DNA of 64,000 bases, from positions 458,001-522,000 of the forward strand of contig NZ_CP010401.1 in NCBI RefSeq assembly GCF_001281405.1, given 5' to 3'. This DNA comes from Bartonella ancashensis (GTDB lineage Bacteria; Pseudomonadota; Alphaproteobacteria; Rhizobiales; Rhizobiaceae). Of this stretch, positions 1-64,000 are shown one piece after another (position 1 is the stretch's first letter; the number at the start of each line of letters is the position of its first letter). A program made the position numbers and the translations under genes. A model generated the notes under the pieces. That model ran no database searches and was not told the origin of the DNA. It saw nothing but the letters and a program-made list of their open reading frames with translations.

Positions 1-1290
1 GGAATATGTGACACTAAACAAACTTGCCAACGTTGCCACATAAGGTGCAACCTGATCTAGCCATGATTCCATGTGGGTCTCAACAGCTTCAGCAAAAAAC
101 ATTTCTTTTGATAAAAAACCATTCAGCAAAGGAACACCTGCCATTGCTGCACTTGCAACTAGGGCAAGAGTCCCTGTAATAGGCATATAATGAAAAAGGC
201 CTGTTAATTTACGCATATCACGTGTGCCTGTTTCATGATCGATGATACCTGCGGCCATAAATAAAGAAGCTTTAAAGGTCGCATGATTGGCCATATGAAA
301 AATTGCTGCAACACATGCAAGTGGACTACCAAGACTCAAAAGTGTTGTAATCAAACCAAGATGACTAATAGTCGAATAGGCAAGCAAACCCTTTAAATCA
401 TGCTGAAACATTGAAAAATATGCTCCGATTAATAATGTCGTCAATCCAGCAAAACCAACGAGAAAAAACCAAGATTCTGTCCCTGATAAAACTGGCCATA
501 AACGAACAAGTAAGAATAAACCTGCTTTAACCATTGTTGCTGAATGAAGATAAGACGATACAGGTGTTGGAGCAGCCATTGCATTAGGAAGCCAAAAATG
601 AAAAGGAAACTGTGCACTTTTGGTTAATCCTCCTAACAAAACACAAATAAGCACTGCATTATAAAGGGGATGGGATCGTATCAAATCTCCAGATTGTAGA
701 ATTATATCTAAATCAAAACTTTCAACGATATGACCTATGAGCAAAACACCAATAAAGAGTGCGAAACCGCCAAAGCCTGTAATAGTTAAGGCCATACGTG
801 CTCCCTCTCGAGCACTAGCATTATGATACCAATAACCGATCAATAAAAAGGAAAAAACACTTGTCAATTCCCAGAAAATTACTAAAAAACAAGATTTCCA
901 GATAGGACTATTCCTGTCATCGACCCCATAAAGGCAAGAAAAAAGAAAAAATCGAGGAACTGGATCTGCTGGATCCATATAGTAGCGCGCGTAAACAACA
1001 ACAAGTAACCCTATACCCGTAATCAAAAGACAAAAAAGCCATGACAAACCGTCCATGCGCAAAGTCATGTCAACGCCCCATTCTGGAAGCCAGGGAATAT
1101 TCAAACGAGCCACATTATTTCCGCGAACAGCCGGATAAAGCATGATCGTAAAAAGGAGACTAAAAAGTGCAATAGCTCCTGCAAACCACGCTTCATTATT
1201 CTTAGCTGTTGAACGAAAAAAGCCAATGATAACACTTCCTCCAAAGGGAAGCAAAATCAGCAATATCAACATTGCTCCCTGTGTTGCCAT
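1..1290 (-). CDS. mrpA: Na+/H+ (K+/H+) antiporter subunit A, MrpA/PhaA (partial, internally frameshifted)
   Basis: Large membrane subunit of the multi-subunit Mrp/Pha cation/proton antiporter, related to NADH dehydrogenase antiporter-like subunits. The frame is open from the ATG at 1290 to the left edge, giving the first 430 residues of a protein usually of 800 or more. Conserved antiporter motifs are readable: FWELTS, LTKSAQFPFHFWLP, PTPVSSYLHSATMVKAG and the loop FHMANHATFKA. Between about 951 and 884 the open frame reads as unrelated residues, while the neighbouring frame gives the family sequence FLAFMGSMTGIVLSGNL. Two bases appear to be missing in the first T-rich tract and one in the second, so the frame is restored but about 20 residues of a membrane helix are scrambled. 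Other Mrp subunits would lie beyond the left edge. Family assignment is firm; whether the product works is not known. Confidence 0.85.
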   Translation of the reverse strand, partial: MATQGAMLILLILLPFGGSVIIGFFRSTAKNNEAWFAGAIALFSLLFTIMLYPAVRGNNVARLNIPWLPEWGVDMTLRMDGLSWLFCLLITGIGLLVVVYARYYMDPADPVPRFFLFSCLYGVDDRNSPIWKSCFLVIFWELTSVFSFLLIGYWYHNASAREGARMALTITGFGGFALFIGVLLIGHIVESFDLDIILQSGDLIRSHPLYNAVLICVLLGGLTKSAQFPFHFWLPNAMAAPTPVSSYLHSATMVKAGLFLLVRLWPVLSGTESWFFLVGFAGLTTLLIGAYFSMFQHDLKGLLAYSTISHLGLITTLLSLGSPLACVAAIFHMANHATFKASLFMAAGIIDHETGTRDMRKLTGLFHYMPITGTLALVASAAMAGVPLLNGFLSKEMFFAEAVETHMESWLDQVAPYVATLASLFSVTYS

Positions 1291-1908
1291 TCCTCAAACT
1301 CCATATTTGACTTCAAAGGTACGGTCGTTGAAAAATAAAACGTAAAACACAGCACCGTATCCTATATCTTTGTATCCTTACAATAATAAGATTTAAATAA
1401 AACTTAAAAACACCGTAACCCTCAACAAAATAACCACTTTCATAAAAAAATGATCCTATGCACAATGATTAAGGTTTTCTATTCTCTACTTGCCTCTTAG
1501 TCTTTTAATGATAGTTAAAACCTTTCATAAGTAGTATTATTTTAATGAATATAAATTCTCTCCATAAAATGAGAGATTTCGTCTACTTTCAGCGGAAAAA
1601 ATATCTACATTTATTGAGGTAGTTGTTGATACTGCTCTGAGCACTAGAAAGTTCTTTGTCGTAAGAACTATAACTATCATCTCCATAATTTTAAAATGAT
1701 CAAATATTCCATATTTTACTACAATTTCTAAAGCCTTATTCTTGTTGAATTAAGATAAAACAATAAAAATAAAACATGACTACAAAATTTGTCTTTTACC
1801 AAATGGCAAATAGATTCTTTTTGAGAACTTTTCTTCTTGAGATATTATGTTTCTATCACTACTAAACAATAATGTTGATATGAAGCTTTTCCAAAGAATG
1901 GATTAACA
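1291..1908. other. Intergenic region between divergent mrpA and nspC
   Basis: AT-rich spacer of about 620 bases between two divergent genes, so it should hold promoters for both. A short imperfect hairpin (AATTCTCT...AGAGATTT, near 1553-1580) is visible but has no U tract. I see no RNA gene, repeat or plausible coding frame. Confidence 0.5.
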
Positions 1909-3006
1909 ATGATCAAAACTCCTTATTATCTCATAGATAAATCCAAATTGATCAAAAATATGGAAATTATCGTTCGTTTACGAGAAATGTCAGGAGCCAA
2001 AATTTTGCTTGCTCTAAAATGTTTTGCAACATGGAGTCTTTTTGATTTTATGTCAAAATATATGGATGGAACAACATCATCGTCTCTTTATGAATTACGT
2101 TTGGGCAAAGAAAAATTCAGCAAAGAAACTCATGCTTACTCCGTTGCTTGGGCAGATCATGAAATAGATGAAGCATGTCATTATGCAGATAAGATAATTT
2201 TTAACTCAATTCAGCAACTTTTGCATTTTTCTGATGCAACACAAAAGATTCCACGTGGTCTAAGACTAAACCCAGGGATAAGTGCATCAAACTTTGATCT
2301 TGCAAATCCCTCACGTCCTTTCAGTCGTTTAGGTGAAACAAATCAAGATGCCATAGAAGAAATCTTACCTTTCATTAATGGGTTAATGATCCACAATAAT
2401 TGTGAAAACGCTGATTTTAACCTTTTCAATCAAATGTTAGATCATATTGAAGAAAAATTTAAAAAACTATTTTTTTCAGTTGATTGGGTCAGCCTTGGTG
2501 GTGGAATCCACTTTACAGCCCCTAATTATCCTCTACATGCATTTGCAGAACGCTTAAAGCGTTTTTCCGAAACTTATAACGTCACTATTTTTTTAGAACC
2601 AGGAGAGGCTGCAATTACAGAAAGCACAACATTAGAGGTGAGTGTTCTCGACACAATGTATAACGAAAAAAAGATAGCTATCGTCGATAGTTCAACAGAA
2701 GCCCATATGCTTGATCTGCTGATTTATCAGGAAAGTGCAAAATTACAACCAAATCAAGGATCACATGAAATTATGATTTGTGGAAAATCTTGTCTTGCTG
2801 GCGATATTTTTGGAACATTCCAATTTCCCCACTCTCTAAAAATAGGTGATAGACTATCTTTTCAAGATGCAGCAGGATACACAATGGTTAAGAAAAATTG
2901 GTTCAATGGTATCACAATGCCTAGTATTGTTATCAAAGAACTTGATGGAACTTTAACTCTGCAACGTCAATTCAGTTATAACGATTACCAAAGCAGTCTG
3001 TCGTGA
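1909..3006 (+). CDS. nspC: Carboxynorspermidine/carboxyspermidine decarboxylase
   Basis: PLP-dependent fold-III decarboxylase that removes the carboxyl group from carboxynorspermidine or carboxyspermidine, the last step of the alternative (S-adenosylmethionine-independent) polyamine route. It has 365 residues, close to the family norm. The alanine-racemase-type barrel is recognisable: the PLP lysine is in LALKCF (about Lys37), a glycine-rich phosphate-binding segment SLGGGIHF lies near 195, and EPGEA lies near 230. The C-terminal domain has CGKSCLAGD with the cysteine expected at the active site. The ATG at 1909 has only a weak upstream purine stretch (AATGGA). The next gene encodes the matching dehydrogenase, which makes the pathway call strong. 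Whether norspermidine or spermidine is the product cannot be read from sequence. Confidence 0.9.
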   Translation: MIKTPYYLIDKSKLIKNMEIIVRLREMSGAKILLALKCFATWSLFDFMSKYMDGTTSSSLYELRLGKEKFSKETHAYSVAWADHEIDEACHYADKIIFNSIQQLLHFSDATQKIPRGLRLNPGISASNFDLANPSRPFSRLGETNQDAIEEILPFINGLMIHNNCENADFNLFNQMLDHIEEKFKKLFFSVDWVSLGGGIHFTAPNYPLHAFAERLKRFSETYNVTIFLEPGEAAITESTTLEVSVLDTMYNEKKIAIVDSSTEAHMLDLLIYQESAKLQPNQGSHEIMICGKSCLAGDIFGTFQFPHSLKIGDRLSFQDAAGYTMVKKNWFNGITMPSIVIKELDGTLTLQRQFSYNDYQSSLS

Positions 3007-3059
3007 CAGACAATAAAAGTTATCATGCAGCAAGCAATACTAAAAGGAGAGAGACCTCA

Positions 3060-4298
3060 ATGAAGAAAAATGTTCTCATTATTGGTGCCGGGGGTGTCGC
3101 ACAAGTTATTGCACATAAATGTGCTAAAAACAATGATATTCTTGGTGAAATCCATATTGCTTCACGAACACTTTCAAAATGTGAGGCAATCATTACTTCC
3201 GTTAAAAATAAACAAGCAAGCAAAGTCGAAAAAACTATAAAAGGTCACGCACTTGATGCAATGAACATAACAGAAACTATACAACTTATTCGAAAGAATA
3301 GGTGTGAAATTGTTATCAATGTTGCTTCTCCTTTTACCAATATGTCTGTTCTCTCCGCCTGTATCGAAACTAAATGCGCCTATATTGATACCGCAATCCA
3401 CGAAGATCCCCTGAAAATTTGTGAAACGCCACCATGGTATGGAAATTACGAATGGCCACGACGCGAAGAATGCAAAAAAGCTGAAGTAACTGCCATTTTA
3501 GGAGCAGGTTTTGATCCTGGCGTAGTTAATTCTTATGCTGCATTCGCTCAGGATAATTATTTTGATACAATCTCTGATATCGATATTATTGACATTAACG
3601 CAGGAAATCACGGACGTTGGTTTGCTACAAACTTCGATCCAGAAACAAATTTTAGAGAGTTTACAGGGCAGGTATGGTCATGGCAAAATAGAAAATGGGT
3701 TTCTAACAAAATGTTTGAAATTAGTCATGAATGGGATCTTCCTGTCGTTGGTAAACAGAAAGCTTATATGACAGGGCATGACGAGATACATTCGCTATCT
3801 AAAAATCTCAACGTTCCAAATATTCGATTCTGGATGGGATTTGGCGAACGATACATCACTGTTTTTACGGTCCTAAAAAATCTTGGTCTTCTCTCTGAGC
3901 AACCTATTAAAACCGCAGAAGGTCAAGAAGTTGTTCCTTTAAAAGTTACAAAAGCTGTTTTACCTGATCCAGCCTCTTTAGCACCAGACTACACTGGAAA
4001 AACTTGCATTGGCGATCTTATTAAAGGCAATAAAGACGGAAATATGAGGGAGATTTTTATCTATAATATTACCGATCACAAGCAGGCCTTTAATGAAACC
4101 GGTGCACAGGGAATATCTTACACGGCTGGTGTACCAGCTGTCGCCGCTGCCCTTCTCATTGCTACCGGAGAATGGGATATTAAAACGATGGCAAATGTGG
4201 AAGAATTACCACCTCGCCCTTTCCTTAAATATCTTGACAGCATGGGGCTATCAACTCATGTGAGAGAAGCAGGAAAAGACAAAAAATTAGAATTCTAA
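3060..4298 (+). CDS. Carboxynorspermidine/carboxyspermidine dehydrogenase (saccharopine dehydrogenase family)
   Basis: NADPH-dependent enzyme expected to condense aspartate semialdehyde with a diamine (putrescine or diaminopropane) to a carboxy-polyamine, which the upstream decarboxylase finishes. The Rossmann motif IIGAGGVAQVIAHK is at the N terminus, followed by the catalytic-domain segments VINVASPFTN and GAGFDPGVVNSYAA typical of the lys1-like family. I place the start at the ATG at 3060 because AAGGAG at 3044-3049 sits 10 bases before it and the protein then begins directly with the nucleotide-binding fold; the open frame also reaches back to a GTG at 3003 that overlaps the nspC stop. 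The protein has 412 residues. It is often labelled saccharopine dehydrogenase, but pairing with nspC argues for polyamine synthesis. Confidence 0.88.
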   Translation: MKKNVLIIGAGGVAQVIAHKCAKNNDILGEIHIASRTLSKCEAIITSVKNKQASKVEKTIKGHALDAMNITETIQLIRKNRCEIVINVASPFTNMSVLSACIETKCAYIDTAIHEDPLKICETPPWYGNYEWPRREECKKAEVTAILGAGFDPGVVNSYAAFAQDNYFDTISDIDIIDINAGNHGRWFATNFDPETNFREFTGQVWSWQNRKWVSNKMFEISHEWDLPVVGKQKAYMTGHDEIHSLSKNLNVPNIRFWMGFGERYITVFTVLKNLGLLSEQPIKTAEGQEVVPLKVTKAVLPDPASLAPDYTGKTCIGDLIKGNKDGNMREIFIYNITDHKQAFNETGAQGISYTAGVPAVAAALLIATGEWDIKTMANVEELPPRPFLKYLDSMGLSTHVREAGKDKKLEF

Positions 4299-4316
4299 CT
4301 TTACTACATGAAAAAT

Positions 4317-4350
4317 AACAGGATTACCTTTTCAAGTAGGTAATCCTGTT
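4317..4350 (-). terminator. Rho-independent terminator of the mdh-suc-lpdA operon
   Basis: A perfect 13-bp stem (AACAGGATTACCT, 4317-4329, with AGGTAATCCTGTT, 4338-4350) closes an 8-base loop. On the minus strand it is followed by ATTTTTC, so it best serves the leftward operon ending with lpdA. The plus-strand transcript of the polyamine operon would meet the same hairpin but without a good U tract. Confidence 0.85.
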
Positions 4351-4436
4351 GATCTATTGCTCTTAACAAGAAGGCTGAACTTTTTAGACGGTTCCCTTAA
4401 AATAATACTCCGCACAGCTTCGTGTAACCACCTAAT

Positions 4437-5843
4437 TTAAATGTGAAGAGGCTTGGAAAAAGCTGCCAAAGCTGCTTCCCGTACAGCTTCCGACAAAGTA
4501 GGATGAGCATGGCAACAACGGCCCAAATCTTCTGATGAACCACCGAATTCCATTAAAACAGCAATTTCATGGATCATCTCTCCAGCACCAAACCCAAGAA
4601 TATGTCCACCTAAAACACGATCTGTTTCCTTATCTGCAAGAATTTTAATAAATCCACTACTCTTTTGCATTGCACGTGCGCGCCCATTAGCCATGAATGG
4701 AAATTTGCCGACATTATAGAGAATACCAGCGGCCTTAAGTTCTTCTTCTGTTTTTCCTACACTAGCAACCTCTGGCTGCGTGTAAACAACACTAGGAATA
4801 ACTTCAAAGTTAACATGTCCTTTCTGACCAGCTAAAATTTCAGCTACAGCTACACCCTCTTCTTCAGCTTTATGGGCTAACATTGGATCTTTAATAACGT
4901 CACCGATCGCATAAATATTTGGAATATTAGTCTGCCAGCTCGTATTAACTGCGATAAAACCACGTTCATCCAGTTGAATACCAATTTCTGCAAGACCAAG
5001 ATCGTTTGTATAAGGACGACGCCCCGTGGCAATTAAAACAACATCAGCTTCTAAAGTTTCACTCAAACCACCTTTAACAGCTTCAAAAACGACTTGAGCA
5101 CCAGAAGCAGAATGTGTGACTGCTGTCACTTTAGCACCAAGTTTATATTCAATACCTTGACTTTCCATCAATTTTTGAAATTGCCGTGAAACTTCACCAT
5201 CTATTGATCCCAATACTTTATCAAGAAACTCAACAACCGTGACTTGTGTTCCCAGACGACTCCATACCGAACCAAGCTCCGAACCGATAACACCAGCACC
5301 AATCACAACCATACGTTTTGGAACTTTTTCAAGGGATAAAGCTCCCGTAGAAGATACAATTATCTTCTCATCTATTTCTACATCTATGCCTGGAATAGTT
5401 GCAATATCTGAACCTGTTGCAATGACAATGTTTCTTGCTTCAATAACTTGTTGATTACCATCCTTAGCTACAACTTCAACTCGATTTGTCCCCGAGATCT
5501 TAGCCATACCCAAAAAGACATCGATTTTATTTTTCTTCATTAGAAAAGAAATACCACTTGTATTGGCTGTCACAACGGACCTTTTATGCGCCATCATCTT
5601 TTCAAGGTTTAGCTCAGGCTTAGAAATAGAGATCCCAAGTGTCTCGAAGCCATGCTGTGCTTCAGCAAATACTTCTGAAGCATATAACAACGCCTTGGAA
5701 GGAATACAACCAACATTAAGACATGTTCCCCCCAATGCTGCACGTTTTTCCACGATAGCAGTTTTTAAACCTAATTGCGCTGCTTTAATCGCTGCAACAT
5801 AACCTCCTGGACCTGCCCCTATCACAACAACATCATAAGACAT
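4437..5843 (-). CDS. lpdA: Dihydrolipoyl dehydrogenase (E3)
   Basis: Flavoprotein that reoxidises the dihydrolipoyl groups of the 2-oxoglutarate dehydrogenase complex and passes electrons to NAD+. It has 468 residues, the usual length. The FAD motif GAGPGGYVAA is near residue 10. The redox disulfide is Cys41/Cys46 in GGTCLNVGCIPSK. An NAD-binding GAGVIGSELG segment is in the middle, and the C-terminal active-site dyad is in HAHPTLSE (His447, Glu452). The start has AAAGGA just upstream. It is the last gene of the TCA operon, 30 bases after sucB, which supports a dedicated role with SucA and SucB, although E3 can be shared with other complexes. Confidence 0.97.
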   Translation of the reverse strand: MSYDVVVIGAGPGGYVAAIKAAQLGLKTAIVEKRAALGGTCLNVGCIPSKALLYASEVFAEAQHGFETLGISISKPELNLEKMMAHKRSVVTANTSGISFLMKKNKIDVFLGMAKISGTNRVEVVAKDGNQQVIEARNIVIATGSDIATIPGIDVEIDEKIIVSSTGALSLEKVPKRMVVIGAGVIGSELGSVWSRLGTQVTVVEFLDKVLGSIDGEVSRQFQKLMESQGIEYKLGAKVTAVTHSASGAQVVFEAVKGGLSETLEADVVLIATGRRPYTNDLGLAEIGIQLDERGFIAVNTSWQTNIPNIYAIGDVIKDPMLAHKAEEEGVAVAEILAGQKGHVNFEVIPSVVYTQPEVASVGKTEEELKAAGILYNVGKFPFMANGRARAMQKSSGFIKILADKETDRVLGGHILGFGAGEMIHEIAVLMEFGGSSEDLGRCCHAHPTLSEAVREAALAAFSKPLHI

Positions 5844-5873
5844 TGGCTTTTCCTTTCATACCGAAACCGTATT

Positions 5874-7076
5874 TTACAGATCAAGAACAAGGCGTTCTGG
5901 ATCCTCCAAACTCTCCTTAACACGTACAAGAAAAGTGACAGCTTCCTGCCCATCGACAATGCGGTGATCGTAAGAAAGTGCCAAATACATCATTGGACGA
6001 ATGACAATCTGTCCCCCAACAACTACTGCGCGCTCTTTAATTGCATGCATTCCTAAAATACCAGACTGCGGTGCATTCAAAATTGGTGTCGACATCAAAG
6101 ACCCGTAAACACCACCATTTGTAATAGTAAATGTTCCGCCTTGCATATCTGTTACAGCTAATTTTCCATCACGAGCCAAACGCCCTAAACGGCCAATTTC
6201 TTTTTCAATTTCTGCAATTGACATCTGATCTGCATCACGAACAACTGGAACTACAAGCCCCTTATCTGTCCCAACAGCTATTCCAGCATTGACATAATTT
6301 TTATAAATAATATCTGTTCCATCAATTTCTGCATTAACAGCAGGAAGTTCCTTTAATGCATGACAAACAGCTTTCGTGAAAAAACCCATGAAACCAAGCT
6401 TAACAGCATGCTTTTTTTCAAAGATATCCTTATAACGTTTGCGCAAATCCATAACAGCAGACATGTCAACTTCATTAAATGTAGTTAACATCGCAGCTGT
6501 ATTTTGTGCATCCTTAAGACGACGTGCTATCGTCTGACGCAACTTCGTCATACGAACCCGTTCTTCACGTACTCCATCAACAGATACAGTTGTAGGAATA
6601 GACACAGAAGTATCCTTTGTTTTTCCCCGTACTAGCGCACCAAGAACATTTTCTTTAAGAATTTGTCCCCGTTTTCCAGAACCCACAATATCGCTTTTTT
6701 TCAAATCATTTTCAACCATTAGCTTTGCTGCTGCAGGAGAGGGAGGCATTGAATTTTCTGAAAGCACCGAAGTTGATGCAGAAAGCATCCCCAATTTAGC
6801 CCCAGAAGGAGCAGACGGTGCTAATGATGGAGATGCAGCCCCAGCTTCAACCAATCCCAGAAGAGCTTTGAGCTCAACTGTATCACCTTCTTTTGCAACA
6901 ATTTCAGATAATTTTCCCGCAACAGGAGAGGGAACTTCAACTGTCACTTTATCAGTTTCTAGTTCAACTAAAGCCTCATCCACAGCTACGGTCTCGCCAC
7001 ACTGTTTAAACCATTTGCCAACGGTTGCCTCAGTAACCGATTCGCCCAAAAGAGGAACACGAATTTCAGTAGCCAT
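5874..7076 (-). CDS. sucB: 2-oxoglutarate dehydrogenase E2, dihydrolipoyl succinyltransferase
   Basis: Core subunit of the 2-oxoglutarate dehydrogenase complex; transfers the succinyl group to CoA. Three parts are visible in 400 residues. The N-terminal lipoyl domain has its modified lysine at Lys43 in [10 protein letters not shown] Pro/Ala/Ser-rich linker leads to a peripheral-subunit-binding domain near 112-147. The C-terminal catalytic domain ends with the active-site motif HRIVDG (His371, Asp375). There is a single lipoyl domain, as usual for SucB. It lies 35 bases downstream of sucA and 30 bases before lpdA, so E1, E2 and E3 are consecutive. Confidence 0.97.
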
Positions 7077-7111
7077 AATATTTTTCCATATACGTCAGAG
7101 TAACAATTAAC

Positions 7112-10100
7112 TTAAGAACCCAACGCGCTCTCAAGAAACGCGGCAAGTTGTTCGAGATGTTTAGACACAAGTCCAACTGCTGGTGATGCACTTGCAGGAC
7201 GTCCTGCATAACGTGCACGGGAATATTTTGCATGAATATGAGTTAAAACCCATTCCAAATAAGGCTCAACAAAAGACCAAGCCCCCATATTCTTAGGCTC
7301 TTCTTGACACCAAACTATTTCTGCCTTTAAGAAGCGAGAAAGCACATTAACCAAAGCTTTCGCAGGGAAAGGATAAAGCTGCTCGATACGAAGCAGATAA
7401 ATATCATTAATCCCTCTTTTTTCGCGCTCTTCACAAAGATCATAGTAAACCTTCCCCGTACAGATAACAACACGGCGAATTTTACTATCTTTTTGTAATG
7501 TAATCGCAGAATCTTTGGAAAATTCTGCATCATCAAGCAATAAACGATTAAAATCTGTTCCCAATCCCATATCATTTAAAGAAGAAACAGCTTTCTTATG
7601 ACGTAAAAGTGATTTTGGTGTCATTAAAATCAACGGTTTTCTAAAAGGACGCCTAATTTGTCGACGTAAAATGTGAAAATAATTCGCGGGAGTCGTACAA
7701 TAAGCAACCTGCATATTATCTTCTGCACAAAGTTGAAGATAACGCTCCAAACGCGCTGAGGAATGCTCTGGCCCTTGTCCTTCAAAACCATGCGGTAATA
7801 AACATACAAGACCAGACATGCGAAGCCATTTACGTTCTGCAGATGAAATAAATTGATCAAAAATAACCTGAGCACCATTAGCAAAATCACCAAATTGTGC
7901 TTCCCAAAGTGTTAAGCTATGGGGCTCAGCAAGTGAATAACCATATTCAAAACCAAGAACAGCTTCTTCGGAAAGCATAGAATTCACAGCCTCGTAAATG
8001 GCTTGTCCTTCTTGCAGGTTATTTAAGGGGACAAAACGAGCTTCACTTTCTTGATCATAAAGAACTGAATGACGCTGAGAAAAGGTTCCACGCTCAACAT
8101 CTTCACCAGAAAGACGCACAGGGACACCCTCCAAACAAAGTGAACCAAAAGCCAATGCTTCAGCCGTTGCCCAGTCAAATCCTTCCCCAGTTTCAAACAT
8201 TCGAGCACGATTACTTAAAAAACGTTGAACTGTTTTATGAACGTGAAAATCTGATGGAATTTTAACCAAACCCTGTCCGATTTTCTTTAAAACACTTAAT
8301 TCTACACCTGTTATCTCGGTATGCTGTTCATCAACATTATTAGCAGCTTTAAGACCCGTCCACTTTCCACCAAGCCAATCAGCTTTATCTACTTTATAAG
8401 AATTTCCAGCTTCAAATTCAACTTCCAGCTTATCGCACCATACTTTCTTCTTTTTCTCAATTTCTTCCGGACCAATTACTCCTTCCTTGGTTAATTGATC
8501 ACCATAAATCTGAACAACCGTTTTATGATTGCGGATTGCTTTATACATGAGAGGTTGCGTAAATGAAGGTTCATCGCCCTCATTATGCCCATAACGGCGA
8601 TAACAAAACATATCAATTACGACTGGCTTATGAAAAGTCTGACGAAACTCTGTTGCCATTTTTACGACAAAAACAACAGCTTCAGGATCATCCCCATTCA
8701 CATGAAAGACAGGAGCACTAATCATTTTTGCGACATCAGATGGATAAGACGAGGATCGTGATAAACAAGGATTCGTTGTGAACCCAATCTGATTATTAAT
8801 GATTATATGAATAGAACCAGCAACACAATATCCTTCTAAACCCGAAAGACCAAAAGTTTCTTGAAGAACTCCCTGTCCTGCAAACGCCGCATCACCATGA
8901 ATTAACAACGGAATTACTTTCGAACGTTCTGCCAATGGAATAGGCTTAGTACGTGTTGGTCCTGCAAGCTGATCCTGCTTAGCACGCGCTTTCCCAATAA
9001 CAACCGGATTCACAATTTCCAAATGTGAAGGATTGGATAAAAGTGACAAATGGACCATTTTACCGTCAAATTCACGATCCACAGACGCCCCTAAATGATA
9101 TTTTACATCACCGGAACCTTCAACGTCATCAGGTTTATAAGAGCCACCTTTAAATTCATGAAAAATAGCTCTATGTGATTTCGACAGAATCTGCGAAAGA
9201 ACATTTAGACGACCACGATGAGCCATTCCAATAATAACTTCTTGCACACCAAGAGAGCTGCCACATCTGATAAGTTTTTCGAGAGCAGGAATGAGCGCCT
9301 CACCACCATCAAGGCCAAAACGCTTTGCCCCCTTATATTTCTTATCCAGAAACTGTTCAAAACCTTCTGCTTCAACAAGTTTATCAAAAATAGCCCTTCT
9401 ATCTTCTTTGGAAAAGACGCTTTTTCTATCTGTTTTTTCAATACGCTCCTGGATCCAAGCTCTTTGCATAGGGTCAGAAATATGCATATATTCTACCCCG
9501 ATCGTTGAGAAATAAACACGATTAAGAATTTCAAGAATTTGAGGAATAGTTGCGTATTCTAGTCCCAGAACGTTATCAATAAAAATAGGTCGATCATAAT
9601 CACTAGGACCAAAGCCATAAGTCTTTGGGGATAGTTCTTCATAATCTTCTAATTTTTCTGCCCGTTGAAGTGGATCAAGATGTGCATGAAGATGTCCGTG
9701 AGTACGAAAAGCACGGATCATCATTAAAGCGTTAACTGAATCACGAGTTGCCTGGATAATATCTTGTTGGGAAGAAAGTGTCCCTTTCTCTTTCGATACA
9801 GCAGCAACCGTCGCTTTTTCTTTCAATTTATCATTGAAATGCTTTTCAAGAACAGGCCAATCACCATCTAAAGCAGAAACTAATTCTCCACTTTCCTTCA
9901 AAGGCCAATGATCACGCCGCCAAGATGCACCCGTAGCATTTTTGAAAACATCCTCTTTGTTATCCTCTACACTTTCAAAAAAAGAGCGCCATTCCAGATC
10001 AACACTAGAAGGATTTTTCTCATATTCGGCATAAAGCTGGCTTATGTAATTTGCATTTCCACCGTATAAAAACGATGTTTGAGCAAAAAGATCATTTATC

Positions 10101-10117
10101 TTATCTTGCTTCGCCAT
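7112..10117 (-). CDS. sucA: 2-oxoglutarate dehydrogenase E1 component
   Basis: Thiamine-diphosphate decarboxylase that starts the 2-oxoglutarate dehydrogenase reaction in the TCA cycle. At 1001 residues it has the expected length. The short N-terminal segment with FLYGGNANYI and the helical region EEYEKNP/EWRSFF binds E2 in this family. The catalytic centre is recognisable by MAHRGRLNVL, HGDAAFAGQGVLQE and GDDPEAV with the TPP/Mg2+ binding region, and the C-terminal half has SLTLWEAQFGDFANGAQ. The ATG at 10117 is preceded by AAAGGAT. It follows sucD after a 135-base spacer with no terminator, so co-transcription is likely, with a possible extra promoter there. Confidence 0.97.
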   Translation of the reverse strand: MAKQDKINDLFAQTSFLYGGNANYISQLYAEYEKNPSSVDLEWRSFFESVEDNKEDVFKNATGASWRRDHWPLKESGELVSALDGDWPVLEKHFNDKLKEKATVAAVSKEKGTLSSQQDIIQATRDSVNALMMIRAFRTHGHLHAHLDPLQRAEKLEDYEELSPKTYGFGPSDYDRPIFIDNVLGLEYATIPQILEILNRVYFSTIGVEYMHISDPMQRAWIQERIEKTDRKSVFSKEDRRAIFDKLVEAEGFEQFLDKKYKGAKRFGLDGGEALIPALEKLIRCGSSLGVQEVIIGMAHRGRLNVLSQILSKSHRAIFHEFKGGSYKPDDVEGSGDVKYHLGASVDREFDGKMVHLSLLSNPSHLEIVNPVVIGKARAKQDQLAGPTRTKPIPLAERSKVIPLLIHGDAAFAGQGVLQETFGLSGLEGYCVAGSIHIIINNQIGFTTNPCLSRSSSYPSDVAKMISAPVFHVNGDDPEAVVFVVKMATEFRQTFHKPVVIDMFCYRRYGHNEGDEPSFTQPLMYKAIRNHKTVVQIYGDQLTKEGVIGPEEIEKKKKVWCDKLEVEFEAGNSYKVDKADWLGGKWTGLKAANNVDEQHTEITGVELSVLKKIGQGLVKIPSDFHVHKTVQRFLSNRARMFETGEGFDWATAEALAFGSLCLEGVPVRLSGEDVERGTFSQRHSVLYDQESEARFVPLNNLQEGQAIYEAVNSMLSEEAVLGFEYGYSLAEPHSLTLWEAQFGDFANGAQVIFDQFISSAERKWLRMSGLVCLLPHGFEGQGPEHSSARLERYLQLCAEDNMQVAYCTTPANYFHILRRQIRRPFRKPLILMTPKSLLRHKKAVSSLNDMGLGTDFNRLLLDDAEFSKDSAITLQKDSKIRRVVICTGKVYYDLCEEREKRGINDIYLLRIEQLYPFPAKALVNVLSRFLKAEIVWCQEEPKNMGAWSFVEPYLEWVLTHIHAKYSRARYAGRPASASPAVGLVSKHLEQLAAFLESALGS

Positions 10118-10252
10118 ATATCCTTTCGGAACACATGCTCCGTCTCCCTGATGTACTCACACTATCTTTTAACAAAAACGTTAAAAAATCGAAGGGCTTC
10201 AACTCTATCATAAACTACTTAAAGGTGGGCTGGTAACCCTTAAATTATGTTT

Positions 10253-11155
10253 TTACCCCTTCAAAACCGAGACTAATGTTTTACCCAATTGTGATGGAGA
10301 GGGAGAAACATGAATACCAGCGGACTCCATTGCTGCTATCTTATCCTCTGCTCCGCCTTTACCGCCAGAAATTACAGCACCAGCATGCCCCATCGTGCGT
10401 CCCGGAGGAGCTGTACGACCAGCAACAAATCCAACTACCGGTTTTTTACGTCCCTTTTTGGCTTCATCCGCGAGGAACTGTACAGCATCTTCTTCTGCAG
10501 AACCACCAATTTCACCAATCATAACGATTGACTCAGTTTCATCGTCCGCCAAGAACATCTCCAGCACATCAATGAACTCTGTTCCTTTGACAGGATCACC
10601 ACCAATACCAACAGCTGTCGTTTGCCCTAAACCTTCATAACTTGTTTGAAAAACTGCTTCGTAAATCAAGGTCCCTGAGCGAGAAACGACACCAACAGAT
10701 CCTTTTTTGAAAATAGAACCTGGCATGATACCAATCTTACATTCATGAGGAGTCAGAACACCTGGACAATTAGGCCCGACCAAACGCGACCTCGACTTTT
10801 CTAATCTTGCCTTAACTTTAACCATATCCATAACCGGTATACCCTCAGTGATACAAACAATGAGGTCGATTTCAGCATCTATGGCTTCTATAATAGCCTC
10901 TGCAGCTCCTGCAGGGGGAACGTAAATAACTGAAGCGTTGGCGCCTGTTTTTTCCTTACCTTCCATAACGCTGGCAAAAATAGGAAGAGTTTCACCTTTT
11001 GCTCCTTCCCAAACTTCTCCTCCCTTTTTTGGGTTAATACCACCAACCATCTTGGTACCATGGTAGGCAAGAGCTTGTTCTGTATGAAAAGTTCCTGTCT
11101 TGCCTGTAAGGCCTTGAACCAGAACTTTTGTATTCTTATCGACAAGAATTGACAT
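10253..11155 (-). CDS. sucD: Succinyl-CoA ligase, alpha subunit
   Basis: CoA-binding and phosphohistidine-bearing subunit of succinyl-CoA synthetase, which makes ATP or GTP while converting succinyl-CoA to succinate. It has 300 residues. The N-terminal CoA-binding Rossmann domain contains [12 protein letters not shown] and GGINPKKGG. The phosphorylated histidine is in [10 protein letters not shown] (about His257). The preceding PNCPGVLTP and RSGTLIYEA segments are family signatures. The gene starts 3 bases after the sucC stop, which implies translational coupling with its partner. Confidence 0.97.
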
Positions 11156-11158
11156 AGA

Positions 11159-12355
11159 TTAAGCTCCTTTTACAGCAGCAACAATTTTCTGAGCCGCATC
11201 ATCCAAATCATCGGCAGAAATGACATTTAAACCACTATCATTGATAATGGCCTTACCCTGCTCAACATTAGTTCCTTCAAGACGCACAACCAAGGGTACT
11301 TTCAAGCCAACTTCCTTAACGGCAGCAATTACCCCCTCTGCAATAACATCACAGCGCATAATTCCACCGAAAATGTTGACCAAGATTCCTTTGACATTCG
11401 GATCAGCCGTAATAATTTTGAAAGCTGAGGCAACCTTTTCTTTCGAAGCACCACCGCCAACATCAAGAAAATTAGCTGGCTCCGCCCCATAAAGCTTTAT
11501 AATATCCATCGTTGCCATAGCAAGACCTGCGCCATTAACCATGCAACCAATTGTGCCATCAAGGGCGATATAAGCAAGCCCGTGTTTTGACGCCTCAATT
11601 TCCCTTGAATCTTCCTCTGAAATATCACGCAATTCTAAAATATCTGAATGTCTAAATAATGCATTATTATCAAAAGAAACTTTTGCATCAAGAACACGCA
11701 AATTCCCATTTTTCATAATGATAAGCGGATTGATTTCAAGAAGACTCATGTCTTTTTCACAAAAAGCTTTATAAAGGATCGGAAAAAGTTTTTCACCATC
11801 TGTGCGTGCAGTACCACTCAAATTTAAGGCATCACAAAGTTTTTCACAATCTTTATCGGTTACACCCTGCACTGGATCAATGGAAAGAGTAACTATTTTT
11901 TCCGGAGTTTCTTCAGCAATAGTTTCTATATCCATCCCCCCTTCTGTTGAAACAACAAAAGCAACGCGACCCGTTACACGATCAACCAAAAGAGAAAGAT
12001 AAAGCTCCTTTTCTATATCAGCACCATCTTCAATATAAAGACGATTAACCTGCTTGCCCTCTGGACCTGTTTGTTTCGTGACCAAAGATTTACCAAGCAT
12101 TTCTTTTACATTGGCGACAACTTCTTCAACTGAGTTTGCAAGACGAACGCCTCCCTTTGCATCAGGATCAAGTTCTTTAAACTTTCCCTTACCACGACCG
12201 CCTGCGTGAATCTGGCTTTTTACTACATAAAGCGGTCCAGGTAATTTCTTTGCCCACCTCTCAGCCTGCTCCACAGAATAAACGGCAACACCATTTGCAA
12301 CTGGCGCACCATATTCATGAAGAAGACGTTTAGCCTGATATTCATGGATATTCAT
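11159..12355 (-). CDS. sucC: Succinyl-CoA ligase [ADP-forming], beta subunit
   Basis: Nucleotide-binding subunit of succinyl-CoA synthetase. It has 398 residues with an N-terminal ATP-grasp domain ([16 protein letters not shown], then the glycine-rich loop HAGGRGKGK near 50-60) and a C-terminal ligase domain with [10 protein letters not shown] and [10 protein letters not shown]. The start MNIHEYQ is the invariant family start. It stands between mdh and sucD in the leftward TCA operon. Confidence 0.97.
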
Positions 12356-12438
12356 TCACTTTCCCTCTTCACTACACAAATAACGCAATTAAACCTCACA
12401 ATCTAAACACTCCACTGCAATCAGCAGAATTTTATTCT

Positions 12439-13419
<981 letters not shown>

Positions 13420-13696
13420 TTACCGGATAATCACACATAAAAAGCCCCGCATCAACATCCTGCATATTTTCTAAAATCTAATACAAACGATTATTACTAA
13501 TAGAAAAGAACAAAACTTATTCAAGCCTTTTACTAAAATGCAAAATTCCTTACAGCAATGAAACCTACCACACTTTAACTGATAAGACGAACTAAAAAAC
13601 TAAAAAATACAACATAATTATTACATATGCTCTATAAACTTAAAATACTATAATGTTAGTAATCTACATGAGATCAATAGGGAAAACTTTTCCTTT

Positions 13697-14866
13697 TTAC
13701 TTTAAAAATCGTTTCGCCCAGCTGCTTAAATAGTCTTGACTTTGCATTTCAAAAAGACGTGACTGTGTTCTTTGAAACTCAAACGTCTCTGTCGTTTTCG
13801 AACGTACTCTGTATAAGCCATTTAATTCTGTTTCCGTTGACATAAATAACCTTACACGACGATCATAAAGACTATCAATCAGCAAAATAAATCGTTTCGT
13901 CTCATTGCGGAGCGTATCATCCATCACAGGAACATTATCAATGAAAATTGTATGGTAACGTTCTCCTAAAGCCGAGTATTCAGCGGCTGCTAAGGGCTTT
14001 ACGCAAAGATCTCGGTAATCAAAGCGAGCACAACCAGCACCAGAACGAAATACACGAATAATACGTCCTTTAACAGCTATATTATCAGGCATTTCTTTCT
14101 TTCCATCTAAAGCTAATGCCCATTCTTTATCCATAAAGTAATCGGAAGCATCTCCTAATGATGTCACATACATTTGTTGTGAATTTAGCTTTTCAAGACG
14201 ATAATCTGTTTTTGCATCAAGATTAATAACAGACACACGTTCTTTTAAAATTCGAATAAACGGTAAAAAGAGAAATCGATTTAAGCCATTATGATAGAGA
14301 TCATCAGGAGCAACATTTGACGTTGCAACAAAAATAACCCCTTGATCAAATAAAGCTGTTATGAAGCGACTAAGAATCATGGCGTCTGCAATATCTGTCA
14401 CCGTAAACTCATCAAAGCAGAGCACACGTGCTTCTTTTGCAAAATCTTTTGCGACAGCCAAAATAGGATCACTTTTTTCAGCTTTTACAGATTCAAATCT
14501 TTTACGATAAATATCAATGCGTTTATGAACATCATTCATAAAATCACCAAAATGAGCCCGCTTTTTACGGATCTGCGGCAAACAGGAAAAAAACAGATCC
14601 ATCAACATAGTTTTTCCCCGCCCTACTTCGCCATAAATATATATTCCCTGTGCAAAATCATTCGACATTTCTTGCTTCGAATTGCGGAAACAAGAACGTA
14701 TTGTTTTCTTAAAACTGCTCATCAGGGTCGAAAACCATGAAACATCTTGCTCAAATATATTTTGCAGCAAATGATCAAGATGCTTCGCTAAAGCCAACTG
14801 AGCTTGATCAAAATCAATTTTTCCTTGAGAAAACAACTGCTCATAGCGTGTTGAAACCAAAGTCAT
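13697..14866 (-). CDS. zapE: ZapE/AFG1-family ATPase (cell division)
   Basis: AAA-type ATPase of the AFG1/ZapE family. In E. coli ZapE destabilises FtsZ rings during constriction; the mitochondrial relative AFG1 helps protein turnover. In 389 residues, Walker A is GEVGRGKTMLMD and Walker B is VLCFDEFTVTD, followed by a sensor segment FVATSN. The gene sits directly upstream of the mdh promoter region, as is common in Rhizobiales, but the convergent functions suggest mere proximity. The start at 14866 (MTLVSTRYEQL) matches the usual family N terminus. Confidence 0.9.
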   Translation of the reverse strand: MTLVSTRYEQLFSQGKIDFDQAQLALAKHLDHLLQNIFEQDVSWFSTLMSSFKKTIRSCFRNSKQEMSNDFAQGIYIYGEVGRGKTMLMDLFFSCLPQIRKKRAHFGDFMNDVHKRIDIYRKRFESVKAEKSDPILAVAKDFAKEARVLCFDEFTVTDIADAMILSRFITALFDQGVIFVATSNVAPDDLYHNGLNRFLFLPFIRILKERVSVINLDAKTDYRLEKLNSQQMYVTSLGDASDYFMDKEWALALDGKKEMPDNIAVKGRIIRVFRSGAGCARFDYRDLCVKPLAAAEYSALGERYHTIFIDNVPVMDDTLRNETKRFILLIDSLYDRRVRLFMSTETELNGLYRVRSKTTETFEFQRTQSRLFEMQSQDYLSSWAKRFLK

Positions 14867-14948
14867 ATAAACCTTCTCCTCAAACCATTCCTCGTGGAAT
14901 GAGTACTACAGTAAATCCACAACTTTTATAGACATCTTGTAAATGATC

Positions 14949-15485
14949 TCAACGCTTTAAAAGAACCGCCTGATTGTCAAATGTATACCCCGCAAAATGA
15001 CTTCCATTTGCAGAATAAAAAGCGGCAACAACCTTCCCCGAATCATCATAAAAATACAACTTTTTTCCTGAAACAGCCCATGAATTAACCTTAGAGAAGA
15101 TCTTCGGACATGACAAAGGAAAAGCACGATATCCTTGACCAGATTTTGTTTGCGGCGTTGCAACCCGACATACACTACCCCCTATAGAAAGAATCCACAC
15201 ACCGGCGATGTTTGCAGGTGATAAGTTGATTGCATAACTCGGTATTTCAAAATTTACCATTTGTTCTAAATCGTCAAGGTTTCCCTCTTCACTGTCTAAA
15301 GAAGTACTCGCATCTGACATTTGTGAATCAAACACCACCTCACGTTCCTGTATTCCTTTAGTTGAGTAAATAACATACGGTGACTCACTGTTCAAATTGT
15401 TATCCCCAAACCGTGGTATAGAACAACCACTTAAAACAACAATCATTGAGAATATGACTAAAAATAAGCTTCTTGACATTACCAT
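14949..15485 (-). CDS. Omp19-like lipoprotein with AprI/Inh protease-inhibitor domain
   Basis: Predicted outer-membrane lipoprotein of 178 residues. The signal peptide ends in a lipobox LSGC with the lipidated Cys21. After a variable linker, the C-terminal half (about 85-178) fits the AprI/Inh inhibitor fold: it starts at AGVWILSIGG, has a Cys pair in GSVCRVATP and PLSCPK, and ends with the strand GYTFDNQAVLLKR. Brucella Omp19, of nearly the same length, inhibits host proteases, so a similar role is plausible but inferred. AAGAAGG seven bases before the first ATG favours that start over the ATG two codons later. Confidence 0.75.
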   Translation of the reverse strand: MVMSRSLFLVIFSMIVVLSGCSIPRFGDNNLNSESPYVIYSTKGIQEREVVFDSQMSDASTSLDSEEGNLDDLEQMVNFEIPSYAINLSPANIAGVWILSIGGSVCRVATPQTKSGQGYRAFPLSCPKIFSKVNSWAVSGKKLYFYDDSGKVVAAFYSANGSHFAGYTFDNQAVLLKR

Positions 15486-15691
15486 ACTCTTACCTTCTTC
15501 TTACCAACAACAGCAAGCACCTTTGATGTTTGCTAAAATAGATTAACAAATAGGAAATATAGGAACAGAATGCTAATAATTATTTTAAAATGACAAAAGC
15601 TCCTACAATAGCTCTTCTACAAAATACTGGAAGTTTGAAAATTTTTCAGTCATATATCCCATATAAGGCATCACTTAAATAGAGAAATTTT

Positions 15692-16552
15692 ATGAAAATT
15701 CCTTTCAGCAAAATGAATGGTCTTGGAAATCGCATTATTGTTGCCGATTTGCGTAAGAGTACACACAATATTACACCACAAGCAATTTTAACATTATCTT
15801 CAAATCCTCAAACAGCTTTTGATCAAATTATGGCTATTCATCTGCCAATTCAAGAAAAAGGCGATTTTCATATTGAAATTTGGAATTCTGATGGTTCAAA
15901 AGCAAAAACTTGCGGTAATGGGATACGCTGCGTCATTGAATGGTTAGCAAATAACCATCTTGGTAATTGTTTTCGACTAGAAACACCCGCAGGACTTATT
16001 GAAGGAGAACGCCAAACTAATGGCCTTATCTCTGTTGATATGGGTCTTCCAAATCTCAAAGTAGAAGACATGCCCCTTTCACGTAAGATAATTGATATAG
16101 ATAACGTAGATATCACAGCTGGCCCTTTAAAAGAGGCTAGTCTTGTATCTGTTGGAAATCTTCATGCCATTTTTTTTGTCGAAAATAATATTCAACAGAT
16201 TCCGCTGGAAAAATATGGAAAACAGCTAGAATATGATTCTCTATTTTTGGATCGATGTAATATTTCTGTTGTCCATGTAATGTCTAAAAAAAGTTTAGCT
16301 ATACGAACATGGGAACGAGGTGCTGGACTAACACAAGCGTGTGGAAGCGCTGCGTGTGCTAGCACAGTTGCTGCTTATCGACGAGGACTTATAGAACGCT
16401 CTGTAGACGCTAACTTGCCGGGAGGAGTGCTTTCTATTTTTTACAGAGATGATGGGCATATTATCATGACTGGTCCGACAGAACATGAATTCAGTGGTTT
16501 TCTAAATCCTTTGACTGGAACGTATAAAAAGGATCCTCTTCAATGGCAGTAA
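15692..16552 (+). CDS. dapF: Diaminopimelate epimerase
   Basis: Converts LL- to meso-diaminopimelate for lysine and peptidoglycan synthesis. It has 286 residues. The two catalytic cysteines are visible: Cys74 in KTCGNGIRC and the second near 217 in ACGSAACAS. The start MKIPFSKMNGLGN is typical. Its last ten bases overlap the start of mtaB, an arrangement known in Rhizobiales, so the two are probably translationally coupled, followed by ftsY and yciB in one rightward operon. Confidence 0.96.
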   Translation: MKIPFSKMNGLGNRIIVADLRKSTHNITPQAILTLSSNPQTAFDQIMAIHLPIQEKGDFHIEIWNSDGSKAKTCGNGIRCVIEWLANNHLGNCFRLETPAGLIEGERQTNGLISVDMGLPNLKVEDMPLSRKIIDIDNVDITAGPLKEASLVSVGNLHAIFFVENNIQQIPLEKYGKQLEYDSLFLDRCNISVVHVMSKKSLAIRTWERGAGLTQACGSAACASTVAAYRRGLIERSVDANLPGGVLSIFYRDDGHIIMTGPTEHEFSGFLNPLTGTYKKDPLQWQ

Positions 16553-17826
16553 AAATTGTAACTTTTGGCTGTCGCCTCAATAGTTATGAAGCAGAAGTGA
16601 TACGACAAAAAAGTACTTCTGCTGGTCTCAGTGAACTTAAAGATGGTGCTATCATTTTTAATACCTGTGCCGTCACTGCTGAAGCTGTGCGACAGGCTAA
16701 ACAAGCTATTAGAAAAGCAAAGCGCGAAAATCCTCATGCTCGCGTCATTGTTACAGGATGTGCTGCACAAACAGAACCAGACAATTTTGCTTCTATGAAA
16801 GAAGTTGACCTAATACTCGGAAATGAAGACAAACTTCACACCAGCTCTTACTGTCAATTTCCTGACTTTGGCACAAATCAAGATGAAAAAATTCGTGTTA
16901 ACGACATCATGGAGGTGCGTAACAATGCCCCTCACATGATTAATGGAATAGAAGGTCGCACCCGTGCCTTTGTGCAAATACAAAATGGATGCGATCATCG
17001 CTGTACATTTTGCATCATCCCTTACGGACGCGGACCATCACGTTCTGTTCCCATGGGAACCATCATCGAACAGATTAAACACCTCGTAGATAGTGGTGTT
17101 CAAGAAGTTGTTCTAACAGGTGTTGATCTCACAAGTTATGGCTCTAATTTGCCAGGAAAAACAACATTAGGAAAATTGACCGCGGCCATTTTACATCACG
17201 TTCCTGATCTACCACGATTGCATCTTTCATCGATAGATTCTATCGAAGCAGACCAAGAATTAACAGATCTTTTAGCCTACGAAAAAAGGGTAATGCCGCA
17301 CTTGCATTTATCTTTACAGGCAGGAGACAACATGATTTTAAAACGAATGAAACGTAGACATCTGCGCGAAAATGCAATCCAATTTTGTCAAGATCTCCGT
17401 TCTAAACGTCCTACAATGACTTATGGTGCTGATTTAATAGCTGGTTTTCCAACAGAAACAGAAGAAATGTTTCAAAATAGTTTGAATCTGATCCATGATT
17501 GTGGTCTGACGCATCTTCATGTTTTTCCTTTTAGCCCGAGAAAAGGAACGCCTGCAGCACGCATGCCACAAGTTAGTCGTGAAATAATAAAAATTCGTGC
17601 AGAAAAATTACGCGAAGCAGGTAGACAGGCATACAAGAAACACCTTGATCATTTACAAAACAGCAAACAAATAATCTTGGTCGAAAAAGATGACATCGGG
17701 CGAACAGAAGATTATACTCTAGCGCACATTAAGGGTGTTAAAGCTGGAACAATTGTCCAAGCACTCATTATCGGCAACGATGGCAATAAATTGATTGCCA
17801 AACAATTTAAATCGAGTGCAGTCTGA
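16543..17826 (+). CDS. mtaB: tRNA t6A37 methylthiotransferase MtaB
   Basis: Radical-SAM enzyme that adds a methylthio group to t6A37 of tRNAs reading ANN codons. It has 427 residues: an N-terminal UPF0004 domain with cluster cysteines (TFGCRLNSYE, FNTCAVT, VTGCAAQ), a radical-SAM core with Cys150, Cys154 and Cys157 in CDHRCTFC, and a short C-terminal TRAM-like region. The FGCR rather than the MiaB signature places it in the MtaB branch. It overlaps the dapF end by ten bases. Confidence 0.93.
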   Translation: MAVKIVTFGCRLNSYEAEVIRQKSTSAGLSELKDGAIIFNTCAVTAEAVRQAKQAIRKAKRENPHARVIVTGCAAQTEPDNFASMKEVDLILGNEDKLHTSSYCQFPDFGTNQDEKIRVNDIMEVRNNAPHMINGIEGRTRAFVQIQNGCDHRCTFCIIPYGRGPSRSVPMGTIIEQIKHLVDSGVQEVVLTGVDLTSYGSNLPGKTTLGKLTAAILHHVPDLPRLHLSSIDSIEADQELTDLLAYEKRVMPHLHLSLQAGDNMILKRMKRRHLRENAIQFCQDLRSKRPTMTYGADLIAGFPTETEEMFQNSLNLIHDCGLTHLHVFPFSPRKGTPAARMPQVSREIIKIRAEKLREAGRQAYKKHLDHLQNSKQIILVEKDDIGRTEDYTLAHIKGVKAGTIVQALIIGNDGNKLIAKQFKSSAV

Positions 17827-17840
17827 ATAGGAAAACTTTC

Positions 17841-18998
17841 ATGACAAAATCTTTTATAAAAAAAATATTTTCTTCCAGAAAATCTCAACATGAAATAACA
17901 GAAAGCGATCCTTCTTTTACAGAAATACAAGAATCAAAAAAAATCAGTAATGATGAACCTCTAAACTCCGACGAAAAATCTCCAACTTCTAAGCCAATTT
18001 CCAAAAAATTAATAATAACTCACACAGTAACAGAAAAAGAAGAAAATCCCTTATCAATATCACCCACTGAACCCGAAAAAGAGGCGTGGTTTAAACGCTT
18101 AAAAAAGGGATTATACCTTTCTTCACAGCAATTGAGTGATTCAATTAATGTGCTATTCACTAAACAAAAGCTCACCAAAGACATACTACAACAATTAGAG
18201 GACGCCCTTATTCAGGCTGATCTTGGTGTAGAAACAGCGACACATATTATCAATATTTTGAATTCTGGTCGTTACAATAAAGATTTGTCACTCAGTGATA
18301 TTCATACAGTCGTTGCAGATGAAATCAAAAAGGTTCTTGAACCCACAGCCGTTCCATTAGAACTCGATCTTAATCATAAACCTCACGTTATTTTATTGGT
18401 TGGTGTTAATGGCACTGGGAAAACGACAACTATTGGAAAGTTAGCCGCTAAATTAACCTCTAATAAACTTAAAGTAATGCTTGCAGCCGGTGATACATTT
18501 CGCGCCGCAGCTATCGAACAACTCCATATATGGGGTGAAAGAACGGGATCTCCTGTCATTTCAACCACACTGCCTGCAGATGCTGCCAGTGTGGTTTTTG
18601 ATGCTTATGAAAAAGCAAAAAAAGAAAATAGCGACGTGTTAATTATTGATACAGCTGGACGTTTACAAAATAAAACAGAACTTATGGATGAATTAGCAAA
18701 AATTATTCGCATTTTAAAAAAGCACAACCCTCAAGCACCACATACAGTACTCCAAACACTTGACGCAACAACAGGGCAAAATTCTCTTAATCAAGTGGAG
18801 ATTTTCCGTAGCGTTGCTGGTGTTAATGGTCTGGTAATGACGAAGCTTGATGGAACTGCGCGAGGAGGAATTCTTATCGCACTTGCAGCTAAGTATAAAT
18901 TACCCATCCACTTTATTGGTATAGGTGAAGGCATTGAGGATCTTGAACCATTTTCTGCCTCTGATTTCGCCAACGCTATAGTAGGAAAAAATCCATGA
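17841..18998 (+). CDS. ftsY: Signal recognition particle receptor FtsY
   Basis: GTPase that docks ribosome-SRP complexes at the inner membrane. It has 385 residues. An acidic, Lys/Ser-rich A region covers about 1-75. A helical N domain follows, then the G domain with G1 GVNGTGKTTTIG (about 187), AAGDTFRAAA, DTAGRLQNK and TKLDGTARGG. There is no membrane segment; binding is peripheral, as in the family. It starts 14 bases after mtaB, and its stop overlaps the next gene by 4 bases. Confidence 0.96.
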   Translation: MTKSFIKKIFSSRKSQHEITESDPSFTEIQESKKISNDEPLNSDEKSPTSKPISKKLIITHTVTEKEENPLSISPTEPEKEAWFKRLKKGLYLSSQQLSDSINVLFTKQKLTKDILQQLEDALIQADLGVETATHIINILNSGRYNKDLSLSDIHTVVADEIKKVLEPTAVPLELDLNHKPHVILLVGVNGTGKTTTIGKLAAKLTSNKLKVMLAAGDTFRAAAIEQLHIWGERTGSPVISTTLPADAASVVFDAYEKAKKENSDVLIIDTAGRLQNKTELMDELAKIIRILKKHNPQAPHTVLQTLDATTGQNSLNQVEIFRSVAGVNGLVMTKLDGTARGGILIALAAKYKLPIHFIGIGEGIEDLEPFSASDFANAIVGKNP

Positions 18999-19660
18999 AA
19001 AACATATCTCACAAAATTGATTCAATACAAAAAAACACTAGTAAAGATAAAGAAGAAAAAATTTCACCCTTTCTTAAATTTTGCTTAGAAATGGGACCTC
19101 TTCTTATTTTTTTCCTCGCTAATTACAAAGGTGAGTGGTTGATTAACAATATTGAACTCTTTAAAAATTTTAGTAAGCCCATTTTTCCTGCAACCATTAT
19201 TTTCATGATATCAATTGTCATTGCTTTGATTACATCATGGGTAATTGTACGAACTATAATAATTATGCCTCTTATTTCAGGGGTACTGGTTCTAATTTTT
19301 GGATTTTTAACTATTTGGTTAAATGATGATACTTTTATTAAAGTTAAACCTACAATAATCAATGGTTTGTTTGCCACTATTCTGTTTGGTAGCTTATTTT
19401 TTGGTAAACCACTATTACATTATTTTTTTAATAATACTCTAAAACTTGATGAACAAGGATGGAAAAAAATGACATATTCTTGGGCATTTTTTTTCGTTTT
19501 TCTTGCATTTGTGAATGAAATTGTTTGGCGTAATTTTAGCGATAATTTTTGGGCAACTTTCAAAGTATTTGGTGTAATGCCAATGACAATTCTTTTCACA
19601 CTAACGCAAATACCCATTATGATGAAACACTCTATAAAAGATGATAAATCCAATTCTTAA
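18995..19660 (+). CDS. yciB: Intracellular septation protein A family (YciB)
   Basis: Inner-membrane protein of 221 residues with about five or six hydrophobic segments, for example GPLLIFFLANYKG, IIFMISIVIALITSWVIV and the region after SWAFFFVFLAFVNE. The YciB/IspZ hallmark WRNFSDNFWATFKVFG lies near 175-190. In E. coli YciB contributes to envelope integrity and septation. Its ATG overlaps the ftsY stop (ATGA), so it is translated from the ftsY message; this ftsY-yciB pairing is common in alphaproteobacteria. The hydrophilic N-terminal tail of about 30 residues is unremarkable. Confidence 0.9.
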   Translation: MKNISHKIDSIQKNTSKDKEEKISPFLKFCLEMGPLLIFFLANYKGEWLINNIELFKNFSKPIFPATIIFMISIVIALITSWVIVRTIIIMPLISGVLVLIFGFLTIWLNDDTFIKVKPTIINGLFATILFGSLFFGKPLLHYFFNNTLKLDEQGWKKMTYSWAFFFVFLAFVNEIVWRNFSDNFWATFKVFGVMPMTILFTLTQIPIMMKHSIKDDKSNS

Positions 19661-20053
19661 ATAAAAATAGTTATATCTAAATAGATTAATTGGATCAATT
19701 CACTACAGACAATAGCTGTACATATTTTTTATGAAACAGCTACCATGTGGTTTTGTGTGCTTTAATTCAATGAAATTTTAGACTACTAAAAACATCTCTG
19801 TTTATTTTCTCAAGATCATTCTTAAAGCTATCATTATTTTTCTTCATCTTTGAAATTCCAAAAAGACGAAGGTCGTGATTATTAGCTACAAGACTTTTAC
19901 CAAAATTCCGATAAACGAAGATATTTTTATTATGCCAAAACATATTATCTTCTTTTATTACTTTTCCTTTTACTTTTTTGATTCATGCACATAAAACAAT
20001 GACGAATGAATATTTTCTGATGATTTTTTTAACATCAACTGATAATTCAGACA
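19661..20053. other. Intergenic region with one possible small ORF
   Basis: Region of about 390 bases between yciB and the next candidate gene. The only frame of interest is on the minus strand, 19943 to 19767: 58 codons starting MFWHNKNIFVYRN and ending SSLKFH, with a weak AAGAAG before its ATG. I do not recognise it and cannot show it is translated. No terminator or RNA gene was seen. Confidence 0.35.
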
Positions 20054-20410
20054 TTGTTGCAAATTGGCCCTCTAACGGGGGATTTTTTTCGTGAACATGG
20101 AAAGGCACTAAAGAAGAGATCCAAATATTATTTTCAAAACCGGAAGAGTCTCAAATTAAAGATAATAATACTGCAAAAAACCATTGAAGAACTTATTATC
20201 TTTTATCATAACTTAATGAAAATTAAAAAGAACAATCCGACCCCTAAAGACTGTGTCCTTGGTTTTAGAGCTCTTCAAGAAGTATTAATTGCAGTCACAG
20301 CGTTTGGATATAAAGACAGAATTATTGCTGAAAAGAAAACTGTCTCCCAAGACAATTTCTTATTTGGTCAAAAATATATCGATCGAATTCGCACTTTTTT
20401 AGACAATTAA
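20054..20410 (+). CDS. Hypothetical protein, possibly a gene remnant
   Basis: An open frame of 118 codons from a TTG, ending at a TAA that directly abuts the parB stop on the other strand. I do not recognise the product. It is Lys-rich and predicted helical, with a plausible soluble-protein composition (for example DCVLGFRALQEVLIAVTAFGY). There is no ATG and no convincing ribosome-binding site. The frame is closed upstream by a stop at 20030, so it may be the 3' part of a decayed gene. In many Rhizobiales holA follows parB on the parB strand; this frame is on the opposite strand and is not holA. Confidence 0.35.
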   Translation: MLQIGPLTGDFFREHGKALKKRSKYYFQNRKSLKLKIIILQKTIEELIIFYHNLMKIKKNNPTPKDCVLGFRALQEVLIAVTAFGYKDRIIAEKKTVSQDNFLFGQKYIDRIRTFLDN

Positions 20411-21307
20411 TCAGCTTTGCAAACGTCGACAAATATCATCCAATTGTTCCAACGTAGAATAACGAATTTTTAAATTTCCCCCTTTTTTGCCATGATTAAT
20501 AACAACCTGCGCCCCGATTATATCAGAAAGTATTTTTTCCAAAGACTCTGTTTCTACGTCTTTTTCTTTTATTTGCTTTTTGTTTCCAATATTTTCCTTT
20601 TCATGTACAAGCATCTCTGTTTGACGTACAGAAAGCCCTTCCTGAATTATTTTTTCAGCCAATTTTTGTGGATCATCAACAGTTATGAGACAACGTGCAT
20701 GGCCAGCTGAAAGCTGACCATTAATTAAAAATTGCTGTACTTCCGATGGAAGTTTCAACAAACGAAGCGTATTAGCAATATGGCTTCTGCTTTTTCCAAT
20801 AATTTGAGCAAGATCGTTTTGAGTATAAGAATGTTCATTAATTAGCAATTCATATCCCATGCCTTCTTCAACAGGATTGAGGTCTGTACGTTGAACATTT
20901 TCAATTATTGCTAATTCAATGGCTGTTTTATCATCTACATCACGAATTATAGCAGGCAATCTATTTAATTCTGCTCTTTGTGCAGCACGCAACCGACGCT
21001 CACCAGCAATTAGTTCAAACTGATTTGGATGATTACGCAAAGGCCTTACAACAATAGGCTGTATAATACCATGTTGACGGATAGACTGAGCTAAATTATC
21101 AAGTTCTGAATCAGTAAAATGTCTTCGCGGATTATTTGGATTGCATGAAATAAGATCTATAGAAATTAGTTTTTCAAAATTCTCTCCTGATTTTGCAATA
21201 AATTGGGGAATATTAGATTGATCGGTATGACTAACATCTAAATTGATATCTCCAATCAATGCGGCTAACCCACGCCCTAATCTTTTTTTAGATTGATCTT
21301 CATTCAT
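20411..21307 (-). CDS. parB: Chromosome partitioning protein ParB
   Basis: CTP-dependent DNA clamp that loads at parS and spreads, working with ParA to segregate new origins. It has 298 residues from the ATG at 21307; the frame also extends to a GTG at 21328, but homologues begin with a short basic tail before KKRLGRGLAALIGD, which favours the ATG. The CTP-binding motif GERRLRAAQRA and the preceding NPRRHF segment are in the N-terminal domain. The HTH region (YTQNDLAQIIGKSRSHIANTL) is central and a C-terminal dimerisation domain ends the protein. parA lies 25 to 45 bases upstream. Two parS-like sites occur nearby, at 22736 and 24765. Confidence 0.96.
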   Translation of the reverse strand: MNEDQSKKRLGRGLAALIGDINLDVSHTDQSNIPQFIAKSGENFEKLISIDLISCNPNNPRRHFTDSELDNLAQSIRQHGIIQPIVVRPLRNHPNQFELIAGERRLRAAQRAELNRLPAIIRDVDDKTAIELAIIENVQRTDLNPVEEGMGYELLINEHSYTQNDLAQIIGKSRSHIANTLRLLKLPSEVQQFLINGQLSAGHARCLITVDDPQKLAEKIIQEGLSVRQTEMLVHEKENIGNKKQIKEKDVETESLEKILSDIIGAQVVINHGKKGGNLKIRYSTLEQLDDICRRLQS

Positions 21308-21352
21308 AATCTTGCTCTTTGAATTCACTGTATACCAAATTATTTAACATTT

Positions 21353-22150
21353 TTAGGCAGCGTCTTTTGCTTGTTTTTCACGTTGAATAACTTCTGATGC
21401 TAACCGCAAATACGCCTGGCTACCCGCACATTTAAGATCGTAAAGCAATGCTGGCTTACCAAAGGAAGGGGCTTCAGATACCCTAACATTTCGTGGAATA
21501 ACAGTACGATAAACTTTTTCCCCCATAAAAGAACGCACATCTTCAACAACTTGATTTGAAAGATTATTACGTCCATCATACATAGTTAAAACAATACCCT
21601 GAATATCAAGAGATGGATTAAGAACACATCTTACTTGTTTAACAGTTTCAAGTAATTGACTTAATCCCTCAAGAGCTAAAAATTCACATTGCATAGGAAC
21701 TAAGACAGAATCAGCAGCTCCCATAGCGTTTAATGTTAAAAGATTTAATGAAGGAGGACAATCTATAAGAACATAATTAAATCTCTGAGCAATCTTTTTA
21801 TCATGACAAAGGGCATTCCGTAACCGTTTAATACGGTCTGCGGATGAAGCAATTTCCATCTCAATACCAAGAAGATCTAAAGTTGAAGGAACAATATATA
21901 AATTAGGAACGAGCGTTCTTAAAGCAGCTTTAGCAACTGAAATTCCAGATACTAAAACATCATAAGAAGATAAAGGACGATTGTTACGATCAATTCCTAA
22001 TCCTGTACTAGCATTACCTTGTGGATCAACATCCATAATAAGAACGTTTTCGCCAATTGCAGCTAAAGCTGTAGCAAGATTAATAGTTGTTGTTGTTTTA
22101 CCTACCCCACCTTTTTGGTTTGCAACGGCGATAATCCGTGTTTCGCTCAT
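21353..22150 (-). CDS. parA: Chromosome partitioning ATPase ParA
   Basis: Walker-type ATPase that forms the nucleoid-bound gradient moving ParB-parS complexes. It has 265 residues. The deviant Walker A is KGGVGKTTTT near residue 13, the A' motif is MDVDPQGNAS, and Walker B is VLIDCPPSL. The short N terminus (SETRIIAVANQ) marks it as a chromosomal (Soj-type) ParA, not a plasmid type with a DNA-binding N-terminal domain. It follows rsmG by 6 bases in the usual mnmG-rsmG-parA-parB order. Confidence 0.97.
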   Translation of the reverse strand: MSETRIIAVANQKGGVGKTTTTINLATALAAIGENVLIMDVDPQGNASTGLGIDRNNRPLSSYDVLVSGISVAKAALRTLVPNLYIVPSTLDLLGIEMEIASSADRIKRLRNALCHDKKIAQRFNYVLIDCPPSLNLLTLNAMGAADSVLVPMQCEFLALEGLSQLLETVKQVRCVLNPSLDIQGIVLTMYDGRNNLSNQVVEDVRSFMGEKVYRTVIPRNVRVSEAPSFGKPALLYDLKCAGSQAYLRLASEVIQREKQAKDAA

Positions 22151-22156
22151 TTGATC

Positions 22157-22804
22157 TTATCCTTCACAAGATTGAACATGAGAAATTTCTAAAATAACAG
22201 AGTTTTTATCAATTTTACTTTGATGTTTTAATAAATCAAAACGCCAATTTTTAGAAGCATTTTCTATTTCTTTACCATAATATTGACCCTTTTGTAAAAG
22301 AGCTATTGTATTTTGTGAAAATAACGGAAAAGAAATTTTTAAAAGATGATCTAACGGTGCTAAACCACGTGCAGTTATAATATCAGGACTATTTATTTTA
22401 TTGTAAACATTTTCTATTCTACAATTATAAACAGTTGCTGGAAGATCAAGTTGAGCAATAGCAGTTCTTAAAAAAGACGCTTTTTTCATATTGCTCTCAA
22501 CTAAATCAATGTGTCCTTTTTTCATATGCTTAAGAAATATAGCAATCACAATTGCAGGAAATCCTCCTCCTGATCCAAGATCACACCAGTGAATAGCTTG
22601 GCTATGTAGAGGATATATCTGAGCAGAATCTAAAATATGACGAGTCCATAGAACCGGTATCGTTTTTTTTGATATGAGATTAATATGTAAATTCCATTGA
22701 ATAATAAGCTCTTCAAATCTTTTTAGATCATTTACAGTTTCACGTGAAACAGACGGTAATATTTCAGATAATTCTATGTATCTTTTTTCTAATTCCGCAA
22801 TCAT
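22157..22804 (-). CDS. rsmG: 16S rRNA (guanine527-N7)-methyltransferase
   Basis: SAM-dependent methylation of G527 of 16S rRNA. It has 215 residues with the SAM motif DLGSGGGFPAIV near the middle and the N-terminal segment VSRETVNDLKRFEELI. The codons for VSRET contain a near-perfect parS palindrome (22736-22751), as is known for this gene in other alphaproteobacteria. Its start codon overlaps the mnmG stop (TAATG), so the two are coupled. Confidence 0.96.
   Translation of the reverse strand: MIAELEKRYIELSEILPSVSRETVNDLKRFEELIIQWNLHINLISKKTIPVLWTRHILDSAQIYPLHSQAIHWCDLGSGGGFPAIVIAIFLKHMKKGHIDLVESNMKKASFLRTAIAQLDLPATVYNCRIENVYNKINSPDIITARGLAPLDHLLKISFPLFSQNTIALLQKGQYYGKEIENASKNWRFDLLKHQSKIDKNSVILEISHVQSCEG
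22736..22751. other. parS: parS centromere-like site inside rsmG
   Basis: A 14-bp perfect palindrome GTTTCACGTGAAAC lies within the 16-base site AGTTTCACGTGAAACA, one mismatch from the consensus ParB site TGTTTCACGTGAAACA. It is about 1.4 kb upstream of parB, on the origin-proximal side. Confidence 0.9.
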
Positions 22805-24672
22805 TAAGCAAGCTTTGCCTTTTCACGTCTTTGACGTTGAATAGCTAAAATAATTAAAGATAATGCTGTCGGTGTCATACCATCAATTTTTTGCGCATCC
22901 GCTATAGATCTTGGAGATTGTTTTTTAATTTTTTCTTTTAATTCATTTGAAAGACCAGAAATAGATTCAATATCAAGAGACAAAGGAATCTCAAGACGTT
23001 CATCTTTTTGAAGAGAGGCTATGTCTTGTGCTTGCCTTTCTAAATAAACTGAATACTGTGCTTCAATTTCTAGAATCTCTACTGTTTTAGAATCAATAGA
23101 AAGAAGTTGTGGCCAAAAAGACGCTAGGCGAGCGATATTTATTTGAGGGTGAGATAAAAGATCATAAGCTGAACGCCGAACACCATCATAATTTATATGC
23201 AATCCACGATTAGATGCTTCATTAGGTGTTAAAAAAAGTTCTCTACACATAGACCGTGCTTGAGAAAGACGTTCTTGTTTATCCTGATAAAAAGACCAGC
23301 GAATATTACTGAGAATACCCCATTGTTGTGCTAAAGGTGTCAGGCGAGTATCAGCATTATCAGCACGTAAAGATAAACGAAACTCAGCGCGAGACGTAAA
23401 CATTCTATATGGTTCACAAACTCCACGCGAAATCAAATCATCTATCATTACACCTATATAAGCCATAGAACGACTTAAAATAATTTCATCTTTTCCACCA
23501 ACTTTACGCGCAGCATTTAATCCAGCTATGAGTCCTTGTGCTGCTGCTTCTTCATATCCGGTTGTACCATTAATTTGGCCAGCTAAAAATAATCCAGGTA
23601 ACGATTTTAATTCTAGAGATTTTGTTAGCTGCTGTGGATCAACAAAATCATATTCAATAGCATAACCTGGTTGTAAAACTGTAACGTCTTCTAACCCCTC
23701 AATTGTTCTCAACAAAGAAACTTGAACATCTTCTGGAAGAGATGTTGATACACCATTAGGATAAATTATATCACTTTCTAGTCCTTCTGGTTCCAGAAAA
23801 ATATTATGTCCATCACGTTCGCCAAATTTAGCAATCTTATCCTCAATAGAAGGGCAGTATCGCGGTCCTAATCCCTTTATATTACCAGAATACAAAGCAG
23901 ATAAATGAATATTATCACTAATAATACGATGCGTTTTTTCGTTTGTTCGTGTTATGGCACATTCAATTTGAGGTAAATTAATTTTTTTTGTCAAAAAAGA
24001 AAAAGGTACTGGATCTTCATCAGCCTGCTGTTTAGGAAGACTTTCCCAATGAATTGTCTTTTTACTAAGACGTGCTGGTGTTCCTGTTTTTAATCGTCCT
24101 AACTTAATAGCATGCCTTTTCAAGCATTTTGCAAGCTGTGTACTTGATTTTTCTTTCACGCGTCCAGCATACCATGTTTTATCACCAATATGAATGATAC
24201 CATTTAAAAAAGTTCCTGTCGTTAAAACGACAGAACCAGAACAAAGGTTTCCCTTTTCTTTTAATAAAACCCCTGAAACGCGATTATTTTCTACGATAAG
24301 ATCAATAACCTCATCTTCAAGAACTGTTAAATTATCTTGTTCTTCTAGAAGTTCCTGAATTGCATTTTTATATAATTGCCTATCAATTTGCGTGCGAGGA
24401 CCTCTTACTGCAGGCCCTTTGCGCCGATTAAGAAGGCGAAATTGTATTCCTGCAGCATCTGCTGCTCTTCCCATTAGACCATCTAAAGCATCTATTTCAC
24501 AAACTAGATGTCCTTTTCCAAGACCTCCAATAGCAGGATTACACGACATTGTTCCAATATCTGATTTACAGTATGTAATTAATGCTGTTCGTGCTCCAAA
24601 ACGCGCGGCAACAGAAGCAGCTTCGCAACCAGCGTGCCCACCTCCAACAATAATAACATCATATACCCGCAT
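22804..24672 (-). CDS. mnmG: tRNA uridine-5-carboxymethylaminomethyl modification enzyme MnmG
   Basis: FAD-dependent partner of MnmE that modifies wobble uridine 34 (cmnm5U) in several tRNAs. It has 622 residues. The FAD motif [13 protein letters not shown] is at the N terminus. [14 protein letters not shown] and the cysteine-containing KTGTPARL region follow, and the C-terminal GidA-associated domain begins near 560. It is placed between mnmE and rsmG, so both subunits of the modification complex are neighbours, with a parS-like site in the gap to mnmE. Confidence 0.97.
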
Positions 24673-24764
24673 CTGATTATTCCATATAGAATCTTCACGA
24701 AATTTTACATAAAATTAACCATTTAAAATACATTATATTACAGATCTGTCTATGAAATAATAAA

Positions 24765-24780
24765 TGTTTCACGTGAATCA
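24765..24780. other. parS: parS-like site between mnmG and mnmE
   Basis: TGTTTCACGTGAATCA matches the consensus ParB site at 15 of 16 positions. It ends exactly at the base before the mnmE stop codon. It is the second parS candidate in 2 kb and lies about 3 kb from the proposed replication origin. Confidence 0.85.
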
Positions 24781-26088
24781 TTATTTACCAATACAAAATT
24801 GTGAGAAAATAATATCGAGCAAATCTTCAACATTAACATCACCTGTAATGCGCCCTAATACATCACTTGCACGACGGAGATGTTCAGCACGTAAACTTAA
24901 ATCAAGACACTCTGCATTTATTGAAAAATCAATTTCTTTAACAGCCTCTTTTAAAAGTTGAATTTGTCTCTTTCTTGCTGGAACAACATCTCCAATTTTT
25001 GCAGCATGATATGAACAGAAGGATTCTATTTTTTTTATGAAATAGTCAAAGTTCAAACCATTCAAAGCAGAAAATTGTATAGGCCAACGAATTTTGTCTC
25101 CTTCACAAATATCAAGCTTGTTACCAACATGCCATATTTCAGCTGATGTATGAGGTAAATTAATCTTTTTAGGATTGCTCATATCATCAACTAAAATGAC
25201 GAGGTCGGCATCTTTAATATGTTGGTTTGCAATTTCTATTCCTAATTGTTCAATTTTACTTTTTGTTTTTCTAATTCCTGCTGTATCTATAAAAAACACA
25301 GGAATTCCATTAATAACTAACCTAATTTCCAAAGCATCACGTGTGGTTCCTTCTTCCTCTGTAACAATAGCAATAGGTTTTCCAGAGAGTCTATTAATGA
25401 TACTTGATTTTCCAGAATTCGGAAAACCTACAATAACGACTTTAATACCATCACGTAAAATACTTGCACGCTCTCCTTCAGAAATATATTTACAGAGAGA
25501 ATCTCTAAGTTCTTTTATATTTTCCCAAACTTTTTGAGAACTGGAATCTAGAGTGTCAACTTCATCAGAAAAATCAAGATCTACTTCAATTAAAGCTCGA
25601 GCTGTCATTAAGGTAGAACGCCATTCACGGTAAAGATCTTTTAAATAACCATTTGCCCCCGCAATAGCTAACCGTCTTTGACTTTCTGTTTCTGCCTCTA
25701 TTAAATCAGCTAAACCTTCTGCTTGAGTAAGATCTATTTTTCCTTCATAAAAAGCTCTGCGCGAAAATTCACCCGCTTCTGCAAGACGACATCCAGGAAA
25801 AGAAGACAATTCATCAAGAAAACGATTAACAACAGCTTTTCCTCCATGAAGGTGAAATTCTGCACAGTCTTCTCCTGTAAAACTATTAGGATGAGGAAAA
25901 AAAACAGTTAGAGCGGAATCCAAGAAACTGCCATCGCGTCCAATCAAATCTCCATGATACATAAACCGAGCTTTAGGTAAACAGCCACAAAGTGTTTCAA
26001 CTATATGAATAACATGAGGACCAGAAACCCTAATGATAGCAACGCTTGAAGGTAACAGTCCACTCGATACAGCAAAGATCGTATCCAC
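24781..26088 (-). CDS. mnmE: tRNA modification GTPase MnmE
   Basis: GTPase that with MnmG makes cmnm5U34 in tRNA. It has an N-terminal tetrahydrofolate-binding domain, a central helical domain, an inserted G domain (GFPNSGKSS, then DTAGIRKT) and the C-terminal CIGK with its conserved cysteine. I set the start at the GTG at 26088 (435 residues): AAGGA stands eight bases before it and the product then starts VDTIFA, like known MnmE proteins. An upstream TTG at 26115 in the same frame has no such signal. The gene lies 31 bases after rho. Confidence 0.95.
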   Translation of the reverse strand: MDTIFAVSSGLLPSSVAIIRVSGPHVIHIVETLCGCLPKARFMYHGDLIGRDGSFLDSALTVFFPHPNSFTGEDCAEFHLHGGKAVVNRFLDELSSFPGCRLAEAGEFSRRAFYEGKIDLTQAEGLADLIEAETESQRRLAIAGANGYLKDLYREWRSTLMTARALIEVDLDFSDEVDTLDSSSQKVWENIKELRDSLCKYISEGERASILRDGIKVVIVGFPNSGKSSIINRLSGKPIAIVTEEEGTTRDALEIRLVINGIPVFFIDTAGIRKTKSKIEQLGIEIANQHIKDADLVILVDDMSNPKKINLPHTSAEIWHVGNKLDICEGDKIRWPIQFSALNGLNFDYFIKKIESFCSYHAAKIGDVVPARKRQIQLLKEAVKEIDFSINAECLDLSLRAEHLRRASDVLGRITGDVNVEDLLDIIFSQFCIGK

Positions 26089-26119
26089 AAGACTAATCCT
26101 TGTTTCAAATTCCAATATT

Positions 26120-27385
26120 CTATGTATTCATTGAATCAAAAAATTCGCTATTGTTCTTTGTTTGCTTTAATTTATCAATTAAAAATTCCATAGCATCTGT
26201 TACATTCATAGGTGATAAAATACGACGTAGAACAAAAATTTTATGTAAGTCTTGACGTGATACTAATAAATCTTCTTTCCGCGTTCCAGATTTCAAAACA
26301 TCTATAGCTGGGAAGATACGTTTATCCGAAACTTTTCTATCAAGAACAATCTCTGAATTCCCTGTTCCCTTGAACTCTTCGAAAATAACTTCATCCATAC
26401 GACTTCCCGTATCAATTAAAGCTGTTGCTATAATAGTAAGGGATCCGCCTTCTTCAATATTACGAGCTGCACCAAAAAAGCGTTTAGGACGCTGTAAAGC
26501 ATTTGAATCAACTCCTCCTGTTAAAACTTTACCTGATGAAGGAACAACCGTATTATACGCTCGTCCAAGACGAGTAATCGAATCAAGAAGGATAACAACA
26601 TCACGTCCATACTCAACCAAACGCTTGGCTTTTTCTATAACCATTTCAGCTACTCGTACATGACGAATTGCTGGTTCATCAAAAGTAGAAGAAATAACCT
26701 CTCCTTTTACAGAGCGTTGCATGTCTGTAACTTCTTCCGGACGTTCATCAATCAGGAGAACAATGAGATAACACTCAGGATGATTTGTCGTAATCGAATG
26801 AGCTATATTTTGTAATAGTACCGTTTTTCCTGTTCTAGGAGGTGCAACAATTAATCCTCTTTGTCCTTTTCCTAAAGGAGACATTAAATCAACAATTCGT
26901 GAGGACAGATCCTTATAAGTAGGATTTTCTATCTCCATTTTAAAAGGTTCATTCGGATAAAGAGGGGTAAGATTATCAAAATGAATTTTATAACGAATTT
27001 TTTCAGGCTCTCCAAAATTTATTTTATTAATTTTGAGAAGAGCAAAATACCGTTCTCCCTCTTTTGGACTACGTATTAGACCCTCAACAGTATCTCCTGT
27101 TTTCAAAGAAAAAACCTGTATTTGTTCAGGTAAAATGTAAATATCATCAGGTCCTGGTAGATAATTTGCATCTGAAGATCTTAAAAAACCAAATCCATCT
27201 TGTAAAACTTCGACAACACCTTCTCCAATAATTTCTACATCTTGCAAAGAGAGTTTTTTCAGAATAGCAAACATTAATTCTTGTTTACGCATTAGCGAAG
27301 CATTTTCAACCTTTAACGTCTCAGCAAAAGATATAAGTTCGACAGGAGTTTTTCTCTTGAGTTCTTGTAGCTTCATTTCTTGCAT
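26120..27385 (-). CDS. rho: Transcription termination factor Rho
   Basis: Hexameric RNA helicase that ends transcription at rut sites. It has 421 residues. The N-terminal RNA-binding domain begins with [13 protein letters not shown] and contains the cold-shock-like GFGFLRS segment. The ATPase domain has the P-loop VAPPRTGKT, Walker [11 protein letters not shown] and the Q/R loops ([13 protein letters not shown]). It is the last leftward gene before the proposed origin; in many alphaproteobacteria heme genes separate rho from the origin, but here nothing does. Confidence 0.97.
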
Positions 27386-27670
27386 GAAATACTCTCTTAA
27401 AAAATATAAAGTGGGAAATTATTTTCAAATCTATAGAAAATCGGGAAATAAGAATTATTTCCTACAATACAGAGAGACCACCATACACTTAACTTCTTTG
27501 ATCTGCAAGGGTCACCTTTACACTCAATTTTTCCACAAAACACAAATTACTTTTAGTAGTGTAAAAACCCGTCTCAGCATACTAAATAACTGAAACTCTT
27601 TTGGTTCTACCTTTTATAAGAATCATTCTCTTCTCAACACAAAATTAAAGATAAACGAATTTTGATTCAT

Positions 27671-27696
27671 TTAAACCTTAATTAATTAAGTTTTAA
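27671..27696. promoter_or_regulatory. Tandem CtrA boxes in the origin region
   Basis: Three TTAA half-sites start at 27671, 27682 and 27693. Each adjacent pair gives the full CtrA consensus TTAA-N7-TTAA, and the 11-base period puts all three on the same face of the helix. In Caulobacter CtrA binds such boxes in the origin and blocks replication. The region is AT-rich, so chance TTAA words are common, but the exact double spacing is less expected. Confidence 0.6.
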
Positions 27697-27749
27697 AGTT
27701 TTTTCTTATTTAGGTATGTGTTTAATGTTAATTGTTATTTGTACCCTAA

Positions 27750-27876
27750 TTATCCATATATTTTTATCACAAAAAGAGATAGAAAAAGTTATGAATTAGA
27801 GATAGTTAGAGGTGTTATCCTCATCTTTTGTTCACATAGCAAATTCATTAACAAAAATTATTCCATTTGTGCATAA
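27750..27876. promoter_or_regulatory. Cluster of DnaA-box-like sites
   Basis: Within 127 bases: TTATCCATA (27750-27758), TTATCACAA (27764-27772), TTATCCTCA (27815-27823), TTGTTCACA (27828-27836) and, on the minus strand, TTATGCACA (27868-27876). The last matches TTATNCACA exactly; most of the others are one base off the consensus, TTATCACAA being weaker. Weak boxes are usual in alphaproteobacterial origins. Confidence 0.6.
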
Positions 27877-27959
27877 ATAAAAAAATAAAACGTAATATTT
27901 TATTTTTCTGAAAAATAAGAAACTTTGTACACACCTATTAACAAATCGTAAAAATTTTG

Positions 27960-28802
27960 ATGGAAAAAAGAAAAAAAATATTTCATTTGCATATGGTTTC
28001 TGATGCAACTGGTGAGACTTTAATATCTGCGGGGAGAGCCGTATCATCACAATATACCATGTGTCAGGCTGTAGAGCATATTTACCCAATGATTCGAAAT
28101 AAAACACAATTACAGAGAGTTCTTGATGAAATTAAAAGGGAACCAGGAATTGTACTCTACACAATTATTGATAAAGAGCTTAAACAACGTCTCAGTAAAA
28201 CATGCGTAAAGATAGGTGTGCCTTGTGTTGCTATATTAGATCCAATCTTAAATGTTTTTCAATCATATATAGGAACACCTACTAATTTGCGTGTCAGTGC
28301 ACAACATGACCTTAATGCAGATTATTTTCGTCGTATTGAAGCATTGGATTTTACGATAGAACATGATGATGGACAATTTTCTGATGATTTACTAAATGCT
28401 GATGTGATTCTTGTAGGAATATCAAGAACTTCAAAAACACCAACAAGCATTTATTTAGCAAATCGTGGAATAAAAACGGCCAATGTACCGGTCATCCCAG
28501 GAATTGATTTGCCACGGGCTCTTTTGGAAGAAAAAAATATCTTAATTATTGGCTTAATTGCTTCAGCTGAACGTATTGCACATGTTCGTCAGAATAGAGA
28601 CTTAGGGAATTGTTCCGCTATAGAAAGCTACACAGACAGAGTAAGTATAGCTGAAGAATTAACTTATGCAAAACGGATCTTTGAGAATTCAGGTTGGCCT
28701 ATTATAGATGTTACAAGACGTTCAATTGAAGAAACTGCAGTAGCAGTCTTTGAGCTTTTATCACAATTTCGTGAGGAAAAAGAAAAAGATCATGAAAAAT
28801 AA
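27960..28802 (+). CDS. ppsR: Pyruvate,phosphate dikinase regulatory protein (RP001/DUF299 family)
   Basis: Bifunctional serine/threonine kinase and pyrophosphorylase that switches pyruvate,phosphate dikinase (or PEP synthase) off and on. It has 280 residues from the ATG at 27960; a TTG immediately before it could also be used. HLHMVSDATGETL near the N terminus and the P-loop GISRTSKTPTSIYLA are the family signatures. There is no clear Shine-Dalgarno sequence before the start. This family is the RP001 gene that flanks the origin in several alphaproteobacteria. It overlaps maf by 11 bases. Confidence 0.92.
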   Translation: MEKRKKIFHLHMVSDATGETLISAGRAVSSQYTMCQAVEHIYPMIRNKTQLQRVLDEIKREPGIVLYTIIDKELKQRLSKTCVKIGVPCVAILDPILNVFQSYIGTPTNLRVSAQHDLNADYFRRIEALDFTIEHDDGQFSDDLLNADVILVGISRTSKTPTSIYLANRGIKTANVPVIPGIDLPRALLEEKNILIIGLIASAERIAHVRQNRDLGNCSAIESYTDRVSIAEELTYAKRIFENSGWPIIDVTRRSIEETAVAVFELLSQFREEKEKDHEK

Positions 28803-29385
28803 GCTTATTTTAGCATCTCTTAGTATTTATCGTGCACAATTGTTGAAAAAAGCTGGTTTGGATTTTTCTATAAAGGGATCCTCTGTGGATGAACGAGAAA
28901 TAGAAAAAAATGTAGAATTAAAGACACCAAAGGAACTTAGTTCCTTTCTTGCTTATGTAAAAGCAAAAGATGTTTCAAATTTTTTTCCTGATTCTTTCAT
29001 TATTGGATGTGATCAGGTTCTTGATTTAAATGGTAAAGTTCTTCACAAAGTTAAAAACAGAGAAAAAGCGCGCGAACGTTTGCAAATTTTATCAGGACAA
29101 ACACATTCTCTTCATAGTGCAATATCCTTGGTTAGAGAAGGTAAAGAGATTTGGTCAGAAGTTTTTAGTGCTCACATGACAATGCGTACACTTTCTTCAG
29201 AGTTTATTGAAAATTATTTGAATTCTACAAAACAGGATATTTTTAATAGTGTAGGAGTTTATCAGATTGAAGGGAAAGGAATCCATCTTTTTGAAAAAAT
29301 TGAAGGAGACTATTTTACTATTATTGGTCTACCTTTGTTACCCTTGTTAGCGAAGTTACGTCATTTGGAGATAATTGACAGCTAA
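28792..29385 (+). CDS. maf: Maf family nucleotide pyrophosphatase
   Basis: House-cleaning nucleoside triphosphate pyrophosphatase acting on modified or non-canonical nucleotides. It has 197 residues. The nucleotide-binding segment is LASLSIYRAQLL, in which the usual SPRR is SIYR; CDQVLDLNG carries the metal-binding Asp, and GVYQIEGKG is conserved. I chose the ATG at 28792, inside the end of ppsR, because the product then starts KNKLILAS as in relatives; the frame extends further up but only through ppsR codons. The aroE gene that often follows in Rhizobiales is missing here. Confidence 0.88.
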   Translation: MKNKLILASLSIYRAQLLKKAGLDFSIKGSSVDEREIEKNVELKTPKELSSFLAYVKAKDVSNFFPDSFIIGCDQVLDLNGKVLHKVKNREKARERLQILSGQTHSLHSAISLVREGKEIWSEVFSAHMTMRTLSSEFIENYLNSTKQDIFNSVGVYQIEGKGIHLFEKIEGDYFTIIGLPLLPLLAKLRHLEIIDS

Positions 29386-29567
29386 TAATAGATTATACAA
29401 AAGAGAAAAGTTAATCTGTACTATTTCATGTTCTATTTATCATTTAAATTTATGAAAAATATTGGTTTTTATCTTAAAATAGGAAAAATATGCAAAGTGA
29501 GTTATCTGAATCTTACAAAGATTTATCAATATCCTATTTTATAGTAAAGTGTAGGTTAAAATAAGTT

Positions 29568-30152
29568 ATGGAAATTATAGGCTTAACTGGATCTATTGCC
29601 ATGGGAAAATCAACAGTGGCTGGTTTTTTCAGAGATGCCGGTGTGCCTGTATTTAGCGCTGATGAAATAGTGCATAAACTCTATCAGCAAAAAACAACTT
29701 TGTTGGCTATAAAAAACGTTTTTCCTGATATAATTAAAAATGGTCAAATTGACCGCCTAGAGCTTTCTGAAATTATAACACATAATAGTAATGAGCTACA
29801 AAAATTAGAAAAGATAATTCATCCTTTAGTAAGAAAAGAAGAAAAAGAGTTTATAAAAGTAGCACGTGAACAGGGGGAAAAAATGGTTGTTCTTGAAATA
29901 CCCCTTCTTTTTGAAATAAATGGTACTGATAGAGTTGATCATGTTATAGTTGTATCAGCGCCATTAGAATTGCAAAGAGAGCGTGCTATGAAGCGGCCAA
30001 ATATGAGTGAAGAAAAATTTAATGTTCTCAATGCTCGACAAATACCAAATAAACAGAAATATGCAGATTTTGTCATTGATACAGGGAAAAGTCTAGAAGA
30101 TACACGTCAACAAGTTTTATGTATAATAGATGATATTTTAAAAAATGCGTGA
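29568..30152 (+). CDS. coaE: Dephospho-CoA kinase
   Basis: Last step of coenzyme A synthesis: phosphorylates the 3' hydroxyl of dephospho-CoA. It has 194 residues. The P-loop GLTGSIAMGKST begins at residue 5, with the conserved VFSADEIVH and EIPLLFE segments following. The 182-base gap before it has no recognisable gene. It overlaps dnaQ by 8 bases, so the two are read together. Confidence 0.95.
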   Translation: MEIIGLTGSIAMGKSTVAGFFRDAGVPVFSADEIVHKLYQQKTTLLAIKNVFPDIIKNGQIDRLELSEIITHNSNELQKLEKIIHPLVRKEEKEFIKVAREQGEKMVVLEIPLLFEINGTDRVDHVIVVSAPLELQRERAMKRPNMSEEKFNVLNARQIPNKQKYADFVIDTGKSLEDTRQQVLCIIDDILKNA

Positions 30153-30876
30153 GATTATTTTTGATACTGAAACGACAGGGTTAGATAAGGATAAAGACCG
30201 TATCATTGAAATTGGTTGTGTAGAAATGATAGATCGTTATCTCACGGGAAAAACTTTTCACGTTTATTTAAATCCACAGGGAGTTATCATTCCCGACGAG
30301 GTTGTGGCAATTCATGGATTAACAAATGAGCGTTTAAAAAATGAAAAAAAATTTGATGAGATTGCCGATGAATTTTTGGAATTTATTGATGATGCCGTAA
30401 TAGTTGCTCACAATGCGAATTTTGATATCAGTTTTCTCAATGCGGAATTAAAACGAGTAAATAAGTCTCCCATTAGTATTGATCGTGTAATTGATACATT
30501 GGCTATAGCACGGCGCAAATTTCCCATGGGGCCAAATTCTCTTGATGTATTATGTAAACGTTTGGGTATAGACAATAGCAGTCGCATTCTTCATGGTGCT
30601 CTACTTGATGCTGAAATTCTCGCAGATGTTTATATTGAGCTAATTGATGGAAAGCAGGGAACGTTAAATTTTTTTGATGATGATAGTAACTCTATGAGTG
30701 GTCAAAAAAACAGGAATATCCCCTATATTGCAAAAGTTCGCCCACGTGCACTACCTTTGAGATTAAATGCGCAGGAGAAAAATATGCATGCAAAATTGGT
30801 TGAAAAAATAGGCAGTACAGCTTTATGGAACCGTTTTGAGATACCTGATCACTTTAAATATGCGGAAACGGAATGA
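30145..30876 (+). CDS. dnaQ: DNA polymerase III epsilon subunit (proofreading exonuclease)
   Basis: 3'-5' exonuclease of the replicative polymerase. It has 243 residues. DEDDh motifs are intact: Asp7 and Glu9 in FDTETTGLD, Asp in HNANFDISFL, and His plus Asp in HGALLDAEI. A C-terminal tail of about 60 residues would bind the alpha subunit. The start overlaps the coaE end. Its intact exonuclease contrasts with the degenerate one of polA downstream. Confidence 0.95.
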   Translation: MREIIFDTETTGLDKDKDRIIEIGCVEMIDRYLTGKTFHVYLNPQGVIIPDEVVAIHGLTNERLKNEKKFDEIADEFLEFIDDAVIVAHNANFDISFLNAELKRVNKSPISIDRVIDTLAIARRKFPMGPNSLDVLCKRLGIDNSSRILHGALLDAEILADVYIELIDGKQGTLNFFDDDSNSMSGQKNRNIPYIAKVRPRALPLRLNAQEKNMHAKLVEKIGSTALWNRFEIPDHFKYAETE

Positions 30877-30885
30877 TGTTTTTGA

Positions 30886-30985
30886 CACAAAAGAAACGGT
30901 CGTTGCGGGGAGGGGAACACCACAACGACCTTACCGCTACATTGTACCCCAGCTATCACGGGAGGAGTAAAATGAAAGCCATCGC
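30886..30985 (-). ncRNA. Candidate small RNA with two C-rich (anti-Shine-Dalgarno) loops
   Basis: The dnaQ-polA gap is GC-richer than its surroundings and folds on the minus strand into two hairpins. The first (30952-30979, stem GCTTTCA/TGATAGC with one mismatch) has a loop containing CTCCTCCC. The second (30898-30930, perfect 8-bp stem GGTCGTTG/CAACGACC) has a loop containing TTCCCCTCCCC, and is followed by GTTTCTTTTG, like a Rho-independent terminator. Hairpins showing anti-Shine-Dalgarno loops are typical of alphaproteobacterial trans-acting small RNAs such as the cuckoo and alpha-r8/MmgR groups; membership in a named family is a guess. The 5' end and promoter are unknown. On the plus strand the same DNA reads as a Shine-Dalgarno sequence followed by a 28-codon ORF, an alternative reading. 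Confidence 0.5.
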
Positions 30986-31170
30986 ACCCCACAATAGCAA
31001 AGAAAAGCTCTCGGTACTGAATCCAAAACGTAGCGGACACCATCGTGGATATAGATAAAAAATGGCTTTTCAGAGGCAAAAAATAAATTTTTGAATTAAT
31101 TTAAAAAATAATTTTAATATAGACTGTAATGGAGAAATAAAGCCATCATGAAAATGAATGATCATCTTTT

Positions 31171-34053
31171 TTGGTTGATGGATCAGGTTATATTTTTCGC
31201 GCTTATTATGCGTTACCTTCTTTGAAGAGAAAAAAAGATGGACTTCCGGTAGGAGCTGTTGCCGGTTTTTGTAGCATGTTGTGGAAATTGCTCTGTGATG
31301 CGCGTAACACATCTGTAGGCGCTGTTCCTACGCATTTTGCTGTTATCTTTGATCATTCATCTGATACGTTTAGAAAGAAAATTTATCCCCAGTATAAAGC
31401 GAATAGAGCATCTCCACCCGAAGACCTCATTCCTCAGTTTAATTTGATAAGGGAAGCAACAAAAGCTTTCAACATACCATACGTTGAAAAAGAAGGCTTT
31501 GAAGCAGATGATTTAATTGCTACTTATGCACATTTAGCGACTAAAGCGGGGGTAAAAACAACGATTATCTCTTCGGATAAAGATCTGATGCAATTGGTTA
31601 ACACATCTGTATCTTTGTACGATGGAGTGAAAAATAAGCATATAGGTATTGCTGAAGTTGTAGAAAAATGGGGTGTTACACCCGAAAAAATGATCGATTT
31701 ACAGACTCTAGTTGGAGATCCAGTTGATAATATACCTGGAATACCAGGTATTGGTCCCAAAATTGCTGCACAATTACTGAATCAATTTGGAACGCTCGAT
31801 TTTTTATTGCAACATATGTCTGAAATTAAACAAAAGAAACGACGTGAAGCTATTCAAGAATATAGCAAAAGTATAGAAATTTCTCGCACATTGGTCACAC
31901 TCAAAACAGATGTACCTATAGATCATGATTTAAGCAGTTTTGTTTTAGAAAAACAGGATGGTCCGCGTTTAATCTCTTTTTTGAAAGCTATGGAATTTGC
32001 AACTCTCACTCGTCGTGTTGCAGAAGCGACAGAATGTGATGCTATGGCTATTGATGCCTGTAATATAGATTTTGAGTGGGAAAAAATCTCACAGAGGCCT
32101 AATTCAAACACCGAACAAGGTGATATAATGTTGATGCGCCACTTACCTGAAAATAATCCACAAACTTTGGCACAGAAACGTAAGGAAGAAGCTTTTACTC
32201 AATCAATTACAAGTGATCTTTATGAAACTATCCTGGATGAAGAAACTTTAAAAAAATGGTTATTAGAGGCGACAGAACAAGGCCATTTCTCTTTTAAAAT
32301 AGTTGCAACTTCTCCCGATCCTATGCAAGCGGAGTTTGTTGGTTTTTCACTATCATTACAGCCGAATAGAGCTGCTTACATACCTTTAGAGCATATAGAA
32401 GAAACAAAAAATCTTTTTGGTGGTGGGCGTATAGCAGGGCAAATAGAAGTGCAAAGAGCGCTGGTTCTTCTAAAACCTGTGTTGGAAAATCAAGCAATAT
32501 TAAAAATCGGCCAAAATATAAAATATGATTGGCTCATTATGAAACGACACGGTATTATAATGCGTTCTTTTGATGATATAATGCTTATATCATATGTTTT
32601 GGATGCCGGAACTCTAACTCATGACATGGATGCTTTATCTGAACGCTGGCTTGGGCACAAACCAATTTCTTACAAAGAGCTGAAATATGATGGTAAAAAA
32701 ATTGTTTCCCTTACGCAAGTAGATTTGAAACAAGCAGCTTCTTATGCAGCAGAAAATGCTGATATAGCGCTACGTTTGTGGAAGGTTTTGAAATCAGAGC
32801 TTGTTGCGCAAGGAATGGTGAGAATTTATGAGCGCATTGATCGACCACTCATAGAAGCTGTTGCAAGAATTGAAGAAAGAGGGATTCTTATTGATAAGCA
32901 AATTTTATCGCGTTTATCAGGAGAATTAGCACAAACTGCTTTTACCCTAGAAGAAGAGATTTATAAATTGGTTGGTGAACGGTTTAATATTGCTTCGCCA
33001 AAGCAATTGGGTGATATACTTTTTGATAAAATGGGGTTTTCTGGAGGAACGAAAACTAAAAGTGGGCAGTGGTCAACTTCTGCACAAGTTTTGGAGGAGT
33101 TAGCCTCTGAAGGACATATTTTGCTCCGTAAAATTGTTGATTGGCGTCAGCTTGTAAAGCTAAAATCGACCTACACTGACGCTTTACCTTCTTATATTTT
33201 GCCCAGAACGGGACGCATTCACACAAACTATTCTCTCGCAATAACGTCAACAGGACGATTATCATCGTTTGAGCCAAATTTACAAAATATTCCGATTCGA
33301 ACCGCAGAAGGGCGGAAAATTCGTGCAGCGTTTGTTGCTCCAGAGGGTCATGTTCTCTTATCAGCTGATTATGGTCAGATTGAATTGCGCCTGCTTGCGC
33401 ATATTGCTAATATCACTGCACTGAAAGAGGCTTTTTCTAAGGGACAAGATATTCACTCTACGATTGCATCGCAAATGTTTGGAGTATCTGTAGAGGAAAT
33501 GTCTTCTGATGTACGTCGTCGTGCGAAAGCAATTAATTTTGGCATTATTTATGGCATATCAGCTTTTGGATTAGCGAAGCAATTAGGTATTTCACGAGAA
33601 GAAGCAGGCCATTTTATTAATCTCTATTTTGAAAGATTTCCAGGAATTAAAACTTACATGGAGGCTGCCAAAGTATCTGCACGTCAAAATGGCTATGTGG
33701 AAACGATTTTTGGCCGTCGTATTCACTTTCCTGAAATAAAAGCAGCAGACCAAAAAGTTCGCGCTTTTAATGAGCGTGCTGCCATTAATGCTCCCATCCA
33801 AGGATCTGCAGCAGATATAATTCGCCGTGCAATGATTCAAATGGATGGTGCTTTAGAAAAGGCAAAATTATCTGCTAGAATGCTGCTGCAGATTCATGAC
33901 GAATTGATCTTTGAGATTCCTGAAACTGAGAGTGAAGAGACAACGAAACTAGTTAAAAAAATCATGGAGAACGCGACAATGCCTGCATTATCTTTATCTG
34001 TGCCGCTCGAAGTAAAAATTACGATAGCTCAAAATTTGGGTGAGACGCATTAG
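31171..34053 (+). CDS. polA: DNA polymerase I with degenerate 3'-5' exonuclease site
   Basis: Repair and Okazaki-fragment polymerase. Three domains are present: 5'-3' nuclease (about 1-290, with YKANRASPPEDLI and GFEADDLIATYA), a 3'-5' exonuclease fold (about 350-540) and the polymerase (from about 560, with SADYGQIELRLLAH, RRRAKAINFGIIYG and QIHDELIFE). The open frame begins at a TTG at 31171. A better start is the ATG at 31148 (product MKMNDHLF then LVDGSG), reachable only if the T6 run at 31167-31172 were T7; so the N terminus is frameshifted or the read is in error. In the exonuclease, motif I acidic residues are replaced (Lys376, Val378) and motif III Asp is Asn529, while motif II Asp453 remains. 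Proofreading is therefore probably lost; polymerase residues look intact. Confidence 0.93.
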   Translation: MVDGSGYIFRAYYALPSLKRKKDGLPVGAVAGFCSMLWKLLCDARNTSVGAVPTHFAVIFDHSSDTFRKKIYPQYKANRASPPEDLIPQFNLIREATKAFNIPYVEKEGFEADDLIATYAHLATKAGVKTTIISSDKDLMQLVNTSVSLYDGVKNKHIGIAEVVEKWGVTPEKMIDLQTLVGDPVDNIPGIPGIGPKIAAQLLNQFGTLDFLLQHMSEIKQKKRREAIQEYSKSIEISRTLVTLKTDVPIDHDLSSFVLEKQDGPRLISFLKAMEFATLTRRVAEATECDAMAIDACNIDFEWEKISQRPNSNTEQGDIMLMRHLPENNPQTLAQKRKEEAFTQSITSDLYETILDEETLKKWLLEATEQGHFSFKIVATSPDPMQAEFVGFSLSLQPNRAAYIPLEHIEETKNLFGGGRIAGQIEVQRALVLLKPVLENQAILKIGQNIKYDWLIMKRHGIIMRSFDDIMLISYVLDAGTLTHDMDALSERWLGHKPISYKELKYDGKKIVSLTQVDLKQAASYAAENADIALRLWKVLKSELVAQGMVRIYERIDRPLIEAVARIEERGILIDKQILSRLSGELAQTAFTLEEEIYKLVGERFNIASPKQLGDILFDKMGFSGGTKTKSGQWSTSAQVLEELASEGHILLRKIVDWRQLVKLKSTYTDALPSYILPRTGRIHTNYSLAITSTGRLSSFEPNLQNIPIRTAEGRKIRAAFVAPEGHVLLSADYGQIELRLLAHIANITALKEAFSKGQDIHSTIASQMFGVSVEEMSSDVRRRAKAINFGIIYGISAFGLAKQLGISREEAGHFINLYFERFPGIKTYMEAAKVSARQNGYVETIFGRRIHFPEIKAADQKVRAFNERAAINAPIQGSAADIIRRAMIQMDGALEKAKLSARMLLQIHDELIFEIPETESEETTKLVKKIMENATMPALSLSVPLEVKITIAQNLGETH

Positions 34054-34234
34054 CTTTATTTTACACATCCGTTTGATAGTTTAACAAGAAAAATAATTTT
34101 ACGCAATTCATACAAAGGACAAACTGTGCATACAGGTATCTATTATCAATTGAGGAGAATTATAAAAAATACACCAGGAGAGAAAATGATCATTCTCTCG
34201 TAGAAAAAGTAACGTGATTTTAAAAATTTAAAAA

Positions 34235-34262
34235 AGCCTCATCTCTTTTCGGAAACAAGGCT
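34235..34262 (-). terminator. Terminator after ybhL
   Basis: On the minus strand AGCCT...AGGCT forms a stem extended inward by UUUC/GAGA and wobble pairs, with loop CGAAAA, followed directly by TTTTTTAAATTTTT. It lies 25 bases after the ybhL stop, in the convergent gap with polA. Confidence 0.75.
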
Positions 34263-34286
34263 GATAATAGAACAATGTTTTCTCTG

Positions 34287-35060
34287 CTAATCACGGTTTG
34301 AACCGAGAAATTGAAGCAAAAAGACGAACATATTTATGAAGTCAAGATAAAGGTTTAGAGCACCCATAATGACTTTACGACCTCTTGTTTCATCACCATC
34401 ATTTTCATAATACATCAACTTTATGTTTTGCGTATTATAAGCTGTTAAACCCGCAAAAACGAGTACACCAATCACTGAAATAGCAAACTGCAAGGCGCTC
34501 GATCCAAGGAACATATTAACGATCGTGGAAAGCATCAAGCCAACCAAACCGATTAATAGAAATGATCCCATAGCTGTAAGGTCACGCTTTGTAGTGTAAC
34601 CATAAAGTGATAAAGAGAGGAAAGCAGCAGAGGTTATAGCAAATGTCTGCACAATACTTTCTGGTGTATAACGCAAGATAATAGACGATAGTGAAAGGCC
34701 TACAAGGGTTGCATAAGCGTAAAAAAGATTGCGGGCAGTGCTTGTGCTAAGGGAACTTATCTTGAAGCTGAGAAATAAAACAGCCACCAAGGGAGCGAAC
34801 ATAATAATGTAGGAAAACGGTGACGTATAAAATGTTACCCCAAAAGATGTTAAATAAATACTGCTATTGAGCTGAACAACTGCTTGGCTCATATCTGTTG
34901 TTGTTGTCAGTGATGCAATTGCATAGGCAGCAGCTGCTGTGACAAGTAAACCGATAGCCATAGTATTATAAACGCTCAGCATATAGCTTCGTAAGCCCTG
35001 ATCAATCGACGCATCGGCATGAGACACCGACGCTGAACGTAAATCTCTGAAATCAGCCAT
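34287..35060 (-). CDS. ybhL: Bax inhibitor-1/YccA family membrane protein (YbhL)
   Basis: Polytopic inner-membrane protein of the BI-1 family, with about seven hydrophobic segments in 257 residues and a soluble N-terminal tail of about 25 (MADFRDLRSASVSHADAS). Conserved features include NTMAIGLLVTAAAAYAIA and the C-terminal LNLYLDFINMFVFLLQFLG with its acidic residue, as expected in this family. Some members are pH-sensitive calcium-leak channels; the bacterial role is unclear. AAGGA lies 11 bases before the ATG and a structured leader lies further upstream. Confidence 0.92.
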   Translation of the reverse strand: MADFRDLRSASVSHADASIDQGLRSYMLSVYNTMAIGLLVTAAAAYAIASLTTTTDMSQAVVQLNSSIYLTSFGVTFYTSPFSYIIMFAPLVAVLFLSFKISSLSTSTARNLFYAYATLVGLSLSSIILRYTPESIVQTFAITSAAFLSLSLYGYTTKRDLTAMGSFLLIGLVGLMLSTIVNMFLGSSALQFAISVIGVLVFAGLTAYNTQNIKLMYYENDGDETRGRKVIMGALNLYLDFINMFVFLLQFLGSNRD

Positions 35061-35077
35061 AGTAAAAATTCCTTATG

Positions 35078-35112
35078 ATACAAATCCCGTCGGGCCCTAC
35101 GATTTACACTTG
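35078..35112 (-). promoter_or_regulatory. Candidate ybhL leader RNA hairpin
   Basis: In the 5' leader of ybhL, the minus strand contains AAATCGTAGGGCCCGACG followed by GGATTT: an AAATC/GATTT stem encloses CGT/ACG around a self-complementary GGGCCC. A ybhL leader motif is a known structured RNA upstream of this gene family in alphaproteobacteria. The position fits; I cannot compare with the published covariance model, so membership is inferred. Confidence 0.5.
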
Positions 35113-35422
35113 CTAAACATAACAACGCTGAGCACCGCTGGCAGAACTCTAATATATTTCCTCTATTATGGAGATTTATTTGAAAAATACAAGAGACTTT
35201 GTTTACAGGAAAAATACAAAATTGCGGTTAATTGGGGTAGTACAGATTATTGAGGAATGAGTAATCTGTTTTGCCATGATCATTATCGAAAAGATTAGGA
35301 AAACAAAATATTTGTAATCATCGGGATATGTTTGCTTCGATTTCTGATTTTATAAAAAAGATAATAAACTAAAAGATAAGTTTTTCTACGCATTTAACGC
35401 AGGAAAATTAATCACGTTAATT
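35113..35422. other. Upstream part of the lspA-ybhL gap
   Basis: About 310 AT-rich bases between the lspA stop and the candidate ybhL leader. A low-GC hairpin AAAATTAA/TTAATTTT (35404-35424) overlaps the end of lspA. The ybhL promoter should be here. No gene was seen. Confidence 0.4.
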
Positions 35423-35923
35423 TTAGGAAAAAGGTTTATCGATACAGTTTTTCGTTTTTCTCCATAAATATAACTCGTCAATCAAAATGACAATAACGCC
35501 GAGTGTTATAAAAGCATCCGCAATATTAAAAATAGCAAAATAGAAAAAACCATCAATGTAAAATAATATGTAATCTGTGACAAAGTGGAAACGAATACGG
35601 TCAATGAGATTACCGATCGCCCCACCAATGATAAGAATAACACCAAAGCGTGATAATGATTTGCGGAGCGCGATATCTTTCCATAACCATAAAAGAAACA
35701 GGATAATGATAGATGTAAGGACGATAAGTCCCCAATGAGGGAAGGAAGAAAAAAGAGAAAATGCAATACCAGAATTGCGTACATGATAAAGAGAAAGAAA
35801 AGGTAATATTGGAATTTCTGTTTCTAAGGGTATAGTTTCTATAACCCAATGTTTGACAGCTTGATCAAGCCACACGGTGCTTATTAAGCCTAGAAAAAGG
35901 AAAAGGAGTGATTTGCATATCAT
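35423..35923 (-). CDS. lspA: Lipoprotein signal peptidase (signal peptidase II)
   Basis: Inner-membrane aspartic protease that removes signal peptides from lipidated prolipoproteins. It has 166 residues and four hydrophobic segments. The catalytic aspartates are in GGAIGNLIDRI and FNIADAFITLG, and the N-terminal WLDQAVKHWV and NSGIAFSL motifs are present. I chose the ATG at 35923, one base past the upstream methyltransferase stop; the frame also reaches a TTG at 35944 inside that gene. It would process lipoproteins such as the Omp19-like protein encoded at 14949. Confidence 0.93.
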   Translation of the reverse strand: MICKSLLFLFLGLISTVWLDQAVKHWVIETIPLETEIPILPFLSLYHVRNSGIAFSLFSSFPHWGLIVLTSIIILFLLWLWKDIALRKSLSRFGVILIIGGAIGNLIDRIRFHFVTDYILFYIDGFFYFAIFNIADAFITLGVIVILIDELYLWRKTKNCIDKPFS

Positions 35924-35924
35924 T

Positions 35925-36764
35925 CTAGTTTCCACGTGGTTCAAGTATTAAATGGGGGCGGCGAATTTCGTAAAGCATTATGGCTGTAGCTACTGCCAGA
36001 TTGAGTGAATCAGCACGTCCTTTTTGCGGAATACGCGCTAATTGTTTACAACAATTAACCAAGCCATCTGATAAGCCGTTTTGTTCATTTCCCATTAAAA
36101 GCAGGACAGGACCTCTAAAATCAATTTTTCGATAATCTACAGATCCTTTAAGATGTGTGCCAATAATCATACCATTGAAATGTGTAGACCAGTTTAAAAA
36201 GGCACTTTCATTAAGATGATATAAGGGTACTGAGAAAATAGATCCCATTGTTGCGCGTACAGTTTCAGGTGAAAAAGGATCTGTTGTTTCACCTATTAGA
36301 ATAACACCTTTTGCTCCTGCTGCATCTGCTGTGCGAATGATGGTTCCAAGATTTCCAGGATCACGTATGCGATCAAGAGCAATGTAAACGTCTTCAGGCA
36401 ATTCTTTAATTGTTTCAATAGAATTCCACTGCTGTTTAAAAATACCAATAACTGTTTGTGGGTTATCACGGTGGGTGATGGATTCCATAATTTTTTTTGA
36501 AGTCTTGATGATAAGACCACCGTTAGCAACAATGCGTGCAATAGCTTTTTCAAGAGCAGGGTGTGAGAACTGATTTTTGGAGACAATAAGCGTTTGAATT
36601 GTCCAACGAAGATCTAAAGCATCAATGACCAATTTAAGTCCTTCAGCTATGAAAATCCCTTCTCTATTACGATTTTTCTTATGATTGAGTGATCTAAAGC
36701 TTTTGATGACTGGGTTGCTTAGAGAAGTAATTTCTTTAATTTGACCGGTTTTTCTAACACACAT
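35925..36764 (-). CDS. TrmH/SpoU-family RNA 2'-O-methyltransferase
   Basis: SPOUT-class enzyme predicted to methylate a ribose in rRNA or tRNA. It has 279 residues from the ATG at 36764. An N-terminal substrate-binding domain (ITSLSNPVIKSFRSL) precedes the SPOUT domain with the three motifs DRIRDPGNLGTIIRTADA, LLMGNEQNGLSD and ADSLNLAVATAIMLYE. That ATG overlaps the end of the upstream methyltransferase; the frame extends further but only within that gene. It could correspond to RlmB or a TsnR-like enzyme; the exact target cannot be told. Confidence 0.88.
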   Translation of the reverse strand: MCVRKTGQIKEITSLSNPVIKSFRSLNHKKNRNREGIFIAEGLKLVIDALDLRWTIQTLIVSKNQFSHPALEKAIARIVANGGLIIKTSKKIMESITHRDNPQTVIGIFKQQWNSIETIKELPEDVYIALDRIRDPGNLGTIIRTADAAGAKGVILIGETTDPFSPETVRATMGSIFSVPLYHLNESAFLNWSTHFNGMIIGTHLKGSVDYRKIDFRGPVLLLMGNEQNGLSDGLVNCCKQLARIPQKGRADSLNLAVATAIMLYEIRRPHLILEPRGN

Positions 36765-36765
36765 A

Positions 36766-37713
36766 TTAGGCAATCCAACGACTAAATAAAGAAGTTGACA
36801 AGGCTCTTCCTGCAGCTTCTTCACGCAAAATTAATTCTCCCGATTCAAGAGTTCCTCCAAGATTTTTTAATTCATCACGCATCAAAGTATGAAGCGTGTA
36901 AAAGGAAGCACGAATAGAATAAGAGGTGAGCACGATAGAAAGTGGGTTATCAGATAAAAGGTCACGACAATTTTTTATCATTTTGGGTAAATGATCAAAG
37001 AGTTGCCAGACCTCACCACGAGGTCCGCGTCCATAAGATGGAGGATCAAGAAGGATTATATCGTAGGTTTTTTTACGACGCAGCTCACGCTCAACAAATT
37101 TTAGTGCATCATCACAAATCCAGCGAATAGGATGATTAGATAATCCTGATATGTTTTGATTGGCTTTTGCCCAAAGTATAGCTTTTTTAGAGGCATCAAC
37201 ATGGGTAACTATTGCGCCTGCTCGCGCGCCTATTAAAGAGGCAAGACCTGTATATCCAAAAAGATTTAGTAATTTAACAGGACACGTGGCATTTAAAATT
37301 TGTTCTTCTATAGTACGCCAATGTGCATCTTGTTCAGGAAAAACACCAACATGACGAAAAGAGGTAAAACGTCCTAAAAAAGATAAACCATTCCAAGAAA
37401 GTGGCCATGTTTCATCTAGTGTTTTTTTAGGAAAATGCCAACGCCCGATACCTTCTTCGTCTAGATTGCCCTTAAATAAAGCATCAATATTGTCCCATAT
37501 TTTTTTTGGTAAAGTTGGTTTCCACAAAGCTTGGCTTTCTGGTCTAATAATACGATAGGAGCCATAGCGTTCTAATTTTTGCCCATTACCGGAATCAATC
37601 AATGCGTAATCTGCACTTGCGCTCGTCTCTAAAATAAGGGGTAATTTTTCTTGCGGATAAATGTCTTTGGAATTTTGTTGAATGCATCGTATAGGCATGT
37701 TTTTCGGTATCAT
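36766..37713 (-). CDS. Class I SAM-dependent rRNA methyltransferase (RlmI/RlmK-like)
   Basis: Predicted RNA methyltransferase of 315 residues. SAM motif I is LLNLFGYTGLASL, motif II has THVDASKKAILWAK, and the catalytic/substrate motif is LLDPPSYGRG. An N-terminal extension of about 120 residues (ending WPLSWNGLSFLGRF) resembles the small domain found in RlmI-type enzymes without a clear PUA domain. It partly overlaps the next leftward methyltransferase gene, suggesting a small RNA-modification operon with lspA. Substrate unknown. Confidence 0.82.
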   Translation of the reverse strand: MIPKNMPIRCIQQNSKDIYPQEKLPLILETSASADYALIDSGNGQKLERYGSYRIIRPESQALWKPTLPKKIWDNIDALFKGNLDEEGIGRWHFPKKTLDETWPLSWNGLSFLGRFTSFRHVGVFPEQDAHWRTIEEQILNATCPVKLLNLFGYTGLASLIGARAGAIVTHVDASKKAILWAKANQNISGLSNHPIRWICDDALKFVERELRRKKTYDIILLDPPSYGRGPRGEVWQLFDHLPKMIKNCRDLLSDNPLSIVLTSYSIRASFYTLHTLMRDELKNLGGTLESGELILREEAAGRALSTSLFSRWIA

Positions 37714-37855
37714 GGAACGTTCATTTCAAAGGAGGTTACTTCTAAAGATGTCAAATTTAACTATGATATGCAAATCCCAAAATTATCGAAAATACGATGG
37801 CGAAAAAGGAAACCTTTCAGTATCCTATTAAATAGAATAGATTTAAAAAATTAGA

Positions 37856-38158
37856 TCACTTTGTAGTCATTGCTTTTAATTTCTCCAGTTCATTTTTGCT
37901 TTTTTTTAATGCTTTACGATACCGATGCTGTGTGAACCAACAAATGCTGCTGCCTATAAGAAGACCAAGACCAAAAAAAATAAAAAGCCAAACAAAAAGG
38001 GGAGCTTGATAGATAGAGTCTTCCAAATTAATCTTGAAAGGATTAAAAGTTAACGTCACCATTTGACGGTTGTCTACAGCAAAAGCGATCACAAAAGCTG
38101 TAAAAGGGGCTAAGATTATTGTTAGGAGAATACGCTTAGATGTCATAGGTCTAGCCAC
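37856..38158 (-). CDS. LapA/DUF1049-domain membrane protein
   Basis: Small protein of 100 residues with two membrane segments (about 9-27 and 50-72) and a Lys-rich C-terminal tail predicted to be helical. The central [13 protein letters not shown] segment between the helices is typical of the lipopolysaccharide-assembly LapA-domain family. Its start overlaps the ihfB stop by 8 bases, an arrangement common in alphaproteobacteria. In E. coli LapA works with LapB in LPS synthesis control; that role here is only inferred. Confidence 0.8.
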
Positions 38159-38432
38159 TATTTAACCGATCGCGTAGATCTTTACCTGTTTTAAAAAAGG
38201 GGACCCATTTCTCTTCGACTGTGACAGCTTCACCTGTTCGCGGGTTACGTCCGTTTCGAGCTAATCTGCTTTTAACGGAAAAAGCCCCAAAGCCACGAAG
38301 CTCGACACGGTTACCATCAGCAAGAGCTGTTGAAATTTCCTCAAAAACAGCGTTGACAATATTTTCAACATCGCGTCGTAAAAGGTGTGGGTTGTGACGA
38401 GCGATGATTTGTACGAGTTCTGATTTAATCAA
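38151..38432 (-). CDS. ihfB: Integration host factor beta subunit
   Basis: DNA-bending nucleoid protein of the HU/IHF family. It has 93 residues. The DNA-binding arm signature [12 protein letters not shown] with the intercalating proline and [10 protein letters not shown] is present. [15 protein letters not shown] at the N terminus is IHF-beta-like. It shares a divergent promoter region of 189 bases with lptC. IHF bends origin DNA in some alphaproteobacteria, so a link to the nearby oriC is possible. Confidence 0.93.
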
Positions 38433-38621
38433 GATAGCCTCTCAAATATGTTATACTTCACGGTTATAAATATTCTATACATATGTGTTACGGTATTGAA
38501 TAGATCTATAAATCAAAGAATAAAATCAATAAATGCAATATTGCAATAAGAAAATTTTGAAGTAGTCATTAATATGATTCCAGAAATGAAAAAATTGGAA
38601 TCTTTAAAGGATTAGAGCACC

Positions 38622-39263
38622 ATGGCTGTACGCACTTGTGATAAAATTTTTTCGGTAAGATCATATTTTATCAATGTTTGTGAGGAGACCCGCCGTCATT
38701 CACGTCGAGTTTATGTGTTAAAAATTTTTTTATTTTTATCCGCATTCATTATGATGTTTGTTTTCTCTTGGTTCTTATTTTTTTCAGGCTCTACTTCTTT
38801 TGCTCCCATCATTCTAAATGACGATACAGATGACATAATGACATTGACAATGAGCAATCCAAGGTTAGAAGGATACACAAGTTCCCAGCAACCCTATTGG
38901 CTCAAAGCAGAAAAAGCATTTCAAAATCGTACACATTTTGAACTCGTTAAATTGCAGAATATTATAGCTGAAGTTCCTGCAGGAAAACAGGGATCAATTT
39001 TTATTAAAGCAAAAATAGCAAGCTATGATGGTACAAATGGCTTTTTGCAGTTTGATGAACCTTTTACGATTAAGACAAAGGATGGGTTGATTGCACAATT
39101 CGTGAATGCAAATGTAAATTTATTGGAAAAAAATTTAAGAACGGATAAGCCTGTCAATATTCGTCGTCCAGGCTTATTTATGACAGCAAATAGTTTGCAG
39201 ATTCGTGAAGGGGGGCAAATTATGCATTTTCAAAATGGTGTGCATTTGATTTTTAACCGGTGA
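38622..39263 (+). CDS. lptC: LPS export protein LptC
   Basis: Bitopic inner-membrane component that hands lipopolysaccharide from LptB2FG to LptA. It has 213 residues with one membrane segment (about 30-55) and a periplasmic beta-jellyroll (for example NPRLEGYTSSQQPYWLKAEKA). It is somewhat longer at the N terminus than in E. coli, as usual in Rhizobiales. GTGA overlap joins it to lptA, and lptB follows. Confidence 0.87.
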   Translation: MAVRTCDKIFSVRSYFINVCEETRRHSRRVYVLKIFLFLSAFIMMFVFSWFLFFSGSTSFAPIILNDDTDDIMTLTMSNPRLEGYTSSQQPYWLKAEKAFQNRTHFELVKLQNIIAEVPAGKQGSIFIKAKIASYDGTNGFLQFDEPFTIKTKDGLIAQFVNANVNLLEKNLRTDKPVNIRRPGLFMTANSLQIREGGQIMHFQNGVHLIFNR

Positions 39264-39910
39264 AACTAGTTGCCATAAAATTTAGAGATGCCTGTAAATT
39301 TGCAAAAAAAGAGGCTAAAAGTTGTATAATGAGGTTGAGAGGATTAGTTAGGGTATATTTAATTTTAATCGCGTTGATGTTGAAATTAGGAGTAATTTCT
39401 GGATACGCTAACGTTGTTTATTCAGGGGAAGACTTACCACAAAATAAAGAAGCAGTAGAATTACATGCAGATTCTCTGGAAATACTTGAAAAAGAAGGTA
39501 TTGCTATTTTTGATGGAAATGTTTCAATCGTTCAAGGTGAACGTGTCTTGCGAACATTAAAGTTGATTGTTTATTACGATCAAGATCACAAAAAAATTGA
39601 TATTGATCAGACGAATGCACAGTCAATATGGCCTGTAGAGACTGGTCTGAAAGATATTAAAAAAATAGAAGCCTTGGGAGAGGTTTATATCAAAATAGCA
39701 ACGCAGATTGCTACAGGAGATAAAGGAATTTTTGATAAACAATCAAACTCGGTAATTCTAACAGGTAATCCTGTTGTCTTAAGGGATGGTAGCAACACAG
39801 CAACAGGGTGTAGATTGACAGTGAATATGGCAACAGAAAAAACCTTTCTTGAAGGATGTGAAGTACTTGATAAAAATGGCCGTGTTTCAATCATTTTACA
39901 GTCTAATTGA
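39260..39910 (+). CDS. lptA: LPS transport periplasmic protein LptA
   Basis: OstA-like beta-jellyroll protein that bridges the periplasm for LPS transport. It has 216 residues. The first ATG-like start is a GTG overlapping the lptC stop; a hydrophobic signal segment begins near residue 30 (VYLILIALMLKLGVISGYA), so the true signal peptide may start at the Met at about residue 24. The OstA core includes VELHADSLEILEKEGIAIFDGNVSI and the later GDKGIFDKQSNSVILTGNP. Confidence 0.87.
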   Translation: MKLVAIKFRDACKFAKKEAKSCIMRLRGLVRVYLILIALMLKLGVISGYANVVYSGEDLPQNKEAVELHADSLEILEKEGIAIFDGNVSIVQGERVLRTLKLIVYYDQDHKKIDIDQTNAQSIWPVETGLKDIKKIEALGEVYIKIATQIATGDKGIFDKQSNSVILTGNPVVLRDGSNTATGCRLTVNMATEKTFLEGCEVLDKNGRVSIILQSN

Positions 39911-39957
39911 GAGAATAGTTGCAAAAATTTTAGTTTGCGACTGAAATAGAGGAATGT

Positions 39958-40725
39958 ATGATCACGTATAGTCCTACCAGTGAAAATTCAGAAAATTCCT
40001 TGGTAAGAACATTATCTTCTCACAACTTGGTTAAGTCTTATAGGGGAAAGATAGTTGTAGATGGTGTTTCTTTTAGCATCAATACTGGAGAATCTGTTGG
40101 CATTTTGGGTCCTAATGGCGCTGGTAAGACTACTTGCTTTTACATGGTTACAGGCTTAGTTGATGTTGATGAAGGTTCTATAGAAATTGATGGATTTGAT
40201 ATTACACATATTCCGATGTATCGGCGTGCTCGATTAGGCATAGGATATTTACCACAGGAATCTTCTATTTTTCGGGGTCTCTCTGTAGAAAATAATATTA
40301 GAGCTGTTTTAGAAGTAGTTGAAAAAGATCGCTTTAAGCGCTGTAAAAGGCTGGATGAACTCTTATGTGAGTTTAAAATTGATCATTTACGCAAAGAACC
40401 AGCCATTTCTTTGTCAGGAGGTGAACGGCGCCGGCTTGAAATTGCTCGATCTTTGGCCTCAAATCCCCATTTCATGTTGCTTGATGAACCATTTGCAGGA
40501 ATTGATCCTATTGCTATTTCTGATATCAAACAACTTGTTCGCTATTTGACTCAACGGGGTATAGGCGTACTAATAACGGATCATAATGTTCGTGAAACAC
40601 TAGAACTTGTTGATCGTGCCTATATTATTCATGCAGGACAAGTATTAATTCATGGGGATCCTCGTGATATTATCCATAATGCTGATGCTCGCAGAGTTTA
40701 TTTTGGGAGCCAGTTTACTCTTTGA
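39958..40725 (+). CDS. lptB: LPS export ABC transporter ATP-binding protein LptB
   Basis: ATPase that powers LPS extraction with LptF and LptG. It has 255 residues. Walker A GPNGAGKTTC, Q-loop region YLPQESSIF, signature LSGGERRRLEIA, Walker B FMLLDEPFAGID and switch TDHNV are all present. An N-terminal extension of about 20 residues precedes the usual start. It ends the lptCAB cluster; the next recognisable gene, ptsN, is about 980 bases away. Confidence 0.95.
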   Translation: MITYSPTSENSENSLVRTLSSHNLVKSYRGKIVVDGVSFSINTGESVGILGPNGAGKTTCFYMVTGLVDVDEGSIEIDGFDITHIPMYRRARLGIGYLPQESSIFRGLSVENNIRAVLEVVEKDRFKRCKRLDELLCEFKIDHLRKEPAISLSGGERRRLEIARSLASNPHFMLLDEPFAGIDPIAISDIKQLVRYLTQRGIGVLITDHNVRETLELVDRAYIIHAGQVLIHGDPRDIIHNADARRVYFGSQFTL

Positions 40726-41704
40726 TTATTGTTCAATTTTTAGAATAATCTATCAATATTTGAGGATGCATTTTTGTACTATAGTAGCCTTTATTCTTGA
40801 TTTTTGATATAAGCACTGTTAGCATGCGGCCATACTCTTGAATGTATAGCTCGCGTGTGTTGATGCAGGGAAGGGCTTTGGCGTTTTTGTTGCGTTTTGT
40901 TCGAAATGGAATAGCGCAGCGGTTTATAGGGTTTTGGAAGATAGTATTAAAGATAGTGATTAGGTTCGTTTATAGTCTTTGGCTGTGTCTATGGGTTTCT
41001 GTTTTGATTTTTTTCTTAATGTTTCGTAGCGGTGAGTCTTGTGATGGGTTATAAATGAGGGTTTGATGGGCCTGCTTATTTTGAAGAAAAAGCTCCGGGT
41101 TTGTTATGCTTTTTGTGATCAATGCAGACAATATTTTTGTGATGCTGTTTCGAAGTATTTTTTTGCTTATTCTTCGGTTAATGGGTGTTTTTTGTACTGT
41201 TATTTTAAATATATCACTTTGGAAATGAATAGGGCTTTGTCCGCATTAGGTAGAGCATGGAATTCTGGGAACTTTTTGTTAAGGTTACCAAGGATATGAG
41301 TTATGTTCGTGCTTCCGCAGCTTACATTTTAAATTGTACAATAATAATTGAATTAAGGGAGGTATGATGTGGCTCTCTTGTCGTGCTTACGCACTTAATC
41401 GAGAGAAGTAAAATTTTTGTGATCACTGGATATTGAATGTTATGGCTTGGTGCTTGTGTATGCTGCGTGATGATTGTTTGGGGTGTCGTAGTAAGGTTGG
41501 ACTGTGTGAGTAATGTTGTTCAGAGTAAACGGGATATGGCTGAGCGTTGGTATAGTTATGCGAGGTCTATTTTTTCATCCGTTATCCTTTTAAAGGGTGG
41601 GTGTGCATGCAGTAAAGCGAGAGATTGTTAGAGATCTTTGGAGGTTGGAGTTGTTTGTTGATTTTGTAAATAGACATTTGAGTGTGTATGAAGGAAAATG
41701 AAAT
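40726..41704. other. Gene-poor gap where rpoN and hpf are usually found
   Basis: About 980 bases with only short, unconvincing frames on either strand, markedly G- and T-rich on the plus strand. In many Rhizobiales lptB is followed by rpoN (sigma-54), hpf and then ptsN. I find no recognisable trace of either gene here. A bulged hairpin (CTCTC at 41373, inner GTGC/GCAC, GAGAG at 41401) is visible without a U tract. The frame at 41063-41299 (78 codons, Cys- and Phe-rich) is not recognised and is probably not a gene. Confidence 0.6.
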
Positions 41705-42169
41705 ATGGATTTGAGTGAGTTAATTGCACCAGAGGCTATTATTCCAGCGCTTAGGGCTAATTCGAAAAAACAAGTTCTAAAAGTCTTAGCTGAGAAGGCT
41801 GCTGAATTGACGGGGCTTGATGAGGACGTCGTTTTCGATATCATCATGCAACGTGAGAAGTTAGGGTCAACGGGGATCGGAAATGGTATTGCGATTCCTC
41901 ATGGAAAGCTTTCCAATGTTAAGCAGATTGTTGGTGTCTTTGCTCGCCTTGAAAATCCTGTTGACTTTGAAGCTCTTGATGATGAACCTGTTGATCTTGT
42001 TTTTCTACTCTTAGCACCGGAACAAGCAGGTGCAGATCATTTAAAGGCACTGTCGCAAATTGCTCGGATCTTACGCTATTCTGATATAATTCAAAAGCTG
42101 CGTAACACGAATGATGCTTTTGCACTTCACTCTTCATTGATTCAGCATTCAGCGCTGAGTGCAGCTTGA
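41705..42169 (+). CDS. ptsN: Nitrogen-type PTS EIIA protein (EIIANtr)
   Basis: Regulatory phosphotransferase protein of the PTS-Ntr chain, phosphorylated by NPr. It has 154 residues with the phosphorylated histidine in GIAIPHGKLSN (about His66) and a typical EIIA-fructose/mannitol fold. In relatives it regulates potassium transport, metabolism and stress responses. It usually sits beside rpoN, which is absent here, so its role cannot depend on sigma-54 at this locus. Confidence 0.94.
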   Translation: MDLSELIAPEAIIPALRANSKKQVLKVLAEKAAELTGLDEDVVFDIIMQREKLGSTGIGNGIAIPHGKLSNVKQIVGVFARLENPVDFEALDDEPVDLVFLLLAPEQAGADHLKALSQIARILRYSDIIQKLRNTNDAFALHSSLIQHSALSAA

Positions 42170-42753
42170 AGAATGGTGTAGTGCAATAATTGAGATCCGA
42201 AAACTATGGAAAGAATGTAGCAGCTGCTACGTAGACAGAGATTCAGCTTAGAAATACGGGCGGAAATACAGGCGCACTGTCGATTTGTGAAATACCGTTC
42301 ATTGTGATTCAATGATTGGATTCCGAGAATTTAGCATGAAGTTGATTGAATTATTCAAGAAGGATGTGTTTGTGTATTCTGTTATAATTAGCGGTTTACG
42401 ACATTTTGTGATTGAATCCCGCATTGTTAACAATTGAATTTACAAAAAAATAGCCTTGTCTCTCATTGAGAATATTTTTTTACTAATTACCTAGTTTAAC
42501 TTAGATTTTTTTATTCATTATGCACTGAAATGAAAAATTGCTAGGGTGTGCGCTTTTTTAAATGTAAGAGATAAAATTGACAATCGAAAGAAGCTCCTGT
42601 TATTTAAAAAATGAAATCACTGGGTAAAAAATTTATGTTTTAGTAATACCTGGAGGGTCACAATTGAACAAAGGATCTTTTTTGATTAATCTAGATCTCA
42701 ATTCTGTTGGGAAGAAATTTTGTTGAATAATAAATAAAGTGAGCTAAATAAAA
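42170..42753. other. Intergenic region between ptsN and the IalB-family gene
   Basis: About 580 bases without a supported gene. Two perfect palindromes stand out: GTAGCAGCTGCTAC (42217-42230) and ATTGTTAACAAT (42423-42434). A short hairpin TCTCATTGAGA (42461-42471) is followed closely by a T run and could be a weak terminator. The promoter for the IalB-family gene should be near the right end. Confidence 0.45.
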
Positions 42754-43257
42754 ATGTTTAAAAAGACTTTGATCATTGCATCTATGATAGTTTTTACTGC
42801 TATTGAAGCCGTATGGGCACAAACACCAAGCCGCTTACATCAATTTGAATCTTGGGGGGTTTATTCTTATAAATCGCCAGAAGGTACGGTTTGCTACGCT
42901 TTGTCTATGCCTTTAAGTGCATTGCCGACAACTGTTAGGCATGGAGATAATTTCTTTTTAGTGACTAAACGTTCTCATTCTCCAGTTACATTTGAACCAC
43001 AGTTTATGGCTGGGTATACATTGAAAGAAGGATCGAAAGTTTCCGTTACAATTGGGGGTAAAACATTTGATTTCTTCACACAAGATTCATCAGCTTGGTT
43101 AGCGTCGTCAGGGGTAGAAAAACAACTTGTTGCTGCTATGCGTGCGGGCACGACTATGACGGTAAAAGCTACTTCAAAACGGGGAACTAATACAACCTAT
43201 TCTTATTCTTTAAGGGGTGTTACTGCTGCGTTAAATGCAGCGCAAGAATGTCGTTGA
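42754..43257 (+). CDS. Invasion-associated locus B (IalB) family protein
   Basis: Secreted or envelope protein of 167 residues. A signal peptide of about 22 residues ends at VWA before QTP. The mature part fits the IalB family: WGVYSY near its start, a conserved Cys in GTVCYALS, the central VTIGGKTFDFF and a terminal Cys in AAQECR. IalB of Bartonella is needed for red-cell invasion, but Rhizobiales carry several paralogues with unknown roles, so I do not call this ialB itself. Confidence 0.85.
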   Translation: MFKKTLIIASMIVFTAIEAVWAQTPSRLHQFESWGVYSYKSPEGTVCYALSMPLSALPTTVRHGDNFFLVTKRSHSPVTFEPQFMAGYTLKEGSKVSVTIGGKTFDFFTQDSSAWLASSGVEKQLVAAMRAGTTMTVKATSKRGTNTTYSYSLRGVTAALNAAQECR

Positions 43258-43284
43258 GAGGTTTGTCATTCATAGAGTAACGAT

Positions 43285-44526
43285 ATGAATTTGGAAGAGA
43301 TAACCGTTTCATGTGATTTTCAGTCAACGAGCGCGCAAGCATTTGGGGCGGGTATTGCAGCGACAAAGGGGCAAGATAAGCTTCCCTTAGTCGGTCTGTC
43401 ACGTGATGAAATGGCTCAAGCTTTAAAGGATATAGGCGTTCCGGAGCGTCAACGGCGTATGCGTGTGCGTCAACTTTGGCATTGGCTTTATGTTCGTGGT
43501 GTTACTCGATTTGATGAAATGCTCAACATTTCCAAACCAATGAGAGAAATGCTAGAGAAACGTTTTTCTATTGCATATCCAGAAATTGTGGAAGAGCAAA
43601 TATCGAAAGATGGTACGCGCAAGTGGCTTTTGCGTTTTCCGGCACGCGGGGCTGGTCGGCCTGTTGAAGTTGAAACGGTTTATATTCCGGAAGAAGGACG
43701 TGGTACTTTATGCCTATCATCTCAGGTAGGATGCACGTTAAATTGTTCTTTTTGCTATACGGGAACACAGATCCTTGTTCGTAACTTGACAGCTGAAGAG
43801 ATTTTGATGCAGCTTTTAATTGCACGAAATCGTTTAGATGATTTTCCCAAGAAGGATATATGCAACGATCTAGATAATTCAGGCGAGGGGCGCAAGATAA
43901 CCAATATTGTTATGATGGGTATGGGAGAGCCACTTTATAATTTTGAAGCAGTTAAAAAAGCTTTACTCATTGCAGCTGATGGTGATGGGCTTTCTTTGTC
44001 AAAGCGCCGAATTACGCTTTCGACCAGCGGTGTTGTTCCTGAAATTGTACGAACTGGGGAAGAAATCGGGGTGATGTTAGCGATTTCGCTACATGCAGTG
44101 AATGATACATTGCGGAATATGCTCGTTCCTATCAATAAAAAATATCCTCTTGTTGCATTGATAGATGCTTGCCGCAATTATCCAGGTCTTTCTAATGCTA
44201 AGCGCATTACATTTGAATATGTTATGTTGAAGGATGTAAATGATAGTTTGGATGATGCCAAACAACTTGTTCAGTTACTTAAGGGTATTCCTGCTAAAAT
44301 CAATTTGATTCCTTTTAACCCATGGCCGGGGAGTCTTTATCAATGTTCTGATTGGGAGCAAATTGAACGCTTTGCTGATATCATTAATAAGGCAGGCTAT
44401 GCCTCGCCTATTAGAATGCCGCGTGGACGGGATATTTTAGCTGCATGTGGGCAGTTAAAGTCAACTTCAGAGCGTCTACGCAAATCTGAACGTTTACGTC
44501 TTGAAAATACACTTAGTTGTGAGTAG
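43285..44526 (+). CDS. rlmN: Dual-specificity RNA methyltransferase RlmN
   Basis: Radical-SAM enzyme making m2A at 23S rRNA A2503 and tRNA A37. It has 413 residues. The cluster cysteines are Cys150, Cys154 and Cys157 in CTLNCSFC. The N-terminal RNA-binding part contains [11 protein letters not shown], and the conserved catalytic cysteine is in LAACGQL near the C terminus. A 40-residue N-terminal extension before LVGLSRDEM is common in Rhizobiales. It ends 8 bases before the convergent lysE-like gene. Confidence 0.95.
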
Positions 44527-44534
44527 AGGCTATT

Positions 44535-45176
44535 TTAAAACGTTTTGTCAATTAAGAGGCGTATTGCAAAACTGGCAAAAATAACCGCGACAAGCCAATG
44601 AAAAACGCGCATGTAAGAAGGTTTTTGCTGGAGAAGCGTGGAAAGTTTATTAGCCATAAAGACTATAGAGATTGTAATAGGCAAGGAAATAGGAATATAA
44701 GAAAGTCCCAAAATGAGCAATTTTTGTGTGGCCATGGGATCATTTGCATTAATAAATTGCGGTAGAAAAGTTACGTTGAAAAGAACTGCTTTTGGATTTA
44801 GAAGGCTGATTCCAACAGCAGCTAGATAATTGCTCTTGAGGCTTTTTCTTTTTTGAGATGAGTTATTTAGAGAAAGGGTCGGATGTGTCCGTACCATTTT
44901 AAAAGCAAGCCACAATAAATAAAAGGCACCAGTAATTTTTAAGAGAAAAAAAGTTTTGGGTGAAGTTAGAATAAGTGCTGATAAACCAAGGGACACGGAA
45001 AATACTTGAATAGCAAAGCCTGTTGAACTCCCTAAGACACACATAATGCCAGCTTTTTTATTTTGTACGATACTGCGCTCTATTGACAATATGACGTCAG
45101 GTCCTGGGGTGAGGGCAAGGATTAATGCTATTAGGGAAAATTTTATAAAAACAGCCCATTCGGGTAAAAATGACAT
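44535..45176 (-). CDS. LysE/RhtB family exporter
   Basis: Inner-membrane amino-acid or small-metabolite exporter. I place the start at the ATG at 45176, with a strong GGAGGGG five bases upstream; the frame extends 24 codons further with no such signal. The resulting 213 residues have about six hydrophobic segments, the family motif ALTPGPDVILSIERSI and GSSTGFAIQVF. Substrate (lysine, threonine, homoserine lactone or others) cannot be inferred. Confidence 0.88.
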   Translation of the reverse strand: MSFLPEWAVFIKFSLIALILALTPGPDVILSIERSIVQNKKAGIMCVLGSSTGFAIQVFSVSLGLSALILTSPKTFFLLKITGAFYLLWLAFKMVRTHPTLSLNNSSQKRKSLKSNYLAAVGISLLNPKAVLFNVTFLPQFINANDPMATQKLLILGLSYIPISLPITISIVFMANKLSTLLQQKPSYMRVFHWLVAVIFASFAIRLLIDKTF

Positions 45177-45342
45177 ATGACCCCTCCCTCTATTATCAAA
45201 GATTCTTTGATGATTCAGATGTTTATATGCTTTTTTATTTTTTTGCACTGCATTAAAAGTTATCTTCAGTATTTTTTCACTACTTGCATGGTTTTTATTT
45301 CTGGGTAAAAGAAAACTAAGTAGATGTTTGTAGAGTATTGAA

Positions 45343-46563
45343 ATGAAAAAATGGGCAGATGTTAAGAAAGTTGTTCTAGCTTATTCAGGTGGGTTGGATA
45401 CATCAATTATTCTCAAGTGGTTGCAAAGTGAACTAAATGTTGAAGTTGTTACTTTTACAGCTGATTTAGGGCAAGGAGAAGAGTTAGATCCCGCACGTCG
45501 CAAAGCTGAAATGTTGGGTATTAAAGAGATTTATATTGAAGATTTGCGTGAGGAGTTTGTACGAGATTTTGTTTTTCCGATGTTTCGAGCTAATGCGGTT
45601 TACGAAGGAGTTTATCTTCTTGGAACATCAATTGCCCGTCCACTTATTTCAAAGCGCCTTGTTGAAATTGCTAAAGAAACAGGGGCAGATGCCATTGCTC
45701 ATGGAGCGACAGGAAAAGGTAACGATCAAGTCCGCTTTGAATTATCTGCCTATGCTCTTGACCCAGATATAAAAATCATTGCTCCGTGGCGTGATTGGGA
45801 TTTTAAAAGTCGCACAGATTTGATTAAATTTGCGCAGATGCATCAAATTCCTGTAGAAAAAGATAAGCAAGGAGAGGCACCTTTCTCAGTAGATGCTAAT
45901 TTGTTGCACTCGTCATCAGAAGGGAAGATTTTAGAAGATCCTGCAATTCCTGCTCCCGAATATGTTCATCAGCGCACAGTTTCGCCGGAATCTGCCCCAG
46001 ATAGAGCAACTATAATCACCATTGGTTTTAAAAGGGGTGATGCTATTTCTATTAATGGGGAAATTTTATCTCCGGCAATTTTGCTTGCACAATTAAACAA
46101 ATATGGACGGGATAATGGTATTGGTCGAATAGATTTGGTTGAAAATCGTTTTGTTGGCATGAAATCACGCGGTATTTATGAAACACCAGGAGGAACAATC
46201 CTCTTAACAGCTCATAGGGCGATGGAATCTTTAACGTTGGATCGTGGTGCAGCCCATCTAAAAGATGAGCTGATGCCTCGTTATGCAGAGTTGATTTATT
46301 ATGGCTTTTGGTTTTCTCCAGAACGAAAAATGTTACAGGCTGCCATTGATTTATCTCAAGAAAATGTTGAAGGAGAAGTTACACTAAAACTTTACAAGGG
46401 TAATGTGATTGTTGAGGGACGCCAAAGTGAAAAATCACTTTATTCTGATGAGTTGGTCACTTTTGAAGATGATAGAGGAGCATATAATCAAGAAGATGCG
46501 GCTGGATTCATTAAGTTGAATGCGTTGCGTTTACGCACATTAGCTGCGCGTTCTGCAAAGTAA
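45343..46563 (+). CDS. argG: Argininosuccinate synthase
   Basis: ATP-dependent joining of citrulline and aspartate in arginine synthesis. It has 406 residues. The PP-loop-like motif [16 protein letters not shown] is at the N terminus, and [14 protein letters not shown] and [16 protein letters not shown] are conserved. No other arginine gene is nearby. It is separated from lysS by 386 bases with no recognisable terminator. Confidence 0.96.
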
Positions 46564-46949
46564 TCTGGTAATAATAAATCTACTTAACATATAGAGAGTT
46601 GAGGGGTGATTTTTGTACGGTATATGCTTAAGAGCATGTGTTTTTCAGTTTATCTTCATGCACTATGTATCATAGATCAGAATTAATTGAAGAAAGAATT
46701 CTGAATTTGGTGTTGTTAAAAAGGCTAGAAGATAAGGATAATGCGAAAATAATCCATAACAAAAGAAGTGGTGATTTGTGATTTTATTAATGGAATAATG
46801 GGGGTACTTGATTAGAATGAGAATCCCTATGGTTATTTGCTTTTAATAAGGATTAGGTAGAAGGTTTTGTGTTTTTTATAGCGTCATTCTTGACGCAAAA
46901 ATTTAAGCACCGTACACAGTTATTAAAATTTAGTATCGGGAAAATAGTC
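46564..46949. other. Intergenic region between argG and lysS
   Basis: About 390 bases. I see no coding frame, T-box, riboswitch or clear terminator. An extension of the lysS frame begins at 46869, but it lacks a ribosome-binding site and is unlike homologues. Confidence 0.45.
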
Positions 46950-48608
46950 ATGCATAATCAGTGCGATTCCTCTAATTTGGTGTCCCAATTGAAAGAGATA
47001 GCGGTCCAATCAAAATCTTGGCCTTTCGAAGAAGCACGTAAGATTATCAAGCGTTATGAAAAGACAGGTTATCCAGAGGTTGTTTTATTTGAAACAGGTT
47101 ATGGGCCCTCTGGTTTGCCGCATATTGGAACTTTTGGAGAGGTTGCACGTACAACGATGGTGCGTCATGCATTTCATACTCTCACGGAAAACAAAGTTAG
47201 AACAAAGTTGATTTGTTTTTCTGATGATATGGATGGTTTGCGTAAGGTTCCTGATAATGTTCCTGATCGTGAAAAAATGAAAGATTATATTGGCAAGCCA
47301 TTAAGCTGTGTGCCAGATCCTTTTGGAAGTGAATATTCCTCTTTTGGAGCTGCAAATAATAGTCGCTTATGTGCTTTTCTTGATCGCTTTGGTTTTGATT
47401 ATGAATTTGTTAGTGCAACAGATTATTATAATTCAGGCCGTTTTAATGAGACGCTTCTAAAAATACTTGCTTGCTATGATGATATTATGAGTGTTGTTTT
47501 GCCAACATTGGGTGTAGAACGGCAGGCAACTTATTCTCTTTTCTTACCTATTTCTCCTTTTTCTGGAAAGGTGTTGCAGGTTCCAATGCTTGACAGGAAT
47601 GTTGAAAAAGGCACTGTTACTTATGTTGAACCCGAAACAGGTGAAACCATAGAAACAGAGATTACGGATGGAAAGGTTAAATGTCAGTGGAAAGTTGATT
47701 GGGCAATGCGCTGGAAAGCACTTGGGGTTGACTATGAAATGGCAGGAAAGGATCTTATTGATTCAGTTAATCTTTCATCCAAAATTTGTAGAATACTTGA
47801 TGGTCATCCACCGGAAGGGTTTAATTATGAACTTTTTTTGGATGATAAAGGGCAGAAAATTTCAAAATCTAAAGGGAATGGTCTAACCATTGATGAGTGG
47901 TTAGCTTATGCACCAACGGAAAGCTTGGGATTTTATATGTTCTTGAAGCCTAAAACAGCAAAACGGCTTTATTTTGATGTTATTCCAAAAGCTGTTGATG
48001 AGTATTATATGCATCTTTCTGCGTATAATACTCAACAGTGGAATGAAAGGCTTAATAATCCTGTATGGCATCTTCATAATGGTTGTCCTCCGCAAATTAA
48101 GATGCCTGTACCTTTTGCGTTGTTGTTGAATTTGGTTAGTGCTTCAAATGCTGAAAATGAAGAAGTACTCTGGGGATTTATTTCTCGTTATGCTAAAGGA
48201 GTGAATAAGCAAACTTGTCCAGAACTTGGTTTATTAGTGAAATGTGCAATCAGATATTTTAATGCTTTTGTGAAGCCTAATAAGAAATACCGTGTTCCTA
48301 ATGATACTGAGCGTTCAGTATTAGCAAGAATTGATGAAAAGTTGGCTAATTTACCAATAGATTTTAATGAAAATGTTCTTCAAAATACGCTTCTTGATGT
48401 TGCACGTTTAACAGAGTGCTATCAGGATCATAGTAAAAAAAGTCCTGAAGGGGGTCCTGGTGTTTCAAGTGCTTTTTTCCAAATGCTCTATGAAGTTCTT
48501 TTAGGACAAGAGCGGGGTCCAAGATTTGGATCATTTATAGCACTTTATGGAGTCAATGAAATGAGAGCGTTGATTGCTAAGGTACTCATCCAGCATGTGG
48601 AGAAATAA
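46950..48608 (+). CDS. lysS: Lysine--tRNA ligase, class I
   Basis: Class I lysyl-tRNA synthetase, the archaeal-type enzyme also used by alphaproteobacteria and spirochaetes in place of the class II form. From the ATG at 46950 (after GGGA) it has 552 residues; 27 extra upstream codons are unlikely to be used. The HIGH motif is GLPHIGTFG (about 55-63) and the KMSKS motif is KISKSKGN (about 302). A helical C-terminal domain follows. It overlaps prfC by one base (TAATG). Confidence 0.93.
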
Positions 48609-50185
48609 TGGATCATAGGGAAAAAGAAGTAAAGCGGCGGCGTACATTTGCGATTATTGCTCACCCTGATGCAGGGAAAACGACGTTGACGGAAAAGCTT
48701 TTGCTGTTTGGTGGTGCTATTCAACTTGCTGGTGAGGTAAAAGCAAAAAAAGATCGTATCAAAACACGTTCTGATTGGATGAATATTGAACGTGATCGTG
48801 GCATTTCCGTTGTAACATCAGTGATGACTTTCGAATATGAGGATCATATCTTTAATTTGTTGGATACTCCAGGTCACGAAGATTTTGCGGATGATACCTA
48901 TCGTACTCTTACGGCTGTTGATAGTGCTATCATGGTTTTAGATGGTGCACGTGGGATTGAACCAAGAACGCTAAAATTATTTGAAGTGTGTCGGATGCGA
49001 AATATTCCCATTGTTACTTTTGTTAACAAAATGGATCGTGAAGCATGTGATCCCCTAAATATTTTAGATGAAATTGAAGAAAAACTTGCACTTGATACAG
49101 CGCCTGTTACATGGCCCGTTGGTGTAGGTAAGTATTTTGCAGGAACATTTGATCTTCATCGGAACAGTTTTCGTCAACGTGATGATGAGGTAACCGCGCG
49201 AATAATTTCCGGATCCAGTGAGATTGCCGGTATACTTCCTGAAGATCAACGTGATTTTTTTATTGAGGGAGCAGAACTTGCTCGTTCTGCTTGTAAAAAA
49301 TTCAATTTGCAAGATTTTTATGAAGGACATATGACACCGGTTTATTTTGGTTCTGCTTTACGTAATTTTGGTGTTCGTGATTTGATTAATGCATTTGTTG
49401 ATTTTGGTCCAATTCCCCGTGATCAAGTAGCGGATCAACGCATGGTTACTGCTAATGAACCAAAAATGACAGGATTTGTTTTTAAAATTCAGGCGAATAT
49501 GGATCCCAATCATCGTGATCGTATTGCCTTTTTTCGAATATGTTCAGGAACACTTGAACGTGGTATGAAAACAAAATTAGTACGGACAGGAAAACCCATA
49601 ACGCTTTCGGCTCCGCAGTTTTTCTTCGCTCGTTCGCGTCAAATTGCTGATCAAGCTTATGCTGGTGATGTAGTAGGTATTCCCAATCATGGAACTTTGC
49701 GTATCGGTGATACGTTAACTGAAGGGGAAGATATCCGCTTTAAAGGTGTGCCAAATTTTGCACCAGAAATTTTACGTCGTGTTTGTTTACATGATCCGAT
49801 GAAAGCAAAAAAGCTTAAGGAAGCTTTACAACAAATGGCTGAAGAAGGAGTTGTTCAGTTATTTGTTCCTGATGATGGATCACCCTCCCTTATCGGCGTC
49901 ATTGGTGCTTTGCAGATTGATGTTTTAATGGAACGCCTTAGAGGGGAATATTCTTTGTTGGTAAATTTTGAATCATCACGATTTAGTGTATGTCGTTGGA
50001 TTTCCGCGGAAAGCAAGGAGGCTCTTCAGGATTTTATTGTGAATCATCGATCTTCCATCGCTTACGATTTAGATAATGATCCTGTTTTTTTAGCAGAAAA
50101 TAATTTTTCCCTAAATTATGAAGCAGAACGGTCTCCTAAAATACAATTTGCACCCTTTAAAGATTATCAAACATGCTCAGTATGA
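48608..50185 (+). CDS. prfC: Peptide chain release factor 3
   Basis: GTPase that recycles RF1/RF2 from the ribosome. It has 525 residues. G1 is AHPDAGKTTL (about 17-26), then RGISVVTSVM, DTPGHEDF and NKMDREACDP. RF3-specific domains II and III follow. Its start overlaps the lysS stop, so both are probably translated from one message, ending at the terminator at 50237. Confidence 0.95.
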   Translation: MDHREKEVKRRRTFAIIAHPDAGKTTLTEKLLLFGGAIQLAGEVKAKKDRIKTRSDWMNIERDRGISVVTSVMTFEYEDHIFNLLDTPGHEDFADDTYRTLTAVDSAIMVLDGARGIEPRTLKLFEVCRMRNIPIVTFVNKMDREACDPLNILDEIEEKLALDTAPVTWPVGVGKYFAGTFDLHRNSFRQRDDEVTARIISGSSEIAGILPEDQRDFFIEGAELARSACKKFNLQDFYEGHMTPVYFGSALRNFGVRDLINAFVDFGPIPRDQVADQRMVTANEPKMTGFVFKIQANMDPNHRDRIAFFRICSGTLERGMKTKLVRTGKPITLSAPQFFFARSRQIADQAYAGDVVGIPNHGTLRIGDTLTEGEDIRFKGVPNFAPEILRRVCLHDPMKAKKLKEALQQMAEEGVVQLFVPDDGSPSLIGVIGALQIDVLMERLRGEYSLLVNFESSRFSVCRWISAESKEALQDFIVNHRSSIAYDLDNDPVFLAENNFSLNYEAERSPKIQFAPFKDYQTCSV

Positions 50186-50236
50186 ATAAATATATCCGTT
50201 TTAAATTAAACGGAAATTATTGCTGAACAATGAAGT

Positions 50237-50264
50237 AAAAGGGGCTGTTAAAAAAGCCCCTTTT
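50237..50264. terminator. Bidirectional terminator between prfC and trxA
   Basis: A 10-bp perfect stem AAAAGGGGCT (50237-50246) and AGCCCCTTTT (50255-50264) with an 8-base loop. It is flanked by T on the right and A on the left, so it can stop both the rightward prfC and the leftward trxA transcripts. Confidence 0.9.
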
Positions 50265-50280
50265 TATGAAGAAAATAAAT

Positions 50281-50604
50281 TTAACGAATATGGTCTTTTA
50301 TCCATTCAGAAATACGTCCCTTAGATGCTGCACCAACAATATTAGAAGACACTTTTCCGTCTTTGAAGAGCAATAAGGTTGGAATTGAACGCACTCCATA
50401 TTGGGTAGCCAGTTCCGGGCACTCATCAATGTTCACTTTAGCAATTTTAACATTGTCATGCATTTCGTTTGAAAGTTCATCAAGAATAGGTGCAATCCTT
50501 TTACAAGGGTTGCACCATTCTGCCCAAAAATCGACTACAACGGGGATTGAAGAACTAAGAACTGTGCTATCGAAATTACTATTGTCAATTTTTATACATG
50601 CCAT
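50281..50604 (-). CDS. trxA: Thioredoxin with variant CNPC active site
   Basis: Small thiol-disulfide reductase. From the ATG at 50604, preceded by AAAGGAT, it has 107 residues; seven upstream codons of open frame are unlikely to be used. The fold is canonical ([39 protein letters not shown] with its cis-proline). The active site reads WCNPCK (Cys31, Cys34), with Asn where nearly all thioredoxins have Gly. That position tunes redox potential and partner choice. It precedes addA on the downstream side of the same strand, the usual Rhizobiales order. Confidence 0.92.
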
Positions 50605-50718
50605 TGATTTATCCTTTATAGTCATTTTTGTGAGTTTATATAGTTTCGATTATACATCTCGCCATTGTAAGAATAAGTTATAATGAGTTTTATTGAAAAG
50701 TTTTTTTTACAAAGTAAT

Positions 50719-53700
50719 TTACACAATGAGGGTGTTAAGTTTTTCAAAAGATAGCAGGAATATTTTTGCTTGTTTACTGTAAATAAGAAAGGCTTGAATA
50801 TTTTTATCAGGGTAAATATTTTGCAGCAATTGTTGATAAAGGGCCATTTGTCTTAAATATGCCAGAGGAATATCTGTTTCATCTTTTGGTAGAGTGCCAG
50901 TTTTAAAATCGGCAAAAATAATATTCTCTTGATTGACATATAAGCGATCGATTTGGCCATGAATCATTTGCTGTTTACCGTGGATTTTTACCATCCCCAT
51001 GAGTGAAACTTCAGCACGTGAGGAATCTGAGAAGAGCAATTTAAGATGTGTATTCTCCAAGATTTTCCAAATATCGTTAAGAGCATTTTCCTTTTGTTTT
51101 TCAGACCAATGAGAAGCCTTAGCTTTGAGATAACGCTGGGCATATTTTCGACGTTCTTGAGGATGGCAGTTAGGGAGGTATTGTAGCAATCTGTGCACTA
51201 TGTTGCCATATTCAATGTGAGAGATTTCGTTGGTATTTTCTTTTTTTGAAATAGGCGAAAAATTAGGGTGTTGTTGGTTAGAAAGGAATTTGGTTTCTAT
51301 TTTTGAAGAAAAATCAGTAACAGAGAGACTTAGGAGTTTTGGTAAAGCCGATTCTGTAGGTATGCCATCATGAAAAAAAGAAGGTAAGGGTGGGAATGTT
51401 TGGTTTGCATGATGAGATTCTTCTTGAATTGTTAGAGGAGTAGCAACAGGTGTAGTAGAATAACGCCAGGCAGAGATATCTTCTGTGGGACCTTCTATGG
51501 GTATTGAGTTGGATTCAAGGGCCTTTTTTACCAAATGTAACCATGTGTCAGGTATTTTCCGTTTTTGACTATAGCCACAAACAATTAATCGATCTTCAGC
51601 ACGTGTCATTCCTACATAAAGAAGGCGTTTATATTCTTCTTCAGCACGTTCTTTTAGATGCAAAAGTGCTGTCTCAATCGGTTTCATTTTAAATTCTGAA
51701 TTGGGACGCCAGATAAAAGCGTGTCTATCATTTAGGGGAAGTTTCAGCAAATGCGGTGTGTAATGTGCGTTCCAGATTGCATTACCTGAGTCAACTAAAA
51801 AGACAACAGCACTTTCAAGTCCTTTTGCTGCATGGACAGTCATAATACGCACTTCTTCGTGATTTTGATCAAGCTCACGCTTAATTTCCGGTTTATCTAC
51901 ACTGAGTGTTTCTAGAAAGGCCTGCAATCCTGGTAAACCAGTTTTTTGAATAGTGAGGGTATAATTCATGAAAGCATCAAGGACTTCGTTAGCTTCAGAT
52001 CCCAAGCGGGAAAGGATTTTTTGTCGTCCTTTATCGTTGTTAAGAACATGACTGTAAAACTCAAAAACAGGCATTTGATCAACCAAGGTGCGATATTTTT
52101 CCAAATTTTTGAAAGCTGCATTAAATAATTCACTATTCTTTGCATGAGCACCAAGACTTTGCCAGAGCGATCCTGTGCGTTGAACTGCCAGTTGATAAAG
52201 CATTTCTTCATTAAATGCAAAAAGAGGGCTTTTTAAAATGCACGCAAGGGAAAGGTCATCTTTGGGATGAAGGACGAAGCGTGCAAGTGCTATTAAATCA
52301 CGTACACTAATGTGACTAGTTAATTGCAAACGGTCAGTTCCAGCCACAGGAATATTGCGGAGTTTGAGTGCTCGGGAAAGCGCTGGTACAAATTGATCAC
52401 GCTTGCGAACTAAAACCATAATGTCGCTGGCTTTTAACAGGCGTCCTTTTGCCGGGAGCATTTCGCCTTTTCTTAACCAATCAGAAATGGTTGTGGCGAT
52501 TTGTTCTGCTAAACATATTTCAGGTGTATCCAAATGATCAACGGCTAAAGACCAATCATCAGGAAGTGTATCTGTTTTTGGTGATATAGCATCCCATATG
52601 ATAACCTCGCCTGGGCTATGGATTCGAATGGGTTCATGTACCGTTTTTGCGTTATCTGCTGAGAGACCTCTATAATTTTCTGGTTGTTCAAATACGAGAT
52701 CAACACTTTTAAGAATGTCAGCTGTTGAACGGAAAGAATAATTTAACTGTATTTTTTCAAATTTTTTGTGAACTTGTTGAACTTTCCTTTGGATCATTCG
52801 TCCATTTTCAGAAAAATTTTCAGGCGCTGCACCTTGAAAAGAATAAATAGATTGTTTTTCATCACCAACAGCAAAAATCGTCCGTATATTGGTGCGTTGA
52901 TTATCACCTGTGAAGAATTCTTGAGCCAGAAGTTGAATAATTTTCCATTGTTCTGGATTGGTGTCTTGCGCTTCATCAAGAAGAATATGATCAATACCAC
53001 GATCAAGTTTATAGTGCACCCATTGGTTTGCACCTTTGCGTTGCAATAAGTGGAGTGTATGCTTAATCAGGTCGTCAAAATCTAGTAAACTATTTTCCTT
53101 TTTTAAATTTGTATAAATTTTAAGATAGATAGAACAAAGCTGAAAAGCAGCCATGTTAAGTGCAATAAGTTTCGTACATTGATATTTATCTAGCAGAACA
53201 GAAAGAAGGGATTGTTTTTCTTCAATTTCTTTTTTTACAAAAGGCCAAATTTCATCTGAACTTTTTGAAAAAATATGGGAAAAATTTCTCGGTTTACCTG
53301 TAATATTCAAATAGATTCCTGAAACAAGATTGATGATGTTTGTTTCATCAGAAGCGATCTCTAGCTGTTTAAATTGTGCAATTATATTCTGAGCTTTTGG
53401 TGAGTTGTAGGTTTGACAATGTGTCATTGCGAAAGGAGATAATAGGGCAGTTTGTTGGATTTTTTCCAGAAGGCTCTGTTTTGTTTCATCGGACTCTAAG
53501 TTAAAAATTTTACGTAATTGCTTTTCCCCATTTTGAGAAAGGATTAAGGATAAAAAATCAGAAAATTCATTTTGTTTTAGGGTTGCTTCACGCAGTAATT
53601 GATTAAATGTATTTTCGCTAATAGTTTTAAATAATTGTTTTAATATTGGTTGTGCATCATGACATGTTAGAAGCTGATAACGAGCTTGTTGTAGTAATTT

Positions 53701-54168
53701 TTTTTGATTGACATCATCTAATAGATCGAAATGGCCTACAATGTTGGCTTCTAGCGAAAATTGATGTAGTAAAGACTCACAAAATGCGTGAATGGTTTGG
53801 ATTTTTAAGCCACCTGGTGTTTCCAAAGCATAGGCAAAAAGTCGACGTGCATGGGCAAGTTTTTGCATGTTTACAGGTTTATTTTCGAACCGTGATAGTG
53901 TGTCTTGGAGCTGGCTGTCGTTGAGTTCACTCCAATTTGAAAGGGTACGAAAAATACGCGATTGCATAACAGCTGCAGCAGCTTTTGTATAAGTAAGACA
54001 TAAAATTCGTGCAGGGGGTGTACCGTTTAAGAGTAGGCGAATAACGCGTTCACTTAGAACATGTGTTTTTCCAGATCCTGCATTTGCAGAAACCCATACA
54101 TTTGTTGTTGGATCTGTAGCGGTTGTTTGTGCATCGAGAGCTGCTTGGGGAATAGAAAATAGAGTCAT
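50719..54168 (-). CDS. addA: Helicase-nuclease AddA (double-strand break repair)
   Basis: Helicase and nuclease subunit of AddAB, which resects double-strand breaks for RecA, replacing RecBCD. It has 1149 residues. Walker A is ANAGSGKTHVLSE (31-35 is GSGKT); other UvrD-type motifs include HILLDEAQDTNPEQW, FAVGDEKQSIYSFQGA and VGMTRAEDRLIV. The C-terminal nuclease has GQIDRLYV and FADFKTG near 1089. Its start overlaps the addB stop by 4 bases. Confidence 0.95.
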   Translation of the reverse strand: MTLFSIPQAALDAQTTATDPTTNVWVSANAGSGKTHVLSERVIRLLLNGTPPARILCLTYTKAAAAVMQSRIFRTLSNWSELNDSQLQDTLSRFENKPVNMQKLAHARRLFAYALETPGGLKIQTIHAFCESLLHQFSLEANIVGHFDLLDDVNQKKLLQQARYQLLTCHDAQPILKQLFKTISENTFNQLLREATLKQNEFSDFLSLILSQNGEKQLRKIFNLESDETKQSLLEKIQQTALLSPFAMTHCQTYNSPKAQNIIAQFKQLEIASDETNIINLVSGIYLNITGKPRNFSHIFSKSSDEIWPFVKKEIEEKQSLLSVLLDKYQCTKLIALNMAAFQLCSIYLKIYTNLKKENSLLDFDDLIKHTLHLLQRKGANQWVHYKLDRGIDHILLDEAQDTNPEQWKIIQLLAQEFFTGDNQRTNIRTIFAVGDEKQSIYSFQGAAPENFSENGRMIQRKVQQVHKKFEKIQLNYSFRSTADILKSVDLVFEQPENYRGLSADNAKTVHEPIRIHSPGEVIIWDAISPKTDTLPDDWSLAVDHLDTPEICLAEQIATTISDWLRKGEMLPAKGRLLKASDIMVLVRKRDQFVPALSRALKLRNIPVAGTDRLQLTSHISVRDLIALARFVLHPKDDLSLACILKSPLFAFNEEMLYQLAVQRTGSLWQSLGAHAKNSELFNAAFKNLEKYRTLVDQMPVFEFYSHVLNNDKGRQKILSRLGSEANEVLDAFMNYTLTIQKTGLPGLQAFLETLSVDKPEIKRELDQNHEEVRIMTVHAAKGLESAVVFLVDSGNAIWNAHYTPHLLKLPLNDRHAFIWRPNSEFKMKPIETALLHLKERAEEEYKRLLYVGMTRAEDRLIVCGYSQKRKIPDTWLHLVKKALESNSIPIEGPTEDISAWRYSTTPVATPLTIQEESHHANQTFPPLPSFFHDGIPTESALPKLLSLSVTDFSSKIETKFLSNQQHPNFSPISKKENTNEISHIEYGNIVHRLLQYLPNCHPQERRKYAQRYLKAKASHWSEKQKENALNDIWKILENTHLKLLFSDSSRAEVSLMGMVKIHGKQQMIHGQIDRLYVNQENIIFADFKTGTLPKDETDIPLAYLRQMALYQQLLQNIYPDKNIQAFLIYSKQAKIFLLSFEKLNTLIV

Positions 54169-57100
54169 GTTACGCCTATTTTATGAATATCATTTGACCA
54201 TTCTGATACCCGTGCCAAGTGATCATAGTCACCTTCATAACGATTGTGTGAGGGAAGAGCATATGCAAGATATCCGTTTTGTGGATTTTTATAATGTTCC
54301 ATCAGTGCAATGAGGCGTTCCCATGCCTCTTTACCAAGATCAACAGCACTTTTCTGACTTTTTATTTTTTTATTTAAGATAATTGATTGAGGTTTTATTT
54401 CGTCTTGTCCTTTAAGGGGAATGTAAAGTAGATTTGAAGGAGTTAGTTTTTTAAAACCTGCAAAAGCTCCTTGCATGAGCAAGGCTGCTTCTAGAGCTAA
54501 TTGTGGATATAATAACGAAAGTACTTGTGTGGATGATGGAGGGGTGTTGGTTTTAAAATCAATAATTTCAACCATTTTGTCAGGTAAAATATCAAGACGA
54601 TCAGCGCGTCCTGAGAGGGTTATACCCGTTGTGCCTATAGGAGTTTTTCGAGCTTCTACCTCAGCATATCGTTCTCGAGGGCTAAGACTTTGTTCCCATT
54701 GGATGAAAAGAGGAGCAAAATTTTCAAACATCAACCACCAAAGGGTTTCAATATCAGATGGTAAGTTTAATTTGTCAAATTCTGAGCGCCCAATAGCTAG
54801 TAACATCTCCAATGCGTTGGATGCGTTTGGATTTTTTACATGTGTGCAAAATATTGCAAGAATGTTGTGGTACAATGTTCCTCTTTCAGTATCAGAGAGG
54901 TTGTGGGTGAGTGGTTTAAGTGGTTTGAGGTTTAGAATTTTTTTTGCATAAATTGCGTAAGGATTGCGGCGAAGGGTTTCTACCTCAGTAATAAAAAAGT
55001 TATAAGGGCGAACATCAAGAGGTGGTATAGGGTAAGGCCGCTTTGCAGGGATAACATTTTCCGTTGCATCGATCATTTTTGCCCAATGAAGGAATATTTT
55101 TCCTCGTTTGTTAATTTGTTCCCAAACCTGCTTTCCTACAACCGTTTCTAAGCGTTGCAACCAGCGTGAAGGGACTGAGGGAATATGATTTACTCGTGCA
55201 GCTCTGCTCAGGATTACCTTGTTCATTCCCATAGCGTATTGAAAGTCATGTGCAGAAATACCGATGCGTTTTTCTGGGGGATCAAGAGTTAATGCCATTT
55301 TCATTGGTCGGGATAAAAAGGCATCATTACGAGTTGTAATAGGCCATGAACCTTCATTGAGACCACCCATAACAACGGTATCTACTGTTTGTAAACGTGA
55401 TTCTAGAGTTCCCCAAATAAATAAGCGTGCATGCCCTCCAGGAGAAGGACTTACAGAATGTGGAGCTATGAGAGCTGAGAATACGGCTGGCCATTCGTAA
55501 AGATGAAATTTTAACCCTGATTGGTCATGGATCAATTCATGCAAGAAATTAGATAAGGTTTTTCCTGCCTCTGAATGATAAAGTTGCATGAAAGAGTTGT
55601 TGTTATCACATCCAAAATTATTAAAAACTTCGATAGTTGCTAGGGTCACTTCATTAACGGAACATTCTTTTCCTTGTTTCATGAGAGATGTGAGAGGTTC
55701 AATAGCCTTTATCAAAAGATTACAGAGAAAGCGTGCTTCCTCATTTTTTTGTTGGTCAAGGATTTCATTTAAAGTGTGATGAGATTGTTTTTTTACCCAA
55801 GTTTCAAAAAATTTATCACATGCACAAAGATGAATGTGGTTATTATTTCCTCGTAAAACGAGAAGTTCGAAATTTTCTACCATTTCTCGAAGATGGGAGC
55901 GATCCTGCCCTAAAGTTGTTAAAGGATGTTTCAGAAGAGAAAGAAAAGCGACAGGATCTCCAGGTTTGAATAGATTATTTAAGAGAAGCCGTAGTAATGT
56001 TACGGGCAATGTCTGCGCGAGTGGTATTCCACCAGAATCATTGGCTTCGATTCCAAAACGTTGTAGTTCAGCTGCAACACGGCGTGCTAAATGGCGATCA
56101 TTTGTAATGAGAGCTGCAGTTTTTTTGGGCTCTTCAATAGCATGGCGTAAAGCAATAGAAATAGCGAGGGCTTCTTCATGTTCATTTGTTGCCTCAATAA
56201 ATGACCAGTCCGCACAAACATTTTCATAATCATCTCGTACAATTTTTAGCCATTGGTCTGTTGTGGAAGCTGGTCGTAACGCCTCTGACAGTAGAGCGGC
56301 ACGTTTTTTCTTTATTGCACTTTGTTGACCTATTTCTATTACGTGGGTGCGTGGGCATTCCATGAGAGATAAGAGTTTTTTTAGATGATACTGAGGGTGA
56401 CTAAAGGCAGAAATTTCACCTTTGAAAGGAAAATCTGCAGTTTTTTCTTCGTTGATTTTTAGTGTATTCCATTGTGCTTCATCCATATGTAAATCAAGCC
56501 CTGGAAGAACAACAGCTCCTTTAGGAAGGGAAGCAATAACTTTTAAAAGATTAGCAACTGCGGGAATAGAACCTGTTGCTCCGGCGGCAATGATGGGTTT
56601 ATCGGATTGTGTACGTTGTAAGGCATCTGCTTGTATTTTTAAGATTTTGTTGCGCCATTCAGCTGGGTTGCTTTTTTGTTTTTCTTTTAGAATTTGTGGC
56701 CAATTTTGCGTGATAATAGTTAAAAAATGGAGTGTTATTTGCCACCACTCAGCGATCATATCAGGTGCAATTTCTGAAAGTTTTGACCAAGTTGCAGATT
56801 CTGTTTCAACCTCATCCATTAAATGTGCAAGCTCTTGAGCAAGCCAAATCGCATCGGCAGTATTTGTAGGAATAATTGCATCTTCTATACCTAACATAGT
56901 ACATAAATGAGCAGGTAATTTTTCACGCCACGGACGAATGAGGCATGCTAGGAGAAGAAGACGTTCATTTTCTTTTATAGGAGGGTCAATCTCCAAATCA
57001 TTAGTAGGATGATCAGCAAAAAAAGAAAAGTTTTCAACCATGCTCCCTAGGGGGAGAATGGTTGGTAGGAGACTAGATTGTGTGCGACTTTTTTCAATGA

Positions 57101-57326
57101 AAGTTGTTCGTAGAGCACGGGCAGCACGACGTGTTGGCACATAGATCGTAGTATCAGCAAGAGCGAATTGAATATCTTCATTTTGTGCAAAATTAGGGAT
57201 AAGAGTGCCGGAGGTAAGAGCGTCAACAAAATGTGATAAAAACGGCGTTCCGAAAGAAATAGAAAATACACGTGGCCGATAGTGGGTCTCACAAGATTTC
57301 AGAGTAGATGTATCAAAATTATTCAC
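54165..57326 (-). CDS. addB: AddB subunit of AddAB helicase-nuclease
   Basis: Partner of AddA; recognises Chi-like sequences and carries a second nuclease. It has 1053 residues. The N-terminal part is a degenerate helicase fold (IYVPTRRAARALRTTF) without Walker A, as in other alphaproteobacterial AddB proteins. The C-terminal PD-(D/E)XK nuclease shows SGRADRLDI and IIDFKTN near 908-923. I see no iron-sulfur cysteine set around RNPYAIYAKKIL, where Bacillus AddB has one. In relatives a MurU-like gene precedes it; here the 138-base gap is empty. Confidence 0.92.
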   Translation of the reverse strand: MNNFDTSTLKSCETHYRPRVFSISFGTPFLSHFVDALTSGTLIPNFAQNEDIQFALADTTIYVPTRRAARALRTTFIEKSRTQSSLLPTILPLGSMVENFSFFADHPTNDLEIDPPIKENERLLLLACLIRPWREKLPAHLCTMLGIEDAIIPTNTADAIWLAQELAHLMDEVETESATWSKLSEIAPDMIAEWWQITLHFLTIITQNWPQILKEKQKSNPAEWRNKILKIQADALQRTQSDKPIIAAGATGSIPAVANLLKVIASLPKGAVVLPGLDLHMDEAQWNTLKINEEKTADFPFKGEISAFSHPQYHLKKLLSLMECPRTHVIEIGQQSAIKKKRAALLSEALRPASTTDQWLKIVRDDYENVCADWSFIEATNEHEEALAISIALRHAIEEPKKTAALITNDRHLARRVAAELQRFGIEANDSGGIPLAQTLPVTLLRLLLNNLFKPGDPVAFLSLLKHPLTTLGQDRSHLREMVENFELLVLRGNNNHIHLCACDKFFETWVKKQSHHTLNEILDQQKNEEARFLCNLLIKAIEPLTSLMKQGKECSVNEVTLATIEVFNNFGCDNNNSFMQLYHSEAGKTLSNFLHELIHDQSGLKFHLYEWPAVFSALIAPHSVSPSPGGHARLFIWGTLESRLQTVDTVVMGGLNEGSWPITTRNDAFLSRPMKMALTLDPPEKRIGISAHDFQYAMGMNKVILSRAARVNHIPSVPSRWLQRLETVVGKQVWEQINKRGKIFLHWAKMIDATENVIPAKRPYPIPPLDVRPYNFFITEVETLRRNPYAIYAKKILNLKPLKPLTHNLSDTERGTLYHNILAIFCTHVKNPNASNALEMLLAIGRSEFDKLNLPSDIETLWWLMFENFAPLFIQWEQSLSPRERYAEVEARKTPIGTTGITLSGRADRLDILPDKMVEIIDFKTNTPPSSTQVLSLLYPQLALEAALLMQGAFAGFKKLTPSNLLYIPLKGQDEIKPQSIILNKKIKSQKSAVDLGKEAWERLIALMEHYKNPQNGYLAYALPSHNRYEGDYDHLARVSEWSNDIHKIGVT

Positions 57327-57464
57327 TCAATTATTCCCATAATTGCCTATATTATATACAAATTTTTTCTAAGGGCACAATTGAAAAACCTCACTTCATA
57401 TAAAGTCCCTGCAGGTGTGAAAGACAAAGAACAATGTAGATAAAAATTTTTAAAAATTAAGAAC

Positions 57465-58970
57465 TTATGATCCTGTTTCAAGAAGACCTGCTTCCTGATA
57501 AAAGTTTTTTAAAGTTGTGAGAGCTGGATGCGTGAGATTACGGAGAAGATAATCTTGTACATATGACAGGTATTTAAGATAAGATGATTTTTCATATTGT
57601 TGATGTAATTGAATAAAAATACCCAAAATTTTTGAAGCACGTTGGGTTCCTGCGAGTGCGTAAAGTATGCGCAATTCATCTTCATTAAAGGGTCTTGATG
57701 CATGGTGGCGTGCGTGACAGTAAGTATTTACAATTTGTGCTTCAAGTTCTGGAGAAATATAGACACGTGCATCTTGTGCTAAAGAGACAAGATCATAGGC
57801 TGTTGGTCCTTTTAAGCCATCCTGAAAATCAATAAGGCCAATACGTTCTTCTCCCTCTTTGTGTTTCTGCCACAATATATTTGGTGAGTGATAATCGCGC
57901 ATAACGAAGGTACTTTCTCCTTCTATGAGCATATCAAGATAAGGCTTCCAACAAGCAAAAAAATCTCTACGTTGTTCTACACTAAGGCCTTTTTGTTTTT
58001 TAAAAGGTACGTACCAGTCTAGCAACAAAGAAAGTTCTGCCTGCATGGCTTGATGATCGTAATTGGGTATTTGAAGTAAAAATCCTGGAAATTTTTTGCT
58101 AGAAGGCCATAATTTTTGATGGAAAGTAGCTAGTAACGCACTGCAGGAAATATAACGTTCTTTTATAGGTTTTCCTGTGTGGTCTATGAGTCCTTCACAT
58201 CCAAGGTCTTCCAAAATTAAAAAACCATTTTCAAGATCCTCAGCAAATATTTTAGGAGCAGTAAATCCGTTATCTATGATAAGTTGGTTAATTCCCACGA
58301 ATTGGCGAATATCGGTGGCAAGACGCATTTTTTTCGCATAGGAAGGGTCTGTAATCTGCGTGAGTTGCATGACAGGAGCATCCATGAGAATTTCTTGATG
58401 ATTGTTATCTCTTAGACATTCATATGAGCGTGCTGAAGCATCGTTCGCTAAAAAATAACGATGAACATGACCGCGACCATGAATTTTTAAAAAATTACGT
58501 ATTGAAAAAGATCGTTGCAGGCGTTCAGTAGCGTGTTTTGCAGATGTAATTGTGAGACAACGTCCATCTTTGTGGTGTTCTAAAGTTAGGGAAAAAGTTA
58601 TAGGCCCTAAAAGATGAGCGCCTTTTTCTGGCCACTCAATGAGCAAAATATTATGCTCACGGATTTCGTGAAGCCCTAATTCATAAATTTCTTCCGCAGT
58701 GGAAAGACGATAAAAATCAGCGTGGGTGATCTCAATTTGTGGAAGTTTATAATTTTGAATAAGATTGAAAGTAGGACTCGGAACATCTAAAGTGTCATCA
58801 TTAGCAAGAGTATGAATAATTGCACGTGCAAGTGTTGATTTACCTGTTCCAAGATCACCTTGAAGAGTTATAAGATCACCTGATTTTAACGCAAGGGCCA
58901 AATCTTGTGCAAAAAATTTTGTTTCTTTTTCACTTTTAAGAAAAAAATTAAAATTCATAATAATTTCCAA
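57465..58970 (-). CDS. tsaE: TsaE ATPase fused to an AmgK-like phosphotransferase
   Basis: Bifunctional protein of 501 residues. The N-terminal domain (about 1-150) is TsaE, needed for t6A37 synthesis on tRNA, with P-loop GDLGTGKSTLAR and the catalytic THADFYRL. The C-terminal domain (about 170-490) is an aminoglycoside-phosphotransferase fold with the catalytic loop MRDYHSPNIL and IDFQDG. This fusion is standard in Rhizobiales; the kinase resembles N-acetylmuramate/N-acetylglucosamine anomeric kinase AmgK of the cell-wall recycling route. Its usual nucleotidyltransferase partner MurU is not beside it. Confidence 0.92.
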   Translation of the reverse strand: MEIIMNFNFFLKSEKETKFFAQDLALALKSGDLITLQGDLGTGKSTLARAIIHTLANDDTLDVPSPTFNLIQNYKLPQIEITHADFYRLSTAEEIYELGLHEIREHNILLIEWPEKGAHLLGPITFSLTLEHHKDGRCLTITSAKHATERLQRSFSIRNFLKIHGRGHVHRYFLANDASARSYECLRDNNHQEILMDAPVMQLTQITDPSYAKKMRLATDIRQFVGINQLIIDNGFTAPKIFAEDLENGFLILEDLGCEGLIDHTGKPIKERYISCSALLATFHQKLWPSSKKFPGFLLQIPNYDHQAMQAELSLLLDWYVPFKKQKGLSVEQRRDFFACWKPYLDMLIEGESTFVMRDYHSPNILWQKHKEGEERIGLIDFQDGLKGPTAYDLVSLAQDARVYISPELEAQIVNTYCHARHHASRPFNEDELRILYALAGTQRASKILGIFIQLHQQYEKSSYLKYLSYVQDYLLRNLTHPALTTLKNFYQEAGLLETGS

Positions 58971-59005
58971 TTGAATTTATAAAAAATTATTGTGACGACG
59001 TGGAC

Positions 59006-61459
59006 TTAGAGAAGTATATTTTCTTTTTGGGCTGGAAAAAAGCATTGAACTGTTGTTCCTTGGTTTATACCTGTGAGAATTTTTACATATCCACCATGGA
59101 GTTCGACAAAGCTTTTGACAAGTGAGAGACCAAGGCCTACCCCTGCGCGTCCACCATGATGTGTGTGGGAGGAAAAAGGTTTGAAAATTTGATCAAGAAT
59201 ATCTTTTGGAATATCAGATCCTTCGTTATGGACACTAAAAATTATATGATTGTTTCTCTGGTCTGCACAAAATTCAATAGTGCTTCCTTCTGTTGCAAAA
59301 TTAATTGCATTACTAAGGATATTAACAAAGATTTGGTGCAAGCGTGTTGCGTCAGCAGAAATGTAACTTACAGAGGGAGAAATTTGCTGTAAAAGCGTGA
59401 TATTACGTCCACAGAGGCGTTCTTCTATGCGTTTGATTGCGTGTGTCATAGCGCTGGCGATGCTAACTGGTTGTATGTTTAATTCCATAATTCCTGCGTC
59501 GAGGGTTGCCAAATCAAGAATGTCATTAACAATATTCAAAAGGGTATTTGATTCTGATTGAATATGACCAAGATATTCATATTGACGTTCATTAACAGAG
59601 CCAAAAATTTGACCACGTAAAATGTCAGAAAATCCAATGATATTAGTAAGGGGGGTACGTAATTCATAAGAAACATGTTGAACAAATTTATTACGAAGGT
59701 GGTCTGCACTTTCTAAGGCTTCATTTTTTTCTTGAAGAACCCGTGCGATATGAACACTATCGGTGACATTTACAAAAGTTAACATTGTTTGTCCGTTGGG
59801 AAGTGGTGCTAGTGTATAATCAATAATAGCTCCATTTTTCAAATCTATACGTCCTGAAAATGCGTCGCGTTTTTCATTGAAACCTGTGATGAACTGAGAA
59901 AATTGTTGCCACTCGTCTCCTGTTATTAAAGTTGAACAGTGAGCTTGCAATTGTGTAATATGAGTTCCTTCCACCAGCAAATTATGAGGTAGAGACCACA
60001 ATTTTAGTAAAGCAGGGTTTGATAAACGTAAACGTCCATCTGATCCGAAAACTACAACTCCTTCGGAAAGTTTATCAAGTGTTTCACCTTGTATTTTAAT
60101 TAATGTATTATAACGTCGTTCGAGATCAATTTTCTCGGTTAGATTTTCATAAAACCATGTGACTCCTCCCTGTGGATGAGGGCTGGAAATGGCACGTACG
60201 GTACATCCATTAGGAAGGTTCCAAATTTGTTGGTTTGATTCTGTTTGACGACAGGTATTAAGGAGGTCTTCTTTCCATTTACGCCAATTAGGGTGATCAC
60301 CGATGAGGCCTTTTTCACGTAACTGTTCAAGTAGCAATGTATGACTTGGCTCACTTTCCAAAAAAGAGCTCTCTAATGGCCATAAAATTTTAAAAGCATG
60401 GTTGCAGAATTTTAGTTTTTGATTAGCATCAAAAACGGCTACAGCTGTTGAAATTTGGTCAAGAGTTTCGCAGTGATTTTGAAGGATACGTCTCATTTCA
60501 TTTTCAAGATTTTCGTAGGCACTATCATCACGTGCAAAGCTTGCCATTCCTTTTGCTGTTATTACACGTGTAAGGTAAAAACGACGCCGTTCTCCATTGA
60601 TGACAGTATAAATATGTTTTTGGAAAATAGTTTCGGTTTCATTTTTTTGATACTGTGTAATTTCATTAAAGGGGTCGATGATATTTTCGCAACCTTCTTG
60701 AAAATTTGTCATCTTTTGAAAAGAACGGTTGGCAAAACAAATTGTTCCATTATCGTTTTGAATCCAAACGGGTTCTTGGATAAGATTAAGAAGATCCTGT
60801 TGCATCGTGAGTTTTGAATGCACTTGATTCATTTCTTTTTGTAGGTTGACAATATCATTTTGATATTTTGAAATATTTTGAAAACGTGCAATTGTGGATG
60901 TTCCTGCAACAATTCCTGTAACTTGAAGCAACATTTTATTTTTTGTGGTGATAGAAAAATCGAAGGAACAACCGTGATAGTGCAATTGAGTGAGTGCATT
61001 ATTAAGATCCTGCAAAGATGTTTCTTCGAGCCATAGCTCAAAATGTTGAAAATTTTCTTTGTTGATTCCTACTTTTTGCATTTCTAAAATATTGCCAACG
61101 ATGTGTGGTTGCGTGGCTGGATTTTCCCATATAAGAAGATATTGCTCTGTAGCTTGTAAAAACCACTCATATTGTTGAAGCTTTTCGGAAAAATCTGCTT
61201 GAATAATCTTTAAAGATTTCCGTGCATTTCTTCGTATGTTTATGATGACAGCTATGCATGTGAGTAAAGAAGCACAAGAAAAACTTCCGCAAATAATCCA
61301 AGTAAGCCATGATTTATCAAACAAAATGAAAGCAGAAAATAAATGAAATATAGATGATTGAGCTACAGCATGTGTTGGAAAAAATAATAAAAGAAAGAAA
61401 AAAGGACTAGTGTAAATTTTGGTTATTCCTTTGAAATTACACTTACAAAAATTGTGCAC
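59006..61459 (-). CDS. divL: DivL-type sensor pseudo-histidine kinase (Tyr in the H-box)
   Basis: Membrane-anchored regulator of 817 residues. Two hydrophobic segments lie near the N terminus (about 15-35 and 52-75), followed by coiled-coil and several PAS domains (about 220-560), then HisKA and HATPase domains. In the H-box the phospho-acceptor His is replaced by Tyr598 (HVSYELRTPL). This substitution is the hallmark of Caulobacter DivL, which controls the CckA-ChpT-CtrA pathway. The ATPase domain looks complete (FVNILSNAINFA, GRAGVGLGLSLVKSF). Its place beside tsaE agrees with the Rhizobiales layout. DivL identity is inferred from the Tyr, length and architecture. Confidence 0.85.
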   Translation of the reverse strand: MHNFCKCNFKGITKIYTSPFFFLLLFFPTHAVAQSSIFHLFSAFILFDKSWLTWIICGSFSCASLLTCIAVIINIRRNARKSLKIIQADFSEKLQQYEWFLQATEQYLLIWENPATQPHIVGNILEMQKVGINKENFQHFELWLEETSLQDLNNALTQLHYHGCSFDFSITTKNKMLLQVTGIVAGTSTIARFQNISKYQNDIVNLQKEMNQVHSKLTMQQDLLNLIQEPVWIQNDNGTICFANRSFQKMTNFQEGCENIIDPFNEITQYQKNETETIFQKHIYTVINGERRRFYLTRVITAKGMASFARDDSAYENLENEMRRILQNHCETLDQISTAVAVFDANQKLKFCNHAFKILWPLESSFLESEPSHTLLLEQLREKGLIGDHPNWRKWKEDLLNTCRQTESNQQIWNLPNGCTVRAISSPHPQGGVTWFYENLTEKIDLERRYNTLIKIQGETLDKLSEGVVVFGSDGRLRLSNPALLKLWSLPHNLLVEGTHITQLQAHCSTLITGDEWQQFSQFITGFNEKRDAFSGRIDLKNGAIIDYTLAPLPNGQTMLTFVNVTDSVHIARVLQEKNEALESADHLRNKFVQHVSYELRTPLTNIIGFSDILRGQIFGSVNERQYEYLGHIQSESNTLLNIVNDILDLATLDAGIMELNIQPVSIASAMTHAIKRIEERLCGRNITLLQQISPSVSYISADATRLHQIFVNILSNAINFATEGSTIEFCADQRNNHIIFSVHNEGSDIPKDILDQIFKPFSSHTHHGGRAGVGLGLSLVKSFVELHGGYVKILTGINQGTTVQCFFPAQKENILL

Positions 61460-61825
61460 AGCACATCTCCTTTTATTGTTTCACTACAGAAACACACCCA
61501 TCATAATCATAAGTGGATTGATGATACTCTTGTTATGTTTCGTTGATATAAGCAATCTGTTTCTTATGTAAGGATTCATCTTATTTTTAACGAATCAAAG
61601 TGAATGAGTGAAACTTTTTCTAAAGGATATTTTTATCTTGTTTATCTGTATTTGAAAAAGAGGTTATTTCTTGCGCATGATTGCTATAATTTTATAAAGG
61701 ATGCTGCTTTCATAGTACAAAAAACGCTCCTGCTTTTTATAAGGAAGGAGAAGAGAGGCTTCAGTACGAATACTGATCTATACCGCGTAACCAGGAGGTA
61801 AACTTGGCTATGTACAAGCTGTTTG
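61460..61825. other. Intergenic region upstream of divL
   Basis: About 370 bases between the divL start and the 3' end of the next gene. It should hold the divL promoter. On the plus strand a strong AGGAGGT (61793-61799) precedes a 14-codon frame (61804-61845, MAMYKLFAKLANS), which runs into the neighbouring gene's end. No RNA gene or terminator was recognised. Confidence 0.4.
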
Positions 61826-62824
61826 CTAAACTGGCAAATTCTTAGAGAATTGTCCTTGTGGACGAAATTGCCATAGATAACTTGGTAAGATAGCACTCAT
61901 CGCTTGGGGAGTAATCCCGGCACCTTCTAAGGTACGCTTGTTGTCGATTGCTTCTTGAGAAACAATGTTATCCGTTTGTAAAAAACGTACTTGATCAGTT
62001 GTAATGAATGTTGGCACCAAAGGAACCTTACCAATCACGCTGAAAATGCTCCCAATAAAAATCCCCACGGAAGAAGGTATAGATATCACCACCTTATTCC
62101 TGTAAATAATTTTGAGTATATTTTCAATGATGCGCCGGACTGTAATGACTGTAGGGCCACCAAGGTCATAGTCTTTTCCAAAAGGAATTTCCCCATCCAA
62201 GGCTCGTATAACAAATTTGGCAATGTCACCAACGTAAACAGGCTGTATTTTGTTTTGCCCACCGTTAAAAAGCGGTATAATTGGTAAAGTACAAGATATT
62301 TTTGCTAAGCGATTGAAAAAGCGATCCTCAGGTCCAAAGATGATAGAGGGACGCATAATAATTGCTTGAGGATTTTTATCGCGAATGATTTGTTCACACA
62401 TAAATTTAGTACGAGCGTAAAGGAGAGGTGTAGTTTCATTAGCAAGTAACGTCGATGCATAGATAAGAGGAATACCTGTTTCAGCTGTTAACTCAGAAAC
62501 GTTTTGTGTGCCTTCTATCTGGATTGTTTTAAAACGAGATTGATGCGCTTGCGTTAAACTTCCAGGTAAAAAGACTGCGCCATCTGCTCCTAATAATGCA
62601 CGCGCGACAAGGGTGCGATTCTTCACATCTGTTGCACACATTTGAATTTGACTAACATCACCTATCTGCTGCATATAATAAGCTTTTTGAGGGTGACGTA
62701 CAGCAACACGGACACGATAACCCCGTTTGGTTAGGGTTTCAACAACGTGCCGCCCCACAAAACCGGAACCACCAAAAACAGTAATTAACTTAGGATGTTG
62801 ATAGAGAGAACGATCAAGCTTCAT
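61826..62824 (-). CDS. NDUFA9-like NAD(P)-binding protein (complex I assembly/associated family)
   Basis: Short-chain dehydrogenase/epimerase-like protein of 332 residues. The Rossmann motif FGGSGFVGRHVVETL is at the N terminus, and RPSIIFGPEDRFFNRLA is the family signature. Alphaproteobacterial members are related to the mitochondrial complex I subunit NDUFA9. It has no obvious partner genes here; the folC gene lies 43 bases upstream on the same strand. Enzyme activity is unknown. Confidence 0.85.
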   Translation of the reverse strand: MKLDRSLYQHPKLITVFGGSGFVGRHVVETLTKRGYRVRVAVRHPQKAYYMQQIGDVSQIQMCATDVKNRTLVARALLGADGAVFLPGSLTQAHQSRFKTIQIEGTQNVSELTAETGIPLIYASTLLANETTPLLYARTKFMCEQIIRDKNPQAIIMRPSIIFGPEDRFFNRLAKISCTLPIIPLFNGGQNKIQPVYVGDIAKFVIRALDGEIPFGKDYDLGGPTVITVRRIIENILKIIYRNKVVISIPSSVGIFIGSIFSVIGKVPLVPTFITTDQVRFLQTDNIVSQEAIDNKRTLEGAGITPQAMSAILPSYLWQFRPQGQFSKNLPV

Positions 62825-62867
62825 GATATAAAATTCTGTCTATTAAAACTCTGTGCATGGCCGGTTT

Positions 62868-64000
62868 CTAACACGGTGGTGTTCCATTGTCACGTAGAAT
62901 GTTTCCCGCCAGATAAAGAGAACCACTAATGAGGATTACGGCATCTCTATATTCTAAATTTATTGTATGAAGAGCTTCTTGAAGATCTGTTTGTGGGATA
63001 GCTATTAATCCTGCTTTCTGGGCTGACTGTGCTAAAATTTTAGGACAGATTCCTGCATCGTTAGGAATCAAAGGAATAGTATAAACGGCTTTTACAAGAT
63101 TTGCTAAGGGCCGAAAATAATTTGTGCTGTCTTTTGTGTTGAGCATGCTTGCAATCATAACAATTGGGCGGTTTGATTTCTTTTTCCATTGAATAAGCTC
63201 TTCTGCTATTGCTTTTCCCGCTGCAGGATTGTGACCCCCATCTAACCATAAATCCATGGTGGAAGGTAATTGATCAACCAATCGACCATGAGTAAGATGT
63301 TGCATTCGTGCAGGCCAGTAAATATTGCGTAAAGCTTCACTTATCGTTTCTTCTGAAAGTTGAAAACCTGCTTGATAAACTGCTTCAATAGCAGCCCCAG
63401 CGTTGGTAATTTGATGTGCTCCGATGAGATTTGGAAGAGGAAGATCCATTAGTCCGCGGTCGCTTTGAAATACCATACGTCCGTATTCGGCATAACTTTG
63501 ATAATCTTGGCCAAAAATAGAATAAGGTGCTTTATTTTTATCGGCGAGAGTACTGAGAACAGAGAGAGTAGTATCGTATTCTTGTTTTCCAATAACAACA
63601 GGAACATTTGGTTTGATAATACCTCCTTTTTCAAAAGTAATTTTTTCGATACCGTTGCCTAAAAAAGTTACATGATCATAATCAATAGGCATAATTAAAG
63701 ATACCGCTGGTTTTGGAATCATATTTGTAGAATCAACACGTCCACCCAATCCAACTTCTAAGATGATTGCATCAGATGGATGTGTATTGAATAAGGTAAA
63801 TGCTGCTGCTGTCAGAATTTCAAAAATGGTGATTGGTTCTTGGCGATTAATTTTTGTAATATGCTGAATTACTTCAGCAAATTGGTGATCCGTTATAAGT
63901 TGACCGTTGAGCCGGCAACGTTCATTCCAGTTGACTAAGTGTGGAGAGCTATAAACATGAACGTGGTAGCCTGCATGTTCTAGAAGGGAACGACAAATAG
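62868..64000 (-). CDS. folC: Folylpolyglutamate/dihydrofolate synthase (5' end outside window)
   Basis: Adds glutamate to folates. The frame is open to the right edge, giving 376 codons of a protein of about 430; the N-terminal P-loop lies beyond the edge. Visible are the segment ICRSLLEHAGYHVHVYSSPHLV just after the P-loop, then LEVGLGGRVDSTN (the canonical glycine-rich motif) and LDGGHNPAAG in the C-terminal domain. The sequence continues upstream of the TTG at 63749 without interruption, so that codon is not the start. Confidence 0.94.
   Translation of the reverse strand, partial: ICRSLLEHAGYHVHVYSSPHLVNWNERCRLNGQLITDHQFAEVIQHITKINRQEPITIFEILTAAAFTLFNTHPSDAIILEVGLGGRVDSTNMIPKPAVSLIMPIDYDHVTFLGNGIEKITFEKGGIIKPNVPVVIGKQEYDTTLSVLSTLADKNKAPYSIFGQDYQSYAEYGRMVFQSDRGLMDLPLPNLIGAHQITNAGAAIEAVYQAGFQLSEETISEALRNIYWPARMQHLTHGRLVDQLPSTMDLWLDGGHNPAAGKAIAEELIQWKKKSNRPIVMIASMLNTKDSTNYFRPLANLVKAVYTIPLIPNDAGICPKILAQSAQKAGLIAIPQTDLQEALHTINLEYRDAVILISGSLYLAGNILRDNGTPPC

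What the first reader, a model, noticed from the sequence alone, without database searches (positions are those of the whole stretch)
27386..27959. Probable chromosomal origin with an in-phase triple CtrA half-site array
Seen: a gene-free AT-rich gap at a strand switch, TTAA at 27671, 27682 and 27693 (two overlapping TTAA-N7-TTAA boxes with one-turn spacing), and at least six DnaA-box-like words, one exact (27868). Known: alphaproteobacterial origins lie beside the RP001-type gene, and CtrA binds TTAA-N7-TTAA in the Caulobacter origin. Inferred: CtrA represses initiation here too, so a heme-auxotroph-like intracellular lineage would keep a Caulobacter-type replication switch.
Basis: partly seen in the sequence, partly recalled or inferred. 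Interest (0 to 1): 0.8.

Follow-up and report, generated by a model that had tools for sequence, protein, structure and literature searches.

The report
Bartonella chromosome replication origin
This gap is very probably where this Bartonella-type bacterium starts copying its chromosome, but the three evenly spaced TTAA words that caught the eye are not shared by its relatives, so they are weak evidence for control by the cell-cycle protein CtrA.

Summary
The origin reading holds: GC skew turns from minus to plus here and nowhere else sampled, DnaA-like boxes exceed shuffles (7 against 1.03), and a core of fixed words is conserved in 36 aligned Bartonella gaps. The CtrA reading is weaker. The box conserved in the genus lies just before the PPDRP start (35 of 37 gaps), and this genome has lost half of it. 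Passages on S. meliloti and B. abortus report no CtrA binding at the origin. The array lies in the least stable 80 bp of the gap, so it is most simply AT-rich unwinding DNA. In a sister clade hemE lies between rho and the origin; hemE is absent here. New member of a known kind.

The parts
27386..27959 (.). chromosomal origin region: intergenic gap between divergent rho and PPDRP genes
   Evidence: GC skew sign change
27671..27696 (.). TTAA-N7-TTAA-N7-TTAA array of the finding (with two more TTAA words inside); not conserved in relatives
27658..27738 (.). least stable 80-bp stretch of the gap, candidate unwinding element; contains the array (with 50-bp windows the minimum is 27873-27923 instead)
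   Evidence: nearest-neighbour stability scan
27717..27735 (.). conserved block; TGTGTTT (27717-27723) identical in 36 of 36 aligned rows; contains a reverse DnaA-box-like word (TTAAACACA)
27728..27742 (.). place aligned with the full TTAA-N7-TTAA of the hemE-keeping sister clade; here TTAA-N7-TTGT
27529..27537 (+). DnaA-box-like TTTTCCACA (1 mismatch), outside the conserved core
27750..27758 (+). DnaA-box-like TTATCCATA (1 mismatch); commonest form in the aligned rows TTATCCTCA
27815..27823 (+). DnaA-box-like TTATCCTCA (1 mismatch); TTAT identical in 36 of 36 rows, each of the next two C in 35 of 36
27828..27836 (+). DnaA-box-like TTGTTCACA (1 mismatch)
27868..27876 (-). exact DnaA box TTATGCACA; TGTG and ATA of its plus-strand form identical in 36 of 36 rows
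27925..27933 (+). DnaA-box-like TTGTACACA (1 mismatch)
27938..27952 (.). start-proximal TTAA-N7-TTAA place of the genus; here TTAACAAATCGTAAA: second half changed, and the AAGGAG between the halves lost
27480..27508 (-). probable rho promoter (TTGCAG, 17 bp, TATGGT); conserved in outline, judged by eye
26120..27385 (-). rho, left boundary gene
27960..28802 (+). PPDRP, kinase/pyrophosphorylase PF03618 (RP001/COG1806 type), right boundary gene
20411..22150 (-). parB and parA
22736..22751 (.). parS-like 16-mer, 1 mismatch to a recalled consensus
24765..24780 (.). parS-like 16-mer, 1 mismatch to a recalled consensus

Best explanation
The gap is the chromosomal origin (oriC) of a Bartonella species. 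DnaA binds a cluster of boxes whose conserved core, with near-fixed spacing, runs from 27717 to about 27944, and the AT-rich DNA at its left edge (27658-27738) is the likely place of strand opening. The TTAA array lies in that AT-rich edge and is most simply a lineage-specific product of its composition, not a kept CtrA operator. Shown: skew switch at sampled resolution, box cluster, conservation of the core, non-conservation of the array, presence of ctrA. Inferred: DnaA binding, the site of unwinding, and the absence of a CtrA function for the array.
For: GC skew is negative in the samples left of the gap and positive or near zero right of it as far as about 1.03 Mb, then negative again; no other minus-to-plus switch appears among 34 sampled stretches (20 of 10 kb, 14 of 5 kb) plus the window. 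The cumulative-skew minimum of the window is at 27677; values within 3 counts of it run from 27635 to 27962. DnaA-like boxes 7 against 1.03 in shuffles. Core spacing from TGTGTTT to TTATCC, TGTGCATA and TTAACAA is +98, +151 and +221 here; 31 of 36 rows lie within 3 bp of this (one of the 31, L051, lacks the TTATCC word) and five are 10-14 bp shorter. rho-gap-PPDRP order in the 36 named loci that hold both genes, of 38 fetched. Array not conserved: a triple in 2 of 37 gaps, at different places; N7 pairs 13 against 13.4 +/- 3.7 in shuffles once the last 45 bases of each gap are removed. Least stable 80 bp of the gap is 27658-27738.
Against: The exact N7-N7 triple has P 0.005 in shuffles of this gap and occurs nowhere else in the genome; over the 37 gaps two triples stand against 0.34 expected. 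So chance is not compelling by number alone. No other strain of this species was at hand, so conservation within the species is untested. In 9 of 35 alphaproteobacteria outside the genus a full TTAA-N7-TTAA lies within 500 bp upstream of the same gene: 10 sites, other spacers 0-2, 0.33 expected from shuffles (36 loci, one later dropped). So CtrA-type boxes near this gene are a theme of the class. With 50-bp windows the least stable DNA of the gap lies at 27873-27923, not at the array, and some places elsewhere in the window are less stable still. No IHF site fitted either pattern tried. Replication itself was not measured.
Confidence: 0.85

Rival explanations
1. The array is a working CtrA operator: phosphorylated CtrA binds two overlapping TTAA-N7-TTAA boxes on one face of the helix at the unwinding edge and blocks initiation, as in Caulobacter.
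For: CtrA is encoded and passes the NCBIfam CtrA model (412 bits, cut-off 350), with a ChpT-type gene beside it and a SciP-type gene near. The triple is unique in the genome, P 0.005. CtrA-spaced boxes recur upstream of this gene in 9 of 35 alphaproteobacteria outside the genus.
Against: No triple at this place in any of the other 36 gaps, B. bacilliformis (L031) included. N7 pairs at shuffle level over the 37 gaps away from the gene start. S. meliloti CtrA is reported not to bind the origin (passage, PMC4433202), nor B. abortus CtrA (passage in PMC2877005 citing earlier work).
Confidence: 0.12
2. CtrA acts at Bartonella origins through the start-proximal site (27938-27952), as a repressor of PPDRP or of initiation; in this genome that site has decayed. 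This is compatible with the best explanation.
For: A full TTAA-N7-TTAA in the last 60 bases before PPDRP in 35 of 37 gaps, spacers 3-12 other than 7 giving 0 except one N11; TTAACAA identical in 36 of 36 aligned rows.
Against: In the hemE-keeping sister clade the same place has no TTAA words (ATCAACAAGG...GTGAA in L020, L022, L023; ATCAACAACC in L018, L019), so the AACAA core is older than the TTAA form. A ribosome-binding word lies between the half-sites and may explain part of the conservation.
Confidence: 0.25
3. The skew switch is real but initiation starts at another place near it, and the gap is only a regulatory region.
For: Skew resolves the origin only to some kilobases.
Against: The box cluster and the conserved core are in the gap, and origins of other alphaproteobacteria are placed beside the same kind of gene (passages, PMC1914354).
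Confidence: 0.04

Closest known systems
Caulobacter crescentus origin (Cori) and Rickettsia prowazekii origin, hemE-COG1806 type
   Same: Gap beside the COG1806/PF03618 gene, DnaA boxes, TTAA-N7-TTAA words, ctrA in the genome (Cori as described in passages of PMC1914354)
   Different: hemE absent, rho is the left neighbour; no IHF pattern found; the CtrA-type array is not conserved
Origins of other Bartonella species; for B. quintana an oriC predicted by program at the skew switch is already in print (passages, PMC11091102)
   Same: Gene order and a core of near-fixed spacing
   Different: This genome lacks the intact start-proximal TTAA-N7-TTAA and has a private TTAA triple
   Same: mnmG-mnmE-rho ... 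origin ... PPDRP-maf order and the TGTGTTT block
   Different: rho-PPDRP distance about 2.1 kb in 4 of 4 loci that span it, with hemE (PF01208) and a UPF0093 gene in the one whose genes I named, L128; a full TTAATTATTTATTAA in 5 of 5 loci with a long upstream stretch
Sinorhizobium meliloti origin
   Same: Same order as Bartonella (recalled); CtrA present in the organism
   Different: Reported without CtrA motifs and not bound by CtrA (passage, PMC4433202)

Membership tests
alphaproteobacterial chromosomal origin (RP001/COG1806-linked) | GC skew changes sign at the site and at no second minus-to-plus place | tested here: met
   34 sampled stretches plus the window, not the whole genome
alphaproteobacterial chromosomal origin (RP001/COG1806-linked) | PF03618/COG1806 gene at the boundary | tested here: met
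   PF03618 287 bits
alphaproteobacterial chromosomal origin (RP001/COG1806-linked) | hemE at the other boundary (usual, not universal) | tested here: not met
   PF01208 has no match in the genome; rho is the neighbour. A sister-clade locus has hemE there, so this reads as loss
alphaproteobacterial chromosomal origin (RP001/COG1806-linked) | cluster of DnaA boxes | tested here: met
   7 with at most one mismatch against 1.03 in shuffles
alphaproteobacterial chromosomal origin (RP001/COG1806-linked) | initiation of replication at the site | not testable with these tools
   needs marker-frequency sequencing or origin mapping
Caulobacter-type CtrA-repressed origin | CtrA encoded | tested here: met
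   NF045991 412 bits, cut-off 350
Caulobacter-type CtrA-repressed origin | several CtrA sites kept by selection in the origin | tested here: not met
   the array is private to this genome among the gaps seen; the genus-wide site is half lost here
Caulobacter-type CtrA-repressed origin | IHF site in the origin | tested here: not met
   no match to WATCAANNNNTTR or WATCAN5WTR in the gap, either strand; patterns are crude
Caulobacter-type CtrA-repressed origin | CtrA binds the origin and blocks initiation | not testable with these tools
   needs footprinting or ChIP

The most novel reading that the evidence does not exclude
CtrA sites at the Bartonella origin turn over: the sister clade has one place (aligned with 27728), the other Bartonella another (27938), and this lineage, after losing half of the second, has built a new three-half-site array at the unwinding edge, so that CtrA control persists although no single site does.
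Probability: 0.1. Interest if true: 0.55.

Novelty: new member of a known kind. Interest (0 to 1): 0.28.

Why it matters
It places the origin of a Bartonella chromosome in a gap of about 570 bp, gives a genus-wide core with its spacing, and shows that an eye-catching CtrA-like array can be private to one genome. Whether CtrA touches Bartonella origins at all becomes a question for one in vitro footprint, with the start-proximal site of the genus as the better target.

Tried and rejected
Considered and dropped: (1) the array as a conserved CtrA operator; (2) enrichment of TTAA as a word in the gap (12 against 12.6); (3) IHF sites (none found); (4) dnaA as a landmark: it lies about 129 kb away.

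Rows and limits. The alignment over the array is unreliable, so its non-conservation rests on pattern scans of each gap, not on the alignment. L060 and L065 show no rho in the locus and are in no gap count. L057 counts among the 37 gaps as a stretch of 269 bases whose rho start was extrapolated; it was left out of the alignment (36 rows, own included) and. In one search L108 was cut at a contig end and wrongly placed; it was dropped. Of 89 genomes with the gene only the 30 best came as loci; 28 of these (own L107 and L108 left out) plus the 7 same-order loci make the 35. The downstream control is weak, since it is poorer in TTAA (11 words against 51 upstream). Of the six PF00486 matches I scanned two against NCBIfam; the CtrA one passed, the other did not.

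Papers. Searches: of which I saw the listings. I saw passages of PMC1914354, PMC2877005, PMC4433202, PMC2697382, PMC11091102, PMC5156944, PMC8116508 and PMC6899734 and read no paper whole. Nothing that I saw there describes CtrA binding at a Bartonella origin; most subscription papers are not in that library.

Full report
What is there. The window lies at 458001-522000 of a single-contig genome of 1,467,695 bases. Among the named loci its PPDRP protein is closest to that of Bartonella bacilliformis Ver097 (82% identity); all 38 loci of that call bear Bartonella titles. The gap 27386-27959 is 25% GC and separates rho (minus strand) from a PF03618 gene (plus strand), the RP001/COG1806 type. Left of rho lie mnmE, mnmG, rsmG, parA and parB; right of PPDRP lie maf, coaE and dnaQ. 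Pfam backs rho, PPDRP, mnmE, mnmG, parA, parB and coaE; rsmG, maf and dnaQ are named by eye.

The origin. GC skew was sampled in 20 stretches of 10 kb over the genome with six pieces of the window, and in 14 further stretches of 5 kb near the far switch. It is negative in every sample from 1.04 Mb through the end and start of the contig to 485 kb, and positive or near zero in every sample from 486 kb to about 1.03 Mb. Inside the window the cumulative minimum is at 27677, by chance or not within the TTAA array; values within 3 counts of it run from 27635 to 27962. No second minus-to-plus switch appears in what was sampled. Two parS-like words lie within 5 kb. Seven words with at most one mismatch to the DnaA box stand in the gap against 1.03 expected; 0 of 1000 shuffles reached seven.

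Conservation. Of 38 named Bartonella loci, 36 show both rho and PPDRP; with the window this gives 37 gaps, of which 36, own included, were aligned. Identical in all 36 rows: TGTGTTT (27717-27723), the TTAT of 27815, TGTG and ATA of the exact DnaA box at 27868, and TTAACAA (27938-27944). From TGTGTTT the words TTATCC, TGTGCATA and TTAACAA lie at +98, +151 and +221 in this genome; 31 of 36 rows lie within 3 bp of that (L051 lacks the TTATCC word), and five rows (L039, L043, L046, L048, L058) are 10-14 bp shorter. This core of about 230 bp is the best candidate for the DnaA-binding part.

The TTAA array. But the triple occurs in only 2 of 37 gaps, this one and L034, at different distances from the gene. 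With the last 45 bases of each gap removed, TTAA-N7-TTAA occurs 13 times against 13.4 +/- 3.7 in shuffles, while the N10 spacer occurs 14 times; triples are 2 against 0.34 expected. In 61 genomes of the genus the triple occurs 47 times, in 36 of the 61. For the 24 same-genus relatives, none of their 19 triples lies within 10 kb of the PPDRP gene where that was placed; in G003 the gene was not found, and G003 has no triple. For this gap alone the triple has P 0.005, or 0.035 if any equal spacer of 4-9 is allowed; the shuffle ignores local AT content, so chance is if anything underrated. Genome-wide there are 67 TTAA-N7-TTAA sites, two of them these overlapping ones. The least stable 80 bp of the gap, 27658-27738, contains the array, but with 50-bp windows the minimum is 27873-27923. 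In the genus the flank left of the core is on average the least stable part, and 32 of 36 rows have their 80-bp minimum left of TGTGTTT.

Where CtrA could act instead. Ten full TTAA-N7-TTAA sites lie within 500 bp upstream of PPDRP in 9 of 35 alphaproteobacteria outside the genus; other spacers from 3 to 12 give 0-2, and the 500 bp downstream of the gene give none at any spacer, though that side has fewer TTAA words (0.33 sites expected from shuffles, summed over 36 loci before L108 was dropped). The other 26 of 35 have none. In Bartonella a full site stands in the last 60 bases before PPDRP in 35 of 37 gaps, commonly TTAACAAGGAGTTAA over the probable ribosome-binding word. The two exceptions are this genome (TTAACAAATCGTAAA) and L061. 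In a hemE-keeping sister clade that place has no TTAA words, while a full site TTAATTATTTATTAA stands in 5 of 5 loci with a long upstream stretch and aligns with 27728 here. So CtrA-type boxes are a theme of the locus in the class, but no site is shared by both parts of the genus, and this genome has neither of the two clade-wide sites intact.

CtrA in the genome and in the literature. CtrA is present (NF045991, 412 bits, cut-off 350; its receiver domain matches PDB 4qpj, named CtrA), with a PF10090 (ChpT-type, name recalled) gene beside it and a PF06627 (SciP-type, name recalled) gene about 1.1 kb beyond it. In S. meliloti the origin is reported to lack CtrA motifs and not to be bound (passage of PMC4433202). 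For B. abortus, binding to several promoters but not to the origin is reported (passage of PMC2877005 citing earlier work). Cori has five CtrA sites, five DnaA boxes and one IHF site (passages of PMC1914354). I saw no statement on CtrA at a Bartonella origin in the searches named in Tried and rejected.

The heme remark. In the sister clade rho and PPDRP lie about 2.1 kb apart in 4 of 4 loci that span the stretch. In L128, the one whose genes I named, a UPF0093 gene (hemJ type, recalled) and hemE (PF01208, 387 bits) lie between rho and the origin. In this genome PF01208 has no match, and rho borders the origin.

Verdict. A well-supported origin of a known kind; a real but private TTAA array; CtrA control of initiation here is possible and unproven, and the array is not the place that the comparison points to.

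Noticed in passing
G000 485.7 kb and about 1.03-1.04 Mb: The plus-to-minus skew switch lies near 1.03-1.04 Mb, so the two arms from the origin are unequal, about 0.55 and 0.92 Mb. A rearrangement around the origin is reported for B. bacilliformis (passage).
   Followed up: partly
L128:4700-6276 against window 27385: A UPF0093 gene and hemE lie between rho and the origin in a sister-clade genome; hemE has no match here and rho abuts the origin.
   Followed up: yes
27945-27948: The ribosome-binding word AAGGAG before PPDRP, present in most aligned rows, is AAATCG here and AAGACG in B. bacilliformis L031.
   Followed up: partly
29386-29567: In L128 an aroE gene lies between maf and coaE; here only 182 bases remain, while L031 and L048 have about 870 and 650 bases there.
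   Followed up: no
27737-27747: Five aligned rows lack the same 11 columns, about one helical turn, inside the otherwise fixed core.
   Followed up: partly
G000 whole genome: TTAA-N7-TTAA is rarer (67 sites) than the reversed control AATT-N7-AATT (144); unexplained.
   Followed up: no
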